Part shown: piece after piece, positions 1 to 64,000 of the stretch
How positions within the stretch are numbered: position 1 is the first letter of the stretch
Layout of the letters: every line of letters begins with the position of its first letter
Assembly: GCA_021730945.1 (NCBI GenBank)
Contig: JAKFYH010000006.1
Coordinates: forward strand, 62,001 to 126,000
Direction: 5' to 3'
Source of the DNA: Acidobacteriota bacterium
GTDB taxonomy: Bacteria; Acidobacteriota; Vicinamibacteria; Vicinamibacterales; UBA2999
DNA: 64,000 nucleotides
Program-made: the position numbers and the translations under genes
Notes under the pieces: generated by a model
What the model was told of the DNA's origin: nothing
Database searches by the model: none
The model's input: only the letters and a program-made list of their open reading frames with translations

Positions 1-405
1 CGTGACGCGGCTGGTGGCGAAGGCGGCGACGCCCAGCAGGGACAAGACCGTCGAGAAGCCCACGCCCTGTAGCAGCGCGAACAGGACGAGGCCGGTGACG
101 GTACTGATCGCCAGGTTCACGGCATAGAACGACAGCTTGGCGGCCAGCTCGGGGTCGCCGGCCAGACGATCGCTCACGGGCTGGATGAGCCGGGCCGCGG
201 CCGGCGTAACCCAGCGATGGAAATGAGGGCCGGTCAGGTCCACGTCCGGTTCGCCGCGGGCGATCTTGACGTACTCGAGCGCGTCGGTGGCGGCACCGGG
301 GTCGGCAAGACGGAAGTTCTTGAACGTTTCGTACGTCGATCCGTACAGCATCGCCAACGACATCGCGGTGACCAGCGCGTAGCGACAGGCGGTCGAGGTT
401 CGCAC
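1..405 (-). CDS. Predicted multi-pass membrane protein, 3' end beyond the window
   Basis: The reverse strand is open from about position 450 to the window edge. The protein has a hydrophobic start, a segment rich in charged and aromatic residues (EYVKIARGEPDV, then HFHRWVTPAAARLIQP), and a second membrane helix before the edge. An N-terminal helix followed by an 'ALxYxxxARG...HRW..P' stretch is seen in bacterial multi-pass membrane proteins of unknown function. I do not recognise the family with certainty. The likely start is GTG at 405, with ATG at 363 as the alternative. It lies 38 bases after the pgeF stop on the same strand, so the two may be cotranscribed. Confidence 0.5.
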   Translation of the reverse strand, partial: MRTSTACRYALVTAMSLAMLYGSTYETFKNFRLADPGAATDALEYVKIARGEPDVDLTGPHFHRWVTPAAARLIQPVSDRLAGDPELAAKLSFYAVNLAISTVTGLVLFALLQGVGFSTVLSLLGVAAFATSRVT

Positions 406-443
406 GTTCCCGGTATGGTATCCAATGTCGCCCGGGGTGCGAG

Positions 444-1223
444 TCAGATTACGGCCGGAACCGCGATCACCGCCGCCATGCGTCCAGCGCGTTCGCCGGC
501 CGAGCGATACGAGTCGAAGACGTCAGGATGGGCGAGTGTACTCAGGCCACACGTGAAGATCTGGTCGGGCGGGACTCCTGCAGCCCGCAGCTGATCGCGA
601 TTGGCCGACCACAAATCGAGGGTCAGCCGCGACTGACGGCGCTCGAACCATGTGGACAATTCGGCCTGGGTGTGTCCGGCCTGTTGAAACGCTTCCATCA
701 ACGACTCACCCACTTCGTAATCGTCGGGGCCGATGCTCGGCCCGATTGCGGCCACCAGGTTGGCAGGGTCGGTGCCGAAATGGCGCCGCATCTGCTCGAT
801 CGCCGTTGGCGCCACCCGCGCGCAGGTACCACGCCAGCCGGCGTGAATGGCGGCGGCGGCGCCGCCGGTTCGGTCCGCAACCAGGATCGGCACGCAGTCG
901 GCGACCAGGACCGCCAGCACCAGGCCCGGCACGTTCGCGACCACGGCGTCGCCATCGGGCCGGTCGTCGGCATCGGAGGGTCCTGTGTCGCCCTGCTTCA
1001 GCACCCGCACCACATTGCCATGCACCTGCTTGACCCGCCTCAACTGACCCGGCGCGGCGCCGACTGACGCCGCGGCGGCGGCCCACCCCTGCAGGTCCGG
1101 CAACCGCAGTTGCTTCGAGGTAAACGCGTGTTGCGCGATCGCCTCAAGTGGCGTGCACCGCAACGCGCGGCCCCAAGGCTCGACGGTCCAATGAAATGCG
1201 GCGTCCGGAGCCGGCGGTGTCAT
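444..1223 (-). CDS. pgeF: Peptidoglycan editing factor / multicopper oxidase-like purine nucleoside phosphorylase
   Basis: This 259-aa protein belongs to the YfiH/PgeF (DUF152, 'laccase-domain') family. Members act on purine nucleosides, and in E. coli they prevent misincorporation of L-serine into the muropeptide stem. The three family metal and catalytic positions are visible: His68 in QVHGN, Cys110 in VADCVPI and His127 in AIHAGWRG. The ATG at 1223 is preferred over an upstream TTG because GGAGG sits six bases before it. The gene often lies near ftsZ in other bacteria, as here, where it is about 2.3 kb from the end of ftsZ. Confidence 0.92.
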   Translation of the reverse strand: MTPPAPDAAFHWTVEPWGRALRCTPLEAIAQHAFTSKQLRLPDLQGWAAAAASVGAAPGQLRRVKQVHGNVVRVLKQGDTGPSDADDRPDGDAVVANVPGLVLAVLVADCVPILVADRTGGAAAAIHAGWRGTCARVAPTAIEQMRRHFGTDPANLVAAIGPSIGPDDYEVGESLMEAFQQAGHTQAELSTWFERRQSRLTLDLWSANRDQLRAAGVPPDQIFTCGLSTLAHPDVFDSYRSAGERAGRMAAVIAVPAVI

Positions 1224-1354
1224 CGCGCGCCTCCGGCCACAGCGCAACCTGGGTTGTCATTCGCTCCGACGTGCGCCGCGCGATCCGCCAGATTACGGGC
1301 CTTTCGCCTTGGCATCGCCCTTGATATCTCCCCAACCGTGTAGCAACCGAACGT

Positions 1355-1377
1355 GACGGCGCGCCCGACGCGCCGTC
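1355..1377 (+). other. Perfect 9-bp hairpin in the leader of the SpoVG-like gene
   Basis: GACGGCGCG and its exact reverse complement flank a five-base loop. The hairpin ends 14 bases before the ATG at 1392, just before a GGAG ribosome site. It could modulate translation or be part of an operator. No U-tract follows, so it is not an intrinsic terminator. The rest of the 1224-1391 gap shows nothing else I can name. Confidence 0.45.
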
Positions 1378-1391
1378 GACTGGAGTAAACC

Positions 1392-1694
1392 ATGGTGGTC
1401 AAGATCATGCCGAACGACAAGGGAACGCCGTCAGGAAAACTGGCGGACGCGGAAGTGCACTTCACGGATGGAGAATTGGAGGGGCTGCGGCTGCTCGGAT
1501 TTGCGGTGTGGGAGCGCCGCACCGGCGTCGGCCGCAACGTCACCTTCCCCGCCCGCACTTACTCGGTAAACGGCGAGCGGCGGAGCTTCTCGCTGCTCCG
1601 GCCGGTGACCGATCAGACCGCGCAAGACAAGGTGCGCGACCTGGTGCTGCAGGCATACTCGGAATACGAAGCCCAGGCGGCCGTGGCCAGTTGA
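1392..1694 (+). CDS. Small SpoVG-like protein
   Basis: This 100-aa protein has an N-terminal beta-rich part (AEVHFTDGELEGLRLLGFAV), a turn ending in VTFPARTY, a short strand (RRSFSLLRPV) and a C-terminal helix (KVRDLVLQAYSEY). The order and spacing resemble SpoVG, a small nucleic-acid-binding regulator with the pattern 'IRVIxGxxGLFVAMPS...DIAHPI...AVLxxY'. The match is by eye and partial, so homology is a hypothesis. The start is supported by GGAG eight bases upstream. It is transcribed towards the end of the dcw cluster, and the two stops are 37 bases apart. Confidence 0.6.
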   Translation: MVVKIMPNDKGTPSGKLADAEVHFTDGELEGLRLLGFAVWERRTGVGRNVTFPARTYSVNGERRSFSLLRPVTDQTAQDKVRDLVLQAYSEYEAQAAVAS

Positions 1695-1731
1695 AAGGCG
1701 CCGCGACGACGCCGGCTGTCGTGCCGGATCA

Positions 1732-3474
1732 TCAACTGATCACCGGCAGCAGCGCCGCGTTCTCCTTGGCGCGCTTGGGCGGCAAGGTCCACTCGGCGCG
1801 GGTGCTCTTGTCGAACTCGGCACGGAAGAACGGTTCCTTCATGCCGCCGTCGATGATGTTCCAGGGCAGCACGGCGTCGTTGGAGCGGTCGCGGTAGATG
1901 TAGAAATCGCCGTCGAGGCCGGCGTCGGCCAGGGCGCGCCGCCATTGGCCGCCGTTGGCCTCGGCATGTTCGATGGCCGGGGCAATGCGACGGTCGCCGA
2001 GCGACAGCAGCGCCTGGTAGTACGAGTGGCGCTCGCTCTTGATGTTGAAGTAGACATTGTCGACGTCGGCGACCAGCGAGCGCAGGCGCTTCATCTTGGC
2101 TTCGATGACCTCGGTCCGCTCCATGGGCAACCACTGGTAGGCGGTGCCGGGCTTGGGAACCAGCGGGTTCACGCTCGCGACGATCCGGCCGATGCGTCCG
2201 CGCGGCCGGGCGTGCTTGAGCATGATCTCGTGGATCTGCAAAGTAAGGTCGCGAATGGCCACCAGGTCGTCATCGTCCTCGGTGGGCAGGCCGATCATGT
2301 AATACAGCTTCAGGCTCTCAATGCCGCTCGAGAAGATCAACTCGGCGCTATCGAGGATCTCGGCATTGGTCACCGTCTTGTTGATGACCCGGCGCAGGCG
2401 ATCCGATCCGGTTTCGGGAGCGATGGTCAGCGTGCGCTCGCCGCTCTCTTTGAGCAGGGAGACAATCGTCGGGGTCAGGTCGTCGAGGCGCAACGAGGCC
2501 GGGCTGATGGAGTAGCCCATGTCGCGCAGGCTGCGCAGGATGTGCTCGATGTCGGGGTGATCGCACAAGGCGATCGACACCAGGCCGGCCTTCGATGAGT
2601 GCGCGCGCGCGGCCCGGGCCAGGGCGAGGATGCGTTCGGTTGGAAAGGCACGGACCGGCAGGTAGTTGTAGCCCGCCCAGCAGAACCGGCACAGGTTGGC
2701 GCAGCCGCGCACCACTTCGATCAGGAAGCGCGAGCCGAACTCGGTGTCGGGCGTAAAGATGGTGGTGGACGGCGGGTCGACGGCTTCGGTGGTCTTGAGC
2801 GCGGCCTTCCGCACGACCGGCGGCGCACCGGTGCCTTCGCGCGGCACGTAACGGGCGATGGTACCGTCGGCGGCATACTCGACGTCGTAGAACGACGGAA
2901 TGTAGTAGCCGCGAGCCTGGGCGAGACGCCTGAGCTGCTCGCTGCGGGAGGTGGTCGCCATGGCCTCGACCAGGGCGGGCACCAGCGCCTCGCCTTCGCC
3001 GGCCGCGATCGCGTCGGCGAACATCGCCAGCGGCTCGGGGTTCACGAAGGTCACCGCGCCGCCAATCACCACCAGGGGGTGGGTATAGTCGCGGTCGGCT
3101 GCGCGCAGCGGCACGCCGGCCAGCCGCAGCATGGTGAGCACGTTGGTGTAGTCCCACTCGAACGACACCGAGAACGCGATGATGTCGAACTCGGCCACCG
3201 GCGTCTGCGATTCGATGGTGACAATGCGCGTGCCGGCCTCGCGCAGGGCCGCCAGTTCCTGCTTGGGCGGCAGGAACGCGCGCTCGCAGACGATATCGGG
3301 TTGGTCGTTGAACAGCCGGTAGATGGTCTGGAAGCCGAGATTCGACATCCCGACGAAATAGGTGTTGGGGAAAATCAGGGCAACCCGCAGCCGGTTGGCG
3401 TGCGGCTTGCGCACGTAGCCAATTTCTTTGGAGAGGATTTCCTGTGCGATCTCGCGTTGGTGCCGCGGTTTCAT
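1732..3474 (-). CDS. Radical SAM protein with N-terminal B12-binding-like domain, function unknown
   Basis: This 580-aa protein has a cobalamin-binding-like Rossmann region (residues about 25-170) and a radical SAM barrel with the iron-sulfur cluster cysteines C258, C262 and C265 (RGCANLCRFCWAGYNY). It matches a large uncharacterised radical SAM family (TIGR03960 type), often encoded beside a DUF2344 protein. The classical B12 motif DxHxxG is not visible. The frame stays open upstream into ftsZ, but coding similarity begins at MKPRHQREIAQEIL, so the ATG at 3474 was chosen. It is last in the dcw transcription unit, 79 bases after ftsZ. The substrate is unknown; RNA or tRNA modification is possible. 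Confidence 0.85.
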   Translation of the reverse strand: MKPRHQREIAQEILSKEIGYVRKPHANRLRVALIFPNTYFVGMSNLGFQTIYRLFNDQPDIVCERAFLPPKQELAALREAGTRIVTIESQTPVAEFDIIAFSVSFEWDYTNVLTMLRLAGVPLRAADRDYTHPLVVIGGAVTFVNPEPLAMFADAIAAGEGEALVPALVEAMATTSRSEQLRRLAQARGYYIPSFYDVEYAADGTIARYVPREGTGAPPVVRKAALKTTEAVDPPSTTIFTPDTEFGSRFLIEVVRGCANLCRFCWAGYNYLPVRAFPTERILALARAARAHSSKAGLVSIALCDHPDIEHILRSLRDMGYSISPASLRLDDLTPTIVSLLKESGERTLTIAPETGSDRLRRVINKTVTNAEILDSAELIFSSGIESLKLYYMIGLPTEDDDDLVAIRDLTLQIHEIMLKHARPRGRIGRIVASVNPLVPKPGTAYQWLPMERTEVIEAKMKRLRSLVADVDNVYFNIKSERHSYYQALLSLGDRRIAPAIEHAEANGGQWRRALADAGLDGDFYIYRDRSNDAVLPWNIIDGGMKEPFFRAEFDKSTRAEWTLPPKRAKENAALLPVIS

Positions 3475-3553
3475 CTCAAAGCCAGGGGGTCGTCGACCTG
3501 CGCCTGCACAGGCACCGGTCGCGGCTCCCCTGGATCTGTCTACTGTATCAGTC

Positions 3554-4819
3554 CTACCCTTCGCTCCGCCGGAGGAAGGCCGGGACGTCAAGGTCGAGGT
3601 TGAGGTCCAGTTCACCGGACGGATCGGGCGACGCCAGCGGGATATCGCCGCCGTTCTGGCCAACCGCGATCGGCCGCGCCTGCGCCACCGGCAGGTCGAG
3701 CGCCGGCCGGCGCACGATGGCGGCCCGCGGCTGACCCACCGGCTGGGTGTCGACGCGAATCGGCGACGAGTAGGCCGACATGTCGACCGGCGTCTGCATG
3801 GGCGCATGGGCCGGGGTCGAGCGCTCGGTCTTGGCGTGATCGAATCCGGTGGCGATCACCGTGATCTTCACCTTGTTGGTCAGCCCCTTGTCGACCACCG
3901 CGCCGAAGATGATGTTGGCGTCCTCGTGGGCCGATTCCTGGATGATGGTGAGCGCCTCGTTGACTTCCATCAGCGACATGTCGGGGCCGCCAGTGACGTT
4001 CACGATCACGCCGCGCGCCCCCTTGACCGAGGCATCTTCCAGCAGCGGACTGGAAATGGCGCGGTTGGCGGCATCGACCGCGCGGGCCGTCCCCTCGGCG
4101 GTGGCCGTGCCCATCATGGCTACGCCCATGCCCGACATGATGGTCTTGACGTCGGCGAAGTCGAGGTTGATCAGCCCCGGCACGAGGATCAGGTCCGAGA
4201 TGCCCTGGATCGCCTGCCGCAGCACATCGTCGGCGGTGACGAAGGCATCGAGCATCGAGGTGTCGCGTGCGATCACCGAGAGCAGCCGCTCGTTCGGGAT
4301 GGTGATCACGGTGTCGACCGCGTCGCGCAGCGAGTCGAGGCCGGCCTCGGCCTGGCGGAAACGCTTCTTGCCCTCGAACTTGAACGGCTTGGTCACCACC
4401 GCGATGGTGAGGGCGCCCAGTTCGGTGGCCAGGCTGGCGATCACCGGCGCGGCGCCGGTGCCGGTGCCGCCGCCAAGTCCGGTGGTGACAAACACCATGT
4501 CGGCGCCCGACAGCGCCTGGATCAGGGCATCGGTGTCCTCCAGCGCGGCCTGCCGGCCGACGTTGGGATCGGCGCCGGCGCCCAGCCCCTTGGTCAGCTT
4601 GCCGCCAATCTGGATCTTCACCGGCGCCGGGTTGGCCTTGAGCGCCTGGGCGTCGGTGTTGGCCACCATGAACTCGACGCCCGAGATGCCGGCCTGCACC
4701 ATGCGTGACACGGCATTGCTGCCACCGCCGCCGACGCCTATCACCTTGATTCGCGCGCCCATGCGCGTCTCTTCGTCGAGCGTGAGCCGCAGCGCCTCGA
4801 AGCCGTCCTGGTCCGCCAT
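3554..4819 (-). CDS. ftsZ: Cell division GTPase FtsZ
   Basis: FtsZ is the tubulin homologue that polymerises into the Z ring. The 421-aa product has the N-terminal [14 protein letters not shown] loop, the tubulin signature GGGTGTG (residues 116-122) and the synergy-loop NLDFAD. A variable, proline-rich linker follows from about residue 325. The C-terminal peptide DVPAFLRR binds FtsA and similar partners. AGGAGG lies four bases before the ATG. The gene follows ftsA after 71 bases, a gap that might carry its own promoter, though I see no convincing one. Confidence 0.98.
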
Positions 4820-4890
4820 CGTGCCTCCTCCTGAAACCGTGTCGATTCGTTCTGTTTGTCTTCGGTGTCCGGATCCCGGATCACAATTCG

Positions 4891-6123
4891 CTAGAAGAAC
4901 TCTTTGAAAACGGTCCGCAGCTTGCCCATCACCCGGGTGAGCGCGCCGCCGCCGCTGGCTCCCGCCGCTGGTCCGCGATGGCGGGCGGCATAGAGCACCA
5001 GCCCGACCCCGGTGGCAAAGGCGGGATTGCTGACGTGATCGGCCAGGCCGCCGACGCCGGCCGGGCTGCCGCGCCGGATGGGCAGGTCGAAGATCTGCTC
5101 GGCGATCTCCGCCATGCCTTCGAGCTGCGCCCCGCCGCCGGCCAGCACGAGCCCGGAGTTCAGGGATTTCTCGTAACCGGCCTTGCTGATCTCGTCCCAG
5201 ATCAGGTGGAACATCTCCTCCGCGCGGGGCTGCAGGATGTCGGAGAGAATGCGCCGCGCCATGACCCGCGGCCGCCTGCCGCCGACGCTGGCGACGTCGA
5301 TGGTCTCGTCTTCCTCGACCATTGACGACAGTGCGCAGCCGGCGCGCCGCTTGACCTTCTCGGCGTCGGGAATCGGCGTGCGCAGACCGACCGCGATGTC
5401 GTTGGTGAAGTGATCACCGCCCACCGCGATCACCGCGGTGTGCCACAGGCTGCCACGCTCGAAAATCGCCAGGTCGGCGGTGCCGCCACCGATGTCAACC
5501 ACGGCCACGCCGAGCTCTTTTTCGTCGGGGGTCAGCACCGTCTCCGATGCGGCGAGCTGCCCGATCACCGTGTCGATGACCTCCACCCCGGCGCGATTGA
5601 CGCACGCCACCAGGTTCTGGGTCGCAGTCTGGCTGCCGGTGATGATGTGCACGTTGACCTCGAGCCGGGCCCCGGTCAGTCCCACCGGCGCGCCAATGCC
5701 CTCCTGCTCGTCGACGACAAAGTCCTGGGGCAGCACGTGCAGGATCTCGCGGCCGGCCGGCAGCGACACCGCCCGCGCCGCGTCGATCGCCCGCCGCACA
5801 TCATCGCGCGTCACCTCGCGGTTCTTGCCGGCGACCGCGACCACGCCGCGGCTGTTGAAACCCTTGATGTGGGGGCCGCTGATTGCCAGGTGCACGGAGC
5901 CCACCTCGACGCCGGCCATCAACTCGGCTTCCTCGATCGACTTCTTGATCGACTCGACCGCCGCCTCGAGATTGACGACCACCCCGCGCTTGAGGCCCTT
6001 CGACTCGGCAACCCCGATGCCGATCACGTCGACACCGCCCTCGTCCAGCAGCTCACCGACCACGGTGCATACCTTGGTCGTGCCGATGTCGAGCCCCACT
6101 ACGTAGCGTTCCTGTCGTGCCAC
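4891..6123 (-). CDS. ftsA: Cell division protein FtsA
   Basis: FtsA is an actin-like ATPase that tethers FtsZ to the membrane. The 410-aa product begins with the phosphate-1 loop [10 protein letters not shown] and carries the second nucleotide motif [14 protein letters not shown] and the late glycine loop [12 protein letters not shown]. It ends in a short amphipathic helix (LRTVFKEFF), the membrane-targeting sequence of the family. The start is GTG with GGGGAGG just upstream. It lies 16 bases after ftsQ in the same operon. Confidence 0.98.
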
Positions 6124-6139
6124 GATACCTCCCCGTCCT

Positions 6140-7003
6140 CTACCGTCTCGCCTGCGCCTGCGGTACTTTCACCGGGCGCACGTACAACCGTTCGTCGAAC
6201 CGCAAGTCCACGTAATCAATGTCCGACAGCCGCTCGCGCAGCGCCGGCTGCAAATCCAGGTACTGCTGCAGGCGCGCGGAGAAGTCGGTATCGCCCAGCC
6301 GCAACAGCGCCGTGTCACCGTCGAGAATGACCACCGCGTTGTGCAGGTCGGTGACGTCAATCTGCGACACCCGCTGCATCAGTTCCGGCCGCGACGACAA
6401 CGCGCCGATCACCCGGCCGGCAAACTCGGTGCGCGCCATGTCGATCAGGGCGCTGCCCTCGCTGGGCACGGTGGCCAAACCATCGATAATCGGCAGGTCG
6501 ATGTCGGCGTAGGCCGGGCCGTACTCGTCGACGATGACGCCCCTGGCGTCGATCAAGTACAACGACGTGCCGATCCGGCCGACGCCCATCGGGACCCGCT
6601 CGTGGACCATGATCTCCAGCGTCGCCGGCAGCACCCGGCGGATAACGGCGCGCTCCACCCACGGCGAGGCCAACAATCGCTGCTGCCACTCGCCGATCCG
6701 AATGGTCAGGATGTTCTCGCCGCGCAGGCCGTCCACCAGCGCCAGGACCTCGCCAGTCGACAGGCGGTGATGACCGCGCACCACGAGGTGGCTGACCTGC
6801 AGCGACTCGGCGGCGACAACCGCGGTGACCCCGAGGTAACCGCCATATCCGAGAACGGAGGCGATCGCCAAGACCCGGAGCGCCAGCCAGGCCTGCCGCC
6901 AGGCCGGCGTGCGCTTGCGCGACGGCTTGACGTGACCGCGGCGGAAACGCTTGTCAGTGCCGGCGGCCACCGACTGCGGGGTCTGTCGTGGAAGGCCCGC
7001 CAT
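6140..7003 (-). CDS. ftsQ: Cell division protein FtsQ/DivIB
   Basis: FtsQ is a bitopic divisome protein that joins FtsA/FtsZ to FtsL and the septal synthase. The 287-aa product has a basic cytoplasmic N-terminus, one transmembrane helix at about residues 37-58, a POTRA domain (SHLVVRGHHRLSTGEVL onwards) and a beta-rich FtsQ domain ending near residue 280. The ATG shares its first base with the TAA stop of murC (TAATG), which indicates coupled translation. Confidence 0.95.
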   Translation of the reverse strand: MAGLPRQTPQSVAAGTDKRFRRGHVKPSRKRTPAWRQAWLALRVLAIASVLGYGGYLGVTAVVAAESLQVSHLVVRGHHRLSTGEVLALVDGLRGENILTIRIGEWQQRLLASPWVERAVIRRVLPATLEIMVHERVPMGVGRIGTSLYLIDARGVIVDEYGPAYADIDLPIIDGLATVPSEGSALIDMARTEFAGRVIGALSSRPELMQRVSQIDVTDLHNAVVILDGDTALLRLGDTDFSARLQQYLDLQPALRERLSDIDYVDLRFDERLYVRPVKVPQAQARR

Positions 7004-8427
7004 TACCGCGCTCCCCGCGGGCCATGCCGCCGCTCGAGTTCGGTGACCAGCGCTGAAGCCAGGCCGCCAATCGAGCCCGCGCCAAGGGTCAGCACAAGGT
7101 CGCCGGGACGCGCCAGGTCGGCCACGGCAGCGGCGACCTCTTCCAGGCGCTTGACCACATGCGCCGGTCGCGCGCGGTCGGCGCTCACGACCGCGGCCAG
7201 GGCCTCGACCGTGATGCCGGCAATCGGCGGTTCGCCGGCCGCATAGATGTCGGTGAGCACCACTTCGTCGGCGGCCGCGAGTGCCTGCCCAAACTCAGGC
7301 ATCAGGTCGCGCGTGCGGGTGTAGCGATGCGGTTGGAACGCCACGACGATGCGCCCCGGCCGGGCGGCACGGGCGGCCGCCAGGACCGCGGCAATCTCGG
7401 TCGGGTGGTGCCCGTAGTCATCGACGACGGTGACGCCATTGACGATGCCGCGTTGCTCGAACCGGCGCTCGGCGCCGTGGAACTCCGCCAGCGCGGCGGC
7501 GATCTTCGCGAACGGCACATCGAGCTCGAGGCCGACGGCAACCGCCGCGAGGGCGTTGCGGACCGAGTGCCGCCCCGGCACGGCCAGGGTCAGCAGGCCG
7601 AGTTCATGCGTCGCGCCGTCGCGGCGCTGGACCACTTCGCAGCGCGAGCCAAAACCCTCGAGCACCACGTCCATTGCGCTGATGTCGAATGGACCGGTCG
7701 AGGTGGGGCCATCGGTGATTCCGTAGGTGACGACGCGGCGGGTGAAGCGTGGCAGCACCAGCGACAGCTCCGCATCGTCGGCGCACGCCACCACGGCGCC
7801 GTAGAACGGCACCTTGTTGGCGAAGTCGACAAACGCCTGCTGCAGGTCGGCGAATCCGCCGTACGCGTCCATATGCTCGCGATCGATATTCGTAATCACC
7901 GCCACCGCCGGCGAGAGCTTGAGAAACGAGCGATCGCTCTCGTCGGCCTCCGCCACCATGTATTCGCCGCGGCCGAGCCGCGCGTTGCTGCCAAAGGCAC
8001 TGAGCCGTCCGCCGATCACCGCCGTCGGATCGAGCCCGGCGCGCTCGAGTACCAGCGCGATCATCGACGTGGTGCTGGTCTTGCCGTGCGCACCGGCCAC
8101 CGCAATGCCGAACCGCAGGCGCATCAGCTCGGCCAGCATCTCGGCGCGCGGGATCACCGGAATCCGCCGCGCCCTGGCCTCAACCACTTCGGGGTTGTCG
8201 GGCCGCACCGCCGACGAATACACGACGACGTCCGCCGCGCCGATATTCACCGCGCTGTGGCCGGCGGCAATCGTCACCCCGAGGCTGGCGAGCCGGTCGG
8301 TCACCGCCGATTGCTTCGCATCCGAGCCCGACACCGCGTAGCCGAGGTTGGCCAGCAGCTCCGCGATGCCGCTCATGCCAATCCCGCCGACGCCGATGAA
8401 GTGCACGCGCCTGGTCTTACCCAACAC
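7003..8427 (-). CDS. murC: UDP-N-acetylmuramate--L-alanine ligase
   Basis: MurC adds L-alanine to UDP-MurNAc, the first amino-acid step of the peptidoglycan stem. The product has the Rossmann start VHFIGVGGIGMSGIAELL, the ATP P-loop GAHGKTSTT and the DDYGHHPTEI motif of Mur ligases. GTG at 8427 is preferred (474 aa), with GAGG at a suitable distance. A TTG at 8442 overlaps that ribosome site and is less likely. The 57-base gap after murG holds a micro-repeat. No murB or ddl lies between murC and ftsQ, where many bacteria have them. Confidence 0.96.
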   Translation of the reverse strand: MLGKTRRVHFIGVGGIGMSGIAELLANLGYAVSGSDAKQSAVTDRLASLGVTIAAGHSAVNIGAADVVVYSSAVRPDNPEVVEARARRIPVIPRAEMLAELMRLRFGIAVAGAHGKTSTTSMIALVLERAGLDPTAVIGGRLSAFGSNARLGRGEYMVAEADESDRSFLKLSPAVAVITNIDREHMDAYGGFADLQQAFVDFANKVPFYGAVVACADDAELSLVLPRFTRRVVTYGITDGPTSTGPFDISAMDVVLEGFGSRCEVVQRRDGATHELGLLTLAVPGRHSVRNALAAVAVGLELDVPFAKIAAALAEFHGAERRFEQRGIVNGVTVVDDYGHHPTEIAAVLAAARAARPGRIVVAFQPHRYTRTRDLMPEFGQALAAADEVVLTDIYAAGEPPIAGITVEALAAVVSADRARPAHVVKRLEEVAAAVADLARPGDLVLTLGAGSIGGLASALVTELERRHGPRGAR

Positions 8428-8443
8428 AGATGGCAACCTCAAT

Positions 8444-8469
8444 CCAGGGCCACAGATGACGCCGATGAC
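8444..8469. repeat. Interspersed micro-repeat, 'CCAGGGCCACAGATGAC' family
   Basis: The 17 bases CCAGGGCCACAGATGAC are identical to part of the tandem copy at 38428, about 30 kb away. The next bases continue in the same ...GATGAC rhythm. It fills the murG-murC joint immediately upstream of the murC ribosome site. Confidence 0.6.
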
Positions 8470-8484
8470 CTAGACATCGCTGAC

Positions 8485-9606
8485 TCATTTCGTGGCCTGC
8501 CCCAACTGCTCCACCCGATCCGCGATCCGTGCGGCCGCGTCGGGCCGCGCCAGCGTGCGCGCGGCGGCCGACATCTGCTGCCGCCTGGCGGGTGCGGCCA
8601 CCAGCGCGGCGACCGCGTCGGCCAGCCGGACACCGTCCAATTCCCGCTCCTCCATCACCATCGCCGCACCGGCGCGGCCGAGCACCTCGGCGTTCTTGCG
8701 CTGGTGGTCGTCGGTCGCGGTCGGCAGTGGCACCAGAATGGCCGGCCGGCCCGACGCCGCCAGTTCCGCCAGGGTGGTCGCTCCGGCACGGCAGACCACC
8801 AAGTCGGCCGCCTTCATCGCTCGGTCGATTTCGAAGAGGAAGGCTTCGACTCGTGCCGCGAGGCCGGCGCGGTGGTACGCGGTCCGCACCAGTTCCAGAT
8901 CTCGCTCCCCGGTCTGGTGGGTGATCGCAAGGCGGAGCCCGGTGGCTGCCAGCCGCGACGCTGCCTCCACCATGGCCACGTTGATCGCGTGCGCGCCCTG
9001 AGAACCGCCAAAGATCAGTACCCGTGCCGCAGCAAGCGGCGTGCCCTGAGCAACATCGAAGGGCGTGTTCGTGTGATCATTTGCCTCCTCGTTCTGCGCC
9101 GGAAAGAACTCCGGTCGTACGGGATTGCCGGCCACGAATCCCGTGCGCGGGAAGTACGACAACGCCTCCTCGAAGTTCACCGCCGCGGCCCTGACGAAGC
9201 GGGCAAGCAGCCGGTTGGTGACACCCGGCACGGCGTTCTGCTCGAGCAACATGGTCGGATAGCCACGAACCGCTGCCAGCGCCAGCACCGGTCCCGAGGC
9301 AAAGCCGCCCACGCCAACCACGACCTGTGGCCGGCGCCGTGAAATCACCCGCCAGGCGTCGATGGCTGCCAGCGGCAGCAACAGCAGTCCACGCCAGCGA
9401 TCGGCGCGGCCCTTGCCCTTGAGCCCGGCCACCCGAATCAGGTCCAACTCGAAGCCCTCGCGCGGAACCACCCTGGCTTCGACGCCCTGCGCGGTGCCGA
9501 CAAACGACAGTTGTGCCGACAAGTCGCGGCGCTGCAGCTCGCGCGCCAGCGCAATTCCCGGGTACAAATGCCCGCCCGTGCCTCCGCCCGCGATCAGGAT
9601 GCGCAC
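8485..9606 (-). CDS. murG: UDP-N-acetylglucosamine--lipid I GlcNAc transferase
   Basis: MurG, a GT28 enzyme at the inner face of the membrane, transfers GlcNAc to lipid I to make lipid II. The 373-aa product has the donor loop GGGTGGHLYPG (residues 7-17), GNPVRPEF before the linker, the second glycine loop FGGSQGAHAIN and the donor-sugar motif CRAGATTLAEL. The linker between the two Rossmann domains is longer than usual and includes TPFDVAQG, encoded by a short palindromic repeat (9044-9063). The start is GTG, four bases after the ftsW stop begins. Confidence 0.97.
   Translation of the reverse strand: MRILIAGGGTGGHLYPGIALARELQRRDLSAQLSFVGTAQGVEARVVPREGFELDLIRVAGLKGKGRADRWRGLLLLPLAAIDAWRVISRRRPQVVVGVGGFASGPVLALAAVRGYPTMLLEQNAVPGVTNRLLARFVRAAAVNFEEALSYFPRTGFVAGNPVRPEFFPAQNEEANDHTNTPFDVAQGTPLAAARVLIFGGSQGAHAINVAMVEAASRLAATGLRLAITHQTGERDLELVRTAYHRAGLAARVEAFLFEIDRAMKAADLVVCRAGATTLAELAASGRPAILVPLPTATDDHQRKNAEVLGRAGAAMVMEERELDGVRLADAVAALVAAPARRQQMSAAARTLARPDAAARIADRVEQLGQATK
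9044..9063. repeat. REP-like element CCCTGAGC...GAAGGG inside murG
   Basis: CCCTGAGCAACATCGAAGGG matches the element at 31585-31603 (CCCTGAGCTGGTCGAAGGG) at both ends. Here it is read in frame on the minus strand as PFDVAQG in the murG interdomain linker. Elements of the type CTTCGAC-n-GCTCAGGG are known as dispersed repeats in several bacterial phyla. Confidence 0.6.
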
Positions 9607-9609
9607 CGG

Positions 9610-10719
9610 TCACGCCGCTCCCGTCTCCAGTTGCTGGTGCTGCGAAATGTTCAGCAGCACGCCGATGCTCAGAAGATTGATCAGCATCGACGACCCGCCG
9701 TTGCTGACCAGCGGCAGCGGAATGCCCTTGGTCGGCACCAGTCCCAGCACCACGCTGATGTTGAAGAACGCCTGCAGCACCAGCATCAGGGTGATGCCGA
9801 GGGCCAGGTAGGCGCCAAACGCGTCCGGGGCGCGCATGGCGGTCCTCAGGCCGCGCCAGCCGATCACACAAAAGCACAGCACCACGAACGAGGCGCCGAT
9901 CAGCCCGGTTTCCTCGGAGATCACGGCGAAGATGAAGTCGGTGAAGGGCTCGGGCAGATAGAACAACTTCTGCACGCCGGCCATCAGGCCCTTGCCGAAC
10001 ACGCCACCGGTGCCGACCGCGATCAACGACTGGATGATCTGGAAGCCGTCACCCAGCGGGTCGGCCCAGGGATCCATGAAGGTGAGCAGACGGCGGCGGC
10101 GGTAGTCGGCCTGCATCAGGATCACGTAGAGCGCGGGCAACGCCAGCAGCAGCGTCCCGAACAGGTAGCGGTAACTGAGGCCGGCGGCAAACACCATGAC
10201 GCCGATCACCGCGAGCAGCGACACCGAGGTGCCGAAGTCCGGCTCCAGCATGATCAGTCCGACCAGGCCGCCGACGATCAACCCGATCGGCACCAGCGAG
10301 TAACCCAGTTCGTTGATGCGATGGCGCCGGCGCTCAAGCACCAGCGCGGTAAAGATGATGGCGGTGAGCTTGGCCAGTTCCGAGGGCTGGATACCGAAAC
10401 CGCCGACGCCGAACCAGCGGCGGGTACCGTTGATCGGCCGCGAGAACAGCACCGCGACCAGCATCAATCCGACCCCGCCAATCAGCGCCCAAACCAGCTT
10501 GTCGTTCTTATAGGTGCGGTAGTCGATGCGCATGACGATCGACAGCACGGCGATACCCACGCACGCCCACATCAACTGGCGCGACACGAACAAGTACGGC
10601 TGCTGGAACCGTTCCAGCGCCACCAGCGCCGAGGCGCTGTAAACCATGACCACGCTGGCGCAAATCAGCGCCAGGGTCGCCACGAACAACCACTTGTCAC
10701 TCGACAACTTCCTTGCCAT
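9610..10719 (-). CDS. ftsW: Septal peptidoglycan glycosyltransferase FtsW (SEDS)
   Basis: FtsW is a SEDS-family polymerase that makes septal glycan strands from lipid II together with FtsI. The 369-aa product has about ten membrane helices. It also has family motifs: the loop NGTRRWFGVGGFGIQPSE near residue 95, then SEETGLIGA, and a conserved end (GIPLPLVSNGGSSML). The ATG at 10719 follows a 224-base gap after murD, the largest inside the dcw cluster. Confidence 0.96.
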   Translation of the reverse strand: MARKLSSDKWLFVATLALICASVVMVYSASALVALERFQQPYLFVSRQLMWACVGIAVLSIVMRIDYRTYKNDKLVWALIGGVGLMLVAVLFSRPINGTRRWFGVGGFGIQPSELAKLTAIIFTALVLERRRHRINELGYSLVPIGLIVGGLVGLIMLEPDFGTSVSLLAVIGVMVFAAGLSYRYLFGTLLLALPALYVILMQADYRRRRLLTFMDPWADPLGDGFQIIQSLIAVGTGGVFGKGLMAGVQKLFYLPEPFTDFIFAVISEETGLIGASFVVLCFCVIGWRGLRTAMRAPDAFGAYLALGITLMLVLQAFFNISVVLGLVPTKGIPLPLVSNGGSSMLINLLSIGVLLNISQHQQLETGAA

Positions 10720-10824
10720 ACTCTCGCCCCTCTCCAGGGGGCCTAAAGTTCGACGGCCTCGACTCGATAACTGGAGTGCACACCGCTCGTCCCTCGCCGT
10801 CCACGCCCGATGCGCAGGACGAGG

Positions 10825-10958
10825 GTGGCAAGCAGTCAGTAGTCGTCAGTCGCTCAGGGAATCGAGACACCAGCCTCGCAGACCGGGGCAGCCTGCGCTC
10901 CCAGCGACCAGCTCTTAATTGCCTCCAAACGGCTGACGACTACTCACTGCTTTGCCAC
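10825..10958. repeat. Long inverted repeat spanning the murD-ftsW joint
   Basis: The left arm, 10825-10851, and the right arm, 10931-10958, are inverted copies. Their 20-base cores (GCAGTCAGTAGTCGTCAGTC and its counterpart) differ at two positions, and both continue into GTGGCAA with one indel. The right arm includes the last codons and stop of murD. The rest of the gap (10720-10824) shows no gene and no clear promoter. Confidence 0.55.
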
Positions 10959-12305
10959 GAGCCGGTGAACCTCCTCCTTGAACCGCGTCCCGCGATCCGC
11001 GTAGTCGCGGAACATGTCAAAACTCGAACAGGCGGGCGCCAGCAGGACCACACCGTCTGGCACTGCCAGGTCCCACGCCTGTCGCACGGCGTCGGCGAGG
11101 CTGCCGGCCTCGACCACCGGCACCACGTCCGACAGCGCGGCCCGCACCAGCGGCCGCGCCTCGCCAATGGCGACCACCGCGCGGCCATGGGCGCGCAGCG
11201 GCCCGGCCAGGCCGGCGAAGTCACCACCCTTGAACTTGCCGCCGACAATCGCCACCACCTTGTCGAAGCTCTCGATCGAGCGCGCCGCCGAATCGACGTT
11301 GGTGGCCTTCGAGTCGTTGACGAACCGCACGCCGCCGCGCTCAGCCACCGGCTCCATCACGTGCTCGAGGCCGGTGAAGCCGTCCAATGCCTGCGCCAAT
11401 GACGCCCCGGTGGCGCCGGCCAGATGACTGATCGCGGCCGCCGCCACCACGTTGCTCAACATGTGGCGGCCGGCCAGATGCACGGCGGCCAGCGGCAACA
11501 AGGGCACGTCGCCCTCCGAGGTGCGGTGCCAGACGAAGCCGCGGCCGGCGTGAACCTCGGCCTGCGCGGTGTTGTCGACGGCGTAGCGCACGACCTGCGA
11601 TCGCGCCGGCCGCGACATCTGCATCGCTTCGGCGCTGTCGGCATTCACCACCGCCCAGTCGTGGACCTGCTGGTTGGCGAAGATCTGCGCCTTGGCAGCG
11701 GCATAGGCCGCCTCGCTCGGATGGCGATCGAGATGGTCTGGCGAAAAGTTGAGCAAGGCCGCGATCCAGGGACGGAACGTGTCGGTCGCCTCCAGCTGGA
11801 AACTGCTGGCTTCGATCACATGAACGGTGTCCGCCGTCGAGGATTCCACCTGGGCGCTGACCGGATAGCCGATATTGCCGCCCACCGTCACCTTGCGGCC
11901 GGCCGCCGCGAGCATGCGGCCCACCAGCGTGGTGGTCGTCGACTTGCCCTTGGTGCCGGTAATGGCCACAATCGGTCCGCGCAGCCAGCGCGACGCCAGC
12001 TCGAGTTCGCCGATCACCGGAATGCCAAGCGCCCGGGCGCGCTGAACTTCCGGCAGATCCAGTGGCACACCCGGGCTCATCACCACGAGGTTCGCCGTCT
12101 CGAACGACCCCAGGGTGTGCCCGCCCAGTTCCAGCCGCACTCCGGCGGCGACCAGCTCCGCGGCTTCGGGGATGGCGGCCTTCTGATCGGTCAGCGTGAC
12201 GGCGGCACCACGACCGACCAGCAGGCGCGCGGCGGCGACACCGCTCCTGGCGGCGCCGACAACCAGCACCCGCGATCCGCTGACGGAGAAAACAGGCTGC
12301 GTCAT
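10944..12305 (-). CDS. murD: UDP-N-acetylmuramoyl-L-alanine--D-glutamate ligase
   Basis: MurD adds D-glutamate to UDP-MurNAc-L-Ala in the cytoplasm. The 453-aa product shows an N-terminal Rossmann domain (VLVVGAARSGVAAARLL), the P-loop ITGTKGKSTTT, the NFSPDHLDRH motif and the C-terminal FVNDSKATNVDSA stretch. The ATG overlaps the mraY stop as ATGA. The final codons and stop form one arm of an inverted repeat. Confidence 0.97.
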   Translation of the reverse strand: MTQPVFSVSGSRVLVVGAARSGVAAARLLVGRGAAVTLTDQKAAIPEAAELVAAGVRLELGGHTLGSFETANLVVMSPGVPLDLPEVQRARALGIPVIGELELASRWLRGPIVAITGTKGKSTTTTLVGRMLAAAGRKVTVGGNIGYPVSAQVESSTADTVHVIEASSFQLEATDTFRPWIAALLNFSPDHLDRHPSEAAYAAAKAQIFANQQVHDWAVVNADSAEAMQMSRPARSQVVRYAVDNTAQAEVHAGRGFVWHRTSEGDVPLLPLAAVHLAGRHMLSNVVAAAAISHLAGATGASLAQALDGFTGLEHVMEPVAERGGVRFVNDSKATNVDSAARSIESFDKVVAIVGGKFKGGDFAGLAGPLRAHGRAVVAIGEARPLVRAALSDVVPVVEAGSLADAVRQAWDLAVPDGVVLLAPACSSFDMFRDYADRGTRFKEEVHRLVAKQ

Positions 12306-13387
12306 CTGAGTTTCAACGTCGTCAGGCTGAACAGCGCGAACAGGATGGCGATAATCAGAAAGCGCGTGATCACCTTGGGTTCTTCCCAGCCGCTTAGTTC
12401 GAAGTGGTGGTGCAGCGGCGCCATCTTGAACACCCGCTTGCCGCGCAACTTGAACGACGCGACCTGGATCACGACCGAGGCCGCCTCGATCACAAACACG
12501 CCGCCGACGATCACCAGCAGCAGCTCCTGCTTGATCAGGATGGCGACGGTGGCGATTGCGCCACCCAGGGCCAGCGAGCCCACGTCGCCCATGAAGATCT
12601 CGGCGGGGTGGGCGTTGTACCAGAGGAAGCCGAGGCTGGCGCCGACCAGGGCGCCGCAGAAGATGGTGAGTTCGCCGGCCGGCGCGAATCGCACCAGCAG
12701 CAGGTACTCGGCAAACACACGATGGCCGGTGATGTAGGCCAGCGCGGTGAAGCAGGCCGCTGCCACCGCAAAGGTGCTGATCGCCAGGCCGTCGAGGCCA
12801 TCGGTCAGGTTCACGGCGTTACTCCACGCCACCAGCACGAAGGCGGCGAACGGCACGTAGAACCAGCCGAGGTCCGGAATCCACTGTTTGACGAACGGGA
12901 AGATCAAGCGCGTGTTGTACAGGCTCTGGTCGGCCAGCCACATCAGCACGAGGCCAACGGTGACGCCGACCACCACCTGCAGGCCGAACTTGTAGCGCGG
13001 CGCCAGGCCGCCCGATGAACGCCGGGTAACCTTGAGGTAGTCGTCGAGAAACCCGATCGCGCCGAAAGCGGCCGTCGTGACAACCGCGATCCAGATGTAG
13101 ACATTGGTCAGGTCGGCCCACAACAAGGTCGGCACGAGCGCCGCCGCCAGAATCAGCAGGCCGCCCATGGTTGGCGTGCCGGCCTTGGCGCGATGCGACT
13201 CCGGGCCTTCCTGGCGGATGACCTGGCCGACTTGGAATTCGCGCAGGCGGCGAATCAGCCACGGACCCAGCACCAGGCTGACCACGAGCGCCGTCATGCT
13301 GGCCGCCGCCGTCCGGAACGTGATGTAGCGCGCCACGTTGAAGACCGACACCTGCGGGTAGAGCGAGATCAGAAGGTGATACAGCAT
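12302..13387 (-). CDS. mraY: Phospho-MurNAc-pentapeptide transferase
   Basis: MraY moves phospho-MurNAc-pentapeptide onto undecaprenyl phosphate to make lipid I. The 361-aa membrane protein of about ten helices has the catalytic aspartate motif GFLDDYLK, the NLTDGLDGLA motif and the histidine-rich loop APLHHHFE. All are canonical. It overlaps murF (TGATG) and murD (ATGA). Confidence 0.98.
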   Translation of the reverse strand: MLYHLLISLYPQVSVFNVARYITFRTAAASMTALVVSLVLGPWLIRRLREFQVGQVIRQEGPESHRAKAGTPTMGGLLILAAALVPTLLWADLTNVYIWIAVVTTAAFGAIGFLDDYLKVTRRSSGGLAPRYKFGLQVVVGVTVGLVLMWLADQSLYNTRLIFPFVKQWIPDLGWFYVPFAAFVLVAWSNAVNLTDGLDGLAISTFAVAAACFTALAYITGHRVFAEYLLLVRFAPAGELTIFCGALVGASLGFLWYNAHPAEIFMGDVGSLALGGAIATVAILIKQELLLVIVGGVFVIEAASVVIQVASFKLRGKRVFKMAPLHHHFELSGWEEPKVITRFLIIAILFALFSLTTLKLR

Positions 13388-14784
13388 CAGCCGAACACCT
13401 CCTGCAGCCGCGCCACCACCACTTCGGTGCGCGTGCCACGCGACCCCTTCACCAGGACCACATCACCCGAAGCGACCAGGCCGGCGACGGCAGGAGCGGC
13501 GTCCGCGCTGGTCGCAAAATGCGTCACCGCCGCAGCCGGGAGACCGGCCGCGATGGCGGCCTCGCCCAACGCGCGCGCCGGCGCGCCGCCGACGGTCACC
13601 AGCTTCGCGACCCGGCTGACGGCCACGACCCGGCCGCACTCCTGGTGCAACGCGGTCGACTGGTCGCCCAGTTCCAGCATCTCGCCAATCACCGCGATCC
13701 GGCGGGTCGCCCAGGTCCGCGACAGCACGTCCAGCGACAGCTTGAGCGCCGACGGGCTCGAGTTGTACGAGTCGTCGATCACCGCGACACCCTTGGGCAG
13801 GCGCAGCGTGGCGCCGCGGCTCGCCGACGGCTGCAAGCGCGCGGCGGTCTCGACAATGCGATCGAGTTCGACACCCAGGTGCAAGGCCACCGCCGTACCG
13901 GCCAGGACATTCATCAACGGACCGCGACCAAGCAGCGGCACCCGCAGGTCGCGCTCGCCGGCCGGTGTGACCAGGCGGCTCCGGGTGCCGTCCAGGCCGA
14001 GGTCTTCGACGTCGACCGCGCGCACGTCAGCGGTCTCGGAGAGGCCGAAGGCGATCTGCCGGCCGGCAAACGCGCGGGTGCGGGCGACCACGCGCGGGTC
14101 ATCGGCGTTGGCCACCAGCACGGTGGCGGCGTCGGCGCCCTCGAGGATCTCGGCCTTGGCGTCGGCGATGAGCTCGGCGGAACCAAAGTGGCCGATATGG
14201 GCCTCGCCGACGTTGGTCCAGACGCGGACCTCCGGCGTGGCCACGTCGACCAGCAACCGGATTTCGCCCGCGTGATTCATGCCCAACTCCATCACCGCCA
14301 CATCTGCCCCGTGTCTCAGCTCCAGCAACGACAGCGGCAACCCCAGGTGGTTGTTCAAGTTGCCGCGGTTCTTCACCACTCGCCGCGAGCTGCCCAGCAG
14401 CTCCGCGATCACGTCCTTGGTCGTGGTCTTCCCGGCGCTGCCGGTAATCGCCACGACGGTTGCCTTCGACTCGCGCCGCACGTAACGGGCCAGGTCCTGC
14501 AGCGCCCGCGTGGTCTCGCCCACTTCGATCACGAACGACTCGCTGCCCTCCGGGAGGGCCACTTCGCGGGCCACCACCATCCCGGCCGCCCGCCGCCGCG
14601 CCGCGGCGGCGACAAACTCGTGTCCATCGCGCGCGGCGACAATGGCGAAGAACAGGTCGCCGGCCGCCAGCGTCCGGCTGTCGATCGAGAACCCGGTCAC
14701 GTAGTGATCGCTGTCACCCGCCACCAGGCGGCCGCCCATCGCCGCGGCCAGCGTGCCGGCCGCGAGTGGAATGTCGGCCGCCAC
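13387..14784 (-). CDS. murF: UDP-MurNAc-tripeptide--D-alanyl-D-alanine ligase
   Basis: MurF attaches D-Ala-D-Ala to finish the cytoplasmic pentapeptide. The 465-aa product has the P-loop TGSAGKTTTKDV, the MELGMNHAGEI motif typical of MurF, and VIDDSYNSSP in the central domain. The start is GTG, sharing a base with the murE stop. No ddl gene for D-Ala-D-Ala synthesis lies in the window. Confidence 0.97.
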   Translation of the reverse strand: MAADIPLAAGTLAAAMGGRLVAGDSDHYVTGFSIDSRTLAAGDLFFAIVAARDGHEFVAAAARRRAAGMVVAREVALPEGSESFVIEVGETTRALQDLARYVRRESKATVVAITGSAGKTTTKDVIAELLGSSRRVVKNRGNLNNHLGLPLSLLELRHGADVAVMELGMNHAGEIRLLVDVATPEVRVWTNVGEAHIGHFGSAELIADAKAEILEGADAATVLVANADDPRVVARTRAFAGRQIAFGLSETADVRAVDVEDLGLDGTRSRLVTPAGERDLRVPLLGRGPLMNVLAGTAVALHLGVELDRIVETAARLQPSASRGATLRLPKGVAVIDDSYNSSPSALKLSLDVLSRTWATRRIAVIGEMLELGDQSTALHQECGRVVAVSRVAKLVTVGGAPARALGEAAIAAGLPAAAVTHFATSADAAPAVAGLVASGDVVLVKGSRGTRTEVVVARLQEVFG

Positions 14785-16292
14785 TAACTACCCTTCGCGC
14801 CGGCCTGGCGCCGCCTTGCCAGCGCGGCCCGCGCGACTTCGCCGTCATCAAACGGCAGCACGCGATCACCGATTTGCTGGTACTTCTCGTGGCCCTTGCC
14901 GGCGATCAGCACGACGTCGCCGGCCTCGGCCATCGCAATCGCGCGATCGATGGCGTCGGCGCGATCGACGATCGAGACCACGGTCGGAGTGCGCGACGAC
15001 TGGCTCCCGGCCGGAATGCCGCGCTCGATCTCCTCGATGATTCGCTTCGGGTCTTCGGTGCGCGGGTTGTCGGAGGTGATGACGACCACGTCGCTCAGCC
15101 GCGCCGCGACCATGCCCATCAGCGGCCGCTTGGACCGATCGCGATCACCGCCGCAGCCAAATACGGTGATCAGACGCCGGGCGGTCAGCGGGCGCGCCGT
15201 CTCGAGCAGGTTGCGCAAGGCGTCGTCGGTGTGTGCGTAGTCGACGACCGCGGTCACGTCGTCGGCCGGACTCGAGACCACCTCGAAGCGGCCGGGGACG
15301 CCGGCTAGGCCGGCCACCCCGCGCGCGATCGCGTCGTTCGGCACGCCGAGGGCCACCGCCGTGGCGGTGGCGGCCAGGATGTTGTAGACGTTGGGACGGC
15401 CGACCAGCTTCGACTCGATGTGCACGACGCCGTTCGGCGTCGTCACGTCGAAGCTGAGGCCGAGAAGCGTCATCGCCACCGGTCCGGGCCGGACGTCGGC
15501 GGCGGCGTTGATGGCATAGGTCACCGGCCGGCCGCAGATCTCGACCAGCGAGGCGCCGCGTGGATCGTCCAGGTTGATGACCGCCGGCGCGTCACGCGGG
15601 AGCATCTCGAACAGCCGCCGCTTGGCGGCGAAGTAGGCCTCCATGTCGGCGTGGAAGTCGAGGTGGTCGCGGGTGAGGTTGCTGAAGATCGCCGCGGCGA
15701 AGCGCATGCCGTCGACCCGCTTGAGCGACAGCGCGTGCGACGAGACTTCCATGATGGCGGACTTGTTGCCGTGGCGCAGCATGTCACTGAGCAACTGCTG
15801 GACGTCTGGCGCCTCGGGGGTCGTGCGCGATGCTTCGCGGTCTTCGCCGCCGATGCGATAGGCGACGGTGCCGAGCATGCCGGCGCGCTGCCCTGCCTGG
15901 TCGAGCATGGCCGCCAGCAGGTAGGCGGTGGTGGTCTTGCCGTTGGTGCCGGTCACGCCAATCACCGGCATGCGCCGGCTCGGATGATCGAAGAACCGAT
16001 CGGCGAGAAGGGCCAGTGCCAAGCGGGCGTCGCGAACCACGATCCACGGCACCGGCACGCCGGCCGGCGCCGGGGTTTCGGCGACCACGGCATGGGCGCC
16101 GCGGGCCAGCGCCTGGTCGACGAACACGGTGCCGTCGGCCTTGAGGCCCTTGAGGGCGACAAAGACCGCCGAAGTTACGACCCGGCGTGAGTCGTAGGCC
16201 ACCGCTTCCAGGCGGCGATCGCGCGCCAGCCCCGCTGGGGGCGGCGCCACCACCAGGTCCTGCAGGGTGTCCATCACGTCACCAAGCGTCAC
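14784..16292 (-). CDS. murE: UDP-MurNAc-L-Ala-D-Glu--2,6-diaminopimelate ligase
   Basis: MurE adds the third stem residue. The 502-aa product has the P-loop GVTGTNGKTTTAYLL and, in the C-terminal domain, SDNPRTEDP. The DNPR motif marks enzymes that use meso-diaminopimelate rather than lysine, so the peptidoglycan is probably DAP-type. GTG at 16292 overlaps the ftsI stop (GTGA). An ATG six codons later is a possible alternative. Confidence 0.97.
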   Translation of the reverse strand: MTLGDVMDTLQDLVVAPPPAGLARDRRLEAVAYDSRRVVTSAVFVALKGLKADGTVFVDQALARGAHAVVAETPAPAGVPVPWIVVRDARLALALLADRFFDHPSRRMPVIGVTGTNGKTTTAYLLAAMLDQAGQRAGMLGTVAYRIGGEDREASRTTPEAPDVQQLLSDMLRHGNKSAIMEVSSHALSLKRVDGMRFAAAIFSNLTRDHLDFHADMEAYFAAKRRLFEMLPRDAPAVINLDDPRGASLVEICGRPVTYAINAAADVRPGPVAMTLLGLSFDVTTPNGVVHIESKLVGRPNVYNILAATATAVALGVPNDAIARGVAGLAGVPGRFEVVSSPADDVTAVVDYAHTDDALRNLLETARPLTARRLITVFGCGGDRDRSKRPLMGMVAARLSDVVVITSDNPRTEDPKRIIEEIERGIPAGSQSSRTPTVVSIVDRADAIDRAIAMAEAGDVVLIAGKGHEKYQQIGDRVLPFDDGEVARAALARRRQAGAKGS

Positions 16293-18328
16293 CGCTGGTC
16301 TCCCAGGACTCCGGTGGTGCGCGGCGGTGGCCGGCGATTGAGGATGAGCGAGCAGGCGCCGCCGGGCTCGATTGGCGAGCCCGGAGCCGGCGTCTGTTCA
16401 ATCACGACTCCGGCGCCCTGCATGCGGGCGGTCAGGCCGAGCCGCGCCAGTTCACGCAGGGCATCGCGCGCACTCATGCCGCGCAGGTCGGGCAGGCCGC
16501 CGCCATCGGTCATGCTGGCCGTCATGGTGACGATGGCTGGCGTCAGCGGCGCGGCGGCCGTCGTCACCGGGTCCTGGTTGCGGCGGGCAATCATCACCGG
16601 CGGCGGCTGGTTGATGGTCGGCGTGACGCCCAGTTGCCGGAGGCTGGCGTCGGCGATGCGCTTGAAGATCGGCGCGGCAATCGCGCCACCGGTGTCGCCG
16701 CCCTCGCGGGGCGAGTCCACCATCACGATCACAGTCATCACCGGGTTACGCGACGGGACAAACCCCACGAACGACACGTTCTGCTGCGACGCTGAATAGC
16801 GGCCGTTGACCAGCTTGTCGGCGGTGCCGGTCTTGCCGGCGACGGCATAGCTGACCAGCCGGGCGTTCTTGGCGGTACCGTCAGTGACCACCGACTCCAT
16901 GATGGTCGTGAGTGTCGCGGCGGTCTCCGGCAGGATGGCACGGCGGACCGCCTTGGGCACAATCGCGGTGCGCACGCCGCCCTTGATGGTGGCGCGCACC
17001 ACGTGCGGTTCGTAAAGCGTGCCGCCATTGGCGATCACGCTCGCCGCCGCCGCCATCTGCAGCGGGGTGACGCCCACCTGGTAGCCCATCGAGACCGAGG
17101 CCAGCGCGCTGTCGTTCAACTTCGACGGGTTCCACACGATGCCGGGGCTTTCACTCGGAAAGTCCGGCGACGAGGGCCGGCCGAAGCCGAACCGGCGGAT
17201 GTAGAGGCCCATGCGTTCCGGGCCGAGCTTCAAGCCGACCTTGATCGCGCCCACGTTGCTCGACTTGACGATCACGTCGGTGAACGACAGCGGCCCGTAG
17301 CGATGCATGTCGTCGATGGTGCGGCTGCCGAAGCGAATGAGGCCGGCGCTGACATCGATGATCTCGTCGGGGGTGACCACCTTCTCCTCGATGGCGGCCG
17401 ACGCCGTCACCAGCTTGAATGTCGATCCCGGCTCATACAGGTCCTGCACCGCGCGGTTGCGCAGCGCGCTCGCGCCGGTGCCGGCATACTGATTCGGATT
17501 GAAGGTCGGCCAGCTCGCCATGGCCAGGATCTCGCCGGTGTGGGGATCCATCGCGACCGCGGTGCCGCCGTCTGCGCGCGCGGCTTCCACGCCGGCCTTC
17601 AGCTCGCGCTCGACGATGAACTGGAGGTGCTGGTCGATGGTCAGCTCCAGCGATCCGCCGGTCGTCGGCGGCCGGTCGAGGCGGCTGAACGCATGACCGC
17701 GGGCGTCGGTCTGCACCAGCATGGCGCCCTCGCGGCCGCGCACGGTCTTGTCGAAGGTGGCTTCGAGGCCATGGAGGCCGGCGTTGTCGGTGCCGACATA
17801 CCCGAGCAGGTGCGCGGCCAGCTCGCGATTCGGGTAGAACCGCTTGCTCTCCTTCATGAAGCCGATGCCCTTCAGTTCGAGAGCGGCGATCCGCTTGGCC
17901 TCGAGCGGGGTCGCGCGGCGCTTCACGTACTGGAACGCGGTCAACCCGCCACGCGGCCGCTTGCGGCTCAGGCGTTCGAACAATTGGTCGCGGTCCTTGC
18001 GGCTGCACTCGTCGAGCGCCTCGCACAACGACGAAGCGGCCGCGGCCGGGTCGGCAATGTCGGTGGGGACGGCGTAAATGGTGTCGGCGTCGACGCTGTA
18101 GGCCAGCAGCCGGCCCTGGCGATCGACGATCTCACCGCGTTTGCCCGGCGTCTTCTGGGTCTCTGACTGCTGGCGTTCCGCGCGCGCCGACAGGTCTTCG
18201 TGCTGGACGACCTGCAGCACCACCAGGCGCGTTTCGATGGCGAGCACCCAACAGACGAGCACGATCGCCGCCACCATGAGGCGGCGGCGGAGCATCGGAC
18301 GCCAGTTGAGGTCAGGCTGCACGGACAC
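16289..18328 (-). CDS. ftsI: Septal transpeptidase FtsI (PBP3 type) with C-terminal PASTA domain
   Basis: This 679-aa class B penicillin-binding protein cross-links septal peptidoglycan. It has an N-terminal membrane anchor (about residues 15-35), a PBP dimer domain and a transpeptidase domain. Active-site motifs are SxxK in PGSTFKLV, SxN in KSSNVGAI and KTG in AGKTGTADK. After the catalytic domain comes one PASTA domain (LPDLRGMSARDALREL...), common in Spo0VD- or PBP2x-like enzymes and unlike E. coli FtsI. The GTG start lies nine bases after ftsL. Confidence 0.96.
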   Translation of the reverse strand: MSVQPDLNWRPMLRRRLMVAAIVLVCWVLAIETRLVVLQVVQHEDLSARAERQQSETQKTPGKRGEIVDRQGRLLAYSVDADTIYAVPTDIADPAAAASSLCEALDECSRKDRDQLFERLSRKRPRGGLTAFQYVKRRATPLEAKRIAALELKGIGFMKESKRFYPNRELAAHLLGYVGTDNAGLHGLEATFDKTVRGREGAMLVQTDARGHAFSRLDRPPTTGGSLELTIDQHLQFIVERELKAGVEAARADGGTAVAMDPHTGEILAMASWPTFNPNQYAGTGASALRNRAVQDLYEPGSTFKLVTASAAIEEKVVTPDEIIDVSAGLIRFGSRTIDDMHRYGPLSFTDVIVKSSNVGAIKVGLKLGPERMGLYIRRFGFGRPSSPDFPSESPGIVWNPSKLNDSALASVSMGYQVGVTPLQMAAAASVIANGGTLYEPHVVRATIKGGVRTAIVPKAVRRAILPETAATLTTIMESVVTDGTAKNARLVSYAVAGKTGTADKLVNGRYSASQQNVSFVGFVPSRNPVMTVIVMVDSPREGGDTGGAIAAPIFKRIADASLRQLGVTPTINQPPPVMIARRNQDPVTTAAAPLTPAIVTMTASMTDGGGLPDLRGMSARDALRELARLGLTARMQGAGVVIEQTPAPGSPIEPGGACSLILNRRPPPRTTGVLGDQR

Positions 18329-18337
18329 GGTTGGTTC

Positions 18338-18736
18338 CTACCGGCTGGCGACGACCGACTTGGCGGGCGCCGGCGATGGCGCCACGCGCTCGAGGACCAC
18401 CGCCTCGGTTTCGCCGGGGCTGACCATGCCGAGCCGCTCGGTGGCGAGCTTCTCGATGCGCTGCGGCGCCCGCAGGGTCTCCATCTCGAGCCGTAAGTGA
18501 CGGTTGATGTCATTCTCGGTGGCGCGGTCGCGCTGCATCTGCTCGAGCTTGTAGCCGTGACGCAGCAACTCGAAGTGCTGCCAGGCTGAGAACAACAGCA
18601 CCATCACCAGCAAGACGCCAGCGCCGAGCGACATCCACAGGTCGCGCAGGCGCCGTTCATCCACTTCGCGCACGATCTGGTTGTTGCGGAAGTCCTTGCG
18701 AATTTCGTATTCGAAGGTTCCTGCCTTCTTGTCCAT
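18338..18736 (-). CDS. ftsL: FtsL-like divisome protein
   Basis: This 132-aa bitopic protein has a charged cytoplasmic N-terminus, one membrane helix at about residues 33-52, and a heptad-rich coiled coil (ELLRHGYKLEQMQRDRATEN onwards). A short segment RIEKLATERLGMVSP is typical of FtsL. The sequence is poorly conserved in this family; position between rsmH and ftsI plus topology make the call. AGGAGGGG precedes the ATG. The proline- and alanine-rich tail is extra. Confidence 0.88.
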   Translation of the reverse strand: MDKKAGTFEYEIRKDFRNNQIVREVDERRLRDLWMSLGAGVLLVMVLLFSAWQHFELLRHGYKLEQMQRDRATENDINRHLRLEMETLRAPQRIEKLATERLGMVSPGETEAVVLERVAPSPAPAKSVVASR

Positions 18737-18744
18737 CGCCCCTC

Positions 18745-19638
18745 CTACCTGAATCGCGCCGCGGCGCGCAGCTTGGCGCTGCGCGCCCGTGGATTGACGG
18801 CCGCCTCGGCGTCGCCGGCCACCACCGGGTGCTTGGTGAGCACCTTGATGGCCGCCTCGTCGCCGCGCGCCAGATCCCGCAACGTGTGTTTCACCACCCG
18901 GTCTTCGAGGGAGTGAAACGAAATCACCGCCAGCCGTCCGCCGACCTGCAGCCGTGAGGCAGCCAGGCCGATAAACGAATCGAGGTCGTCCAGCTCGCGG
19001 TTGACCCAGATGCGCAGCGCCTGGAACGTGCGCGTCGCCGGATCGATCCGCTGCCAGCCGCGGGCGGCCACACCCCGCCGCACGATTTCCGCCAGCCGCC
19101 CGGTCGTGGTAATCGGCGACTGCTGCCGTGCCATCACGATCGCGCGCGCCACCTGCCGCGAACGGCGTTCTTCGCCGAAGCGATAGATCGCGTCGGCCAG
19201 CTCGACTTCGTCCGCCCGATCGAGCAGTTGCGCGGCGGTCTCGCCCTGGCTGCGATCCATCCGCATGTCGAGCGGTTCGTCGCGCCGGAAGCTGAAGCCG
19301 CGGCCATCCCCGTCAAGCTGCATCGACGACACGCCGAGGTCAGCGAGCACCCCCGCCACTTCGCCGATCCCGTTCGCGTCCAGCACGCCCGCCAACTGGC
19401 GGTAGTCGGCATGGACCAACGTGACGCGATCACCGAAGCCGGCCAGCGCGTCTCGCGCGATCGCCAGCGCGTCGAGGTCGCGGTCGATCCCAACCAGCCG
19501 GGTCGCGCCACCCTCGAGCAACATGCGCGAGTGGCCGCCGAGCCCGAGCGTGCAGTCGACGAAGGTGCCGCCGCGCTCCGGCTGCAACAGCGATCGCACC
19601 TCGTCGAGCAGAACGGGAACGTGGGTGGCGCCGTCCAC
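18745..19638 (-). CDS. rsmH: 16S rRNA (cytosine1402-N4)-methyltransferase
   Basis: RsmH (MraW) methylates N4 of C1402 in the ribosomal decoding centre. The 297-aa product has the SAM loop DCTLGLGGHSRMLL, the ADLGVSSMQLD motif, RGFSFRRDEPLDMRMD and FHSLEDRVVK, all expected. GTG overlaps the mraZ stop (TAGTG). A divergent paralogue of the same family lies at the other end of the window (63352-64000). Confidence 0.97.
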   Translation of the reverse strand: MDGATHVPVLLDEVRSLLQPERGGTFVDCTLGLGGHSRMLLEGGATRLVGIDRDLDALAIARDALAGFGDRVTLVHADYRQLAGVLDANGIGEVAGVLADLGVSSMQLDGDGRGFSFRRDEPLDMRMDRSQGETAAQLLDRADEVELADAIYRFGEERRSRQVARAIVMARQQSPITTTGRLAEIVRRGVAARGWQRIDPATRTFQALRIWVNRELDDLDSFIGLAASRLQVGGRLAVISFHSLEDRVVKHTLRDLARGDEAAIKVLTKHPVVAGDAEAAVNPRARSAKLRAAARFR

Positions 19639-20078
19639 TAGATCCCGAAGTCAGACAAGGCACGCGCGTCGTCGTCGGTGAACGGCTCGGTGAGCAGCCG
19701 GGCGACGAAGCGCTCGTGATTCCAGACCTCGAGATAGTTCTGCTGCCCCAGCACATCGACCTCGCCCGTCATCAGGGCGGTGTCGCGCAGCCGGGGATGG
19801 ATCAGGACGCGGCCCTGGGGGTCGAGTTCCGCGACCTGACCGTAGAAATTCACGCGGTCCAGATACTTCTGTCGCGCGGGATGCGTGGACGGCATCTGAG
19901 CGATCCGGCGCTCGATGTCGAGCCAGACCGGCATGGGGTAGATGCGTACAGACTGGCCCGTGAGGCTCGTCACGAACAGTTCCGGGCCGTGATCCTTCTG
20001 AATCACGGCACGAAAGCCGTTCGGGACCTTGAGCCGGCCCTTGTCGTCAATTTTCGCCGGCGAGTTACCCCGGAGCAC
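19638..20078 (-). CDS. mraZ: Transcriptional regulator MraZ
   Basis: MraZ is a DNA-binding protein with two AbrB/SpoVT-like halves that represses its own dcw operon. The 146-aa product shows both signatures: DDKGRLKVP (N-terminal half) and LDPQGRVLIHPRLRD (C-terminal half). The start is GTG with GGAG upstream. It is the first gene of the cluster, and three regularly spaced MraZ-type boxes lie just before it. Confidence 0.96.
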   Translation of the reverse strand: MLRGNSPAKIDDKGRLKVPNGFRAVIQKDHGPELFVTSLTGQSVRIYPMPVWLDIERRIAQMPSTHPARQKYLDRVNFYGQVAELDPQGRVLIHPRLRDTALMTGEVDVLGQQNYLEVWNHERFVARLLTEPFTDDDARALSDFGI

Positions 20079-20087
20079 GTCTATAAC

Positions 20088-20112
20088 TCCACTTCACTCC
20101 ACAAAAATCCAC
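20088..20112 (-). promoter_or_regulatory. MraZ operator: three GTGGA boxes spaced 10 bp
   Basis: On the minus strand GTGGA occurs three times with exactly five bases between copies. Known MraZ sites are short TGGG/GTGG-type direct repeats one helical turn apart upstream of mraZ. The array starts just downstream of the -10 element, at the expected transcription start, so bound MraZ would block initiation. Autoregulation is inferred. Confidence 0.8.
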
Positions 20113-20116
20113 TCGG

Positions 20117-20145
20117 ATAGTAGACGGGGCAGCAGGCCTTGTCAA
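20117..20145 (-). promoter_or_regulatory. Main dcw promoter
   Basis: Minus strand TTGACA (140-145 within 20,1xx) and TACTAT (20117-20122) are separated by exactly 17 bases. This is a near-consensus sigma-70 promoter. Its start point would fall at about 20110, inside the MraZ boxes, giving a leader of about 30 bases before the mraZ GTG. Confidence 0.8.
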
Positions 20146-20273
20146 CGCAGAACCGCGTCAAATGATTACCTGTCTATCGTTTACGCCTTTGTTTCGCCAA
20201 CAACACGAAGGTGTGTCATTTTTTTGACTACCACCACAAGAGGCAGGGCGATGGGGCGGCGAAGGGGGCGTGC

Positions 20274-20279
20274 TACGAT
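20274..20279 (+). promoter_or_regulatory. Extended -10 element before the glycosyltransferase operon
   Basis: TGC precedes TACGAT, 20 bases before the ATG at 20300. No good -35 is seen. The mRNA leader would be about 14 bases and lacks a Shine-Dalgarno sequence. The stretch 20146-20273 between the two divergent promoters holds a T-rich patch but no recognisable gene. Confidence 0.45.
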
Positions 20280-20299
20280 TGCCGCTTTCTTCACGAAAA

Positions 20300-21160
20300 A
20301 TGGCTTCGCCAGAGTCCGTCACCATCGTCATCCCGGCCTACAACGAGCGCGAGTGCATTGGCACCGTGGTGAGTGGCCTGCGAGCGGCCGCGGCCTGGCA
20401 CGAAGTATTGGTCATCGACGACGGCTCGACCGACGGCACCGCAGCGGCGGCGGCGGCGGCCGGGGCGCGGGTCGTGACGCATCCCTACAACAAGGGCAAC
20501 GGCGCGTCAGTGAAGTCGGCCATCCGGGCCACCACCAGTGAATGGCTCACCATCGTTGACGGTGACGGTCAGCATCGCGCCGATGATGTCGGCCGGTTGG
20601 TGGCGCGCTTGGGTGATTACGACCTGGTCGTCGGGGCCCGCTCGCCAGGCAGCCAGGCCACCTCCGCGCGCCGGGTTGGCAATGCGGTGTTGAATGGCCT
20701 CGCCAGCTACCTGACTGAACGTGAGATCCCCGATCTGACTTCGGGCCTGCGGGGCGCGCGGCGGGAGTACCTGCTCGAGTTCATTCACCTGCTGCCCAAC
20801 GGTTTCTCGACCCCGACCACCACCACGCTGGCCTTCATCAAGGCCGGATACAATGTGGCATTCGAGCCAATCGGGGCGTTGCCGAGAGTCGGGACGTCCA
20901 AGATCCGGCTGGCCCGCGACGGCGCGAAGTTCCTGTTGATCCTGTTGAAGGTCATCACCATCTTCAGTCCGCTCCGGATTTTTGCCCCGGTCGGCGCCGC
21001 CGCTTTCATGGTGGGCGCCGGTTACGGCGCATGGAATTTTGCGTATCACGATCGCATTCCCAATGGCGCGGTGTTGTTACTGATGTTCGCGGTCATCGTC
21101 ATGCTCGTCGGCCTGGTGTCCGAGCAAGTCGCGTCGCTGCGCTTCGAGGGGCGGCGGTAG
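20300..21160 (+). CDS. Family 2 glycosyltransferase with C-terminal membrane helices (polyprenyl-phosphate type)
   Basis: This 286-aa GT-A enzyme begins VTIVIPAYNERECIGTVV and has the catalytic VDGDGQHRADD (metal-binding DxD) in the first 100 residues. Two C-terminal membrane helices follow (about 225-245 and 255-275). This layout matches dolichol/undecaprenyl-phosphate sugar transferases that load a sugar onto a lipid carrier. ATG at 20300 is chosen over GTG at 20270, which overlaps the promoter. It starts an operon transcribed divergently from the dcw cluster. Confidence 0.85.
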   Translation: MASPESVTIVIPAYNERECIGTVVSGLRAAAAWHEVLVIDDGSTDGTAAAAAAAGARVVTHPYNKGNGASVKSAIRATTSEWLTIVDGDGQHRADDVGRLVARLGDYDLVVGARSPGSQATSARRVGNAVLNGLASYLTEREIPDLTSGLRGARREYLLEFIHLLPNGFSTPTTTTLAFIKAGYNVAFEPIGALPRVGTSKIRLARDGAKFLLILLKVITIFSPLRIFAPVGAAAFMVGAGYGAWNFAYHDRIPNGAVLLLMFAVIVMLVGLVSEQVASLRFEGRR

Positions 21161-21163
21161 AGC

Positions 21164-21898
21164 ATGAAGACGCTGGTGCTGGTCCCGACTTACAACGAAC
21201 GGGACAACCTGCCGATCCTGGTGGCCGACATCATGGCGGTGCCAGGCACCGAGGTGATGGTGCTGGACGATCAGTCACCGGATGGCACCGGGGCGGTGGC
21301 CGATGAGCTGGCCCAGAAGTACCCGGGACGCCTGCGGGTGCTGCATCGCACCGGGCAGCGCGGATTGGGAGTGTCGTACCTCGAAGGCTTCCGCCATGCG
21401 GTCGCCGGCGACGCCGACCTGGTGTGCCAAATGGACGCCGACCTCTCGCACGATCCCAAGTACCTGCCGGCGATGATCCAGCTGGCCGCCGACGGCGCCG
21501 ACCTGGTGATCGGCTCGCGCTATTTGAACGGCATCAGTGTCGTCAACTGGCCGCTGCGCCGCATTATTCTCAGCTCCTTTGCCAACTTCTACATCCGCAC
21601 CGTGACCGGGCTCGGGTTGCGCGACATCACCACCGGTTATCGCTGCTGGCGACGGACGTCGCTGGCCAGGCTGCCGCTCGACAAGATCGTGTCCGAGGGC
21701 TACGCCTTCCTGCTTGATGTCACCTTCATGGCCGCCGACGCGGGCCTGCGCATCGTCGAGTCGCCGATCATCTTCGTCGAACGGCGCCAGGGCGCTTCGA
21801 AGCTGTCGAGCGGTGTGCTGATCGAGTCGTTGATCACGCCGTGGAAGCTGGTCCTGCGTCACGGCCGGATCCGGTCATCGGCGGCGGGGTCCCGCTAG
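21164..21898 (+). CDS. Polyprenol monophosphomannose synthase-like glycosyltransferase
   Basis: This 244-aa soluble GT2 enzyme resembles dolichol-phosphate mannosyltransferase (DPM1) and bacterial Ppm1. Motifs are LVPTYNERDNLP, MVLDDQSPDGTG, the catalytic CQMDADLSHDP and the late GYRCWRR and VERRQGASKLS. It probably makes a polyprenyl-phosphate sugar donor for membrane GT-C enzymes such as the one at 48128. It starts three bases after the previous stop. Confidence 0.88.
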   Translation: MKTLVLVPTYNERDNLPILVADIMAVPGTEVMVLDDQSPDGTGAVADELAQKYPGRLRVLHRTGQRGLGVSYLEGFRHAVAGDADLVCQMDADLSHDPKYLPAMIQLAADGADLVIGSRYLNGISVVNWPLRRIILSSFANFYIRTVTGLGLRDITTGYRCWRRTSLARLPLDKIVSEGYAFLLDVTFMAADAGLRIVESPIIFVERRQGASKLSSGVLIESLITPWKLVLRHGRIRSSAAGSR

Positions 21899-22635
21899 TG
21901 GCCGCCGCACCAAGCCTGAGCGTGTTTTTTCCCGCCTACAACGACGCCGGCACCATCGCCAGCCTGGTGATCACCGCCGTGCAGGTGGCCGCCACGCTGA
22001 CCTCCGACTACGAAGTGATCGTTATCAACGACGGCAGCCAGGACGACACGCCGCGCATTCTCGATGAACTGGCGCGGGTCTATCCTGATCATGTGCGGAT
22101 CGTGCACCACCCGCAGAATCGCGGCTACGGCGGCGCCTTGCGGTCGGGTTTTGCCACCGCCGGCAAGGACCTGGTGTTCTACACCGACGGCGATGCGCAG
22201 TACGACCCGGCGGAAATGGTCCTGCTCTGGCAGCAGATGCGCGACGACGTCGACTGGGTGAACGGCTGGAAGATCAGCCGCTCCGATCCGCTGCACCGCA
22301 TCATCATCGGCCGGATCTACCATCACACGGTCAAGCTGCTGTTCGGGTTGAAGGTTCGCGATGTCGACTGCGATTTCCGGCTGATGCGGCGGCGGATCTT
22401 CGACGTGGTGCGGCTTGAAAAGGACAGCGGGGTCATCTGCCTCGAGATGATGAAGAAGTTCCAGGATGCCGGATTTCGTGTGGCCGAGACCCCCGTCCAT
22501 CACTTCCATCGCGCCCATGGCCAGTCTCAATTCTTCAACTTTCCACGCATCTTCCGGACGCTGGTCGACGTGCTCAAGCTCTGGTGGGCGCTGGTGATTC
22601 GGCGTGAACATCTGACGACGGGGGCAGGACGATGA
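21898..22635 (+). CDS. Family 2 glycosyltransferase
   Basis: This 245-aa GT-A enzyme has FFPAYNDAGTIASL, VIVINDGSQDDTP and the metal site YTDGDAQYDP. No membrane helix is obvious, which sets it apart from the first enzyme of the operon. The GTG start overlaps the preceding stop (TAGTG), which fits translational coupling. The sugar and acceptor are unknown; its neighbours suggest assembly of a lipid-linked or surface glycan. Confidence 0.86.
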   Translation: MAAAPSLSVFFPAYNDAGTIASLVITAVQVAATLTSDYEVIVINDGSQDDTPRILDELARVYPDHVRIVHHPQNRGYGGALRSGFATAGKDLVFYTDGDAQYDPAEMVLLWQQMRDDVDWVNGWKISRSDPLHRIIIGRIYHHTVKLLFGLKVRDVDCDFRLMRRRIFDVVRLEKDSGVICLEMMKKFQDAGFRVAETPVHHFHRAHGQSQFFNFPRIFRTLVDVLKLWWALVIRREHLTTGAGR

Positions 22636-23639
22636 CCCACGCGGAGTTCTATCAGGGCCGGCGGGTCATGATCACCGGCGGCCTCGGTTTTATCGGCAGC
22701 AACCTCGCCCATCGCCTGGTGCAACTGGGCGCCGACGTGCTGCTGGTTGATTCGCTGATTCCCGACTACGGCGGCAACCTGTTCAACATCAGCGGCATCG
22801 AGCCGCGGGTGCGCGTCAACGTGGCCGACGTCCGCCAGGCCAGCACCATGAACTATCTGGTGCGCGATCGCGAAGTGATCTTCAACCTCGCCGGCCAGGT
22901 GAGCCACATCGACAGCATGAAGGATCCGCACACGGATCTCGACATCAACTGCCGCAGCCAGCTGACGCTGCTCGAAGCCTGCCGCCACCACAATCCGGCC
23001 ACCAAGGTCGTCTACGCCAGTACGCGGCAGATCTATGGCCGGCCCGACGTGTTGCCGGTGACTGAGCGCCACCTGGTGCGCCCGACCGACGTCAACGGCA
23101 TCAACAAGGCCGCCGGCGAGTACTACCACCTGGTCTACAACAACGTCTTCGGCGTCCGCGCCTGCGCCCTGCGCCTGACCAACGTCTACGGACCGCGCCA
23201 GTTGCTGCGTCACAACCGGCAGGGGTTCATCGGCTGGTTCATCCGGCTGGTGCTTGAGAATCGCGAGATCGAGGTGTTCGGCGACGGCTCCCAGGTGCGC
23301 GACTTCGTCTACGTCGACGATGCGGTCGAAGCGTTCCTGGTGGCGGGCGCCACCGATACGGTGAACGGCGAAGCGTTCAACGTCGGCGGCTACGAACACA
23401 TCGCCCATCGCGACCTCGTCGCCATGCTGGTGACGCTCGCCGGCCAGGGCAGCTTCAAGTTCATCGAGTGGCCGAAGGAAAAGAAGGTCATCGACATCGG
23501 CAGCTTCTACGCCGACTCGTCGCTGTTCATGGCCCGCACCGGGTGGGCCCCCAGCGTGAACCTGCGCGACGGCTTCGCGCGGACGCTCGACTACTACCGC
23601 GCGAACCTGGCCCATTATGTCGAGCCCCGTTCCGTTTAA
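22632..23639 (+). CDS. NAD-dependent epimerase/dehydratase (extended SDR) with atypical active site
   Basis: This 335-aa protein has the NAD-binding GGLGFIG (residues 16-22), the NLAGQVSH motif and the ending of nucleotide-sugar epimerases (GDGSQVRDFVYVDD). The usual catalytic YxxxK is replaced by NGINK at 155-159, so the tyrosine is asparagine while the lysine is kept. I recall this VNGINK variant from other bacterial family members, so it is probably not a sequencing error. It overlaps the previous gene as ATGA. UDP-sugar substrate unknown. Confidence 0.85.
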   Translation: MTHAEFYQGRRVMITGGLGFIGSNLAHRLVQLGADVLLVDSLIPDYGGNLFNISGIEPRVRVNVADVRQASTMNYLVRDREVIFNLAGQVSHIDSMKDPHTDLDINCRSQLTLLEACRHHNPATKVVYASTRQIYGRPDVLPVTERHLVRPTDVNGINKAAGEYYHLVYNNVFGVRACALRLTNVYGPRQLLRHNRQGFIGWFIRLVLENREIEVFGDGSQVRDFVYVDDAVEAFLVAGATDTVNGEAFNVGGYEHIAHRDLVAMLVTLAGQGSFKFIEWPKEKKVIDIGSFYADSSLFMARTGWAPSVNLRDGFARTLDYYRANLAHYVEPRSV

Positions 23640-24717
23640 CGCGCTGCGCCCGGGCGCGGACACGGCGGCCGTCAGGGCGGCGATCGACCGCGTGATTGCC
23701 AGCGGCTGGTTCGTCCTCGGCCCGGAGGTGGAGGCGTTTGAGGCGGAATTTGCCGCCGCCAGCCAGGCGCCGTACGCCGTCGGCGTCGGCACCGGCACCG
23801 ACGCCATTACCCTGATTCTCCGTGCGCTCGATATCGGCCCGGGCGACGAGGTCATTACGCCGCCACTGTCAGCCGCCTATTCCGCGCTGGCCGTGATGAT
23901 GGCCGGCGCCCGGCCGGTGTTTGCCGACATCGATCCGGAACGGCTCACGCTCGATCCGCGCGCGGCCGAGGCCGCGATCACCCCGCGCACCAAGGCGATC
24001 CTGCCGGTGCATTTGTACGGCCAGGCCGCCGACATGCGCGCCTTCGAAGCCCTCGCGTCACGCCACAATCTGGCGCTGGTGGAAGACGCCGCGCAGGCCC
24101 AGTTGGCGACAGCCGATGGACGCGCCGTCGGCACGATTGGCATCGCCGGGGCCACCAGTTTCTATCCGACCAAGAATCTGGGCGCGCTCGGTGATGCCGG
24201 CGCGGTCATCACCAGGGATGCGCAACTGGCAGCGCGTATCAAGCGGTTGCGCAACGGCGGCCAAACCTCGCGCTACCACCATGTTGAAGCGGGTGCCAAC
24301 AGCCGTCTCGACGAAATGCAGGCGGCCATCCTGCGCGCGCGGCTTCCTTACCTGGCTGCGTGGACCGCCCGCCGGCGCGCGATTGCCGCGCAGTACCGGG
24401 CCGCCCGGGTGCCGGCCAGCGTTGCCGTGCCTCGTGAGTTCGATTCCGGCCACGTCTATCACCTGTTCCCGGTCCTCACCTCGAATCGCGATGCCTTCCA
24501 GGCGCACTGCACGGCTCACGGCGTCGAAACCCTGATTCACTACCCGGTGCCCATCCCGCGGCAGCCGGCGCTGGCCGCCACCAACCCGGCGATGTGCCCC
24601 GTGGGCGATCGGATTTGCGCGGAGGTGGTCTCACTACCCATGTATCCGGCGCTTTCGGATGAGCAAGTGGCGGCGGTTTCACGGGCGTTTTCGTCGTTTT
24701 CGCCGCCCGCCGCCTGA
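23617..24717 (+). CDS. DegT/DnrJ/EryC1 family sugar aminotransferase
   Basis: This 366-aa PLP enzyme begins VPFNALRPG and has GTGTDAITLIL, VEDAAQAQ (aspartate to the pyridine nitrogen), and the Schiff-base lysine in FYPTKNLGALGDAG. Enzymes of this family aminate keto-sugars on nucleotide carriers. It overlaps the SDR gene by 23 bases, so the two probably work in sequence to make an amino sugar. It closes the operon; the next promoter follows at 24774. Confidence 0.9.
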   Translation: MSSPVPFNALRPGADTAAVRAAIDRVIASGWFVLGPEVEAFEAEFAAASQAPYAVGVGTGTDAITLILRALDIGPGDEVITPPLSAAYSALAVMMAGARPVFADIDPERLTLDPRAAEAAITPRTKAILPVHLYGQAADMRAFEALASRHNLALVEDAAQAQLATADGRAVGTIGIAGATSFYPTKNLGALGDAGAVITRDAQLAARIKRLRNGGQTSRYHHVEAGANSRLDEMQAAILRARLPYLAAWTARRRAIAAQYRAARVPASVAVPREFDSGHVYHLFPVLTSNRDAFQAHCTAHGVETLIHYPVPIPRQPALAATNPAMCPVGDRICAEVVSLPMYPALSDEQVAAVSRAFSSFSPPAA

Positions 24718-24773
24718 TCGGCGCCGGCGTCACGGCCGAGCCGGCCGGGCCAGCGTCTGATTAATGAGAGGCG

Positions 24774-24779
24774 TATACT
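24774..24779 (+). promoter_or_regulatory. Probable -10 (TATACT) before the STN-domain gene
   Basis: TATACT lies 16 bases before the ATG at 24796. There is no clear -35. The sequence between has no Shine-Dalgarno match. Confidence 0.45.
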
Positions 24780-24795
24780 GATTTTCAGCGTTCCC

Positions 24796-25554
24796 ATGCG
24801 TAGCATCCTGCTCTCCATCGCCATCTCGCTGGCCATCAGCCTGCCCGCTGCCGCGCAGCAGTTAAAGCTGGTCTTCAGCGAGGGCCGCGTGTCGCTCGAA
24901 GCGACCAGCGTCCCGGTACGTACGATCCTGAGCGAGTGGGCACGGCTTGGCGGGACGCAGATTATCGGCGGCGAACGCATTACCGGCGCACCGCTCACTC
25001 TGAAACTTGACGCAGTGCCTGAGTCGCAGGCTTTGGAAATCGTGCTACGCAGCGTGGCTGGCTACATGGCCGCGCCGCGGGCTGCCGCCGGGGCTGCCGG
25101 CGCTTCGACCTACGACCGCATCCTGGTCATGGCCACCAGCGCCGCGCCGGCACCGGCGCCGCGGCCCACCCCCACCGCCGGCGGCGCGGCACCGGCCAAC
25201 CAGCGATTCACGCCGGCGTTCCGGCAGCCGTCACGTCCGGCCAGCGACGAGCAGGAAGAACCGGATGACGAAGAGGATCCGAATCCGCCCGAGCCTCCGG
25301 TGTTCACGTTCCCACAGCCAGGTGCGAATGGCGGCCAGCCGGGCTTCTTCCAGCCGCCGCCAGGTGTGAACGGCCAGCCGGTCATCACCATCAACCCGAA
25401 TACCGGCGCGCCGCAAAGCATCACCATCACTCCCGCGCCCAACCCCGGGGGCACGGCGCCCACGATCGGTTCGCCGACACCCGGCATGTTCGTCGCGCCG
25501 CCGGCGCCGACGCCGCAGCCCGGTCCCATGGTCCGCCCGCCCGGCGGGGTCTAA
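24796..25554 (+). CDS. Exported protein with STN-like domain and proline-rich tail
   Basis: This 252-aa protein has a signal peptide (cleavage after about LPAAAQ). A short domain follows (residues about 25-95: LVFSEGRVSLEATSVPVRTILSEW..., then LTLKLDAVPESQALEIVLRS). It resembles the STN domain at the N-terminus of secretins and TonB-dependent receptors. The remaining 150 residues are low-complexity, rich in Pro, Gly, Ala and Asn, with an acidic patch (EQEEPDDEED). No barrel or secretin domain is present, so the STN domain is an orphan. Function unknown; periplasmic location is likely. Confidence 0.75.
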   Translation: MRSILLSIAISLAISLPAAAQQLKLVFSEGRVSLEATSVPVRTILSEWARLGGTQIIGGERITGAPLTLKLDAVPESQALEIVLRSVAGYMAAPRAAAGAAGASTYDRILVMATSAAPAPAPRPTPTAGGAAPANQRFTPAFRQPSRPASDEQEEPDDEEDPNPPEPPVFTFPQPGANGGQPGFFQPPPGVNGQPVITINPNTGAPQSITITPAPNPGGTAPTIGSPTPGMFVAPPAPTPQPGPMVRPPGGV

Positions 25555-25607
25555 CGCGGCGTCGAGCCATCCCGCCAGAACGATCCCGCCAACCCGGTTG
25601 CCTCGCG

Positions 25608-25613
25608 TACAAT
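25608..25613 (+). promoter_or_regulatory. Probable -10 (TACAAT) before the GNAT-like gene
   Basis: TACAATTGG is the same nonamer found at 34838. It lies 40 bases before the ATG at 25654. No clear -35. Confidence 0.4.
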
Positions 25614-25653
25614 TGGTTTCCTCGCAACTTGCAATTGGCTCGGCTTGTTTTCC

Positions 25654-26691
25654 ATGGCGGAAATCGAACGCTACACCCCTGACGATCGACGGGGCATAGA
25701 ACATATCTACCGACGGACCCTCGGTAACGAGGCTGCCGATCGACTTCGCTTGCGTTGGGACTGGGTCCGGCGCAATCCTGCCGGCGGCGTCGAGCCGCCG
25801 TACTGGGTGGTTCGCGAAGGCCCAACACTGATTGCCGCCGTTCCGCTGCTCCCGGTGCTGCTGACGATTGGCGGCACGGAAGCCGAGGGCACCTGGAGCA
25901 CGGATCCGCTCGTGGTGGCCGAACGGCAACGGCAGGGATTGGGCGGTGCGCTGTTGCGAGCCTGGGATCGCGGCACGGGTGTGGCGCTTGGCGCCGGGCT
26001 GTCGGCCGCGACGCAGGCGCGTCTGGAAGAGTTGCGGTGGCCCAAGCCCCAGCCCTTGTCGTGCCTGGTCAAACCGATCAGCCGGCGGGCGTTACGCATT
26101 CCCACCTGGCCGGTCGCAATCAACCGCCTGGTCTCGGCGTTGTCGTTGCCGGTCGTGCGGCTGGTCTCGCGCTCGCAACCTCTGCGCGAGGAGGTCGAAG
26201 TGGTGCGGCGATTCGACACGCGATCCGATCGCCTGTGGGAACGCATGGCCGGCCGATTCGCCATCGCGGTCAAGCGCGATGCCCGTTACCTGAATTGGAA
26301 GTACATCGAGCCACCGCATGTGCGCTACACCGCGGCGCTGCTGCGGCGGGGCGACGAGGTGGACGGCTACGTGGTGTACCGCCACCTGCGCGAACCCCAG
26401 GGCCGGGTCACCCAGATCGTGGACCTGCTGGCTGATCCGGCCGACGAACGCGGCCTGAAGACGCTGGCGCGCTGGGTTGATCGCGAAGCGCGCGCGGCCG
26501 ACTCCGACAAGATCCGTTGTTACGCCACCCACGCGTCGTTCCGCCGGGTGCTGCGACGTTCGGGCTACTTCATGGTGAAGTCGGGAATCGACCTTACGGT
26601 CAAGGTCAACGCGGTGGCGACGCCGAAGGGCTTCTACGAGTCGACCGACGACTGGCATTTCACGCTGGGCGACGGCGAGTTGGATCACTAG
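25654..26691 (+). CDS. GNAT-fold acetyltransferase-like protein
   Basis: This 345-aa protein has an N-terminal GNAT half: VVREGPTLIAAVPLLPVLLTIGG, then VAERQRQGLGGALLRAWD, close to the acetyl-CoA loop Q/RxxGxG/A. A second half carries DARYLNWKYIEPPHVRY. The 'RYLNWRY' element is frequent in GNAT-like proteins of polysaccharide and lipid-modification loci. The ATG at 25654 was chosen over an upstream TTG. Substrate unknown. Confidence 0.75.
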   Translation: MAEIERYTPDDRRGIEHIYRRTLGNEAADRLRLRWDWVRRNPAGGVEPPYWVVREGPTLIAAVPLLPVLLTIGGTEAEGTWSTDPLVVAERQRQGLGGALLRAWDRGTGVALGAGLSAATQARLEELRWPKPQPLSCLVKPISRRALRIPTWPVAINRLVSALSLPVVRLVSRSQPLREEVEVVRRFDTRSDRLWERMAGRFAIAVKRDARYLNWKYIEPPHVRYTAALLRRGDEVDGYVVYRHLREPQGRVTQIVDLLADPADERGLKTLARWVDREARAADSDKIRCYATHASFRRVLRRSGYFMVKSGIDLTVKVNAVATPKGFYESTDDWHFTLGDGELDH

Positions 26692-26705
26692 GAAAGTTGA
26701 AACCC

Positions 26706-27152
26706 ATGCCATTAGAGCAGACTCTCAGCGCCGACATCGTGACCGCCATGAAGGCGAAAGACGCCACCCGGCTGACGGCCCTGCGAATGCTCAAGAGCGC
26801 CCTCACGAACAAGAGCATCGAGAAGGGCCGCGCGCTGGAGACGGGCGAAGAACTGCAGGTGGTCTCGATGCTGGTGAAGCAGCGCCGCGATTCGATCGAG
26901 CAGTTCACCAAGGGCGGCCGCGTCGACCTGGCCGACAAGGAGCAGGCCGAGATCGCCGTGCTGGACGCCTATCTGCCGGCCTCGGCCAGCGACGATGAGA
27001 TTGCCGCCGCGGTGAAGGCGGCGGTCAGTGACACCGGGGCAACCTCGGCCAAAGACATGGGCAAAGTGATGAAGGCGGTGATGGCCGCGCTGGCGGGAAA
27101 GACGGTCGACGGCAAGAAGGTGAGCGAGGAAGTACGGCGGTCCCTCGCCTAG
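26706..27152 (+). CDS. GatB/YqeY domain protein
   Basis: This 148-aa protein matches the YqeY family, a stand-alone version of the GatB tail domain that binds tRNA in the amidotransferase complex. Conserved elements are AMKAKDATRLTALRMLKSAL, RRDSIEQFTKGGR and LDAYLPASASDDEI. The physiological role of YqeY is not settled. GGAAAG precedes the ATG by nine bases. It lies 14 bases after the GNAT-like gene and probably shares its transcript. Confidence 0.93.
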   Translation: MPLEQTLSADIVTAMKAKDATRLTALRMLKSALTNKSIEKGRALETGEELQVVSMLVKQRRDSIEQFTKGGRVDLADKEQAEIAVLDAYLPASASDDEIAAAVKAAVSDTGATSAKDMGKVMKAVMAALAGKTVDGKKVSEEVRRSLA

Positions 27153-27211
27153 TCACGACAATCGTGCAAATTGTCGCCGGCCCGGCAAACATTTTCTCCG
27201 GGTGGGCCGTC

Positions 27212-27217
27212 TATACT
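27212..27217 (+). promoter_or_regulatory. Candidate -10 (TATACT) of a short transcript
   Basis: TATACT would start a transcript at about 27224, only about 65 bases before a strong terminator. No good -35 is present. It may be a small RNA promoter, an attenuated murJ promoter, or chance. Confidence 0.35.
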
Positions 27218-27223
27218 ATTGAA

Positions 27224-27289
27224 AGGCCTAGTCAGCCTCTCACCATCCTCCTTAGGACCCCTGCCGAACGGCTGGGGTCCTATTTTTTT
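27224..27289 (+). ncRNA. Candidate small RNA or attenuator leader before murJ
   Basis: The putative transcript has a small 5' hairpin (AGGC...GCCT), a single-stranded CACCATCCTCC stretch containing an anti-Shine-Dalgarno-like CCUCC, and the terminator hairpin. I do not recognise it as a known family. If the -10 is not real, this is only the terminator of the yqeY transcript. Confidence 0.3.
27252..27289 (+). terminator. Strong intrinsic terminator between yqeY and murJ
   Basis: AGGACCCC and GGGGTCCT form a perfect 8-bp stem. An inner GCC-GAAC-GGC extends it after a T-T mismatch, and ATTTTTTT follows. It is the clearest intrinsic terminator in the window. Confidence 0.9.
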
Positions 27290-27355
27290 GAGTCCGGGTT
27301 CGCTGCCCACTGTTCGCTGGTGGGACGCCAGACGGGCCGGTGCCAAGCGGCATGC

Positions 27356-27361
27356 TACGCT
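27356..27361 (+). promoter_or_regulatory. Extended -10 (TGC-TACGCT) of murJ
   Basis: It lies 11 bases before the murJ ATG. Transcription would start about five bases from the start codon, leaving almost no leader. No -35 is evident. Confidence 0.4.
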
Positions 27362-27372
27362 TGCGCTGACTG

Positions 27373-28965
27373 ATGCCCGACTCCCCCCCACGCCTGGCCC
27401 GGTCTGCCGGGCTGTTCGGGCTGGCCACCATCACGAGCCGGATTCTCGGGCTCGTTCGCGATCAGGTCATCACCTACTATTTCGGCGCTGGGAACGCGGC
27501 CGACGCGTTTCGGGTCGCCGGGCGGATCCCCAACCTCGTGCGCGACCTGTTCGCCGAGGGCGCCATGAGCGCGGCGTTTGTGCCAACCTTCACAAGGCAG
27601 CTCACCCTTCACGGGCGCGATCGCGCCTGGGCCCTGGCCAGCTCGGTCATCAACTCGCTGGTGCTGGTCACCGGCGTGCTGGTCTTGGCCGGCATCGTAT
27701 TCGCCGAGCCGCTGGTGCGCACCTTCGCGGCCGAGTTCAGTTCGGTCCCGGGCAAGCTCGAGCTGACGGTACACCTGACCCGCATCATGCTGCCGTTTCT
27801 CACGCTGGTGGCGGTCGCGGCGGCATTGATGGGCATGCTCAACTCGCTTGGGCATTTCTTCGTGCCGGCCCTGTCGCCGGCGATGTTCAACGTCGCGGTG
27901 GTGGCGGCTTCGGTGCTGTTCATCCCGTGGGCGCCGGCGCTCGGGGTGGCGCCGATCACCATCGTCGCCCTCGGCACCGTGCTCGGCGGCATTGGACAAC
28001 TGGCCATCCAGTGGCCGCCGCTTCGCCGCGAGGGGTTTCGCTACCGGCCGGCTATCGATTTTCGCGACGAAGGCCTGCATCGCGTGCTGCTGCTGATGGG
28101 ACCTGGCACCATTGGCATGGCGGCGACCCAGATGAACGTGTTCGTCAACACCGTGCTCGCGACCGGCGAGGGCACCGGCGCCGTCACGTTTCTTGATCTC
28201 GCGTTTCGGCTGATGTACCTGCCGATCGGCCTGTTCGGCGTGTCGATCGCGACTGCGGCGACGCCGGCAATCTCGCGCATGGTCGCCGCCGGCGACACCG
28301 GCCAAATCCGTTCGACGCTGGCGGGTGCGCTCGCGCTGATGCTGCTCTTGAACGTGCCGGCGATGCTTGGCCTGATCGTGCTGGCGCAGCCCATCGTGGC
28401 GGTCATCTTTGAACACGGTCAGTTCACCCGCGCCGACACCCTGGCGACGGCGGCAGCCTTGCAGTTCTATGCCCTCGGCCTGGTGGGCTACTCCATCGTC
28501 CGCATCGTCTCGCCAACGTTCTATGCGCTGCAAAAGAGCCGCATCCCGGTGATGGTCAGCGCCGGGTCGGTGGTGGTCAACGTCAGCCTGAACGTCTGGC
28601 TGGTCGGGGTGATGGGGTATCGCGGCCTGGCGCTCGGCACGTCGATCACGGCGCTGCTCAATGCCTCGTTGCAGTTATGGCTCCTGCGGCGGGAGCTGCA
28701 CGGCCTCGACGGTGCGCGGCTGATGGCGTCGCTGATCCGAATCGCGGCGGCATCGGCGGCCATGACCGCGGCGGCGTGGGGAGCGAACACCATGTTGATG
28801 GTCTGGCTGCCCGGCCAGGCGTTGGTGCCGCAGGTGATCCGCCTCGTGCTCAGCATCGGCGCGGCGATTCTGACGCTGGCGCTGGCGGCGCAGGTGTTGC
28901 GAATTCCGGAATTCGGCGAGGCTCGCGACCTCGTGCTCGGACGGCTCCGAAGGATCGCGCGGTGA
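27373..28965 (+). CDS. murJ: Lipid II flippase MurJ
   Basis: MurJ flips lipid II from the inner to the outer face of the cytoplasmic membrane. The 530-aa product is a 14-helix MOP-superfamily protein. Family motifs at the N-terminus are TITSRILGLVRDQ, then AFRVAGRIPNLVRDLFAEGAMSAAFVP. It supplies the step between MurG and FtsW/FtsI, although it is outside the dcw cluster and on the other strand. It sits right after a strong terminator and overlaps the following MFS gene (GTGA). Confidence 0.96.
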   Translation: MPDSPPRLARSAGLFGLATITSRILGLVRDQVITYYFGAGNAADAFRVAGRIPNLVRDLFAEGAMSAAFVPTFTRQLTLHGRDRAWALASSVINSLVLVTGVLVLAGIVFAEPLVRTFAAEFSSVPGKLELTVHLTRIMLPFLTLVAVAAALMGMLNSLGHFFVPALSPAMFNVAVVAASVLFIPWAPALGVAPITIVALGTVLGGIGQLAIQWPPLRREGFRYRPAIDFRDEGLHRVLLLMGPGTIGMAATQMNVFVNTVLATGEGTGAVTFLDLAFRLMYLPIGLFGVSIATAATPAISRMVAAGDTGQIRSTLAGALALMLLLNVPAMLGLIVLAQPIVAVIFEHGQFTRADTLATAAALQFYALGLVGYSIVRIVSPTFYALQKSRIPVMVSAGSVVVNVSLNVWLVGVMGYRGLALGTSITALLNASLQLWLLRRELHGLDGARLMASLIRIAAASAAMTAAAWGANTMLMVWLPGQALVPQVIRLVLSIGAAILTLALAAQVLRIPEFGEARDLVLGRLRRIAR

Positions 28966-30131
28966 GCGACCGCGGCTGGCTGGGGCTTCACACCTCGATC
29001 TGGAAGATCGCGTCCACGCACGTCGTGGTGGACGGCTACACCAACATCTATGCCCCGCTGCTGCCGCTCCTGATTCCGCATCTGAACCTCTCGCTGGCCA
29101 CCGCCGGCACGCTCGCCATGTGCTTTCAGATGGCCAACTCGGTGTCGCAGCTCGGCTTCGGCGCGCTGGCGGACCGCTGGCGGCCGCGGCTGCTGGTGAT
29201 GGCCGGTCCGCTGCTGGCAGTCGTGGTACTGAGCTTCGTCGGGTGGGCGACGACGCCCTTCATGCTCGGCGTGATTCTGGTCGTGGGCGGCCTGGGCGGC
29301 GCGGCGTTTCATCCGCCGGCGGCGGCGCTGGTGTTCCGCATGGCCGATCACCGCAAGGGCCTGGCGATGTCGGCGCATCTGTCAGGCGGATCCCTCGGCT
29401 TCTCCACCGCGCCGATCCTGTTCGCGCCGTTCATCGCGTTCATGGGCCTGGGGTGGTCGCCGCTCATCATGATCCCCGGACTGCTGGCCCTGGCGTGGAC
29501 GTTGCGGCAAGTGCCGGTGATGAGTCTGCCGGAGGCGCACGAACGCTCGACCTGGGCCAACCTGCGGCCGGCCGCGCGTCCGTTGTTGCTGCTCTACTTC
29601 ACGATCGTGCTGCGCACGGCCACCACCTACGGCTTCATGACCTTCACGCCGACCTTGCTGACCCGCCAGGGATTCACCATCACCGAAGCCAGCGCGGCGG
29701 TGTCGCTGTACCTTTTCGCCAGCGGCGTCGGTGGGTTCTTCGGCGGACCGCTGGCCGATCGCCTCGGCCCGAGGCGGGTGATTGTGTGGTCGCTGCTGGC
29801 CGCCGTGCCGTTCATGGCGATCGCCCCGAAACTGCCGCCGCTTGGGTTCACGGCGTTACTGGCAGTGGGCGGACTGCTGCTGCAGTCGACGCTGCCGATC
29901 AGCGTGGCCTTCGGGCAGTCGTTCGTGAAGAGCGGCGCGGCCACGGTGTCGTCGCTGCTGATGGGCTTTGCCTGGGGCATGGGCAGCCTGGCGGTACCGC
30001 TGATTGGGGCCGGCGCCGACCGCTTCGGGATTGAGAACACGCTGGTGGTGCTGGCCTTCGTGCCGCTGGCCGCCGCCGGCCTCGCGTCCCGTCTGCCGTC
30101 GACCGGCGCCGCGGAGACACCACTCTCGTAG
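28962..30131 (+). CDS. MFS transporter, fosmidomycin-resistance (FSR) type
   Basis: This 389-aa protein has about twelve membrane helices. The loop ADRWRPRLLVMAGP between helices 2 and 3 fits the MFS signature, as does its second-half counterpart ADRLGPRRVIVW. The GGAAFHPPAAALV stretch is typical of Fsr-like exporters. The real substrate is unknown. The GTG start overlaps the murJ stop, so the two are translationally coupled. Confidence 0.86.
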   Translation: MSDRGWLGLHTSIWKIASTHVVVDGYTNIYAPLLPLLIPHLNLSLATAGTLAMCFQMANSVSQLGFGALADRWRPRLLVMAGPLLAVVVLSFVGWATTPFMLGVILVVGGLGGAAFHPPAAALVFRMADHRKGLAMSAHLSGGSLGFSTAPILFAPFIAFMGLGWSPLIMIPGLLALAWTLRQVPVMSLPEAHERSTWANLRPAARPLLLLYFTIVLRTATTYGFMTFTPTLLTRQGFTITEASAAVSLYLFASGVGGFFGGPLADRLGPRRVIVWSLLAAVPFMAIAPKLPPLGFTALLAVGGLLLQSTLPISVAFGQSFVKSGAATVSSLLMGFAWGMGSLAVPLIGAGADRFGIENTLVVLAFVPLAAAGLASRLPSTGAAETPLS

Positions 30132-30137
30132 TACGAT
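30132..30137 (+). promoter_or_regulatory. Probable -10 (TACGAT) of the rhomboid gene
   Basis: It begins one base after the MFS stop and 12 bases before the rhomboid ATG. A transcript from it would have a leader of about six bases. Confidence 0.35.
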
Positions 30138-30149
30138 TCCTGCCAGGTA

Positions 30150-30908
30150 ATGGCCCGCTATCCCTCGTCCTCAGGCGCCTCGTATTCCTTCGGCCCTGGC
30201 GGCATGACGCCGGCGGTGAAGGTCCTGATCATCACCAACGTGGTGGTGTGGGTGATCAACCTGATCGTGCCGGCGATGACGCTGCGGCTGGGCCTCGAGC
30301 CGCGCGCGGTGTTCGAGGGGCTGGCGTTGTGGCAGCCGTTCACCTACATGTTCCTGCACAGCACCTCTGGGGTTGGCCACGTGCTGATCAACATGCTGGC
30401 GCTGTGGATGTTCGGCACCGAACTCGAGCGGACGTGGGGGACACGCTTCTTCACGAAGTACTACTTCATCACCGGGGTCGGCGCCGCGGTGACCAGCCTG
30501 GTGCTGTCGCTGTTCATCGACGACATCTATTACTCGGTGACGGTGGGTGCGTCGGGCGCGGTCTACGGGCTGCTGCTGGGTTACGGCCTCTACTTCCCGA
30601 ACCGGCCGATCTACCTGTATTTCATCTTTCCGATTCCGGCCAAGTATTTCGTGATGATCGTCGGCGCGATTGCCTTCTTCTCGGCGCTCGGCGGTCCCGG
30701 TGGCGGGGTGGCCCACACCGCTCACCTGGGCGGACTGGTGGTCGGCTATCTCTACCTGAAGGGCCTGCGCGCGCGGCCGATGGACGAACTGAAGTATCGC
30801 TGGCTGCGCTGGAAGATGGGCCGCGCCCGCAGCAAGTTCGACGTCTACTCCGGGGGCCGCTCGTCAGATGATGACTGGAAGAGCGACTGGAAGAAGCACA
30901 TTCACTGA
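30150..30908 (+). CDS. Rhomboid-family intramembrane serine protease
   Basis: This 252-aa, six-helix protein has the loop motif LWMFGTELERTWG, the catalytic serine in GASGAVYG and the catalytic histidine in AHTAHLGGLVVGYL. Rhomboids cut membrane helices of substrate proteins inside the bilayer. The C-terminal cytoplasmic tail (about 45 residues) is basic and then acidic, with no known domain. Its stop is six bases from the stop of the convergent LemA-like gene. Confidence 0.93.
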   Translation: MARYPSSSGASYSFGPGGMTPAVKVLIITNVVVWVINLIVPAMTLRLGLEPRAVFEGLALWQPFTYMFLHSTSGVGHVLINMLALWMFGTELERTWGTRFFTKYYFITGVGAAVTSLVLSLFIDDIYYSVTVGASGAVYGLLLGYGLYFPNRPIYLYFIFPIPAKYFVMIVGAIAFFSALGGPGGGVAHTAHLGGLVVGYLYLKGLRARPMDELKYRWLRWKMGRARSKFDVYSGGRSSDDDWKSDWKKHIH

Positions 30909-30914
30909 GTCCGC

Positions 30915-31184
30915 TTACGGCGGGCTGCTGACGAATTTCTGCGCGGGGCGGAAGCCGGCCAGGCCGGCCACGAGGTTGGCGGGAAAGCTTGCCAGCGTTA
31001 GGTTGTAAGCCGACGCCAGTTGGTTATAGCGCGTGCCGTCGGTTGATTCGCCGGCCTTCTCGCGCGCGTCCAGCTGTTTCCACTCACTCAGAATCTGCCG
31101 GCGCAGGCGATACAGGCGGTTGTAGCTCGCCAGGGCCCACATGCCCGCGGCCGCCAGCACCGCGATGGTGAAGAGAACGTTCAC
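30915..31184 (-). CDS. Miniature LemA-like membrane protein
   Basis: This 89-aa protein starts with one membrane helix followed by NRLYRLRRQILSEWKQLDAR, like LemA. It ends with YNLTLASFPANLVAGLAGFRPA, which matches the LemA C-terminal helix and motif. The central helices of LemA (about 80-100 residues) are missing. LemA proteins are around 180-200 aa, one helix outside. It could be a natural short form or an internal deletion. The start is probably GTG at 31184. Confidence 0.6.
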   Translation of the reverse strand: MNVLFTIAVLAAAGMWALASYNRLYRLRRQILSEWKQLDAREKAGESTDGTRYNQLASAYNLTLASFPANLVAGLAGFRPAQKFVSSPP

Positions 31185-31200
31185 AGCTCGTGATTTCTTG

Positions 31201-31569
31201 TCATTTCTTGTCGTGGAAGTAACTGTCGGTACCGTCCAGCCAGTCGTGCCGGATGGGGCTGAAGATGTCCATTTCGAAGGTGTCGTCGATGGCTTCGGCC
31301 TGGTGCGGCACCCACGACGGGATGTGCAGGACTTCGCCTTCGCGCACGGTAATCTCCTCGCCGTTGATCACGAACCGCAGGCCGCCCTGCAGCACGTAAG
31401 TCATCTGCTCACTCTCGTGGGAGTGCATCGGCACCAGCGCCCCACGCTTGAGGTAGATCTGGGTGACCATCTCGCGCTCGCCGGTAATGATCTTGCGGGA
31501 GATCATTTCGGTCACTTTTTCGAGCGCAATCTCGTCCCAGCGATACAGTCGAACTGATGGTGTCGGCAT
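31201..31569 (-). CDS. Single-domain cupin protein
   Basis: This 122-aa protein is one cupin barrel. The first motif is PMHSHESEQMTYVLQG, giving His, His and Glu metal ligands. The second is IPSWVPHQAEA with the last His. Small cupins of this type range from sugar isomerases to dioxygenases; no substrate can be named. It is divergent from the E1 dehydrogenase gene and has its own extended -10 promoter. Confidence 0.9.
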   Translation of the reverse strand: MPTPSVRLYRWDEIALEKVTEMISRKIITGEREMVTQIYLKRGALVPMHSHESEQMTYVLQGGLRFVINGEEITVREGEVLHIPSWVPHQAEAIDDTFEMDIFSPIRHDWLDGTDSYFHDKK

Positions 31570-31584
31570 AAGGATTTGGGGCGG

Positions 31585-31603
31585 CCCTGAGCTGGTCGAA
31601 GGG
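31585..31603. repeat. REP-like element CCCTGAGC...GAAGGG between divergent promoters
   Basis: CCCTGAGCTGGTCGAAGGG matches the element inside murG (9044-9063) at both ends. It lies in the cupin leader. Confidence 0.6.
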
Positions 31604-31616
31604 TCGGATGGCGCGG

Positions 31617-31622
31617 ATTATA
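31617..31622 (-). promoter_or_regulatory. Extended -10 (TGC-TATAAT) of the cupin gene
   Basis: A perfect TATAAT with TGC in front, read on the minus strand, 47 bases before the cupin ATG. It lies where the -35 of the divergent plus-strand promoter would be, so the two promoters overlap. Confidence 0.65.
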
Positions 31623-31638
31623 GCATCGACACGGATGG

Positions 31639-31644
31639 TATAAT
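31639..31644 (+). promoter_or_regulatory. Extended -10 (TGG-TATAAT) of the E1 dehydrogenase gene
   Basis: A perfect TATAAT nine bases before the ATG at 31654. Transcription would start at or within three bases of the start codon. No -35 is seen; the TG extension may replace it. Confidence 0.65.
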
Positions 31645-31653
31645 TTTCGGCAC

Positions 31654-33807
31654 ATGAAGGCTTCGACGCTGGCATCCAGACCCCACGCGACGACGGCGGC
31701 GGCCGCTGAACCGGGCGCGCGATGGGACGGCCTCACCCGCGAACAGTTATTGCGGGCCTACCGCACCATGCTGATGTCGCGCCGCATCGACGACAAGGAG
31801 ATTCAGCTCAAGAACCAGAGCCTGATCTTCTTCCAGATCAGCGGCGCCGGTCACGAAGCCGTGCTGACCGCGGCTGGCATGCACCTGCGCGCCGGCTACG
31901 ACTGGTTCTACCCCTACTATCGCGACCGCGCGCTCTGCCTGCAGTTGGGCATGACGCCGGCCGAGATGCTGCTGAGCGCCGTCGGCGCCAAGGACGACCC
32001 GTGCTCGGGCGGCCGGCAGATGCCGTCGCACTGGGGTCACAAGGCCTTGAACATCCCGTCACAGGGCAGCCCGACCGGCACGCAGTGCCTGCAGGCAGTC
32101 GGCGCCGGCGAAGCCGGCATGCTGTACGAGCGCATCACCTCGATTGAAGATCGCCAGGCGTTGTACCACGCCGATGAAGTGACCTACGTCTCGATTGGCG
32201 AGGGTGCGACGAGCGAAGGCGAGTTCTGGGAATCGCTGAACACCGCCTGCACGCGCAACGTGCCGGTGCTCTACCTGGTGGAAGACAACGGCTACGCCAT
32301 CTCGGTGCCGGTCGAGGTGCAGACCGCCGGCGGCGATGTCTCGAAGCTGGTGGAATCGTTCCCCAACCTCGAGGTGTTCCGCTGCGACGGCACCGACTTC
32401 ATGGACAGCTACCGGACGCTCGGCGAGGCCGTGGCGCGGGTGCGCCGCGATCGCAAGCCGGCGCTGGTTCACGCCAAGGTCATCCGTCCCTACTCCCACT
32501 CGTTGTCAGATGACGAGCGCCTCTACAAGACGCCCGATGAACGCAAGGCCGAGGCGCTGCGCGATCCGCTGACACGGATGCGAAGCTTCCTGCTTGGCGA
32601 CAAGCTCGCGACCCAGGCCGACCTCGATGAGGTGGCGGCGTCGGTTGATCGTGAGATTGCCGAGGCGACCGAGCTGGCGCTCAAGGCGCCCAAGCCGGCC
32701 GTCGACACCGCCGGCGCATTCGTGTTCTCGCCCACCGTCGACCCGCGGTCGTCGCAGTTCGAGACGCCGGAGGTGGCCGACGGCAAGCCCGACACCATGG
32801 TGGCCGCCATCAACCGCACGCTCAAGGCCGAGATGGCGCGCAACCCGCGCATCGTCGTCTTCGGCGAAGATGTCGCCGATGCGAGCAAGGAAGCGGCACT
32901 CGAACAGGTTCCCGGCAAGGGCGGCGTGTTCAAGGTGACCCACGGGCTGCAGAAGGCGCATGGCGCCGATCGCGTGTTCAACTCGCCACTCGCCGAGGCC
33001 AACATCGTCGGCCGGGCGGTCGGCATGGCGACGCGCGGGATCAAGCCGGTGGTGGAGATCCAGTTCTTCGATTACATCTGGCCGGCGATGATGCAGCTCA
33101 AGGACGAGATGTCGATGCTGCGCTACCGATCGGGCAACCACTGGTCGTGCCCGATGGTGGTGCGGGTGCCGATCGGCGGCTACCTGCGCGGCGGGGCGCC
33201 GTATCACAGCCAGTCGGGCGTGAGCATCTTTGCCCACTGTCCCGGCATTCGGATCGCGTTCCCCAGTAACGCGGTCGACGCGGCCGGGCTGCTACGCACC
33301 GCCATCCGCTGTGACGATCCGGTGCTCTACCTCGAGCACAAGCATCTCTACCGCCAGACGTACAACAAGGGCAACTATCCCGGCGACGAGTTCATGATTC
33401 CGTTCGGGAAGGGGTCGCTGCGCCGCGACGGCACCGACATGGTCGTGCTGACGTGGGGCGCGTTGGTGCAGCGGTCGCTGCTGGCGGCGCAGCAGGCCGA
33501 GAAGGACGGCATCAGCGTGGCCGTGTTCGACCTGCGGACGATCATGCCGTACGACTGGGACGGCATCTCGGCTCTGGTGCGCACGACCAACCGGGTGATC
33601 ATCGCGCACGAAGACACGCTGACCTGCGGCTTCGGCGCCGAGATCGCGGCGCGCATCAGCGACGAGCTGTTCGAGCATCTGGATGCGCCGATCAAGCGGG
33701 TGGCGGCGATGGACTGCCCGGTGGCGTACTGCCCGGAGCTCGAAGAAGTGATCCTGCCGCAATCGGCAGACGTTCTGGCCGCCATCAAGGGTCTTGCGGA
33801 GTACTAG
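31654..33807 (+). CDS. 2-oxoacid dehydrogenase E1, alpha and beta subunits fused
   Basis: This thiamine-diphosphate enzyme decarboxylates a 2-oxoacid (branched-chain or pyruvate type) and passes the acyl group to lipoyl E2. The 717-aa product is an alpha subunit (about residues 25-345; TPP motif [10 protein letters not shown] at 182-191 ending in VEDN) fused to a beta subunit from about 378 ([21 protein letters not shown]). The sequence SGAGHEA near residue 65 is typical of branched-chain alpha subunits. No E2 or E3 gene is nearby. The beta part looks complete to the end ([15 protein letters not shown]). Confidence 0.93.
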
Positions 33808-34831
33808 CGCGACACTCGGCGCGTTGCTGTTGGCCACCACGGCGGCACTGGGTTACCAGGCCGCCGTTCGTGTTTCACCCGGCCAGGTCGAAATCCTCAG
33901 ATCGGTCGCCGCCCTGGCGCCCGACGTCGTCGGCCTGTTCCGGGAACCCATCGGCTTCAAGCAAACGGCGACTGGCGATTACTACGTCTTCGATCGCCGC
34001 GGGCACACCGTTTACAGCGTGGATGAGGGCGGCGGCACCGGCCGCAAGCTGGTGCAGATTGGCGCCGAAGCCGGGCGCGTGATCGAGCCAAGCGCGTTTG
34101 ATGTGGCGTTCAACGGCAGCTTCGCGGTGGCCGATTCGCCCAACGGGCGCGAGCGGGTGCAGTTGTTTGACGCGGCCGGCGTGCGGACCGGTGGCTTCTT
34201 GCTGCCTGGGCGCGGCGCCGCGCGCGTGGTGGTCGGCTCGCTCAGCCTGAATGGTGTCGGGACCCTCGCCTTCACCGGACGATCGATCGTGATGAGCCAG
34301 CCGGATTCGGGGTGGTTGATCACCGAGTATGGCCTGGCCGGCACGCCGACCCGCACGATGGGGCGGCTGAGACGGACCGGACACGAGTCAGACCGTCAAC
34401 TGCACCTGGCGCTGAACGCGGGCATCCCGATTCCCGATCCGGCCGGTGGGTTCTACTTCGTCTTCATGGCCGGCCCGCCGGCGTTCCGCAAGTACGACGC
34501 CGAGGGCGAGTTGATCTACGAACGGACCATCCAGGGGCTCGAGATCGATCAGGTGGTGGCCGCGATTCCCACCCGCTGGCCACGCCGCGCCGACGGCGAC
34601 GGTGAGCTGCCGATGGTGGCGCCGACGGTCAGGACCGCGGCGCTCGATCGGACCGGACGGCTATGGGTGTCGTTCGTGGTGCCGTATACCTACGTGTACG
34701 ACGCCGGCGGCGAGAAGGTGAGGACCGTGCAGTTTCGTGGGGCCGGCGTCATTGCGCCGTCGAGCCTGTCGTTTGCCGAGGGCGGACGCGTGCTGGTGAC
34801 CCCGGGGTGCTACCTGTTCGCACCCGGGTAG
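33794..34831 (+). CDS. Secreted beta-propeller-like protein
   Basis: This 345-aa protein overlaps the end of the E1 gene by 14 bases and starts at TTG. A signal peptide ([18 protein letters not shown]) leads into repeats of about 40-50 residues of the type '[20 protein letters not shown]', '[20 protein letters not shown]', '[17 protein letters not shown]' and '[17 protein letters not shown]'. These are NHL- or six-bladed-propeller-like. No catalytic motif is visible. It is probably periplasmic or extracytoplasmic; function unknown. Confidence 0.75.
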
Positions 34832-34837
34832 GCAGAT

Positions 34838-34843
34838 TACAAT
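34838..34843 (+). promoter_or_regulatory. Probable -10 (TACAAT) of the SGNH lipoprotein gene
   Basis: TACAATTGG, the same nonamer as at 25608, begins 18 bases before the ATG at 34856. Confidence 0.45.
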
Positions 34844-34855
34844 TGGTGGCTCGGT

Positions 34856-35926
34856 ATGCCGATCATCGGGGTCCAGGGTCACCAACATCGCACGTGGGTC
34901 ACGCCGCTGCTGCTCGCCGCCCTCGTCACGGCGAGCCTCGCCGTCGGCTGTAGCAGCCCCACGGCGCCCACACCACCGTCGCCTGCGCCGGCGCCCACTC
35001 CGGTGCCCACGCCCACGCCGGAACCAGATCCGCCCACGCTGGTGTGCCCGGCAGCGGTAACCGCCAGCACCACGTCACCGTCGGGAGCGACGGTCTCCTT
35101 TGCCACCCCCACCGCGTCGGCCGGCAAGGATCCGGTCACGGTGTCGTGCGTGCCGGCATCCGGAAGCCTGTTCGCCCTTGGCTCGACGACGGTCAGCTGT
35201 ACGGCCACTGATGCCCTCGGCCGCGCGGCGGCGTGCACGTTCCCCGTGACGGTGAGCCGGACACCGCAGTTGACGCTGACGAGGTTCCTGGCATTTGGCG
35301 ACAGCGTCACGTCAGGAGAGGTTTCCTTTCCGGTGGCCGGCATCTTTCCGCAGCAGGGCCGGTGGCCTAGCTTTCGCTTGCGCGTCGTACCCGAGGCGTC
35401 GTATCCGACCGTGCTGTCGGGCCTGCTCACCGCCCGCTACACGGCGCAGTCGGCGAACCTGGCCATGATCAACGCCGGCGTCTCGGGCGAGCGGGCGCGC
35501 GATTCGGCGACGTTGACGCGGTTGGCGCAGGCGATCTCGACCCACCAGCCCCAAGTCGTGCTGCTGATGCACGGCTACAACGACATCGGCGACCCGACAG
35601 TGATCTCGGCCACGGTGGGCGCGGTCAACGCCATGGCTGCCGAGGCCCGCAATCGCGGTGTCGGCCGCGTTGTGATCCTCAACTTGGCGCCGCCGCGACC
35701 CGGCGGCAACAACTCGCGGCCGGCCTCGACCATCGACGCCTTTAACGAGCGGCTGCAGCGATCGGCGGCCGGGGAGGGCGCGCTCTACGTCGACATCTTC
35801 TCGGCGCTGTCGTCGAGTGTCAGCACCTACATTGGCATCGACGGATTGCACCCGAACGAAGCCGGCTACCGCAGGATCGCCGAAACCGTGCTGGCGGCAA
35901 TCCAGGCCGACCTCGAAGTGCGCTAG
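34856..35926 (+). CDS. Lipoprotein with HYR-like domain and SGNH/GDSL hydrolase domain
   Basis: This 356-aa protein has a lipoprotein signal (lipobox ASLAVGC, Cys about residue 32), a proline-rich spacer and an HYR-like immunoglobulin fold (about 62-135). An SGNH esterase domain follows with block I FGDSVTSGE, the block III asparagine in GYNDIGD and the block V DGLHPNEAG (Asp-His). Such enzymes remove acyl or acetyl groups from glycans or lipids. The N-terminal cysteine would anchor it to a membrane. Confidence 0.88.
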   Translation: MPIIGVQGHQHRTWVTPLLLAALVTASLAVGCSSPTAPTPPSPAPAPTPVPTPTPEPDPPTLVCPAAVTASTTSPSGATVSFATPTASAGKDPVTVSCVPASGSLFALGSTTVSCTATDALGRAAACTFPVTVSRTPQLTLTRFLAFGDSVTSGEVSFPVAGIFPQQGRWPSFRLRVVPEASYPTVLSGLLTARYTAQSANLAMINAGVSGERARDSATLTRLAQAISTHQPQVVLLMHGYNDIGDPTVISATVGAVNAMAAEARNRGVGRVVILNLAPPRPGGNNSRPASTIDAFNERLQRSAAGEGALYVDIFSALSSSVSTYIGIDGLHPNEAGYRRIAETVLAAIQADLEVR

Positions 35927-35939
35927 GCTGGTCGGCGGC

Positions 35940-36848
35940 ATGCCGGACGCCGTCCTGATCGCCGAACGCCTGACCCGAACGTTCGGACCGCGTCTCGCCG
36001 TGAGCGACCTGTCACTGACGGTGGAGGCGGGAGAAGTGGTCACGCTGCTCGGCCCGAACGGTGCCGGCAAGACCACGACCATGCGGATGATGGCAGGGTT
36101 GATCCCGCCCTCGTCTGGCCGCGTGATTCTTAACCAGACGCCGCTCACCGCTGCCACGACCGATCACGCGCGGCACGCGGTTGGCCTGCTGACCGAAGCG
36201 CCGGGACTTTGGGAACGGCTGAGCGTGCGGTGGAATCTGCTGACCTACGCCCGGCTCCAGGGCTTGCGCGATGCTGGTGGCCGGGTCGAGGCGGCGCTGG
36301 CCCAGGTGGGGCTCTCGGACCGGGCCGACGAGCTGGCCGGCAGCCTGTCCAAGGGCCTGAAGCAACGCGTGGCCATTGCGCGTGCGTTGATCCACCAGCC
36401 GCCGCTGCTCCTGCTCGACGAGCCGACCTCGGGCCTGGATCCGGCCAGCGCCCGGCACACCCGCGAACTGATCGGGTCACTTCGCCGCGAGGGTCGCGCG
36501 GTAATAGTGTCGACCCACAACCTGGCCGAGGCGGAGACGCTGTCGGATCGCATCGCGATTCTCAACACGACGGTCCTGGCGCTCGACACGCCTGCGGCGT
36601 TGCGCCAACGGCTGGCAGGCCTCCAAGTCGTGATTGAGGTGGAGGGCGATGCCGCGCGGTGGCTGACGGCGCTCGCGGGTGTGCCGGCGTCGGCGCTCGG
36701 GTCGCGATTGACCCTGGACCTGGACCGGCTTGATGCAGTGCCTGATGCGGTCGCGGCGCTGGCCGGCACCGGGGCCCGGATCCTGAGCGTGACGCCGGAT
36801 CGGCGATCGCTCGAGGATGTCTACTTGCACCTGGTTGGGGCCGCATGA
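35940..36848 (+). CDS. ABC transporter ATP-binding protein
   Basis: This 302-aa ATPase has Walker A GPNGAGKTTT, the signature LSKGLKQRVAIARAL (LSxGxxQR form), Walker B LLLLDEP and the switch histidine in VSTHN. The C-terminal extension (about residues 215-302) resembles those of ABC-2 exporters such as the NatA and CcmA types. It overlaps the permease gene (ATGA), forming a two-gene exporter of unknown substrate. Confidence 0.93.
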   Translation: MPDAVLIAERLTRTFGPRLAVSDLSLTVEAGEVVTLLGPNGAGKTTTMRMMAGLIPPSSGRVILNQTPLTAATTDHARHAVGLLTEAPGLWERLSVRWNLLTYARLQGLRDAGGRVEAALAQVGLSDRADELAGSLSKGLKQRVAIARALIHQPPLLLLDEPTSGLDPASARHTRELIGSLRREGRAVIVSTHNLAEAETLSDRIAILNTTVLALDTPAALRQRLAGLQVVIEVEGDAARWLTALAGVPASALGSRLTLDLDRLDAVPDAVAALAGTGARILSVTPDRRSLEDVYLHLVGAA

Positions 36849-37675
36849 GCGGACCTCGCCGGCCGGCATGGCACCGGGTCATGGCCATCGCGCGCAAGGA
36901 TGCGGCGGAGCTGTCGCGCAATCCGGGGGCGATCCTGCCGGCCGTGGCCATGGTGTTTGGCGCGCTCGTCCCGGCGTTTGCGGTGGTCATTGGCGCACCG
37001 ATGATTGCCGGCGAGACGCTCGCGCGGTCCGGCGAATTCGCGGATGAGGCGCAGGCGGCGGTCGGCGCGGTTCCGGAGATCGCGCACCTGTCCGGCGATG
37101 CCCTGATCCAGGCGTTCCTGTTTCACCAGTTCTCGATGTTGCTGCTGCTGGTCCCGGTGGTAGCGGCGATGGCCTTGGCCACGCATGCCGTGATCGGCGA
37201 GAAGCAGGCCAGGGCGCTCGAGCCGCTGCTGGCGACGCCGCTGACAACGGTGGAGCTGCTGGCCGCCAAGACGCTGACACCGCTGGTGTTCTCACTGGCG
37301 CTCAGTTGGATCGCGGCGCTGCTCTATGTCCTCGGGATCTGGCTGGTCGCCGAACCGGGCGTCTGGCGGACCATCCTGGGGCTTCGTTCGTTGCTGCTGT
37401 TCGGCCTGCTCGGGCCACTGGTGGCGCTGGTGGCCCTGCAGTTGTCGGTGATCGTGTCGTCGCGCACCGCCGATCCCCGTTCGGCGCAGCAACTGTCGTC
37501 CCTCGTGATCCTGCCCATCACGATCGTCTTTGTGGCCCAGTTGATGGGCGCCTATGTCCTTCCCCTCGCGGTGCTGCTGCTCGGAGCATTCGGCTGCGCC
37601 ATTCTCAACGCGCTGCTGCTGTGGGCCGGCATTCACGTATTCGACCGCGAAAGCATCCTGATGAGGTGGAAATGA
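36845..37675 (+). CDS. ABC-2 type transporter permease
   Basis: This 276-aa protein has about six membrane helices. The first crosses near residues 25-45, an extracytoplasmic loop follows, and GEKQARALEPLLATPLTTVELLAAK lies after helix two. This loop is the typical ABC-2 permease coupling region. It pairs with the ATPase just upstream. Confidence 0.9.
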   Translation: MSGPRRPAWHRVMAIARKDAAELSRNPGAILPAVAMVFGALVPAFAVVIGAPMIAGETLARSGEFADEAQAAVGAVPEIAHLSGDALIQAFLFHQFSMLLLLVPVVAAMALATHAVIGEKQARALEPLLATPLTTVELLAAKTLTPLVFSLALSWIAALLYVLGIWLVAEPGVWRTILGLRSLLLFGLLGPLVALVALQLSVIVSSRTADPRSAQQLSSLVILPITIVFVAQLMGAYVLPLAVLLLGAFGCAILNALLLWAGIHVFDRESILMRWK

Positions 37676-37682
37676 GGTACTC

Positions 37683-37720
37683 GGGTGCCGAGGTGCCGGG
37701 GTTGACAGCGGGGGTGCCGG
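37683..37720. repeat. GGTGCCG-type repeats upstream of the TetR promoter
   Basis: GGTGCCGA and GGTGCCGG follow each other at an 8-bp period, and a third GGTGCCGG begins at 37713. The unit resembles the octamers of the palindrome at 61796-61859. Confidence 0.4.
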
Positions 37721-37730
37721 CCGTCAAAAT
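37702..37730 (+). promoter_or_regulatory. Promoter of the TetR/FadR-like gene
   Basis: TTGACA (37702-37707) and CAAAAT (37725-37730) are exactly 17 bases apart. The start point falls inside the palindromic operator that follows. Confidence 0.7.
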
Positions 37731-37747
37731 GAATGAATGTTCATTCA
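37730..37747. promoter_or_regulatory. FadR-type operator palindrome
   Basis: TGAATGAATGTTCATTCA has perfect 8-base arms (TGAATGAA / TTCATTCA) around TG. It closely matches the operator of the TetR-family fatty-acid regulator FadR of Bacillus (TGAATGA...TCATTCA). It sits on the transcription start of the downstream TetR gene, so that protein is the obvious ligand. Confidence 0.8.
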
Positions 37748-37789
37748 TCGGCGGTGGCGGTGGCGGTAGCCGCGCGGCGGCTCGCCGCC

Positions 37790-38380
37790 GTGAAGCAGCC
37801 GGCTACGGGTGACAAGCGCGACCTGATTCTGCGCGCGGCCACTCGCGTGTTTGCCCAGCACGGCTTCTTCCAGTCGCAAGTCGCCGACGTCGCCCGCGTC
37901 GCCGGTGTCGCCGCCGGCACGGTCTACCTGTACTTCAAGGGTAAGGACGACCTGCTGGTCTCGATCTTCGAACGATCGATGGCCGAGGTGATCAGCGAAG
38001 GGCGCGCCGCCCTGGACGGGGTGGCCGACCCGGCGGAGCGGCTGCGGCGCATCGCCCACCTGCAACTCGGACGGCTCGGCCGCGACAAGCACCTGGCCGT
38101 CGTCTTCCAGGTGGAACTGCGCCAGTCGGTGAAGTTCATGGAGCGCTTCTCGGCGACGTTTCTCCAGGACTACTTGCAGCTGATCCGCGACACGATTACC
38201 GACGGCCAGTCGAGCGGCGTGTTCCGCAAGGACATCAGCCCGACCACGGCCACCAAGATCTTCTTCGGCGCGCTCGACGAGATGGCCACCAACTGGATGT
38301 TGAGCCGCCGCAAGTACGACCTGTCGGCCGAGGCCGACGCGGTCGTCGACCTGTTCATCAACGGCCTCGGACGCAGATGA
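37790..38380 (+). CDS. TetR-family regulator, FadR-like
   Basis: About 196 aa. The N-terminal helix-turn-helix (KRDLILRAATRVFAQHGFFQSQVADVARVAGVAAGTVYLYF) is typical of TetR proteins, and the C-terminal part is long-chain-acyl-CoA-sensor-like. An ATG at 37733 is in frame but precedes the predicted transcription start and lies in the operator, so GTG at 37790 is preferred. GTG at 37754 is also possible. A fatty-acid operon follows, which supports a role as acyl-CoA-responsive repressor. Confidence 0.88.
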   Translation: MKQPATGDKRDLILRAATRVFAQHGFFQSQVADVARVAGVAAGTVYLYFKGKDDLLVSIFERSMAEVISEGRAALDGVADPAERLRRIAHLQLGRLGRDKHLAVVFQVELRQSVKFMERFSATFLQDYLQLIRDTITDGQSSGVFRKDISPTTATKIFFGALDEMATNWMLSRRKYDLSAEADAVVDLFINGLGRR

Positions 38381-38395
38381 CCCATGTCGAAGTTA

Positions 38396-38459
38396 CCAGG
38401 GCCGCAGCTGACACAGACCCCGGAACACCAGGGCCACAGATGACACAGATGACGCAGAG
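38396..38459. repeat. Tandem micro-repeat, 'CCAGGGCCACAGATGACACAG' family
   Basis: Two imperfect copies 32 bases apart: CCAGGGCCGCAGCTGACACAG at 38396 and CCAGGGCCACAGATGACACAG at 38428. Inside each, TGACACAG/TGACGCAG recur. The first 17 bases of the second copy are identical to 8444-8460. The element occupies most of the gap before the fadN-like gene. Confidence 0.65.
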
Positions 38460-38489
38460 TACGGATTACAGCAGCTTCTGGGTGAATCG

Positions 38490-40802
38490 ATGATTGCGAT
38501 TAACTCTGTCACCGTCCTGGGCGCCGGCACCATGGGGGCGCAGATTGCGCTGCACTGTGCCAACGCCGGCATTCCGGTATTGCTGCTCGACCTCACCGCC
38601 GATCAGGCGCGGCTGGGGCTGGAGAAGGCACGCAAGCTCAAGCCCGATCCGCAGTTCACGCCAGAGGCCTATCGCCTGGTCACGACCGGCGGCTTCGACA
38701 CCCACCTTGATGGCATCGCCGACAGCGATTGGATCATGGAGGCGGTAGTCGAACGTCTCGACATCAAGCAGCAGTTGCTGGCGCGGGTCGACGAGAAGCG
38801 GCGGCCCGGGTCGATCGTCAGCACCAATACCTCGGGTATTCCGATCGCCGCGCTGGCCGAAGGCCGTTCGGATGACTTCCGCCGCCACTGGATCGGCACG
38901 CACTTCTTCAACCCGCCGCGTTACCTCCGCCTGCTGGAGGTCATCCCCACCGCCGAAACCGACCCGGACGTCGTGGCCGCGGTCTCGCGGTTCGGCGATC
39001 ACACCCTCGGCAAGGGCGTGGTTGTGGCCAAAGACACGCCGAACTTCATTGGTAACCACATCGCACTGTACGGCGTGGCGCGGACCCTCGAAGAGCTGGC
39101 CACCGGCCGCTACACGATTGAGGAGATTGATGCGATCACCGGCCCGGCGCTTGGCCGTCCGGGCAGCGCCACGTTCCGGACGATGGACATTGCCGGCATC
39201 GACATCCTGGCGCATGTGCTGCGAAACCTGAACGAGCGCCTCGCCAGCGAGGCCGACCGCGCGGCGTTTGCCGTCCCGGCCCTGGTCGAGCAACTGATCA
39301 CGCGCGGGCAGCTGGGCGAGAAGACCGGCCAGGGCTTCTACCAGCGGCGCAAGAACGACAAGGGCGAGAGCGAAATCTGGACGCTCGACCCGGCCACGTT
39401 CGAGTACCGGCCCAAGCAGCCGGCGCGAATCGCCTCGATCGAGGCCGGCCGCACCATCGACGACCTGGCCGAGCGCATCCGCGCGTTGTTCAACGCCAAG
39501 GACAAGGCCGGCGAGTTCCTGCGCGCGACGCTCGCACCGACCCTCATCTACACCGCCCGGGTGACGCCGGCGATCGCCCACTCCATCGACGATGTCGATC
39601 GCGTCATGCGCTGGGGGTTCGGCTGGGATCTCGGGCCCTTCGAGCTGTTCGACGTGATCGGCGTGCGCGAAGTCCTGGCCGCCGCCGAGGCAGCCGGCGG
39701 CCACGCCATGGCCGGCGGCGTCCCGCCGCTGGTGGCCAGCCTGCTCGATGGCGGCCTGACCGGCTTCCGCGACGGACTGGTCAAGCCGGCAGCCGCCGAC
39801 CTGCAAATCCTGCGGACCGCCAAGGAACAGGGCCGCGTGATCAAGAGGAACGCCGGCGCCAGCCTTGTCGACCTCGGCGACGGCGTGATCGCGGTCGAGT
39901 TCCACTCGAAGATGAACGCGATTGGCGCCGACACCGTGCAGATGCTGACCGCCGGCGTCAAGGAAGCAGCCAAGAGCGGACAGGCGCTCGTGGTCGGCAA
40001 CGACGCGCCGAATTTCTCGGCTGGCGCCAACCTGATGCTGGTGCTACTCGAGGCTCAGGAGGGCAACTGGGACGAGATCGACATGATGATCCGCGCGTTC
40101 CAGCAGGCAACGATGGCACTTCGCTACAGCCCGGTGCCGGTGGTGGTCGCGCCCGCAGGCCTGACCCTGGGCGGCGGCACCGAGATCGCGCTGCACGGCG
40201 ATCGGGTGCAGGCCGCCGCCGAGACCTACATAGGGTTGGTCGAAGTCGGCGTCGGCCTGATTCCCGGCGGCGGCGGCACCAAGGAAATGACCGCGCGGGC
40301 GATGGCCGAACTGCCAACGCCGCAAAGTGATCCCCTGCCCTATGTCCAAAAGGCATTTGAGACGGTGGCACTCGCCAAGGTGTCGGCCAGCGGCCCGGAC
40401 GCGCTGCGGCTCGGCTACCTGGCGGTGACCGACGGCTTCTCGATCAACCGCGAACGGCTGCTCGCCGACGCCAAGGCCAAGGCGCTTGAACGCGTCCGCG
40501 AGGGCTATCACGCGCCGGTCGCGCGCACCGCCATTCCGGTCGGCGGCGAGTCGGTGACCTCCGCCCTGAACCTTGGCGTCCACCTGGCCTGGCGGGCGGG
40601 TCGCGCCACCGATCACGACGCGCTAATCGGGCGCAAGCTGGCGCACATCTTCGGCGGCGGCAACCTGCCGCACGCGACGACGGTCAGCGAGCAGCACTTG
40701 CTGGATCTGGAGCGCGAAGCGTTCATGAGCCTGCTGGGCGAGCGCAAGACGCTGGAGCGAATCCAGCACACGCTCAAGACCGGAAAGCCGTTGAGAAACT
40801 AG
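38490..40802 (+). CDS. fadN: 3-hydroxyacyl-CoA dehydrogenase / enoyl-CoA hydratase fusion
   Basis: This 770-aa bifunctional enzyme carries two beta-oxidation steps. The dehydrogenase comes first (NAD loop VLGAGTMGAQIALHCANAG, then HFFNPPRYLRLLEVI). The hydratase/isomerase half comes last (NFSAGANL, VEVGVGLIPGGGGTKE). This order is that of Bacillus FadN, not of E. coli FadB/FadJ. A repeat lies before it and the TetR gene 109 bases upstream. Symbol assigned by architecture and context. Confidence 0.92.
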   Translation: MIAINSVTVLGAGTMGAQIALHCANAGIPVLLLDLTADQARLGLEKARKLKPDPQFTPEAYRLVTTGGFDTHLDGIADSDWIMEAVVERLDIKQQLLARVDEKRRPGSIVSTNTSGIPIAALAEGRSDDFRRHWIGTHFFNPPRYLRLLEVIPTAETDPDVVAAVSRFGDHTLGKGVVVAKDTPNFIGNHIALYGVARTLEELATGRYTIEEIDAITGPALGRPGSATFRTMDIAGIDILAHVLRNLNERLASEADRAAFAVPALVEQLITRGQLGEKTGQGFYQRRKNDKGESEIWTLDPATFEYRPKQPARIASIEAGRTIDDLAERIRALFNAKDKAGEFLRATLAPTLIYTARVTPAIAHSIDDVDRVMRWGFGWDLGPFELFDVIGVREVLAAAEAAGGHAMAGGVPPLVASLLDGGLTGFRDGLVKPAAADLQILRTAKEQGRVIKRNAGASLVDLGDGVIAVEFHSKMNAIGADTVQMLTAGVKEAAKSGQALVVGNDAPNFSAGANLMLVLLEAQEGNWDEIDMMIRAFQQATMALRYSPVPVVVAPAGLTLGGGTEIALHGDRVQAAAETYIGLVEVGVGLIPGGGGTKEMTARAMAELPTPQSDPLPYVQKAFETVALAKVSASGPDALRLGYLAVTDGFSINRERLLADAKAKALERVREGYHAPVARTAIPVGGESVTSALNLGVHLAWRAGRATDHDALIGRKLAHIFGGGNLPHATTVSEQHLLDLEREAFMSLLGERKTLERIQHTLKTGKPLRN

Positions 40803-40821
40803 ATCAGGGACCGACTTAGTA

Positions 40822-41604
40822 ATGATTGATCTTGGAACGGGAACACCGATCGTGCTCATTCCAGGCCTGCAAGGCCGCTGGGAATGGATGCGTCCGGCCG
40901 TCGACGCCCTCGCCCGGCGGCATCGGGTGGTGTCATTCTCGCTCTGCGACGAGCGGACGAGCCAGTTCACGTGCCATCCGGCCGACGGATTCGAGAACTA
41001 CGTGACGCAGGTCGGCGCGGTCATGGACCGCGCAGGGTTGTCGAGCGCGGCGGTCGTGGGCGTGTCATACGGCGGCCTCATCGCCGCCGATTTCGCTGCC
41101 CGGTATCCTGACCGGGTCGGCTCGCTGGTGCTGGCCTCGGCGCTGCACTGCGGCTGGCGGCCGAACCGGTCGCAGCAGCGCTTCCTGAACGCGCCGCGCC
41201 TGTTCGGCCCGGTGTTCGCCGCAACGGCGCCAGGACGGATGCGGCCGGAGTTGACGGCGGCCATTCCCGGGATGGTGCCGCGCCTCAGGTTCATGGCCGC
41301 GCAAGGTGTCCGCATGGCGCTTGCCCCGCCGTCGCCAATGCGGATGGCCCGGCGCGTGACCTGGGCCACAAAACACGCGTTCGCCGACCCGCGCGGCGTG
41401 CAGGCACGCACCTTGGTACTTACCGGCGAACCCGCGCTCGACGCGGTCGTGCCCGTGCAGGTGACCGAGCAATACATGCAGGAGCTGCAATCGGTCGAGC
41501 GGGCAGTACTCTCGCGAACCGGGCACATTGGCCTGGTGACCCGTCCCGACACGTTTGCCGAGATTCTTGGAAGGTTTGTTGATGACGCCCGAATTCCTGC
41601 GTGA
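40822..41604 (+). CDS. Alpha/beta-hydrolase
   Basis: This 260-aa protein begins IVLIPGLQGRWEWMRP and has the nucleophile elbow GVSYGGL (Ser). The C-terminal histidine is in RTGHIGLVTRPD, and an acidic residue precedes it. The substrate is unknown. It lies inside the fatty-acid operon and could hydrolyse acyl thioesters or esters. It overlaps the next gene, also an alpha/beta-hydrolase, by 23 bases. No Shine-Dalgarno precedes its ATG. Confidence 0.86.
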   Translation: MIDLGTGTPIVLIPGLQGRWEWMRPAVDALARRHRVVSFSLCDERTSQFTCHPADGFENYVTQVGAVMDRAGLSSAAVVGVSYGGLIAADFAARYPDRVGSLVLASALHCGWRPNRSQQRFLNAPRLFGPVFAATAPGRMRPELTAAIPGMVPRLRFMAAQGVRMALAPPSPMRMARRVTWATKHAFADPRGVQARTLVLTGEPALDAVVPVQVTEQYMQELQSVERAVLSRTGHIGLVTRPDTFAEILGRFVDDARIPA

Positions 41605-42223
41605 GATTCCCGGACCGATGGGTCCGCTCGAGGCGCTGCTGGATCTGCCGGATGGCGAACCCCGCGCGGTGGCCGTGTTCGGCCATCCGCATCCGCTGCA
41701 TGGCGGCACCATGCACACCAAGGCGCTCTACCAGGCCGCCAAGGCCATGCCGCGCATTGGGGTCGCGGCGCTACGCTTCAATTTTCGCGGTGTCGGCCGC
41801 AGTGCCGGCACGTTCGATTCGGGCCAGGGGGAGAAGGACGACTTCACCGCCGCCATCGGCTTCGTTGCCGATCGCTTTCCCGGCATTCCGATCTGGGCGG
41901 CCGGCATGTCGTTCGGATCGTGGGTCGCGATGACGGTGGGCGCCGAGGATCCGCGCGTCTCGCTGCTGCTCGGCATCGCCCCGCCGGTCGACCGCTACGA
42001 GTTCGACGTGCTGCGCACCTGCACGCTGCCCAAGTTCATCGTTCACGGCGAAGACGACGAGCTGATCTCAATCAAGGACGTCCGCAAGTTCTACGGCGAG
42101 CTCCCCGAGCCCAAGGAACTCATCACCATCGAAGACGCCAACCACCTGTTCGAGATGAAGACCTCGCTGGTGGGAGACGCGGTCGAAGGCCTGTTGGCCG
42201 ACGTTGATACGCCACTCGAATAG
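41582..42223 (+). CDS. Alpha/beta-hydrolase of the PGAP1/dienelactone-like short family
   Basis: This 213-aa protein resembles the alpha/beta-hydrolases with the start HPHPLHGGTMHTKALYQ. The elbow is AGMSFGSWVAM (Ser); the acid is in HGEDDELI; and the His is in EDANHLFEM. GGAAGG precedes the ATG at 41582. Its similarity to the upstream hydrolase is too low to be a recent duplicate. Role in the operon unknown. Confidence 0.88.
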   Translation: MTPEFLREIPGPMGPLEALLDLPDGEPRAVAVFGHPHPLHGGTMHTKALYQAAKAMPRIGVAALRFNFRGVGRSAGTFDSGQGEKDDFTAAIGFVADRFPGIPIWAAGMSFGSWVAMTVGAEDPRVSLLLGIAPPVDRYEFDVLRTCTLPKFIVHGEDDELISIKDVRKFYGELPEPKELITIEDANHLFEMKTSLVGDAVEGLLADVDTPLE

Positions 42224-42232
42224 GAACCCGCC

Positions 42233-43399
42233 ATGCAGGATGCCGTTATCGTTTCCGCCATTCGCACCGCCGTCGGCAAGGCGCCGAAAGGCACCCTCAG
42301 CGTCATGCGCCCAGACGAGCTGGCCGCCGCGGCCATCTCCGGCGCGCTCGCCCGTGTCCCCGGTCTTGATCCCGCATCGATCGACGATGTGATCCTCGGC
42401 TGCGCGATGCCGGAGGGCGAACAGGGGTTGAACGTGGCGCGCATCGCGAGCCTGCGCGCGGGCATACCGGTCGAGGCCTCGGCGGTGACCGTGAACCGGT
42501 TCTGTTCGTCCGGGCTGCAAGCCATCGCCTATGGCGCCGAGCGCATCATGCTCGGCCACGGCCAGGCGGCGATGACCGGCGGCACCGAGTCGATGAGCAT
42601 GGTGCCGATGGGCGGCAACAAGGTCTCGCCCAACCCGGCGCTGGTGGCCTCCTACCCCGACGTCTATCTCAGCACCGGGCTGGTGGCCGAAAACCACGCG
42701 CGCGAGTCGTCTGTCTCGCGGGAGGCCCAGGACCAGTTCGCGCTACGCAGCCACCAGCGCGCGATTGCCGCCATCGATGCCGGCCGGTTCAAGGACGAGA
42801 TCGTGCCGTTGACGGTTCGCGTGGTTGACGCGGCACGCAAGGTCAGCGAGATTCGCTTTGACACAGACGAGGGTCCCAGGCGCGATACCTCGATTGAGGC
42901 GCTGGCCAAGCTGCGGCCGGCCTTCCATGTGAGCGGCACCGTCACGGCCGGCAATTCGTCGCAGATGAGCGACGGCGCCTCCGCGGTGATCGTCACCTCC
43001 GCGGCCCTGGCCAAGCAGCGCGGCCTGACGCCGCTCGCCCGGTTCGTCGGCTATGCCACCGCCGGAGTAAAGCCCGAACTGTTTGGCATTGGCCCGGTGC
43101 CGGCGGTCCGCAAGGTGCTGAAGTTGACCGGGCTGACCCTCGATCAGATCGACGTGATCGAACTGAACGAAGCGTTCGCGTCCCAGGCGCTGGCCTGTAT
43201 TCACGAACTCGGTCTCGACCCCGACAAGGTCAACGTCAACGGCGGCGCGATTGCGCTCGGCCACCCCCTCGGGTGTACCGGCGGCAAGCTGACCGCCACC
43301 CTGATTCACGAGCTGCACCGCCGCAAGGCCCGCTACGGCCTGGTCACCATGTGCGTAGGCGGCGGCATGGGAGCGGCGGGGGTGTTTGAACGAATGTAG
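42233..43399 (+). CDS. fadA: Acetyl-CoA C-acyltransferase (3-ketoacyl-CoA thiolase)
   Basis: The 388-aa thiolase performs the last step of beta-oxidation, splitting 3-ketoacyl-CoA. The nucleophilic cysteine is in [11 protein letters not shown], the histidine in [11 protein letters not shown] and the second cysteine in [11 protein letters not shown]. Length and motifs are normal. It follows the second hydrolase by nine bases and precedes the fadE-like gene, matching the Bacillus fadN-fadA-fadE order with two hydrolases inserted. Confidence 0.95.
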
Positions 43400-43491
43400 T
43401 TGAAAGTTGAAAGTTGAAAGTTGGCAGTTTCAGTTTCAGTTGGAAGTTTCAGTTTCAGTTTCAGTTTCAGTTGGAAGTTCAGTTTCCCATT
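43400..43491. repeat. TTGAAAG / TTTCAG microsatellite between fadA and fadE
   Basis: Three tandem TTGAAAG heptamers start at the thiolase stop. TTTCAG hexamers follow in runs of two and four, separated by TTGGAAG. The tract fills the entire 105-base joint except for the last 13 bases, where GAGGAA serves as ribosome site for fadE. Confidence 0.85.
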
Positions 43492-43504
43492 GAGGAACGC
43501 ACCT

Positions 43505-45295
43505 ATGGCAAGCGCGACGACGGAGACGATGGCGAGGGGTGGGTCGTGGCTGATCGAGCAGACGGCGCCGGCCGCGGTGGTTACACCCGAGAAGGTCACC
43601 GAGGAACACCAGATGATCCGGCAGGCCGCTGCCGAGTTCATTGCCGGTGAAGTAGTTCCTGCCAACGAGCGGCTCGAACAGAAAGACTGGGCGCTGCAGC
43701 GGACGCTGGTCAAGAAGTGCGGTGAGCTCGGCTTGTTCGGCACCAACATTCCCGAAACCTACGGCGGCGTCGACCTCGACAAGATCTCGACGCTGGTGGT
43801 CTCGGAGGAGCTGGCCTCTCACGCCTCGTTCGGCGCCACCTTCGGCGCGCAGGCCAACCTGACCATCCTGCCGATCTACATGTTCGGCACCGAGGCGCAG
43901 AAGCAGAAGTATCTGCCGGGCCTGATCGCCGGCGACGTGGTCGGCGCTTACTGCCTCAGTGAATCGGGCTCCGGTTCTGACGCGCTCGGGGCGAAGACCC
44001 GCGCCATGAAGCAAGCCGACGGCAGCTTCGTCATTTCCGGCGAGAAGATGTGGATTACCAACGGCGGCTTTGCCGACGTCTTCATCGTGTTCGCCAAGGT
44101 CGACGGCGAGCACTTCACCGCCTTCATCATCGAGCGCAAGTGGGCCGGCGTCTCGAGCGGCAAGGAAGAGCACAAGCTTGGCCTTCACGGCTCGTCCACG
44201 ACACCGGTGATCCTGCAAGACGTGAAAGTGCCGGCCGATGCCGTCCTCGGCGAAATCGGCAAGGGCCACAAAGTCGCGTTCAACGTGCTGAACTTCGGCC
44301 GCTTCAAGCTGGGGGCGATGTGCTCGGGCGGAGCGAAGGCCGCGATCGGCGAGGCGGTGAAATACGCCTCCACGCGCAAGCAGTTCGGCGTGGCGATCGG
44401 CACCTTCGGCGCGATCAAGCACAAGCTGGGCGAGATGACGGCGCGCGAGTACGCACTCGAGAGCATGATGTACCGGACCGCCGGCCTGATCGACCAGCGG
44501 ATTGCCGGGGCAGCTGACAAGAAGGCCGACGACCCGCTGCCCATGCTGCAGGCGCTCGAAGAGTTCGCGGTCGAGGCCTCGATCGCCAAGGTGCTCGGCA
44601 GCGAGACGGTCGACTACATCATCGACGAGAACCTGCAGATTCACGGCGGCAACGGCTTCGTTCACGACTACCCGGCCGAAGGCCACTACCGCGATGCCCG
44701 CGTCAATCGCATCTTCGAGGGCACCAACGAGATCAACCGGCTGCTGATCCCCGGCATGCTCATGAAGAAGGCGCTGAAGGGCGAGTTGCCGTTGCTGGCC
44801 GCAGCCAAGCAGTTGCAGGACGAGATCATGAGCCCGTCGATGGCCGTGCCCGACGCCTCGGACGAGCCACTGGTGGACGAGGCGCGCGCCTGCGCGATCT
44901 TCAAGAAGGTCGTGCTGCTGGTCGCCGGCACCGCGATGCAGCGCTACGGCACCAAGCTCGAACAGGAGCAGGAGGTGCTCAGCTACCTCGCCGACATCCT
45001 GATCGATACCTACGCGGCCGAGAGCGCCGTGCTCAGGGCCCAGGATGCCGCCGCCCGCAAGCTGTCACACGCCGACGCGCACGCCGATGCCGCTCGCATC
45101 ACCAGCAACGAAGCGGCCGGACGGATCGAACTGGCCGCCCGCAGTTGCCTGGCCGCGATGGCGGAGGGCGACACGCTCAGAACGCAGTTGGCCGCACTGC
45201 GACGACTGATGAAGGTGACCCCGCTCAATACCGTGGCCATGCGCCGCCGCCTGGCCGACGCCGCCACCGCGAAGGGCGGCTACCTGTTCGCCTGA
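43505..45295 (+). CDS. fadE: Acyl-CoA dehydrogenase (FadE-like, two-domain)
   Basis: The 596-aa FAD enzyme makes the first double bond in beta-oxidation. The FAD- and substrate-binding motifs are AYCLSESGSGSDA and MWITNGGFADVFIVF, with the catalytic-base region in NRIFEGTNEINRLL. A long C-terminal domain follows, as in very-long-chain and Bacillus FadE enzymes. The ATG at 43505 has GAGGAA before it. The frame opens upstream at 43421, but this is repeat sequence. Confidence 0.95.
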   Translation: MASATTETMARGGSWLIEQTAPAAVVTPEKVTEEHQMIRQAAAEFIAGEVVPANERLEQKDWALQRTLVKKCGELGLFGTNIPETYGGVDLDKISTLVVSEELASHASFGATFGAQANLTILPIYMFGTEAQKQKYLPGLIAGDVVGAYCLSESGSGSDALGAKTRAMKQADGSFVISGEKMWITNGGFADVFIVFAKVDGEHFTAFIIERKWAGVSSGKEEHKLGLHGSSTTPVILQDVKVPADAVLGEIGKGHKVAFNVLNFGRFKLGAMCSGGAKAAIGEAVKYASTRKQFGVAIGTFGAIKHKLGEMTAREYALESMMYRTAGLIDQRIAGAADKKADDPLPMLQALEEFAVEASIAKVLGSETVDYIIDENLQIHGGNGFVHDYPAEGHYRDARVNRIFEGTNEINRLLIPGMLMKKALKGELPLLAAAKQLQDEIMSPSMAVPDASDEPLVDEARACAIFKKVVLLVAGTAMQRYGTKLEQEQEVLSYLADILIDTYAAESAVLRAQDAAARKLSHADAHADAARITSNEAAGRIELAARSCLAAMAEGDTLRTQLAALRRLMKVTPLNTVAMRRRLADAATAKGGYLFA

Positions 45296-45303
45296 CGCGC
45301 GCG

Positions 45304-47775
45304 TCAGGGTGCCGGCGTGAAGTGATACGCCGAGGCAATCTGGCCGATGTGATCGCGCATGAGCCGCCGGTTCACGGTGCGAATCACATCGGTCATCGTC
45401 AGGCGGGCCATCCGGCCGTCGGCCTGCATTTCATACGCAAGATCCAGCCCCTGCACGGCATCGGCGATATAGAGCGAGCGGCCGTTGTGGCGCAGCATGG
45501 CATGGACGGGGCCATAGCTCGACGAGAGCAGGAACGACTCGCGCCGCCGCGACCGTATCGGCTGGTCGATCGGCGTGAACAGCGGGCGGCCGTACAGCAC
45601 GCCCAGGTCGCGCGGTTGTTCGCCGGCGAGGGCATATAGCGTTGGCGTAATGTCGGTCGACAACGCGATGCTGGACCGGTCGGTAGTGACCGCCGCGGCC
45701 AGCGTCGTGGGCAAGTGGATGATCAACGGAATCTGGACCACTTCCGGATACAGCGTGTAGGCGTGGCCCCACCGGCCGTTCTCACCGAGCGACTCGCCGT
45801 GGTCGGACGTCAGGATCACCACACTCTGGTCATAAAGGCCCGACTGCTTCAGGTAGCCGATGAACCCGCCCAGACAGCGATCAAGCGCGGCCACCTGCTT
45901 GGCGTATCCGGGCGCGAACCCTGGATAGGCCGATGCCGGAGTCTCCGGGTCGCGCACCAGCCTCGCCGTATGGAGCTGCAGCGGCCGCGTCATGGCGAAG
46001 ATCGGCCGAGTGTCGCCCCTCGTCGCCGTCAACGCCGACTGCAGCTCATTCACCGTGCCGCACATGGTGTGGTCCATCTCGTCGATCTGGAGATCGAGCA
46101 GCGTGGTCGCCGGCGACGGGCGAAACAGCTGGGTGACGAGGTGATCGTCGCTCATCAGGCGGCGGTAACCGCCGCCATCAAGCAGTTTTTCGAGCGACTG
46201 CATCGGCGCGAACGGCTGGACGTACTGCTTGTGCAGCAGCATGCCGCCGGTCCACAGCGACGGCACCGACAGGCCGGTGGCGCCGTAGCGCGTAAAGGCG
46301 CGGTCGAACACCACCGACTCGGCGGCAAACGCCTGCGTGGCCGGCGTAAACGTCACCGCCGGGTTATAGGGCGACAGGTAGTCGCGCCGCAGGCTGTCGA
46401 CGATGAACAGGAAGATGTGCGGCCGGGCGGTGGTGGCGTGGAAGCCGTCGACGAAGTCGACGTCGACCGGCGAAGCCGACACGAAGCCGAGTGTCGAATG
46501 AGCCTTGAGGAATCGATAAAACTCCGCATCGGCGCCGGCGTTGGTCCTGAGCAAGCCGCGCAGCAGTTGGTACGACCCGTCCAGCGCGGCATAGCGATCG
46601 AGCACAAACTCCGGGGCCAGGCGGGCATCGCCGCTCCAGGTGGCCACCCGGGTAGCCACCGGCACACCGGCAAGCCCTACGAGCACCATGGCCACGGCCA
46701 GGCGGTCGCCGGCGGCCCGGGACCGAGCCGCCCGGCGGGTCGCGCGACAGCCCCAGCCAAGCGCCAACGCCCACACCAGGCACACACCCAGCTTCTGCAG
46801 CAGGAAGTTCCAGTCAAACTGCGCGACGGCGGTCCGCAGTCCGAGCGCGACGAGCGGAAGCGTGATCAGGCCAATGACAGTGACCGCGGCAGGTCCAGTG
46901 ATCGGACCGAACCACACGTCGATCGCGTCATCGTCCTCGTGGACACCGCTCGCCCGGCGCTGCCAGGCCAGGCCCGACCAGATCGCCGCGATCACTGCGC
47001 TCAGCCACACCGAGAGCAACCAGGACTCCCTGGCCTGGAACGACAAGGCCACGGCGACCACGCGCTCAAAGATGAAGCCGAGCACAGCCGCGCACAAGGC
47101 TGACACTGCCCAGTACTCGACCAGCGGCCGGCGCGCGAGTCCTGCGACCGCGATCACGGCGGCGGCGACGAGATAGATGACGGCGAACACGAGCAGGTGC
47201 GACACGAGCGACACGCCCACCGCGAGCGTCATCGCCGTCCAGGTCAGGTCCAGTCCGACGGTCCGCGGCAGGTACCACGGGATCAGCAGCGTATAGGTCA
47301 ACCAGGTGGCCACGGCGGCGGCGGCCGCGCCGAGAAAGAGCCGCGATAGTTCGACCGGCCGCACGACGGGTCGCGGCGCACAAATGTGATCAACCACGGC
47401 AAGCAGGAACGGCGGCACCAGGCAGAGCGCCGCGATCACGAGCGTGCGTGTATTGGGCCCCGCGAGGGTCAATACCGGGTTGACGGTGAGCCACGATCCG
47501 AGCATCACGTTGCCGGCCAGGTAGGCCGCCGCGGCAATCCGTGGTCCGCGCGATCCGCGGACCAGCACGGGCACGAGGGTCGGCGCCGTGATCAGCACGG
47601 TGAGCCAGAAGACCTGGTGGTGAAGCGCGGCTGCGTCCGGAATCCAGCCCACCAGTTGGGGCTTGATGAACTGCGCGTAAGCGAACGAGCTGTAGCTCAG
47701 GAGGCAGTAGACAGAACTGGCGACGAAGAAGGCCGCGTTCACGACCCGCGCGACGCTGAGCGCCAGGAACCTCAT
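45304..47775 (-). CDS. Membrane-anchored sulfatase-like hydrolase/transferase
   Basis: This 823-aa protein has about eleven N-terminal membrane helices (residues 1-400). A sulfatase/alkaline-phosphatase-fold domain follows, with HIFLFIVDSLRRDYL (metal Asp), and the HGESLGENGRWGHAYTLYPE stretch (Asp-His metal site). The nucleophile region reads LSVPSLWTG: serine stands where sulfatases have the Cys/Ser that becomes formylglycine, and the usual arginine is absent. It may transfer phospholipid-derived groups, like LtaS- or Ept-type enzymes. The gene is convergent with fadE, with stops eight bases apart. Confidence 0.82.
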   Translation of the reverse strand: MRFLALSVARVVNAAFFVASSVYCLLSYSSFAYAQFIKPQLVGWIPDAAALHHQVFWLTVLITAPTLVPVLVRGSRGPRIAAAAYLAGNVMLGSWLTVNPVLTLAGPNTRTLVIAALCLVPPFLLAVVDHICAPRPVVRPVELSRLFLGAAAAAVATWLTYTLLIPWYLPRTVGLDLTWTAMTLAVGVSLVSHLLVFAVIYLVAAAVIAVAGLARRPLVEYWAVSALCAAVLGFIFERVVAVALSFQARESWLLSVWLSAVIAAIWSGLAWQRRASGVHEDDDAIDVWFGPITGPAAVTVIGLITLPLVALGLRTAVAQFDWNFLLQKLGVCLVWALALGWGCRATRRAARSRAAGDRLAVAMVLVGLAGVPVATRVATWSGDARLAPEFVLDRYAALDGSYQLLRGLLRTNAGADAEFYRFLKAHSTLGFVSASPVDVDFVDGFHATTARPHIFLFIVDSLRRDYLSPYNPAVTFTPATQAFAAESVVFDRAFTRYGATGLSVPSLWTGGMLLHKQYVQPFAPMQSLEKLLDGGGYRRLMSDDHLVTQLFRPSPATTLLDLQIDEMDHTMCGTVNELQSALTATRGDTRPIFAMTRPLQLHTARLVRDPETPASAYPGFAPGYAKQVAALDRCLGGFIGYLKQSGLYDQSVVILTSDHGESLGENGRWGHAYTLYPEVVQIPLIIHLPTTLAAAVTTDRSSIALSTDITPTLYALAGEQPRDLGVLYGRPLFTPIDQPIRSRRRESFLLSSSYGPVHAMLRHNGRSLYIADAVQGLDLAYEMQADGRMARLTMTDVIRTVNRRLMRDHIGQIASAYHFTPAP

Positions 47776-48089
47776 CAGCGGGCCAGCCGCTGCCGCACAC
47801 CGGCGTCGCGGGGATCGATGGCGGCCGCGCGGGTGAGGGCGACCCTGGCCTCAGCGTGACGCCCGGCCGCCTCGTAGGCGGCACTGAGCTCGAGCAGGAT
47901 CTCGACGTCCCGCGGCGATCGCGCCAGGCACGTCTCGAGTCCGGCGACGTCCCCCGGGGGGTCGAGGTCGCAGCGGACGGTCTCGGCGGACGCCTCGTCG
48001 CCGCCCTGCGAGCGGTTCACAAAAACAACGGCGCTCACGATCAGAAACGTGACCAGGAGCCTGACAACCGCCGCAGTCACCTGTTTCAT
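47775..48089 (-). CDS. Small membrane-anchored TPR-like protein
   Basis: This 104-aa protein has one N-terminal helix (about residues 8-24), a short linker with two cysteines and a TPR-like helix pair (DVEILLELSAAYEAAGRHAEARVALTRAAAIDP). It overlaps the sulfatase-like gene (TGATG), so they are probably made together. It is divergent from the GT-C gene, with 38 bases between starts. Confidence 0.7.
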   Translation of the reverse strand: MKQVTAAVVRLLVTFLIVSAVVFVNRSQGGDEASAETVRCDLDPPGDVAGLETCLARSPRDVEILLELSAAYEAAGRHAEARVALTRAAAIDPRDAGVRQRLAR

Positions 48090-48127
48090 GTAATCTTGGC
48101 TACTTATCGGGCTGTCCCCGTGATCCC

Positions 48128-49768
48128 TTGAGACTGAGCCGCACCGTCCTCATCGCCGCCGGGCTCTCCCTGGTGTATTTCACCATTCAGCTGGCCTACA
48201 TTTCCAGCCTTCCGCTGGTGATGGATGAATTCGACGGCGCCAACGAGGCGTATCAGCTCCTCCACCTCACGCCCTACGAGGACTTTCGACCCTACAAGAC
48301 CGTCCTTGGCTACTACCTTGAGCTGCCGCCACTGCTGCTCACATCGGACCCCTGGACGGGCCTCATGGCCAGCAAGATCTGGCTGGCCGGGATCAACACG
48401 GCGGTTATCTTCTCGGTCACGCTGGCACTGTCGGCGCTGTTCTCGCCGGCAGCGGCGCTCACCGGGCAACTGCTGTTGGTGTCGATGTCGACGTTTCTGG
48501 AGCGGTCGTCAGAGCTTCGCGTCGACATGCTCACCGCCTGGTTCGGCCTCGCCGCGCTCGTCCTGCTCTTGCGACGAGGCTGGTTCCTGGCCGGCGTGGT
48601 TGGAGGCCTCGGGTTCCTGGTTTCTCAAAAGGGGCTTTACTACCTGGTCGCGGCCAACGCGGCCGGCGGTGCGTACTGGTGGTTCGAGGCACGCGACCGG
48701 CGAACCTTGGGCGACCTGGTCCGTCTGAACGCAGGAACCGTACTCGTCATCGCCGGCTATCTCACATTCTGGGCACTCGTCTCGAGTCCGTGGGCAGTGT
48801 TCAGCGCCACGTTTCTCAGCCACGGCAGCATCGTGTTCTCCGATTTCTACGAGCTTGAGGGCCACTGGTCGCGAACGCTTGGCAAGAATCCGCTCTATTA
48901 CTGGGGCGCCGTGGCCGGGATCGCGATGCTCCTGGCCGCCCGGTGGCGCGGCCAGGTGGGCGCCACCCACCTGATGACCGCCGTCTACGGCGGCGTGCTG
49001 TTTGCGCTCTGCCGCTGGCACAAGCAGCCGTGGCCCTACTTCTTCGTGATCCTGATTCCCACGCTGATGGTCGTGCACGTGGCCACCCTGCAGGTGGTGT
49101 TTCGCGATCGCCGGTGGGGTCGCGTGGCGGTGGCGGCAGTCGCACTTCTCGGCGTCGCCTACCCGATGACCTCGATGCCCGACGTCCTGTCGCGTGACAA
49201 CAGCTACCAGCGCCACGTCATTCGGCTGGCCCACGCGATCCTGAACGAGGGCGACACCTACCTCGCCGGCAACGATCTGATCTACGACCGCCACCAGGCC
49301 CATCCGGACCTGCGGCGGCTCGGCGCGGCCCGCGTCGAGGCGATTCGGCAATGGCCGGAGCCGCGGCTGGATGCGCTGATCGGCGAACTCGAAGCGGCGC
49401 GCCCCAAGCTCGTGATCGAAGACTACCGGATGCGGGGGCTGCCACCGGTCCTGCTCACCTACCTCGGCACGCGCTACGACACGCTCTGGTCGAGCGTGCA
49501 GGTCTACGCCCCGGTGGTGGGCGCCGGCGAACGCGAGTTTGATTTGTGGTTCGGCGGCGACTACCGCGTCGAGCCGTCGGACGGCCGGGTCGTGATCGAC
49601 GGCCGCGACGTCGACCCCGGCACGCTGCTCACGCTCGCCCGCGGCCGCCATCATAACGACAGCACCGCGCCGGTCCGGCTGCGGCTGGTACCACCCGGGT
49701 GGGGCGCTTACGCCGATCCGGCCACCAAACAGCGCCGGCGGATGTTTGCCCGGCCGTACGACTATTGA
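48128..49768 (+). CDS. GT-C membrane glycosyltransferase (ArnT/PMT-like)
   Basis: This 546-aa protein has about eleven membrane helices and a soluble C-terminal part (from about residue 350). The first loop reads MDEFDGANEAYQLLHL, an acidic motif in the place expected for the catalytic Asp of GT-C enzymes that use polyprenyl-phosphate sugars. The donor may be made by the DPM1-like enzyme at 21164. The likely start is TTG at 48128; no strong ribosome site is seen. The last bases overlap the convergent methyltransferase gene by seven. Confidence 0.8.
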   Translation: MRLSRTVLIAAGLSLVYFTIQLAYISSLPLVMDEFDGANEAYQLLHLTPYEDFRPYKTVLGYYLELPPLLLTSDPWTGLMASKIWLAGINTAVIFSVTLALSALFSPAAALTGQLLLVSMSTFLERSSELRVDMLTAWFGLAALVLLLRRGWFLAGVVGGLGFLVSQKGLYYLVAANAAGGAYWWFEARDRRTLGDLVRLNAGTVLVIAGYLTFWALVSSPWAVFSATFLSHGSIVFSDFYELEGHWSRTLGKNPLYYWGAVAGIAMLLAARWRGQVGATHLMTAVYGGVLFALCRWHKQPWPYFFVILIPTLMVVHVATLQVVFRDRRWGRVAVAAVALLGVAYPMTSMPDVLSRDNSYQRHVIRLAHAILNEGDTYLAGNDLIYDRHQAHPDLRRLGAARVEAIRQWPEPRLDALIGELEAARPKLVIEDYRMRGLPPVLLTYLGTRYDTLWSSVQVYAPVVGAGEREFDLWFGGDYRVEPSDGRVVIDGRDVDPGTLLTLARGRHHNDSTAPVRLRLVPPGWGAYADPATKQRRRMFARPYDY

Positions 49769-50421
49769 AGGGGCTTACTGAATCGAGCCGAGAGAATGCC
49801 GTAGCGGCTGGCGGGATTGGCCTCGTCGTAAACGGTGCCGCGAAAGAGGCTCTGGTAGACGCCGCCGGCATCCTTCTCGAACCGGCGGGCTTCAAGCAGT
49901 TCGAGCGGCGGAATGAACCGGTGTACGATGTCCCACGAAAACGACAGCGGCTCGGTGAGGGTCGGAGCGTGGTTGACGTCGGTGATCAACAGGAACAACC
50001 CGCCCGGTTTCACGACGCGGCCGATCTCGGCGATCACGCGGTCGAGGCTGTCGACGTGGTCGAGGGAGTTGAACGAGCAGACGACGTCGAAGTGGCCGTC
50101 GGAAAACGGAATGGCCTCCGCACCCGATGCGATGTACCGCATGCGGTGCCGGCTGGCGCCCAGTTTCAGGTACTGGCCGGCGAGGGGATCGAGACCGACC
50201 CGCTCGGCGGCCCGGTCGGCCCACTCGAGCGAGCCGCGCGGACCGCAGCCGATGTCGAGAATCCGCCGGCCGTCGTAGTACGCGAGGGGCAGGCCGAAGT
50301 GATCGGTATAGAAATACGCGTAGTGATGATTGGCGAGGCGCCGGTCCTTGACCTTGACCGACAGCCAATAGAGCAGCTCCATCACCCGCTTGATCCAGGT
50401 TCGCATCCGCTCGCAGAGCAT
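49762..50421 (-). CDS. Class I SAM-dependent methyltransferase
   Basis: This 219-aa methyltransferase has the SAM loop ILDIGCGPRGSLEW, the acidic turn in VGLDPLAG and post-motif region FDVVCSFNSLDHVDSLDRV. The start is ATG at 50421 or 50406. It is divergent from the next methyltransferase (ATG at 50424), leaving only two bases between the two starts. It lies in a surface-glycan region and may methylate a sugar. Confidence 0.85.
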   Translation of the reverse strand: MLCERMRTWIKRVMELLYWLSVKVKDRRLANHHYAYFYTDHFGLPLAYYDGRRILDIGCGPRGSLEWADRAAERVGLDPLAGQYLKLGASRHRMRYIASGAEAIPFSDGHFDVVCSFNSLDHVDSLDRVIAEIGRVVKPGGLFLLITDVNHAPTLTEPLSFSWDIVHRFIPPLELLEARRFEKDAGGVYQSLFRGTVYDEANPASRYGILSARFSKPLQ

Positions 50422-50423
50422 AC

Positions 50424-51188
50424 ATGGACATTCGACTGATCGAGATCGCCAAACGGATGTCGTCCTGGCTCGGGCTGGATGCGGTGCGACACGACGGCCG
50501 GGTGCTGCCCGCGCCACACCTGCGCCTCTGCGGCCAGGAGTTTCGCGATCACGCATTCTTCCTGCGCTCGGCCAGGGCCGAAGCCGATCGGCTGGTGACC
50601 CACTGTGGATTGTCGGCGGACAGCGCCTTGCTGGACGTCGGCTGCGGCTTTGGGCGGCTGGCGATCGGTGTGCTCGATCGGGTCGGCACAATTCGCGACT
50701 ACCGCGGCGTCGACGTGAGCGCGGCCGCCGTCGCCTGGTGCCGGCGGCACCTCGCGGCCACCCACCCGGCATTCCACTTCACCCGTCTCGACGTCAGGAA
50801 CCAACGCTACAACCCCGGCGGCGAGGAGATCACACGTGGCTTCCGCCTCCCGTTTGACGACCGGTCGTTTGACATCGCCTACGCCTACTCGGTGTTCTCC
50901 CACATGGAGCTCGGCGACGTCGAGCGCTACCTCGCCGAGCTGGGCCGCGTGCTGCGGCCGGGCGGCTGGGCGTTCGTGACCCTGTTTGTGGCCGACGAAG
51001 TGCCGGACATCAGTATCAACCCGGCCTCCGGTGCGCTGGCGTGGCAAGGGCCCCTGCACTGTGTTCGCTACCGGCGCGCGCTCATCGAGTCGCGGATGCG
51101 CGATGCCGGCTTCACCATCGCGCAGGTGGCCGACGGCGTCGAAACCGACGGGCAAAGCGGCTACTACCTCCACCGAGCGGGCACATGA
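50424..51188 (+). CDS. Class I SAM-dependent methyltransferase
   Basis: This 254-aa methyltransferase has LLDVGCGFGRLAIGVL, the acidic YRGVDVSAAAV and FDIAYAYSVFSHMELGDVERYL. It begins a plus-strand set of three overlapping genes (methyltransferase, flippase, glycosyltransferase; ATGA joints). Its promoter must lie within the coding region of the divergent methyltransferase. Confidence 0.88.
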   Translation: MDIRLIEIAKRMSSWLGLDAVRHDGRVLPAPHLRLCGQEFRDHAFFLRSARAEADRLVTHCGLSADSALLDVGCGFGRLAIGVLDRVGTIRDYRGVDVSAAAVAWCRRHLAATHPAFHFTRLDVRNQRYNPGGEEITRGFRLPFDDRSFDIAYAYSVFSHMELGDVERYLAELGRVLRPGGWAFVTLFVADEVPDISINPASGALAWQGPLHCVRYRRALIESRMRDAGFTIAQVADGVETDGQSGYYLHRAGT

Positions 51189-52411
51189 CGCCGTTTGCGG
51201 CAGTGTTGCTGGCGACCGGCTCGGCCGCCCTGCTGGCCCTCGCCTACAGCACCCTCATGGCGAGGGTGCTGGGACCGATGGCCTATGCCGAAGTGGTCAC
51301 CGGCTCGGCCGCTGCCACCATGCTGGCGTACGCCGGCGGCGCACTCGCACCCATCACCGCGCACCTCTCGGCGCGCTACATGGCAAGCGGCGAACCCGAG
51401 AAGATTCGCGGGCTGGTCGCCGCCGTGCTGCGCCGGTTTGTACCCCTGCTGGCCGCCGGCGCGATCGCCACCGCCGTCCTGGCCGCGCCGATTGCCGGCG
51501 CCCTGCGCTTCTCCTCTCCGGCTTCGGTCATGGTGGCCTACGGCGTGCTGGTCGGCCTGGTGGTGGTCAACCTGGTGCGGTCGGCGAGCCGAGGCGCGCA
51601 GCAGTTCGGCCGTTTTTCCGTCAGCGTGGCCGGCGAAGCGCTCATCCGACTCGCCGCCGGCGCGGCCCTTCTGGCGGTCTGGCCCGAGCCGGCCGCGGCC
51701 CTGGCCGGATACGTGATCGCCCTGGCGGTTACCTACTGGTGGACACTGCGCGGCCTGCAGGCGCTGTCGCCGGTAGTCGCGATGGTGCCTCGTGGCGATG
51801 TCACGGGCCTTTTGGGCACGACCACCGCGTTGGTGATGGGCATGGCGGCGTTCCAGAATCTCGACATCCTGATCGTGAAGCGCGTCTTCGTGCCGGCCGA
51901 TGCCGGCATCTATGCCGCCGCGTGGGCGTTCGCGCGGTGGATGGCCCTGGTCGCCTTCCCGGTCGAGGCACTGCTGCTGCCACGGCTGACCTTTGCGGGC
52001 GATCGAGGCCAGTCGATGTTCGCCGTCGCCGCTCGGATGGGCGCGAGCATGGCGGCCCTGGGTGCGGTTCCGCTTGCGATGTTCGCGCTCATCCCCGGCC
52101 CGATCGTCACCATGCTCTACGGCTCTGCCTACCAGGATGCGGCCCCACTGCTGTTCGCGCTGGGGCTGGGCGCCTTTGCGCAGTATGGAAGTTACCTGGC
52201 GGTCCAGGTGCTGATCTCCCGGGCCCAGACGTGGCCAGTGGTGGTGTTTGCGGTGATGGGGATCGCCGAGACGGCGGTCATCGTCGTGCGCCATGATTCA
52301 CTGGCGATGGTGGCAACGGTACTGGTCAGCATGCGGGTGGTGACGCTTGTCGCCATCCTGGCCGGGGCCTGGACGGCTGCTCGCCCCCTGTCGAGACCCG
52401 CGCATGAGTAG
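51185..52411 (+). CDS. Oligosaccharide flippase (Wzx-like, MOP superfamily)
   Basis: This 408-aa protein has about twelve membrane helices in two halves. It fits polysaccharide-transport (PST/Wzx) proteins that flip undecaprenyl-linked oligosaccharides. Motifs by eye: LMARVLGPMAYAEVV at the start and NLDILIVKRVFVPADAGIY near residue 225. It is not MurJ (that is at 27373). ATG overlaps the previous TGA, and its end overlaps the following gene. Confidence 0.85.
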   Translation: MTPFAAVLLATGSAALLALAYSTLMARVLGPMAYAEVVTGSAAATMLAYAGGALAPITAHLSARYMASGEPEKIRGLVAAVLRRFVPLLAAGAIATAVLAAPIAGALRFSSPASVMVAYGVLVGLVVVNLVRSASRGAQQFGRFSVSVAGEALIRLAAGAALLAVWPEPAAALAGYVIALAVTYWWTLRGLQALSPVVAMVPRGDVTGLLGTTTALVMGMAAFQNLDILIVKRVFVPADAGIYAAAWAFARWMALVAFPVEALLLPRLTFAGDRGQSMFAVAARMGASMAALGAVPLAMFALIPGPIVTMLYGSAYQDAAPLLFALGLGAFAQYGSYLAVQVLISRAQTWPVVVFAVMGIAETAVIVVRHDSLAMVATVLVSMRVVTLVAILAGAWTAARPLSRPAHE

Positions 52412-53198
52412 TGTCGTTTTCGCGCTGGTTCACTATCGCAATACCGCCGCCATCCAGTCGGCGATCGCACACCTGCGCGCGTTAGGCGTACCGCCGGGAT
52501 GGACCGTCGAGGTAATCGTCGCCGACAACAGCCACGACGCGCCAGCTTCGCTTGGAGCGCCGATCGTAGGCGACGGCGCCAACCGCGGCTATCTGGGCGG
52601 CGCGGCCATGGCCCTTGCCCATTGGCGGGCAGCCCACAACCAGCCGCCGGACTGGTTCGTGATTATCAACCCCGACGCCGCACCTCGCGCCGATGCGTTG
52701 CTCGCCCTGGCGGGCGCGGCGCTGGCTGATGACGTCGGGATGGTGGCGCCGGCCGTGCTGCTCGGCGGAGTCACGCCACAGAACCCGTTCCTGTCGGCCC
52801 GCCCGTCGCGGGCGCGCATGTGGGGGTACACCATCGCATTCCGGTCGGCCGTGCTGACCCGCGCGCTGGACCTGTTACTCGGCCTGAAGCGCCGGCGCGC
52901 CCGGCGCGCACCCGCATCGCCGGTGCCGCGCTCGATCTACGCGCCGCACGGAAGCATCATCTTTGTGCGGCGGGTGTTCTTCGAGCGAGGCGGCACGCTT
53001 GACTACGACGGGTTCATGTTTGGCGAGGAGATTCACCTGGCCGAGCAGGCGCGGGCGTTGCGACTAGCGGTGCGGTTCGTGCCGGCGATTGAGGTGATCC
53101 ACGACGGCGGCTCAACCACCGGGCGGGTCGATTCGGCGAGCCGCCGGGAATGGCATCGCGCGAGCGCCGACATCCTGTGGCGCAAGTATTTTCGCTAG
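52404..53198 (+). CDS. Family 2 glycosyltransferase (rhamnosyltransferase-like)
   Basis: This 264-aa enzyme has VVFALVHYRNTAAI, ADNSHDAPASL, GANRGYLGGAAMALAH and the metal-binding INPDAAPRADALL. The second half has GSIIFVRRVFF and MFGEEIHLAEQAR (acidic catalytic residue). This layout matches O-antigen-type rhamnosyltransferases; the sugar is unproven. Its stop is one base from the stop of the convergent methyltransferase. Confidence 0.87.
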   Translation: MSSVVFALVHYRNTAAIQSAIAHLRALGVPPGWTVEVIVADNSHDAPASLGAPIVGDGANRGYLGGAAMALAHWRAAHNQPPDWFVIINPDAAPRADALLALAGAALADDVGMVAPAVLLGGVTPQNPFLSARPSRARMWGYTIAFRSAVLTRALDLLLGLKRRRARRAPASPVPRSIYAPHGSIIFVRRVFFERGGTLDYDGFMFGEEIHLAEQARALRLAVRFVPAIEVIHDGGSTTGRVDSASRREWHRASADILWRKYFR

Positions 53199-53199
53199 G

Positions 53200-53982
53200 C
53201 TACCGCCGGCACACCGCGAGGAGATCGCACCCGGTGTCGCGATCGTCCGGGCTGGCGTAGAAGTCCGACACCGCGTGAGTCCAGGTGCCGGCCGCCGGCG
53301 CCGGACCTAGTCGCGCCATGAGTGCCATCACCGGCGCCAGGACGCGCCGGAGTCCCAGCGGATCAAGAGCTACCACTCGCTGCGCGCTGGCCACGCGCGC
53401 GCGTTCAATGCGCTCAATCGGCTCGCTGGCACGCACGCCGAGCACCTGCACCTCGCTGAAGGCGGTTGATAGCACGCCCTCGAGCTCGGTCGCCGAGTAC
53501 TCACGGACATGAAACCGGTTCCACGGCTGCTGGCCCTCGCGCAGGCGGGTCGAGCGATTGGGAGTGGTCAACACAAATGACGCACCCGCTTTCAGCACCC
53601 GCGCCGCCTCGCGCACAAAACGCCCGTCGTCGTGCACATGCTCGATGGTCTGAAAAGAAGTGGCGGCATCAAACTCGCCGTCGGCAAACGGCAGGCGCCC
53701 GCCGTCGTAGGCGAGGAAGCGGCAGGCGGACGAGCCGTAGGCCGACTGGGCGGCCGCCACCGAGTCGAGCGAGACGTCCACGCCAATCAACTGGCGGGCG
53801 TGGCTGGACATCAGGTGGGTGCCGTAGCCGGCTCCGCAGCCGATGTCGAGCACGGCGTCGGTCGATCGGAGATATGTGACGGCCGTCTGGTAGGCGAACA
53901 GGTGCCGCAGGTACAGGATGTAGTCGGCTTCGGAGCGGTACAGCTCCGGCTCCATGCGCTCGCCGGTCTTGATCGCCATCAT
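53200..53982 (-). CDS. Class I SAM-dependent methyltransferase
   Basis: This 260-aa protein has VLDIGCGAGYGTHLM, the acidic LIGVDVSLDSV and FDAATSFQTIEHVHDDGRFV. The C-terminal part is long and hydrophobic. It overlaps the upstream glycosyltransferase (TGATG), so it belongs to the minus-strand set starting at 56541. Candidate role: methylation or capping of a surface-glycan chain. Confidence 0.87.
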   Translation of the reverse strand: MMAIKTGERMEPELYRSEADYILYLRHLFAYQTAVTYLRSTDAVLDIGCGAGYGTHLMSSHARQLIGVDVSLDSVAAAQSAYGSSACRFLAYDGGRLPFADGEFDAATSFQTIEHVHDDGRFVREAARVLKAGASFVLTTPNRSTRLREGQQPWNRFHVREYSATELEGVLSTAFSEVQVLGVRASEPIERIERARVASAQRVVALDPLGLRRVLAPVMALMARLGPAPAAGTWTHAVSDFYASPDDRDTGCDLLAVCRR

Positions 53983-54791
53983 CCGCGCCTGCCGTATCGA
54001 ACGGCGATAAACAACTTGAGTACGAGCCACGCCGGCAGCAGCAGCAACATCTGCTCGGCCAGCAGCATCGCGCGCGAGACCAGGTCCATGTGCGCGAGCC
54101 AGTACTTGCGCTTGACCTCGATGGTCGTGCGAATGGTGTCGCGCAGCTTCGAACTCTTGATCGACCCGCCGTGAAGGCGATAGCGAACCAGGGCCTCGGG
54201 CAGGTTGGCGAATCGAGCGCCGCCGGCGCCCAGCCGGCTGTACCATTCATAGTCCTGCGCCGGTAACTCCGACTCGCGCCAACCGCCGAAGCGCTCGTAG
54301 ACTTCGCGGCGGAACATCACGCTCGAGTTGGCGATCGGATTGAAGCGGCGCATGGCCGCGACAATGGCGCCGTGATCGGTCGGGTAACGGCGTTGACCCA
54401 CCACCGCCCCCTCGGCATCGATCACCGTCAGCCAGCTCCCGACTACATCGACGTCGGGATGGGCGCGCAGAAACGCCAGTTCGTGTTCCACCCGGGTGGG
54501 TTCGCACAGATCGTCGCCATCGAACCGGCAAATGAACTGGCCACGGGCCAGGGCCAGGCCGCGGTTGTGCTGCTGCGGCAGCGACGTGCGCGCCGGGTTG
54601 CGAACGTGGTGCAGCCTCGGGTCATCGAGCCCGGCCAGTAACGCCCGGCCATCCGACGGCGACGGGTCTTCGACGACAATCAGCTCGAAACCGGAGAAGG
54701 ACTGCGCGAGCACACTTGCGATGGCCTGCCGGAAGTACACCGGGTGGGGTTCGAACACCGGCACCACGATCGACACCAGCGGCGGCGTCAT
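53979..54791 (-). CDS. Family 2 glycosyltransferase
   Basis: This 270-aa GT-A enzyme has VSIVVPVFEPHPVYF, the acidic VVEDPSPSDGR, the metal-binding CRFDGDDLCEP and the acceptor-side LPAQDYEWYSRLG. A C-terminal hydrophobic segment ends at the stop. It resembles EpsE- or WcaA-like transferases. It overlaps the DUF2304 gene by four bases. Confidence 0.88.
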   Translation of the reverse strand: MTPPLVSIVVPVFEPHPVYFRQAIASVLAQSFSGFELIVVEDPSPSDGRALLAGLDDPRLHHVRNPARTSLPQQHNRGLALARGQFICRFDGDDLCEPTRVEHELAFLRAHPDVDVVGSWLTVIDAEGAVVGQRRYPTDHGAIVAAMRRFNPIANSSVMFRREVYERFGGWRESELPAQDYEWYSRLGAGGARFANLPEALVRYRLHGGSIKSSKLRDTIRTTIEVKRKYWLAHMDLVSRAMLLAEQMLLLLPAWLVLKLFIAVRYGRRG

Positions 54792-55147
54792 GCGCGCGCG
54801 CTCGGAGGGCTGTCCTTCTGGCGCTCGGCCTCGAGCAGGGCCACCTCGCGCGTGAGCAGCGTAATCTCCCGCGACATCTGGCGCAGGCGCAACGAGACCA
54901 GGTAGAAACCGGCGATGAACGCCAGCACCGCCGAATAGACCAGCAGGTCGGCGCCGCGGTAGATACCAAGGGCTCGCGCCAGCCGTGTGGTGGTATCGGG
55001 ATAGACCACGGCCACCAGCGTCGCCAGCCACAGGCCGCTCCAGAACAGCGACACCATCAGGCGCGACGGCGACTTGAAAAGGTTGCGCACGCTCACTGCC
55101 AGCATGGCGGCGATCAGTGGCAGGGCGAGAAGCTGGAACAGTCTCAT
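54788..55147 (-). CDS. DUF2304 membrane protein
   Basis: This 119-aa protein has three membrane helices (about 3-20, 32-50 and 68-86) and a cytoplasmic coiled-coil end (LRQMSREITLLTREVALLEA). DUF2304 proteins are commonly encoded next to polyprenyl-phosphate glycosyltransferases, and the adjacent gene is one. It overlaps the following glycosyltransferase and lies four bases after the preceding one. Confidence 0.85.
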   Translation of the reverse strand: MRLFQLLALPLIAAMLAVSVRNLFKSPSRLMVSLFWSGLWLATLVAVVYPDTTTRLARALGIYRGADLLVYSAVLAFIAGFYLVSLRLRQMSREITLLTREVALLEAERQKDSPPSARA

Positions 55148-55151
55148 CGGA

Positions 55152-55850
55152 TCACCTGGAAAGCTTGTTCAGAAGGTAGTCCCAGACGATTCGCGCGGCA
55201 TGGCCGGCGCGCTGGCCCTTTTCGAGCGAGTACTTCGTATAGTGCACTCTCACCGACACCTCGACCAGCGGCAGGCCCGTCCGCGCCAGTTGGTCAATGA
55301 TCTCACTGGCATGGGCCATGCGGTCCAGTTGCAGTTCCACTTGTTCCGCAGCCCGCCGCGACAGCGCGCGCAAGCCGTTGTGGGCGTCGGTCAGTCGCAC
55401 GCCTGACACCACGCCCGTGAAAGCCACGGCCAGCCGGAGCAGAACCCTGCGCGCGGCCGGTACGTCGGCGGCGTGCTCCAGAAAACGCGAGCCCAGAGCG
55501 ATGTCGGCCGTCCCGGCCGCAATCGGACCGACCAGGACGGGCACGTCACCGGCGGTATGCTGGCCGTCGGCGTCGAAGGTCACCAGGATCCGGGCGCCGT
55601 GGCGCAAGGCATAGCGCAGGCCGGACTGCAGCGCCGCCCCTTGCCCGCGGTTAACCGCGTGCCTCACGATCAGGGCGCCGGCCTGCCGGGCCCGGGCCGC
55701 CGTGTCGTCACCGGAGCCATCATCAACCACGACCACCCGGTAGCCCGCGGCGACAAGCGGACCGACGACCTCGGCGATCACGGCGCCTTCGTGATAGGCG
55801 GCGATCACGATCCAGACACCGTCAACCAGGTCAGGCAGGTTTGACGCCAC
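55152..55850 (-). CDS. Family 2 glycosyltransferase (polyprenyl-phosphate type)
   Basis: This 232-aa GT-A enzyme has VIAAYHEGAVIAEVV, VVVDDGSGDDTA, NRGQGAALQSGLRYAL and the metal-binding VTFDADGQHTAGD. It has no membrane helix of its own. The DUF2304 protein next to it may anchor it, as seen for this pair in other genomes. The start is GTG at 55850. It overlaps the methyltransferase upstream by 20 bases. Confidence 0.88.
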   Translation of the reverse strand: MASNLPDLVDGVWIVIAAYHEGAVIAEVVGPLVAAGYRVVVVDDGSGDDTAARARQAGALIVRHAVNRGQGAALQSGLRYALRHGARILVTFDADGQHTAGDVPVLVGPIAAGTADIALGSRFLEHAADVPAARRVLLRLAVAFTGVVSGVRLTDAHNGLRALSRRAAEQVELQLDRMAHASEIIDQLARTGLPLVEVSVRVHYTKYSLEKGQRAGHAARIVWDYLLNKLSR

Positions 55851-56541
55851 GAAGCAGTCCGTACTTTACCGGCACCATCACCTTCGGCACGCGCAGATCG
55901 AGTCCGACCACGGGTTTGACCAGGTCGTACCAACGCCCGTCATCGGCGTCGCTGAACTCCAGGGAAGCGCCGGCGAAGCCGGCGACCTCCAGTTGTGACA
56001 GATAGAAGTGGCGTGAGTGGAACACCACCAGCGGAATGCGGCGGGTGGCGAGCGCCGCCCTCGTCACCGGCGCCAGGGCCAGTTCGACCGCGTAGACCGG
56101 GCCCGACACCAGGATTTCGATCGCCCAGACGGTGCCGCCGGGTCGCAGCACGCGGTGCGCTTCACGAAAGCACGCGGTGACATTCGCGCGCGAGGCTGCG
56201 GCCCGGCCGTCGGTGATGTGATGCAACACCAGCGGAAACACCACGTGGTCAACACTCGCGTCGGCGATCGGCAGGCGGCGGGCGTCGCCCACCTGCACCC
56301 TGGCGCCACGTGATGCCCATACCTGCAGCATGTGTTCGGAGACATCAACCACCGAGAACGGTGGCACGCGATTGGGGTCAGCGTTCTGGTAGAGACCGCC
56401 AACGCACAGCACGTCGCCGGTCAGGCGGCGGTTCAGGACCGCGGCAAACTCCGCATGGTACGAGCGCCGCTGGCCGTCGTGCGCCGTGAACGCCGAGGAC
56501 TGCTTGTCCCAGAACTCTGCGTTGGGATCGGTCATGGTCAT
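55831..56541 (-). CDS. Class I SAM-dependent methyltransferase
   Basis: This 236-aa protein has VLCVGGLYQNAD in place of the usual DxGxG loop, then the acidic FSVVDVSEHML and VDHVVFPLVLHHITDGRA. The modified SAM loop is unusual (LCVGG instead of LDxGCG). The C-terminal part is hydrophobic in patches. It is first in its minus-strand operon; the leader region upstream (56542-56630) shows no certain promoter. Confidence 0.82.
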   Translation of the reverse strand: MTMTDPNAEFWDKQSSAFTAHDGQRRSYHAEFAAVLNRRLTGDVLCVGGLYQNADPNRVPPFSVVDVSEHMLQVWASRGARVQVGDARRLPIADASVDHVVFPLVLHHITDGRAAASRANVTACFREAHRVLRPGGTVWAIEILVSGPVYAVELALAPVTRAALATRRIPLVVFHSRHFYLSQLEVAGFAGASLEFSDADDGRWYDLVKPVVGLDLRVPKVMVPVKYGLLRGVKPA

Positions 56542-56630
56542 TGATCGTCACGGGGCGCGCCGATACCAGGGCCGGCCGATTCGGGCCAGCCCTCGAGGTG
56601 CCCGAGGGTTGCGTGATCGTATATCAGACT

Positions 56631-56659
56631 TTGACGCCGCGCCTTCGGGCGGCTAATGT
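56631..56659 (+). promoter_or_regulatory. Promoter of the serine hydrolase gene
   Basis: TTGACG (56631-56636) and TAATGT (56654-56659) are exactly 17 bases apart. The -10 ends six bases before the ATG, so the transcript is predicted to start at or next to the start codon. Confidence 0.65.
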
Positions 56660-56665
56660 CGCTCG

Positions 56666-57721
56666 ATGCGCGCACTGACGGCGGCCACGATCGCTCTCGC
56701 CCTTCTTGCCGGCCGGCCCCTGGCCCAATCGTCAAACCTGGCGTCGCTGCTCGAGCGTGAGCTGGCGGAGTTTCCGGGCCGCACCGGCGTGCACGTCAAG
56801 CACCTCGCGAGCGGCGAGCAGGCCGGGGTTCGCGACGGCCAGGACTTCTCGACCGCCAGCGTGATCAAGCTCACGTTCATGGTGCGCGCCTACCAGATGG
56901 CGGACCGCGGGGAGCTGAACCTGGACGAGCGAATCACTTTGACGCGTGCCCACCTGCGGCACGGCACCGGGGTGTTTCAGTATCACGATGCCGGCCTGCA
57001 GCCGACGCTCCGTGATGCCATCACCGAGATGATCATCTCGAGCGACAACACGGCTACCGACATCATCCTGATGAAGATTGGCGGGCCGGCGGCGGTCACG
57101 AAGTGGCTGGAGGAAAGCGGCTACCCCGCGCTGGCGTCGTACGGCCGGCCCCATGACTATCGGCGGGACCTGCTGGCGATGGTCGACCCGGCGTTTGCGG
57201 CGCTGACCGCCGAGGAAACCTCCGGCCTGATGTACGCCTCCGACGGCAATCCGCTGTTTGCCCTGTACGGCCCGCTGTTCCAGGGCCCTCGCGCCCAGTG
57301 GATCGATATCGTCCGCGATCCCGCCAACCGCCAGCGGTTGGCGCGCGAACGCAACGAGCGCACGTCCACCGACCGCAAGTTCTGGCTGGGCAGCATGACG
57401 CCGCGCGACACGACCAGGCTGCTCGAGAGCATCGAGCGGGGTAGCGCCGCCTCGAAGTCCGGTTGCGAGGCGATGCTGCAGACGCTAGGGCGCCAGCAGC
57501 TCGGCTCACGCCGGCTGCCCCACTTCATCGACGCGCCGGTGGCGCACAAGACGGGCGACGGTGGCACCATTGCCAACGATGCCGGCATCATCTACGCGCG
57601 GTCGGGACCGATCGTGGTGTCGTTTTTTGCCAACAGCGTGCGCGGCCCGTACGCCGAAGCCGAGGATCGCATCGGCCGCCTCGGCCAGCGTCTCGTCGAG
57701 TATTTCGACCGCCCGCGCTAG
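56666..57721 (+). CDS. Exported beta-lactamase-like serine hydrolase
   Basis: This 351-aa protein has a signal peptide (to about residue 21) and three class A beta-lactamase motifs: S65-K68 in TASVIKL, SDN at 126-128 and KTG at 295-297. The general-base ExxLN of the omega loop is not present about 36 residues after SDN. There is a long extra segment (about 180-265). It probably acts on peptidoglycan or peptides rather than as a resistance enzyme, but this is not shown. It should lie in the periplasm. Confidence 0.85.
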   Translation: MRALTAATIALALLAGRPLAQSSNLASLLERELAEFPGRTGVHVKHLASGEQAGVRDGQDFSTASVIKLTFMVRAYQMADRGELNLDERITLTRAHLRHGTGVFQYHDAGLQPTLRDAITEMIISSDNTATDIILMKIGGPAAVTKWLEESGYPALASYGRPHDYRRDLLAMVDPAFAALTAEETSGLMYASDGNPLFALYGPLFQGPRAQWIDIVRDPANRQRLARERNERTSTDRKFWLGSMTPRDTTRLLESIERGSAASKSGCEAMLQTLGRQQLGSRRLPHFIDAPVAHKTGDGGTIANDAGIIYARSGPIVVSFFANSVRGPYAEAEDRIGRLGQRLVEYFDRPR

Positions 57722-57727
57722 CCGCCG

Positions 57728-59989
57728 CTATCGTTGGATCAGGTAATTCAGCTTGATCACCAGCTGGCGGTCCTTCTGGCCGAAGATGTCGGCCGGGAGA
57801 CCAGTCTGCGACAGGTCGTTGTAAACCACATACAGGTCGCTGCCGGGCCGGTGGATCAGGTTGAAGCGCACGTTGTTGGAGAGTTCGTGGGTCGACGAGT
57901 TGTACTGCGTCAAGCTGCGAATGGTCATGCGCGGCGAGAAAGTGTAGTCCACCCGCAGGGTGGTCTGGTTGACGAGGAAGTCACCCCAGGGCATCTTGAC
58001 GTCGTTGCGGTTGAACTGCAGTTCGGCCGCCATGCGGCTCGAGGCGCGGACGCCGCCCGATGCCGACATCTGGCGCCGGGTGCCGCCGTAGAACTCCATC
58101 GGCGAGAAGCTGACACGGGTGTACAGCTTGCGGCCCGGGCTGGTGTTGTACGAGAAGACCCACTCATCCGAGTTGTAGGCGCCCACCGGTATGGTCACGC
58201 CGGGCCGGATGCGAAACGGCACGTCGAGCACGTCCAGGCTCTTCTGGTAAATCACGTTGATGAAGGAATCGTCGCGAAGCGTCGTGCCGTGCATCAGGTG
58301 ATGCAGCCGCCCAATCAGCCGGTTGTTCTGGTCGGTCGTGTAGGTGAGCACGTACATTGGCTCCATCAGCTTGATCGAGCCGCGTTTGGGCCGTGGCGTC
58401 GGACCGAAGTAGGCCTTGGTCGTGCGCACGCCGGTGCGCTGCACGAAGCCGGCCTCGGCGTTGAAGTGGTCCTGCACGCTCAGGTAGTTCAGCCACAGGT
58501 TCCAGTTCGGATCGCGGTAGGCCACCCGTCCATAGAAGGCCAGGTCCTGGCCGGTCAGCCCCGGCGTGGCGGTCTTGGCCAGAAAGCTGGTCACCTGCAG
58601 GCTGCGGCCCAGCGCGAAATTGCCGTCCACGCTCATCGTCCGGTTGTAGTGGCTGCTGCCGTCCACCGACTCCTTGTTGATGAACAACGCGCCGATGCGC
58701 GAGCGGCGAAACACGTCGCGGCTGTAGCGGCCGACGAAGAAGTTGTCGCCGGCCTTGCCAAACGCCGAGTCGGTCTGGATGTTCAGCAGCCCGATGTTGT
58801 TGCTGCCGGACTTACCGGCCAGGCGGGCACCGGCGAGAATCGGGATCGGCGTGCCGGCATCGGACAACCCGATGCGGCGGCTGAAGAACAAGTCGGTCTG
58901 CACCGGGGTCGAGGTGAACGAGCTGCCGGTGCCGACGGTGAACAGGTTGGAGTTCTCGAGAAAGAAGTCGCGCTTCTCGGGAAAGAACAGGCCGAACCGC
59001 GTGAGGTTGACCTGCTGTTCGTCCACTTCGACCTGGGCGAAGTCAGTGTTCACGGTGACATCGAGATTGAGGCCGGGCGTGACGCCGTAGCGCGCGTCGA
59101 GACCGATGTCACGAATGGCAGTGGTGGCGCCGGCGGTGCGACTCGTCTGCACATCGCGCACGCCGCCCACCAGGAACGGCTTGAGCTTGAGGTCCCATCC
59201 CAGGCTCAGGCCGCGCAAGCCGGTCAGTTCGCCGGCCAGGCTGACCCTCGTGAGGGAGTAGGCCTTGGGAATCGGCGCCCAGAACACCGCTTCGTTCTTG
59301 CGGCGGATGTGCCGCTGGAAGTTGATGCCCCAGACCTGCTCGTCGCTCTTGGCGAAGCGCAGCGTGTTGACGGGAATGACCATCTCGGCGGTCCAGCCGT
59401 CGCTGGTAATCCTGGCTGCCGCGTCCCACACGCCGTCCCAGTTGCGGTTGACGTTGGCGGTTGTCCCGCGCCCGCCGCCCTCGCCCTCGTCGAAGATCTG
59501 CTGTTCGAGCTTGGCGCCGAGCGGCGTGGTCAGGAACATGAAGGCGTTGCGCGAGTCGTGGAAGGTGTCGAGGATGACCTGGAAGTTGTCCTCGTCGAAC
59601 AGCCGGTCGGCGTCGCGGCGCATTTCGGTGGCGGTCACCGGCAGCGACGCGAAGGCATGGACACCAATGTAAAGATGCCCCTTGTCGTAGAGCACGCGGA
59701 CTTCGGTGCGATCGGTGGCCGGCTGGCCCTGGTTGGGTTCCTGCTGGACGAACTGCTCGATCGCGTTGGCCGAGGCCCACACGGCTTCGTCCAGCGCGCC
59801 GTCGATCTTCGGCGCCTCGGTGGCGAACACCGCGCGGAGCGTGGGGCGCTCACTGTCGCGGCTGGCCGCCTCGGCGGCAGCGGTGATCGGTTTCTCGTGG
59901 ACGTGTTCCGCGCCCTGCGCCAAGGCGAGCGTCGGCAGTGCGCAGAGAATGACCGCGGCGAATACATTCACAGACAGGCTTGGCTTCAT
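57728..59989 (-). CDS. Exported DUF5916 protein with N-terminal CBM9-like domain
   Basis: This 753-aa protein has a signal peptide (MKPSLSVN to LALAQ). A carbohydrate-binding-9-like domain follows (about 50-230: IDGALDEAVWASA, VRVLYDKGHLYIGVHAF, NFQVILDTFHDSRN). Next comes a DUF5916 region (about 250 to the end), read as strand-rich repeats that fit an outer-membrane beta-barrel. The pattern FFPEKRDFFLENSNLF is characteristic of this family, common in Acidobacteriota and Bacteroidota. Ligand unknown. ATG at 59989 fits the signal peptide better than GTG at 59995. Confidence 0.9.
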   Translation of the reverse strand: MKPSLSVNVFAAVILCALPTLALAQGAEHVHEKPITAAAEAASRDSERPTLRAVFATEAPKIDGALDEAVWASANAIEQFVQQEPNQGQPATDRTEVRVLYDKGHLYIGVHAFASLPVTATEMRRDADRLFDEDNFQVILDTFHDSRNAFMFLTTPLGAKLEQQIFDEGEGGGRGTTANVNRNWDGVWDAAARITSDGWTAEMVIPVNTLRFAKSDEQVWGINFQRHIRRKNEAVFWAPIPKAYSLTRVSLAGELTGLRGLSLGWDLKLKPFLVGGVRDVQTSRTAGATTAIRDIGLDARYGVTPGLNLDVTVNTDFAQVEVDEQQVNLTRFGLFFPEKRDFFLENSNLFTVGTGSSFTSTPVQTDLFFSRRIGLSDAGTPIPILAGARLAGKSGSNNIGLLNIQTDSAFGKAGDNFFVGRYSRDVFRRSRIGALFINKESVDGSSHYNRTMSVDGNFALGRSLQVTSFLAKTATPGLTGQDLAFYGRVAYRDPNWNLWLNYLSVQDHFNAEAGFVQRTGVRTTKAYFGPTPRPKRGSIKLMEPMYVLTYTTDQNNRLIGRLHHLMHGTTLRDDSFINVIYQKSLDVLDVPFRIRPGVTIPVGAYNSDEWVFSYNTSPGRKLYTRVSFSPMEFYGGTRRQMSASGGVRASSRMAAELQFNRNDVKMPWGDFLVNQTTLRVDYTFSPRMTIRSLTQYNSSTHELSNNVRFNLIHRPGSDLYVVYNDLSQTGLPADIFGQKDRQLVIKLNYLIQR

Positions 59990-60006
59990 GACCACAACGC
60001 ATCAGT

Positions 60007-60444
60007 TTAGCCGAGAGCGGCCCTGATGCGGGCGGCCAGGCCGGCGTGAACCCCGGTGTCGAATGCCGGTGCCGATGCCCAGTCGTGCAGCCACACCGGC
60101 TTGACCCGCAGCCCCGGGTCTTCGTCGGCGTGCCGTGGGATGACGTGCGCGTGCAGGGCGGGCTCAACGTTGCCAAGAATTTCGTAGTTGATGCGCTCGG
60201 CGCCGGTCACGGCCAGCACGGCATCGCCAAGCCTCGCCATGTCTTCAAGAAACTGACGCCGCGCCTCCCCGGCCAACGCGTTGAGGTCAGCCACCACCGG
60301 GTCGGGCAGCAACAGGCAATAGCCTCGCGTAATCTGCGGATCGCCCAACACCGCCCAACCCGACGGCAGGCGCGCAACCACCCGCGCGAGCGTGCCGGCG
60401 TTGGCAGCCTCAACCTGGCGATGAATGACAGTGCGCGTGGTCAA
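60007..60444 (-). CDS. HIT-family hydrolase
   Basis: This 145-aa protein has the histidine triad region ALHAHVIPRH near residue 100, expected for nucleotide-binding HIT proteins (Hint, Fhit and relatives). An upstream GYCLLLP and NYEILGNVEP are family-like. It would act on nucleotide or dinucleotide substrates in the cytoplasm. It lies 17 bases upstream of the DUF5916 gene on the same strand. Confidence 0.9.
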   Translation of the reverse strand: MTTRTVIHRQVEAANAGTLARVVARLPSGWAVLGDPQITRGYCLLLPDPVVADLNALAGEARRQFLEDMARLGDAVLAVTGAERINYEILGNVEPALHAHVIPRHADEDPGLRVKPVWLHDWASAPAFDTGVHAGLAARIRAALG

Positions 60445-60493
60445 CGGCGCCCCTCCCGTCGTGCGTCAGCCGGTCGGCCCCGCCGTGCCGGCG

Positions 60494-61780
60494 TCACGCC
60501 GCCGGCACGCCGTTCTTCAACAGGTCTTCCATCGCCGCGGTGAAGGTATCGATCTCCTCGAGCGGCGTGTAGATGTTGGGCGTCACCCGGATGCCGTTGT
60601 ATTCCGGCCTCGTGATCGGCGTCGTGATGATCCGGTAGCGGTCCCACATGAACGCGTTGATGCGCGCCGCCGGGATGTCCTTGATGCCGACGCAAGCCAC
60701 GCCGTAGACCTGGTCGAGGCCGGTGTGGATGACGATGCGCGGATTGGCCTTGAGCTTGTTGGCCCAGCGCAGGGTCAGGTAGCGCAGGCGCGCCGCCACC
60801 CGTTCGGTGCCAATCGCCTGGTGGAACGCCAGCGCCTCGTTGATCGCCGCCTTGGTGGCCGCCGGCGAGGTGCCGATCTCCTCGAACTTGCGGATGTCGT
60901 TCTCGTTGCGCTCCGGCGCCGCCTGCATGGGCCAGGTCTTGGCAATGCGGTCGCGACGGACGTAGAGGAAGCCGGTCCCGGTTGGCGCCAGCAGCCACTT
61001 GTGCAGGCTGGTGCCGTAGTAATCCATCTCCAGGTCGCGCAGCTTGAACGGGAAGTGCGCCACGGCATGGGCACCGTCGACGATGGTGATGATGCCGCGG
61101 GCGCGGGCCATGCGTGCGATGTTCTGGACCGGGAAAATCTGGCCGGTCAGGTTGGTGATGTGACAGAAGTGCAGCACCTTGGTGCGCGGCGTGATGGCGC
61201 CCTCGAGCAGGCCGAACAGCGTCTCGCCGGTGGTCGGCACCGGAAAGTTGATCTTGGTGATCTTGATCTTGTCGCGGCGCGCGCGCTGGTCCCAGGTGGT
61301 GAGCATGCGGCCGTAGTCCTGCTCGGTGGTCAGCACTTCGTCGCCCGGCTCGAGGTCGAGGCCGTTCTGGGCAATCTGCAGCGACTCGCTGGAGTTGCGG
61401 GTGATGGCCATCTCCTCGGCATCGCAACCAAACTCGGCGGCCAGCCGGCGGCGGACTACCTCGATGTTCCGCTCGATCAGGCCGCGATGATAGACCGGCG
61501 CCTGGTTCGAGTAGTCGAGGTAGCGCTTGTAGGCCTCGTGCACCACGGTCGGGCTGGGGCAGCTGTTGCCGTTGTTGAGGTTGATCAGCGACCGGTCGAG
61601 CGTGAACGCGTTCTGGATGTCGCGCCAATACCCCTCATCAGCCGCCACGTCGTCAGCGGTCCGACTCCCCAGGGCGCGCGAGGCCTGGGCCACAAGGTCG
61701 ATGCTGTTGCTGCCAAGAGCAACGGCGCTGGCGCCGGCGGCGCCGGAAATTCGCAGGAACGAGCGGCGGTCGGTTCTCAT
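60494..61780 (-). CDS. Tat-exported class V aminotransferase-like PLP enzyme
   Basis: This 428-aa protein starts with a twin-arginine signal (DRRSFLRISGAAGA). The class V aminotransferase fold follows, with TRNSSESLQIA, VDGAHAVAHFPF (Asp and His at the PLP ring) and the Schiff-base lysine in TSLHKWLLAPTGTG. It resembles isopenicillin N epimerase-like and cysteine desulfurase-like enzymes. Exported, folded PLP enzymes of this type occur in several soil phyla, but their substrate is unknown. Divergent from the M28 peptidase, sharing a palindromic promoter region. Confidence 0.88.
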   Translation of the reverse strand: MRTDRRSFLRISGAAGASAVALGSNSIDLVAQASRALGSRTADDVAADEGYWRDIQNAFTLDRSLINLNNGNSCPSPTVVHEAYKRYLDYSNQAPVYHRGLIERNIEVVRRRLAAEFGCDAEEMAITRNSSESLQIAQNGLDLEPGDEVLTTEQDYGRMLTTWDQRARRDKIKITKINFPVPTTGETLFGLLEGAITPRTKVLHFCHITNLTGQIFPVQNIARMARARGIITIVDGAHAVAHFPFKLRDLEMDYYGTSLHKWLLAPTGTGFLYVRRDRIAKTWPMQAAPERNENDIRKFEEIGTSPAATKAAINEALAFHQAIGTERVAARLRYLTLRWANKLKANPRIVIHTGLDQVYGVACVGIKDIPAARINAFMWDRYRIITTPITRPEYNGIRVTPNIYTPLEEIDTFTAAMEDLLKNGVPAA

Positions 61781-61786
61781 GGGCGG

Positions 61787-61792
61787 ATTCTA
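61787..61792 (-). promoter_or_regulatory. -10 (TAGAAT) of the class V aminotransferase gene
   Basis: Read on the minus strand, TAGAAT ends six bases before the ATG at 61780. The predicted mRNA is leaderless. Confidence 0.5.
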
Positions 61793-61862
61793 GCAGGTGC
61801 TCGGGTGCTACGGTGCTCAAGTGCTCAGGTGCCAACCAGCACCTCAGCACCCCAGCACCTGC

Positions 61863-61868
61863 TAGAAT
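61863..61868 (+). promoter_or_regulatory. -10 (TAGAAT) of the M28 peptidase gene
   Basis: It is the mirror image of the element at 61787 and ends six bases before the ATG at 61875. The predicted mRNA is leaderless. No -35 is evident on either side. Confidence 0.5.
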
Positions 61869-61874
61869 CCGCCC

Positions 61875-63341
61875 ATGCGAACCACATCGTTAGGCGTCCT
61901 CGCCACTGTCCTCCTCCTGACGATCACCAGCGCTGCACAGGATCGTGCCGACATGGCCGTGGTCGAGAAGATCAAGGCCGAAGGCATGGATCGCTCGAAG
62001 GTGCTGGAGACGTTCGACTACCTCACCACCGTCATCGGCCCACGACTGACCAACTCCCCCGCCCACCGGCGGGCGGTGACCTGGAGCCAGGACACCGCCA
62101 AGACCTGGGGCATGAGCAACGTGCACGCCGAGGCGTTCCAGTTCGGCCGCGGCTGGACGCTCGACAAGGTCACCGTGGAAATGATCGAGCCGCGCTACAT
62201 GCCGCTCGTGGGTTACCCGAAGGGGTGGTCGCCGGCGACCGCCGGCCGCCTGGTCGCCGCGCCGGTCTGGTTGCCGGGCCTCGATGCCGCCGCGTTGGCG
62301 GCCCAGGCCGGAAAGCTACACGGCGCGATCCTGATGACCAGCCCCATCCAGTCGTATGCCATTCGCGCGGATCGGCCGGCCGCCAGCGGCGACCTCAAGC
62401 CGCCACAGCCGGCACCGGCGCGGCCGGTGCAATTGAACGCCGAGCGGCTGGCGCAGCTCAAAGCCGAAGGGGTGGGCGTGACGATCGAGCCCAACATCGG
62501 CGAGCACGGCACCGTGTTTGTCACCGGCCGCGACATGGGCGCCAACTCGGTGCCGTCGATCGTGCTCGCCTCCGAGCACTACAACCTGGTGGCGCGTTTG
62601 CTGGAGCAGAAGGTGCCGGTGAAGCTGGCGGTGGAGATCCAGTCGCGCTTCCACGAAGACGACGCCCGCACGCACAACGTGATCTTCGAAATTCCCGGCA
62701 CCGACAACGCGGTCAAGGATGAGATCGTCATGGTCGGCGCCCATCTCGACTCGTGGCACACCGGCACCGGCGCGACCGACAACGCCGACGGCGTGGCCAC
62801 GACCATGGAGGCCATGCGCATCCTGAAGGCGCTGGGCGTGCGGCCGCGGCGGACCATTCGCGCGGCACTGTGGGCGGGCGAAGAGCAGGGCCTGCTGGGC
62901 TCGAAGGCGTATGTCGCCGAACACCTGGCCGGCACCAAGAACACCGCCGCGCGCGACAAGTTCTCGGTCTACTTCAACCTCGATAACGGCTTCCCGCCGA
63001 TCAGCGGCTTCTATATGGAAGGCAACGAGCCGGCGCGAGTCATCATGACCGAGTGGCTGAGACCGGTGGCGGCGCTTGGCGCCATCATGCCGTCACCGGG
63101 CCACATCGGGGCCACCGATCACCTGTCGTTCATCGAGGTGGGGATCCCGGGCTTCCAGGCGGTGCAGGAGTACATCGGCTACGACGTCAGGACGCACCAC
63201 ACCAACATGGACTTCTCCGAGCGGATTGCACCCGACGCCCTCAAGCAGGCATCGGTCGTGATGGCGACGGTGCTGTACCAGGCGGCGATGCGCGAGGGCA
63301 CGTTTCCGAGGCCGGCGCCGCCCAGTCCGGCCGCGAAATAG
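61875..63341 (+). CDS. Secreted M28-family zinc metallopeptidase
   Basis: This 488-aa protein has a signal peptide (to about residue 21) and a PA-like insert (about 115-220). The M28 domain has the two-zinc ligands: H and D in GAHLDSWHTGTGATDNADG, EE in AGEEQGLLG, D in GATDHLSF and H in THHTNMDF. Family members are aminopeptidases or carboxypeptidases of periplasmic peptides. The PA-like region often modulates substrate access. Divergent from the Tat-exported PLP enzyme. Confidence 0.93.
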   Translation: MRTTSLGVLATVLLLTITSAAQDRADMAVVEKIKAEGMDRSKVLETFDYLTTVIGPRLTNSPAHRRAVTWSQDTAKTWGMSNVHAEAFQFGRGWTLDKVTVEMIEPRYMPLVGYPKGWSPATAGRLVAAPVWLPGLDAAALAAQAGKLHGAILMTSPIQSYAIRADRPAASGDLKPPQPAPARPVQLNAERLAQLKAEGVGVTIEPNIGEHGTVFVTGRDMGANSVPSIVLASEHYNLVARLLEQKVPVKLAVEIQSRFHEDDARTHNVIFEIPGTDNAVKDEIVMVGAHLDSWHTGTGATDNADGVATTMEAMRILKALGVRPRRTIRAALWAGEEQGLLGSKAYVAEHLAGTKNTAARDKFSVYFNLDNGFPPISGFYMEGNEPARVIMTEWLRPVAALGAIMPSPGHIGATDHLSFIEVGIPGFQAVQEYIGYDVRTHHTNMDFSERIAPDALKQASVVMATVLYQAAMREGTFPRPAPPSPAAK

Positions 63342-63351
63342 CCGACTGAGA

Positions 63352-64000
63352 CTAACGCTGGCCGCGGATTGCCCACCGCAACTTCGCGGACGAGGCGCGG
63401 CGATTCGCGAACGTCTCTTCCTTGGTCGAGCGAACCACAGGATCGGCAACCGCGGTGAACAGGCCGGCACGAAGGCCGGCCTGGAACGCCTTCTTGACCC
63501 GGCGATCCTCGCCGGAGTGAAAGGTCATGATCACGGCCCGGCCGCCGGGCTTGAGGCACCGTGGCAGGTCCGCGAGCAACGCGTCGAGCGCATGGAATTC
63601 ATCGTTCACGGCGATTCGCAACGCCTGGAGCGTGCGCCGCACCGACATCTTGACCTCGGGTTTGGGCAGGTCCGGCAGCGCCCGGTTCAGGCCAGTCCGC
63701 ACCAGCCGGGTGAGCGCGTGGGTCGTCGCGGGTTGTTCGTGCTTCAGAATGCCGGCGATAAGCGCAGCGTGCGGCTCGTCGGCGTTGGTGGACAACACCA
63801 ATTCCAGTGCCGCTTCGTCGATCCTGGCCAGCAGGCCCGACGCGGATTCTCCGCGCGTGGGATCCATGCGCATATCGAGCGGACCAACACCGCGGAAACT
63901 GAAGCCGCGCTCGGGAGTGTCGTGCTGCATGGCCGAGACGCCGAGATCGGCCAGAATGACGTCAACACCGTCAAGCCCTTCGCCGGCCAGCACCTGCGCC
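63352..64000 (-). CDS. Second RsmH-family methyltransferase paralogue, 5' end beyond the window
   Basis: At least 215 codons are visible; the frame continues past position 64000. It shares with RsmH the motifs ADLGVSAMQ, RGFSFRGVGPLDMRMD, RTLQALRIAVNDE and FHSGEDRRVKK. In RsmH these read SSMQ, DEPLDMRMD, FQALRIWVN and FHSLEDRVVK. The tail ends in RRASSAKLRWA, like RsmH's RARSAKLRAA. It is thus a real RsmH-family member but clearly divergent. The N-terminal SAM loop is outside the window. Substrate is unknown. It is convergent with the M28 gene. Confidence 0.9.
   Translation of the reverse strand, partial: AQVLAGEGLDGVDVILADLGVSAMQHDTPERGFSFRGVGPLDMRMDPTRGESASGLLARIDEAALELVLSTNADEPHAALIAGILKHEQPATTHALTRLVRTGLNRALPDLPKPEVKMSVRRTLQALRIAVNDEFHALDALLADLPRCLKPGGRAVIMTFHSGEDRRVKKAFQAGLRAGLFTAVADPVVRSTKEETFANRRASSAKLRWAIRGQR

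Follow-up and report, generated by a model that had tools for sequence, protein, structure and literature searches.

The gap studied here separates two divergently oriented genes in a 64-kb window (the whole stretch of DNA that was analysed, 64,000 nucleotides) of an acidobacterial genome designated G000, and its features are collected in Table 1. The flanking products, a PLP enzyme and an M28 peptidase, belong to the Pfam families Aminotran_5 and Peptidase_M28; the N-terminus of the former (MRTDRRSFLR) contains what we take to be a twin-arginine signal, and the latter presumably begins with a signal-like segment. The first-pass annotation of this DNA was exact in the length and coordinates of the gap, in its 29-base arms with one mismatch and in the mirrored TAGAAT six bases from each ATG. 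Its count of five direct and three inverted octamers was right for the inverted array, but the direct one consists of three exact GGTGCTNN units, one AGTGCTCA and GGTGCC.

Table 1. Genes and sequence features of the divergent gap, in positions of the window
Feature	Position	Strand	Description
Intergenic gap	61781-61874		94 bp, between divergent PLP and M28 genes
Class-V aminotransferase-like PLP enzyme gene	60494..61780	minus	Pfam Aminotran_5, PF00266
M28-family metallopeptidase gene	61875..63341	plus	Pfam Peptidase_M28, PF04389
Inverted repeat, left arm	61772..61817	no strand	46 nt, 91% complementary to right arm
Inverted repeat, right arm	61838..61883	no strand	46 nt, 91% complementary to left arm
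Direct octamer array	61796..61833	plus	GGTGCTCG GGTGCTAC GGTGCTCA AGTGCTCA GGTGCC
Inverted octamer array	61838..61859	minus	AGCACC x3, 8-bp spacing
M28 gene -10 box TAGAAT	61863..61868	plus	Ends six bases before ATG
PLP gene -10 box TAGAAT	61787..61792	minus	Ends six bases before ATG

The full inverted repeat extends beyond the gap, past both ATGs, as far as codons 2-3. Folding of the gap DNA gives -50.3 kcal/mol versus -17.1 (sd 2.7) in dinucleotide shuffles (z = -12.35), none of 200 shuffles being as good; the palindrome is beyond chance, and the DNA could possibly form a cruciform. Transcription from the two -10 boxes should begin at the ATGs and so leave the palindrome outside both mRNAs. 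A reading of the gap as an RNA hairpin was rejected, Rfam having returned six matches to microRNA models and one unrelated match, all of them below threshold.

The gene pair in related genomes

The divergent PLP/M28 pair is kept in seven of eight relatives of the same genus, the exception (G005) having only a 41% M28 match, and it is divergent in all eight genomes that have it, with gaps of 53-123 bp. Three of these orthologous gaps contain octamers, namely those of G000 (five, plus three inverted), G006 (two, plus three inverted) and G007 (direct only), and the gap of G008 contains GCACCCGAT 9-mers. Both -10 boxes, by contrast, were found in all eight, including the five without octamers. The M28 box lies 6-7 nt before the ATG throughout and reads TAGAAT in seven genomes and TATAAT in one (G003). 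The PLP box reads TATAAT in six of the seven relatives, TAGTAT in G008 and TAGAAT in G000; it lies 6-7 nt before the ATG in five of the eight genomes and 21-25 nt before it in the others (G001, G002 and G004), with a Shine-Dalgarno-like stretch in between. With octamers in 3/8 gaps and -10 boxes in 8/8, the promoters did not come from the repeat, and the pair manages without octamers. The earlier proposal of a mobile repeat that provided both genes with promoters thus stands as regards a dispersed repeat and falls as regards the supply.

Upstream of 320 candidate ATGs in the DNA fetched for G000, TANNNT occurs 26 times at a distance of 6-7 nt, every other distance up to 29 nt having 0-7 occurrences, a peak that makes leaderless starts likely. 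Both sides of the gap read TAGAAT-N6-ATG, the arrangement of TA-led (leaderless) genes, in which, according to PMC3160421, TANNNT precedes the start by about 12 bp and a Shine-Dalgarno sequence is missing. The leaderless starts proposed at first pass are therefore backed, at the level of sequence, by the boxes in every orthologous gap and by the TANNNT peak; the boxes are likely to be real, the genes are most likely leaderless in G000, and the boxes appear independent of the octamers. Absence of the octamers from the same junction in close relatives, with no change of gene starts, had been named beforehand as telling against a role for the repeat, and this is strictly what G003 and G008 present; in G001, G002 and G004 it holds for the M28 spacing, which is unchanged, but not for the PLP gene, which has a 21-25-nt leader. 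In a FastTree phylogeny built from the two adjacent proteins, and hence from one locus, G000 is the first branch of a clade with G003, G006 and G007 (support 0.99), in which G003, a genome without the octamer triple described below, groups with G006 and G007 (0.92; 0.57 for G003 with G007). On this one locus, the simplest reading would place octamers in the ancestor of the clade and their loss in G003.

The two ends of the gap resemble each other in ways that differ between species. In the PLP arm of G000 the TAGAAT box, the spacer and the preceding bases are those of the M28 arm, and codon 2 of the PLP gene is AGA, as opposed to AAG in G003, G006, G007, G001 and G002 and CGA on the M28 side. 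The M28 arm of G003 has the box TATAAT in a context like that of its own PLP arm, and AGGAGTAGTAT in the PLP arm of G008 resembles the AGGAGTAGAAT found in M28 arms. Copying of the M28 arm onto the PLP arm thus seems clear in G000; copying in the opposite direction, from PLP onto M28, is fairly well indicated in G003, and the indication in G008 is weak. Had a single tract been copied, codon 2 would be expected to be identical, yet AGA versus CGA persists. When arms are paired by species over the 24 nt before the ATG, 25 of 40,320 pairings match as well as the true one, rising to 752 of 40,320 at 15 nt and 3,730 of 40,320 at 12 nt; a good part of the signal lies upstream of the -10 boxes, where G000 and G006 have octamers. 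The PLP arm of G007 scores higher with the M28 arm of G000 (16) than with the M28 arm of G007 itself (11), and that of G008 scores marginally higher with the M28 arm of G002 (17) than with the one from its own genome (16). Fold z-scores are about -12.4 for G000, -6.0 for G003, -5.3 for G006 -2.5 for G001 (with unpaired ends), -2.1 for G008, -1.5 for G004, -1.1 for G007 and +0.6 for G002. Mirror symmetry without octamers recurs at this gene pair in G003 and, weakly, in G008.

A stem search independent of gene starts covered 196 divergent gaps, taken from DNA sampled in five genomes. Inverted repeats scoring at least 19 were found in 14 of them, three being the PLP/M28 pair and 11 other gaps. 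The PLP/M28 stem ranks first of 79 in G000 (score 42), first of 43 in G003 (23) and second of 25 in G008 (19), and the G004 copy lies outside the top five stems of that genome's divergent gaps; of the four sampled genomes that have the pair, three show it as unusual, but it is not alone. High scores elsewhere were seen at L363:2391-2658 (52), L325:9664-10007 (45), L308:2639-3000 (37) and L021:4450-4810 (37).

These ranks, the persistent divergence of the pair and the likeness of a genome's own PLP and M28 arms in four species (scores of 29 in G000, 19 in G003, 16 in G008 and 14 in G006) would suit a symmetric bidirectional promoter or operator that co-regulates both genes, its arms being kept alike by selection whatever lies in the middle. 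Beyond the -10 box, however, the mirrored sequence varies by lineage; G007, G001, G002 and G004 have no arm likeness, in the last three of these the PLP coding sequence is preceded by a leader that includes a Shine-Dalgarno-like stretch, and stems are equally strong at the 11 other divergent gaps, which make a general process plausible. We consider selected symmetry improbable on this evidence, the choice being between it and a quasipalindrome that sustains itself.

A dispersed family of intergenic octamers

Three GGTGCT cores at 8-bp spacing, hereafter the octamer triple, match 65 times in the 4.73-Mb assembly of G000, and two such cores 126 times, versus 0 for the reversed control pattern in either case. 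We examined 48 array clusters from among the matches listed, the studied gap included. Outside called genes lie 45 of them, the other three overlapping a gene by more than 20 bp, and the surrounding DNA is about 91-95% coding. The clusters occupy 33 co-directional, 11 divergent and 4 convergent junctions, as compared with 45, 7 and 7 among all junctions of the window. At the co-directional clusters the sense strand reads GGTGCT in 17, AGCACC in 15 and a mixture in one, and a function as ribosome-binding or promoter element was discarded on account of this random orientation with respect to genes. Neighbouring arrays on a contig show no concordance of orientation (10/21 alike, p = 0.64), and orientation shows no link with corrected GC skew; these two tests gave a replichore-oriented motif no support. 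Most G000 arrays are of single orientation, unpaired and variable in unit number.

The 8-nt unit approximates RGTGCTBR, a consensus biased by the acceptance of units with up to two core mismatches, in which GTGC is near-invariant and R prevails at position 1 and T at position 6; the two closing bases (the free pair) are mostly G, C or T followed by A or G, and so only partly G. Adjacent units share their free pair in 66 of 186 cases (0.35, with 0.17 expected); observed and expected sharing are 0.57 and 0.20 in G001, 0.26 and 0.15 in G007, 0.21 and 0.18 in G005, and 0.17 and 0.20 in G006. The octamers form a genome-wide family, mostly intergenic and indifferent to gene orientation, whose copy number and free bases vary.

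Across 60 genomes the triple is present in ten, G000 included, and absent from 50; one of the ten, G052, has a single match but six control matches. Within the genus it occurs in five of nine genomes (65, 57, 6, 13 and 18 matches), with none in four. A scan of named genomes showed GGTGCTNN runs in many bacteria, in at least 116 stretches, of which 109 of the 116 listed have one or two kinds of free dinucleotide. A plain microsatellite was rejected by comparing the share with at least three kinds, 7 of the 116 listed stretches versus 19 of 41 loci of this genus (those with four exact units in four of its genomes), a measure that is rough because at least five of the other 109 listed stretches come from G001 and G030. 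Two of the seven are from G006 and G022 themselves, and the others from an Acidobacteria bacterium, Candidatus Sulfopaludibacter (which we take to be acidobacterial), Verrucomicrobiia, Microbacterium and Herminiimonas.

Arrays at shared junctions number five for G000 and G007 and two for G000 and G006 (the studied gap being in both counts), two for G000 and G001 (L043/L196 by one flanking gene only) and one for G000 and G005. Where aligned, they keep their orientation and differ in copy number and free bases, with the studied gap as an exception in that the inverted array is missing in G007. By eye, orthologous arrays also seem to lie within conserved coding sequence at L207 (G001)/L214 (G006), where their length is equal, and at L213 (G006)/L259 (G007), where it differs.

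The repeat family occupying a gap changes between species. At junction L018:2526, followed in 5/5 relatives, G007 has octamers, G006 CCCCAAG heptamers and G002 AACTTTC heptamers, G001 has nearly no gap and G003 no evident repeat. At L018:4645, followed in 4/5 relatives, G006 has octamers, G003 AAGCCCCC, G002 GTGAGGAAC 13-mers and G001 no evident repeat; G007 at this junction and two L010 junctions were left out as not anchored. A census of tandem arrays with 7-14-nt units, made on hand-picked stretches with a gene caller trained on G000 and giving counts that are too low because its detector overlooks the studied gap itself, placed 21 of 28 arrays between genes in G000, 57/71 in G002, 28/40 in G008, 9/13 in G004 and 7/17 in G003; a mononucleotide shuffle of the G000 stretches yielded no such array. 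Intergenic arrays amount to 7 in 393 kb of G003, 57 in 394 kb of G002 and 21 in 400 kb of G000, and the sampled G003 stretches (L328-L347) are poor in intergenic short tandem arrays of all families, octamers included. The window itself has a second family at 43395-43494, mostly intergenic, with GTTGAAA heptamers followed by AGTTTC-type repeats; GTTGAAA is also present in further stretches of G000 and in G002. Several families in these genomes, with units of 8, 9, 10, 13 and 14 nt, have a common GGTGC or GGTTC core.

Of 186 array edges from five genomes, an uncontrolled count puts TANNNT and an open frame next to 26; for 15 of the 26 the distance is -1 to 4 nt, and six of those 15 edges belong to the PLP/M28 gap in three species. 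Inverted octamer pairs are ordered plus then minus in 19/19 cases, and with a census-type detector the G-richer array comes first in 20 of 21 inverted pairs (13 of 14 excluding octamers), counts that include L237 twice and the second element of L246 twice.

A near-invariant GTGC core with free flanking bases could be what a global regulator, or else a nucleoid protein, recognises, and this gap would be one of its targets. Geobacter metallireducens has class 1 and class 2 'predicted global regulator binding sites', for which binding by IHF/HU was proposed without test (PMC2700814, as far as its accessible text goes); like the octamers these are tandem units of about 8 nt in tens of copies, and the class 1 consensus GTTGCTYN, found in paired sites, is close to GGTGCTBR. 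The Geobacter sites form opposite-strand pairs at variable distance, whereas the octamers are paired at the studied gap and in sister genera and mostly unpaired in G000; the Geobacter sites also have three or four units each and are said in the same source to be unique to that genome. The octamers follow no rule of orientation toward genes, along contigs or with skew, the triple is missing from most genomes surveyed, four of the same genus among them, and two followed gaps carry other repeat families in other species. Regulator sites are on balance quite improbable, and the co-regulation by a repeat-recognising protein suggested at first pass is not borne out, arrays lying at all junction types in either orientation.

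In sister genera (G030, G022, G023 and G033) the octamers are mixed with GGTTCTNN in palindromic elements of about 60-260 bp, some of which, at several loci, have GGTTCCGGT(T/G)C as their core (loci L232-L256). Several G030 contigs stop at or near GGTGCTNN/GGTTCTNN arrays, probably at assembly breaks. Dispersed copies, many of them palindromic in this way, are the case for a REP/REPIN-like or MITE-like mobile element that depends on a transposase gene at another site, which we regard as highly improbable: counts of PF01797 (Y1/RAYT) do not track octamer counts over 60 genomes (PF01797 versus triples, 0 versus 9 in G023, 12 versus 0 in G008 and 1 versus 79 in G030), which speaks against a RAYT/Y1 transposase as the mover, and the G000 arrays are mostly of one orientation with variable unit number. 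REP/REPIN sequences are palindromes of 20-40 bp, one end of which is tagged with GTAG or CGTC (compare PMC3733652); by eye, neither outer end of the gap's arms has such a tag.

Origin of the palindrome and its relation to known repeats

The reading we prefer, with a probability of roughly 0.65, is that a dispersed octamer filler sits in this gap as a passenger bounded by protected -10 boxes, and that its symmetry stems from template switching. We infer that arrays grow by slippage or unequal exchange, and that growth halts at elements protected by selection, here the two -10 boxes that adjoin the start codons of a leaderless gene pair; within gaps the filler would turn over in place. A G-rich array may fold back during replication, and the ensuing template switching (quasipalindrome correction), a process reportedly seen in bacterial experiments, would give mirror symmetry. 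The two promoter ends are alike because each consists of a -10 box, a short spacer and an ATG, and ends so alike could copy one another; in G000 the M28 arm would have overwritten the PLP arm, changing its box from TATAAT to TAGAAT and codon 2 from AAG to AGA. The palindrome would then be a convergent array pair plus two look-alike leaderless promoter ends, and the octamer repeat is unlikely to serve any dedicated function at these two genes. Of the explanations for the arm copying, template switching fits best. The near-invariant GTGC core counts against this account, being more constraint than plain slippage would predict.

Dispersed intergenic short tandem repeats, often as convergent inverted pairs, are of a kind already known from Xanthomonas and Geobacter metallireducens. 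As described in the accessible part of PMC4692102, Xanthomonas campestris and X. axonopodis have GGGAATC/GGGANTN heptamers and Nostoc has GGGGA(T/C)T; the two Xanthomonas genomes contain 186 and 183 dispersed patterns, 89 and 93% of them intergenic, without strand or replichore preference and with 70 and 75 convergent inverted pairs. The octamers resemble these heptamers in being short tandem units with a conserved core, free positions and many copies, mostly intergenic (45/48) and strand-indifferent (17/15/1 of 33), and in forming convergent inverted pairs (19/19, and the studied gap), though most G000 arrays are unpaired. Both share junctions between related species with varying length, and at three followed gaps some of our species lack the arrays or have them replaced. 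The Xanthomonas unit differs in having 7 nt, not 8, a different core and a possible G-quadruplex, only 7-8% of those repeats lie between divergent genes, and promoter arms copying each other are not among the features set out in that part of the source. The TAACTGA direct repeats of marine Beggiatoaceae, for which a post-transcriptional role was proposed, are likewise dispersed, mostly intergenic and patchy among relatives; unlike the randomly oriented octamers, they lie upstream of start codons and mostly point the same way, with one inverted case (PMC4679880, accessible part). The likeness to quasipalindrome template-switch mutation is that arms of an imperfect inverted repeat grow alike by copying (PMC8794818, in the portion available); unlike the experimental cases, copying is here suggested by differences between species at a promoter pair. 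A search of the open-licence literature, judged chiefly by titles and the starts of abstracts, and a text search for repeat strings yielded no published description of this octamer family.

What is new is the octamer family, the occurrence of differing repeat families in one gap by species, the G-rich-first polarity of inverted pairs and an apparent copying of promoter arms, clear in two lineages in opposite directions and weak in a third. A tentative and unlikely extension would be that in many bacteria paired inverted arrays arise by fold-back of a G-rich nascent strand, which would account for the G-rich array coming first, and that the same process repeatedly mirrors one divergent leaderless promoter onto the other, a concerted evolution by replication error and not by selection.

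The octamer repeat at the PLP/M28 gap looks like a passenger, though mirror-image ends arose there more than once. An eye-catching palindromic 'operator' can thus be a passenger, the conserved part being two -10 boxes next to the ATGs. The locus adds an acidobacterial example to the intergenic tandem repeats, a poorly understood class, and brings two regularities that can be tested, namely that a gap's repeat family can change with the species and that inverted pairs are of a single polarity; and the apparent copying of arms in opposite directions in two species offers a natural test bed for template switching on bidirectional promoters.
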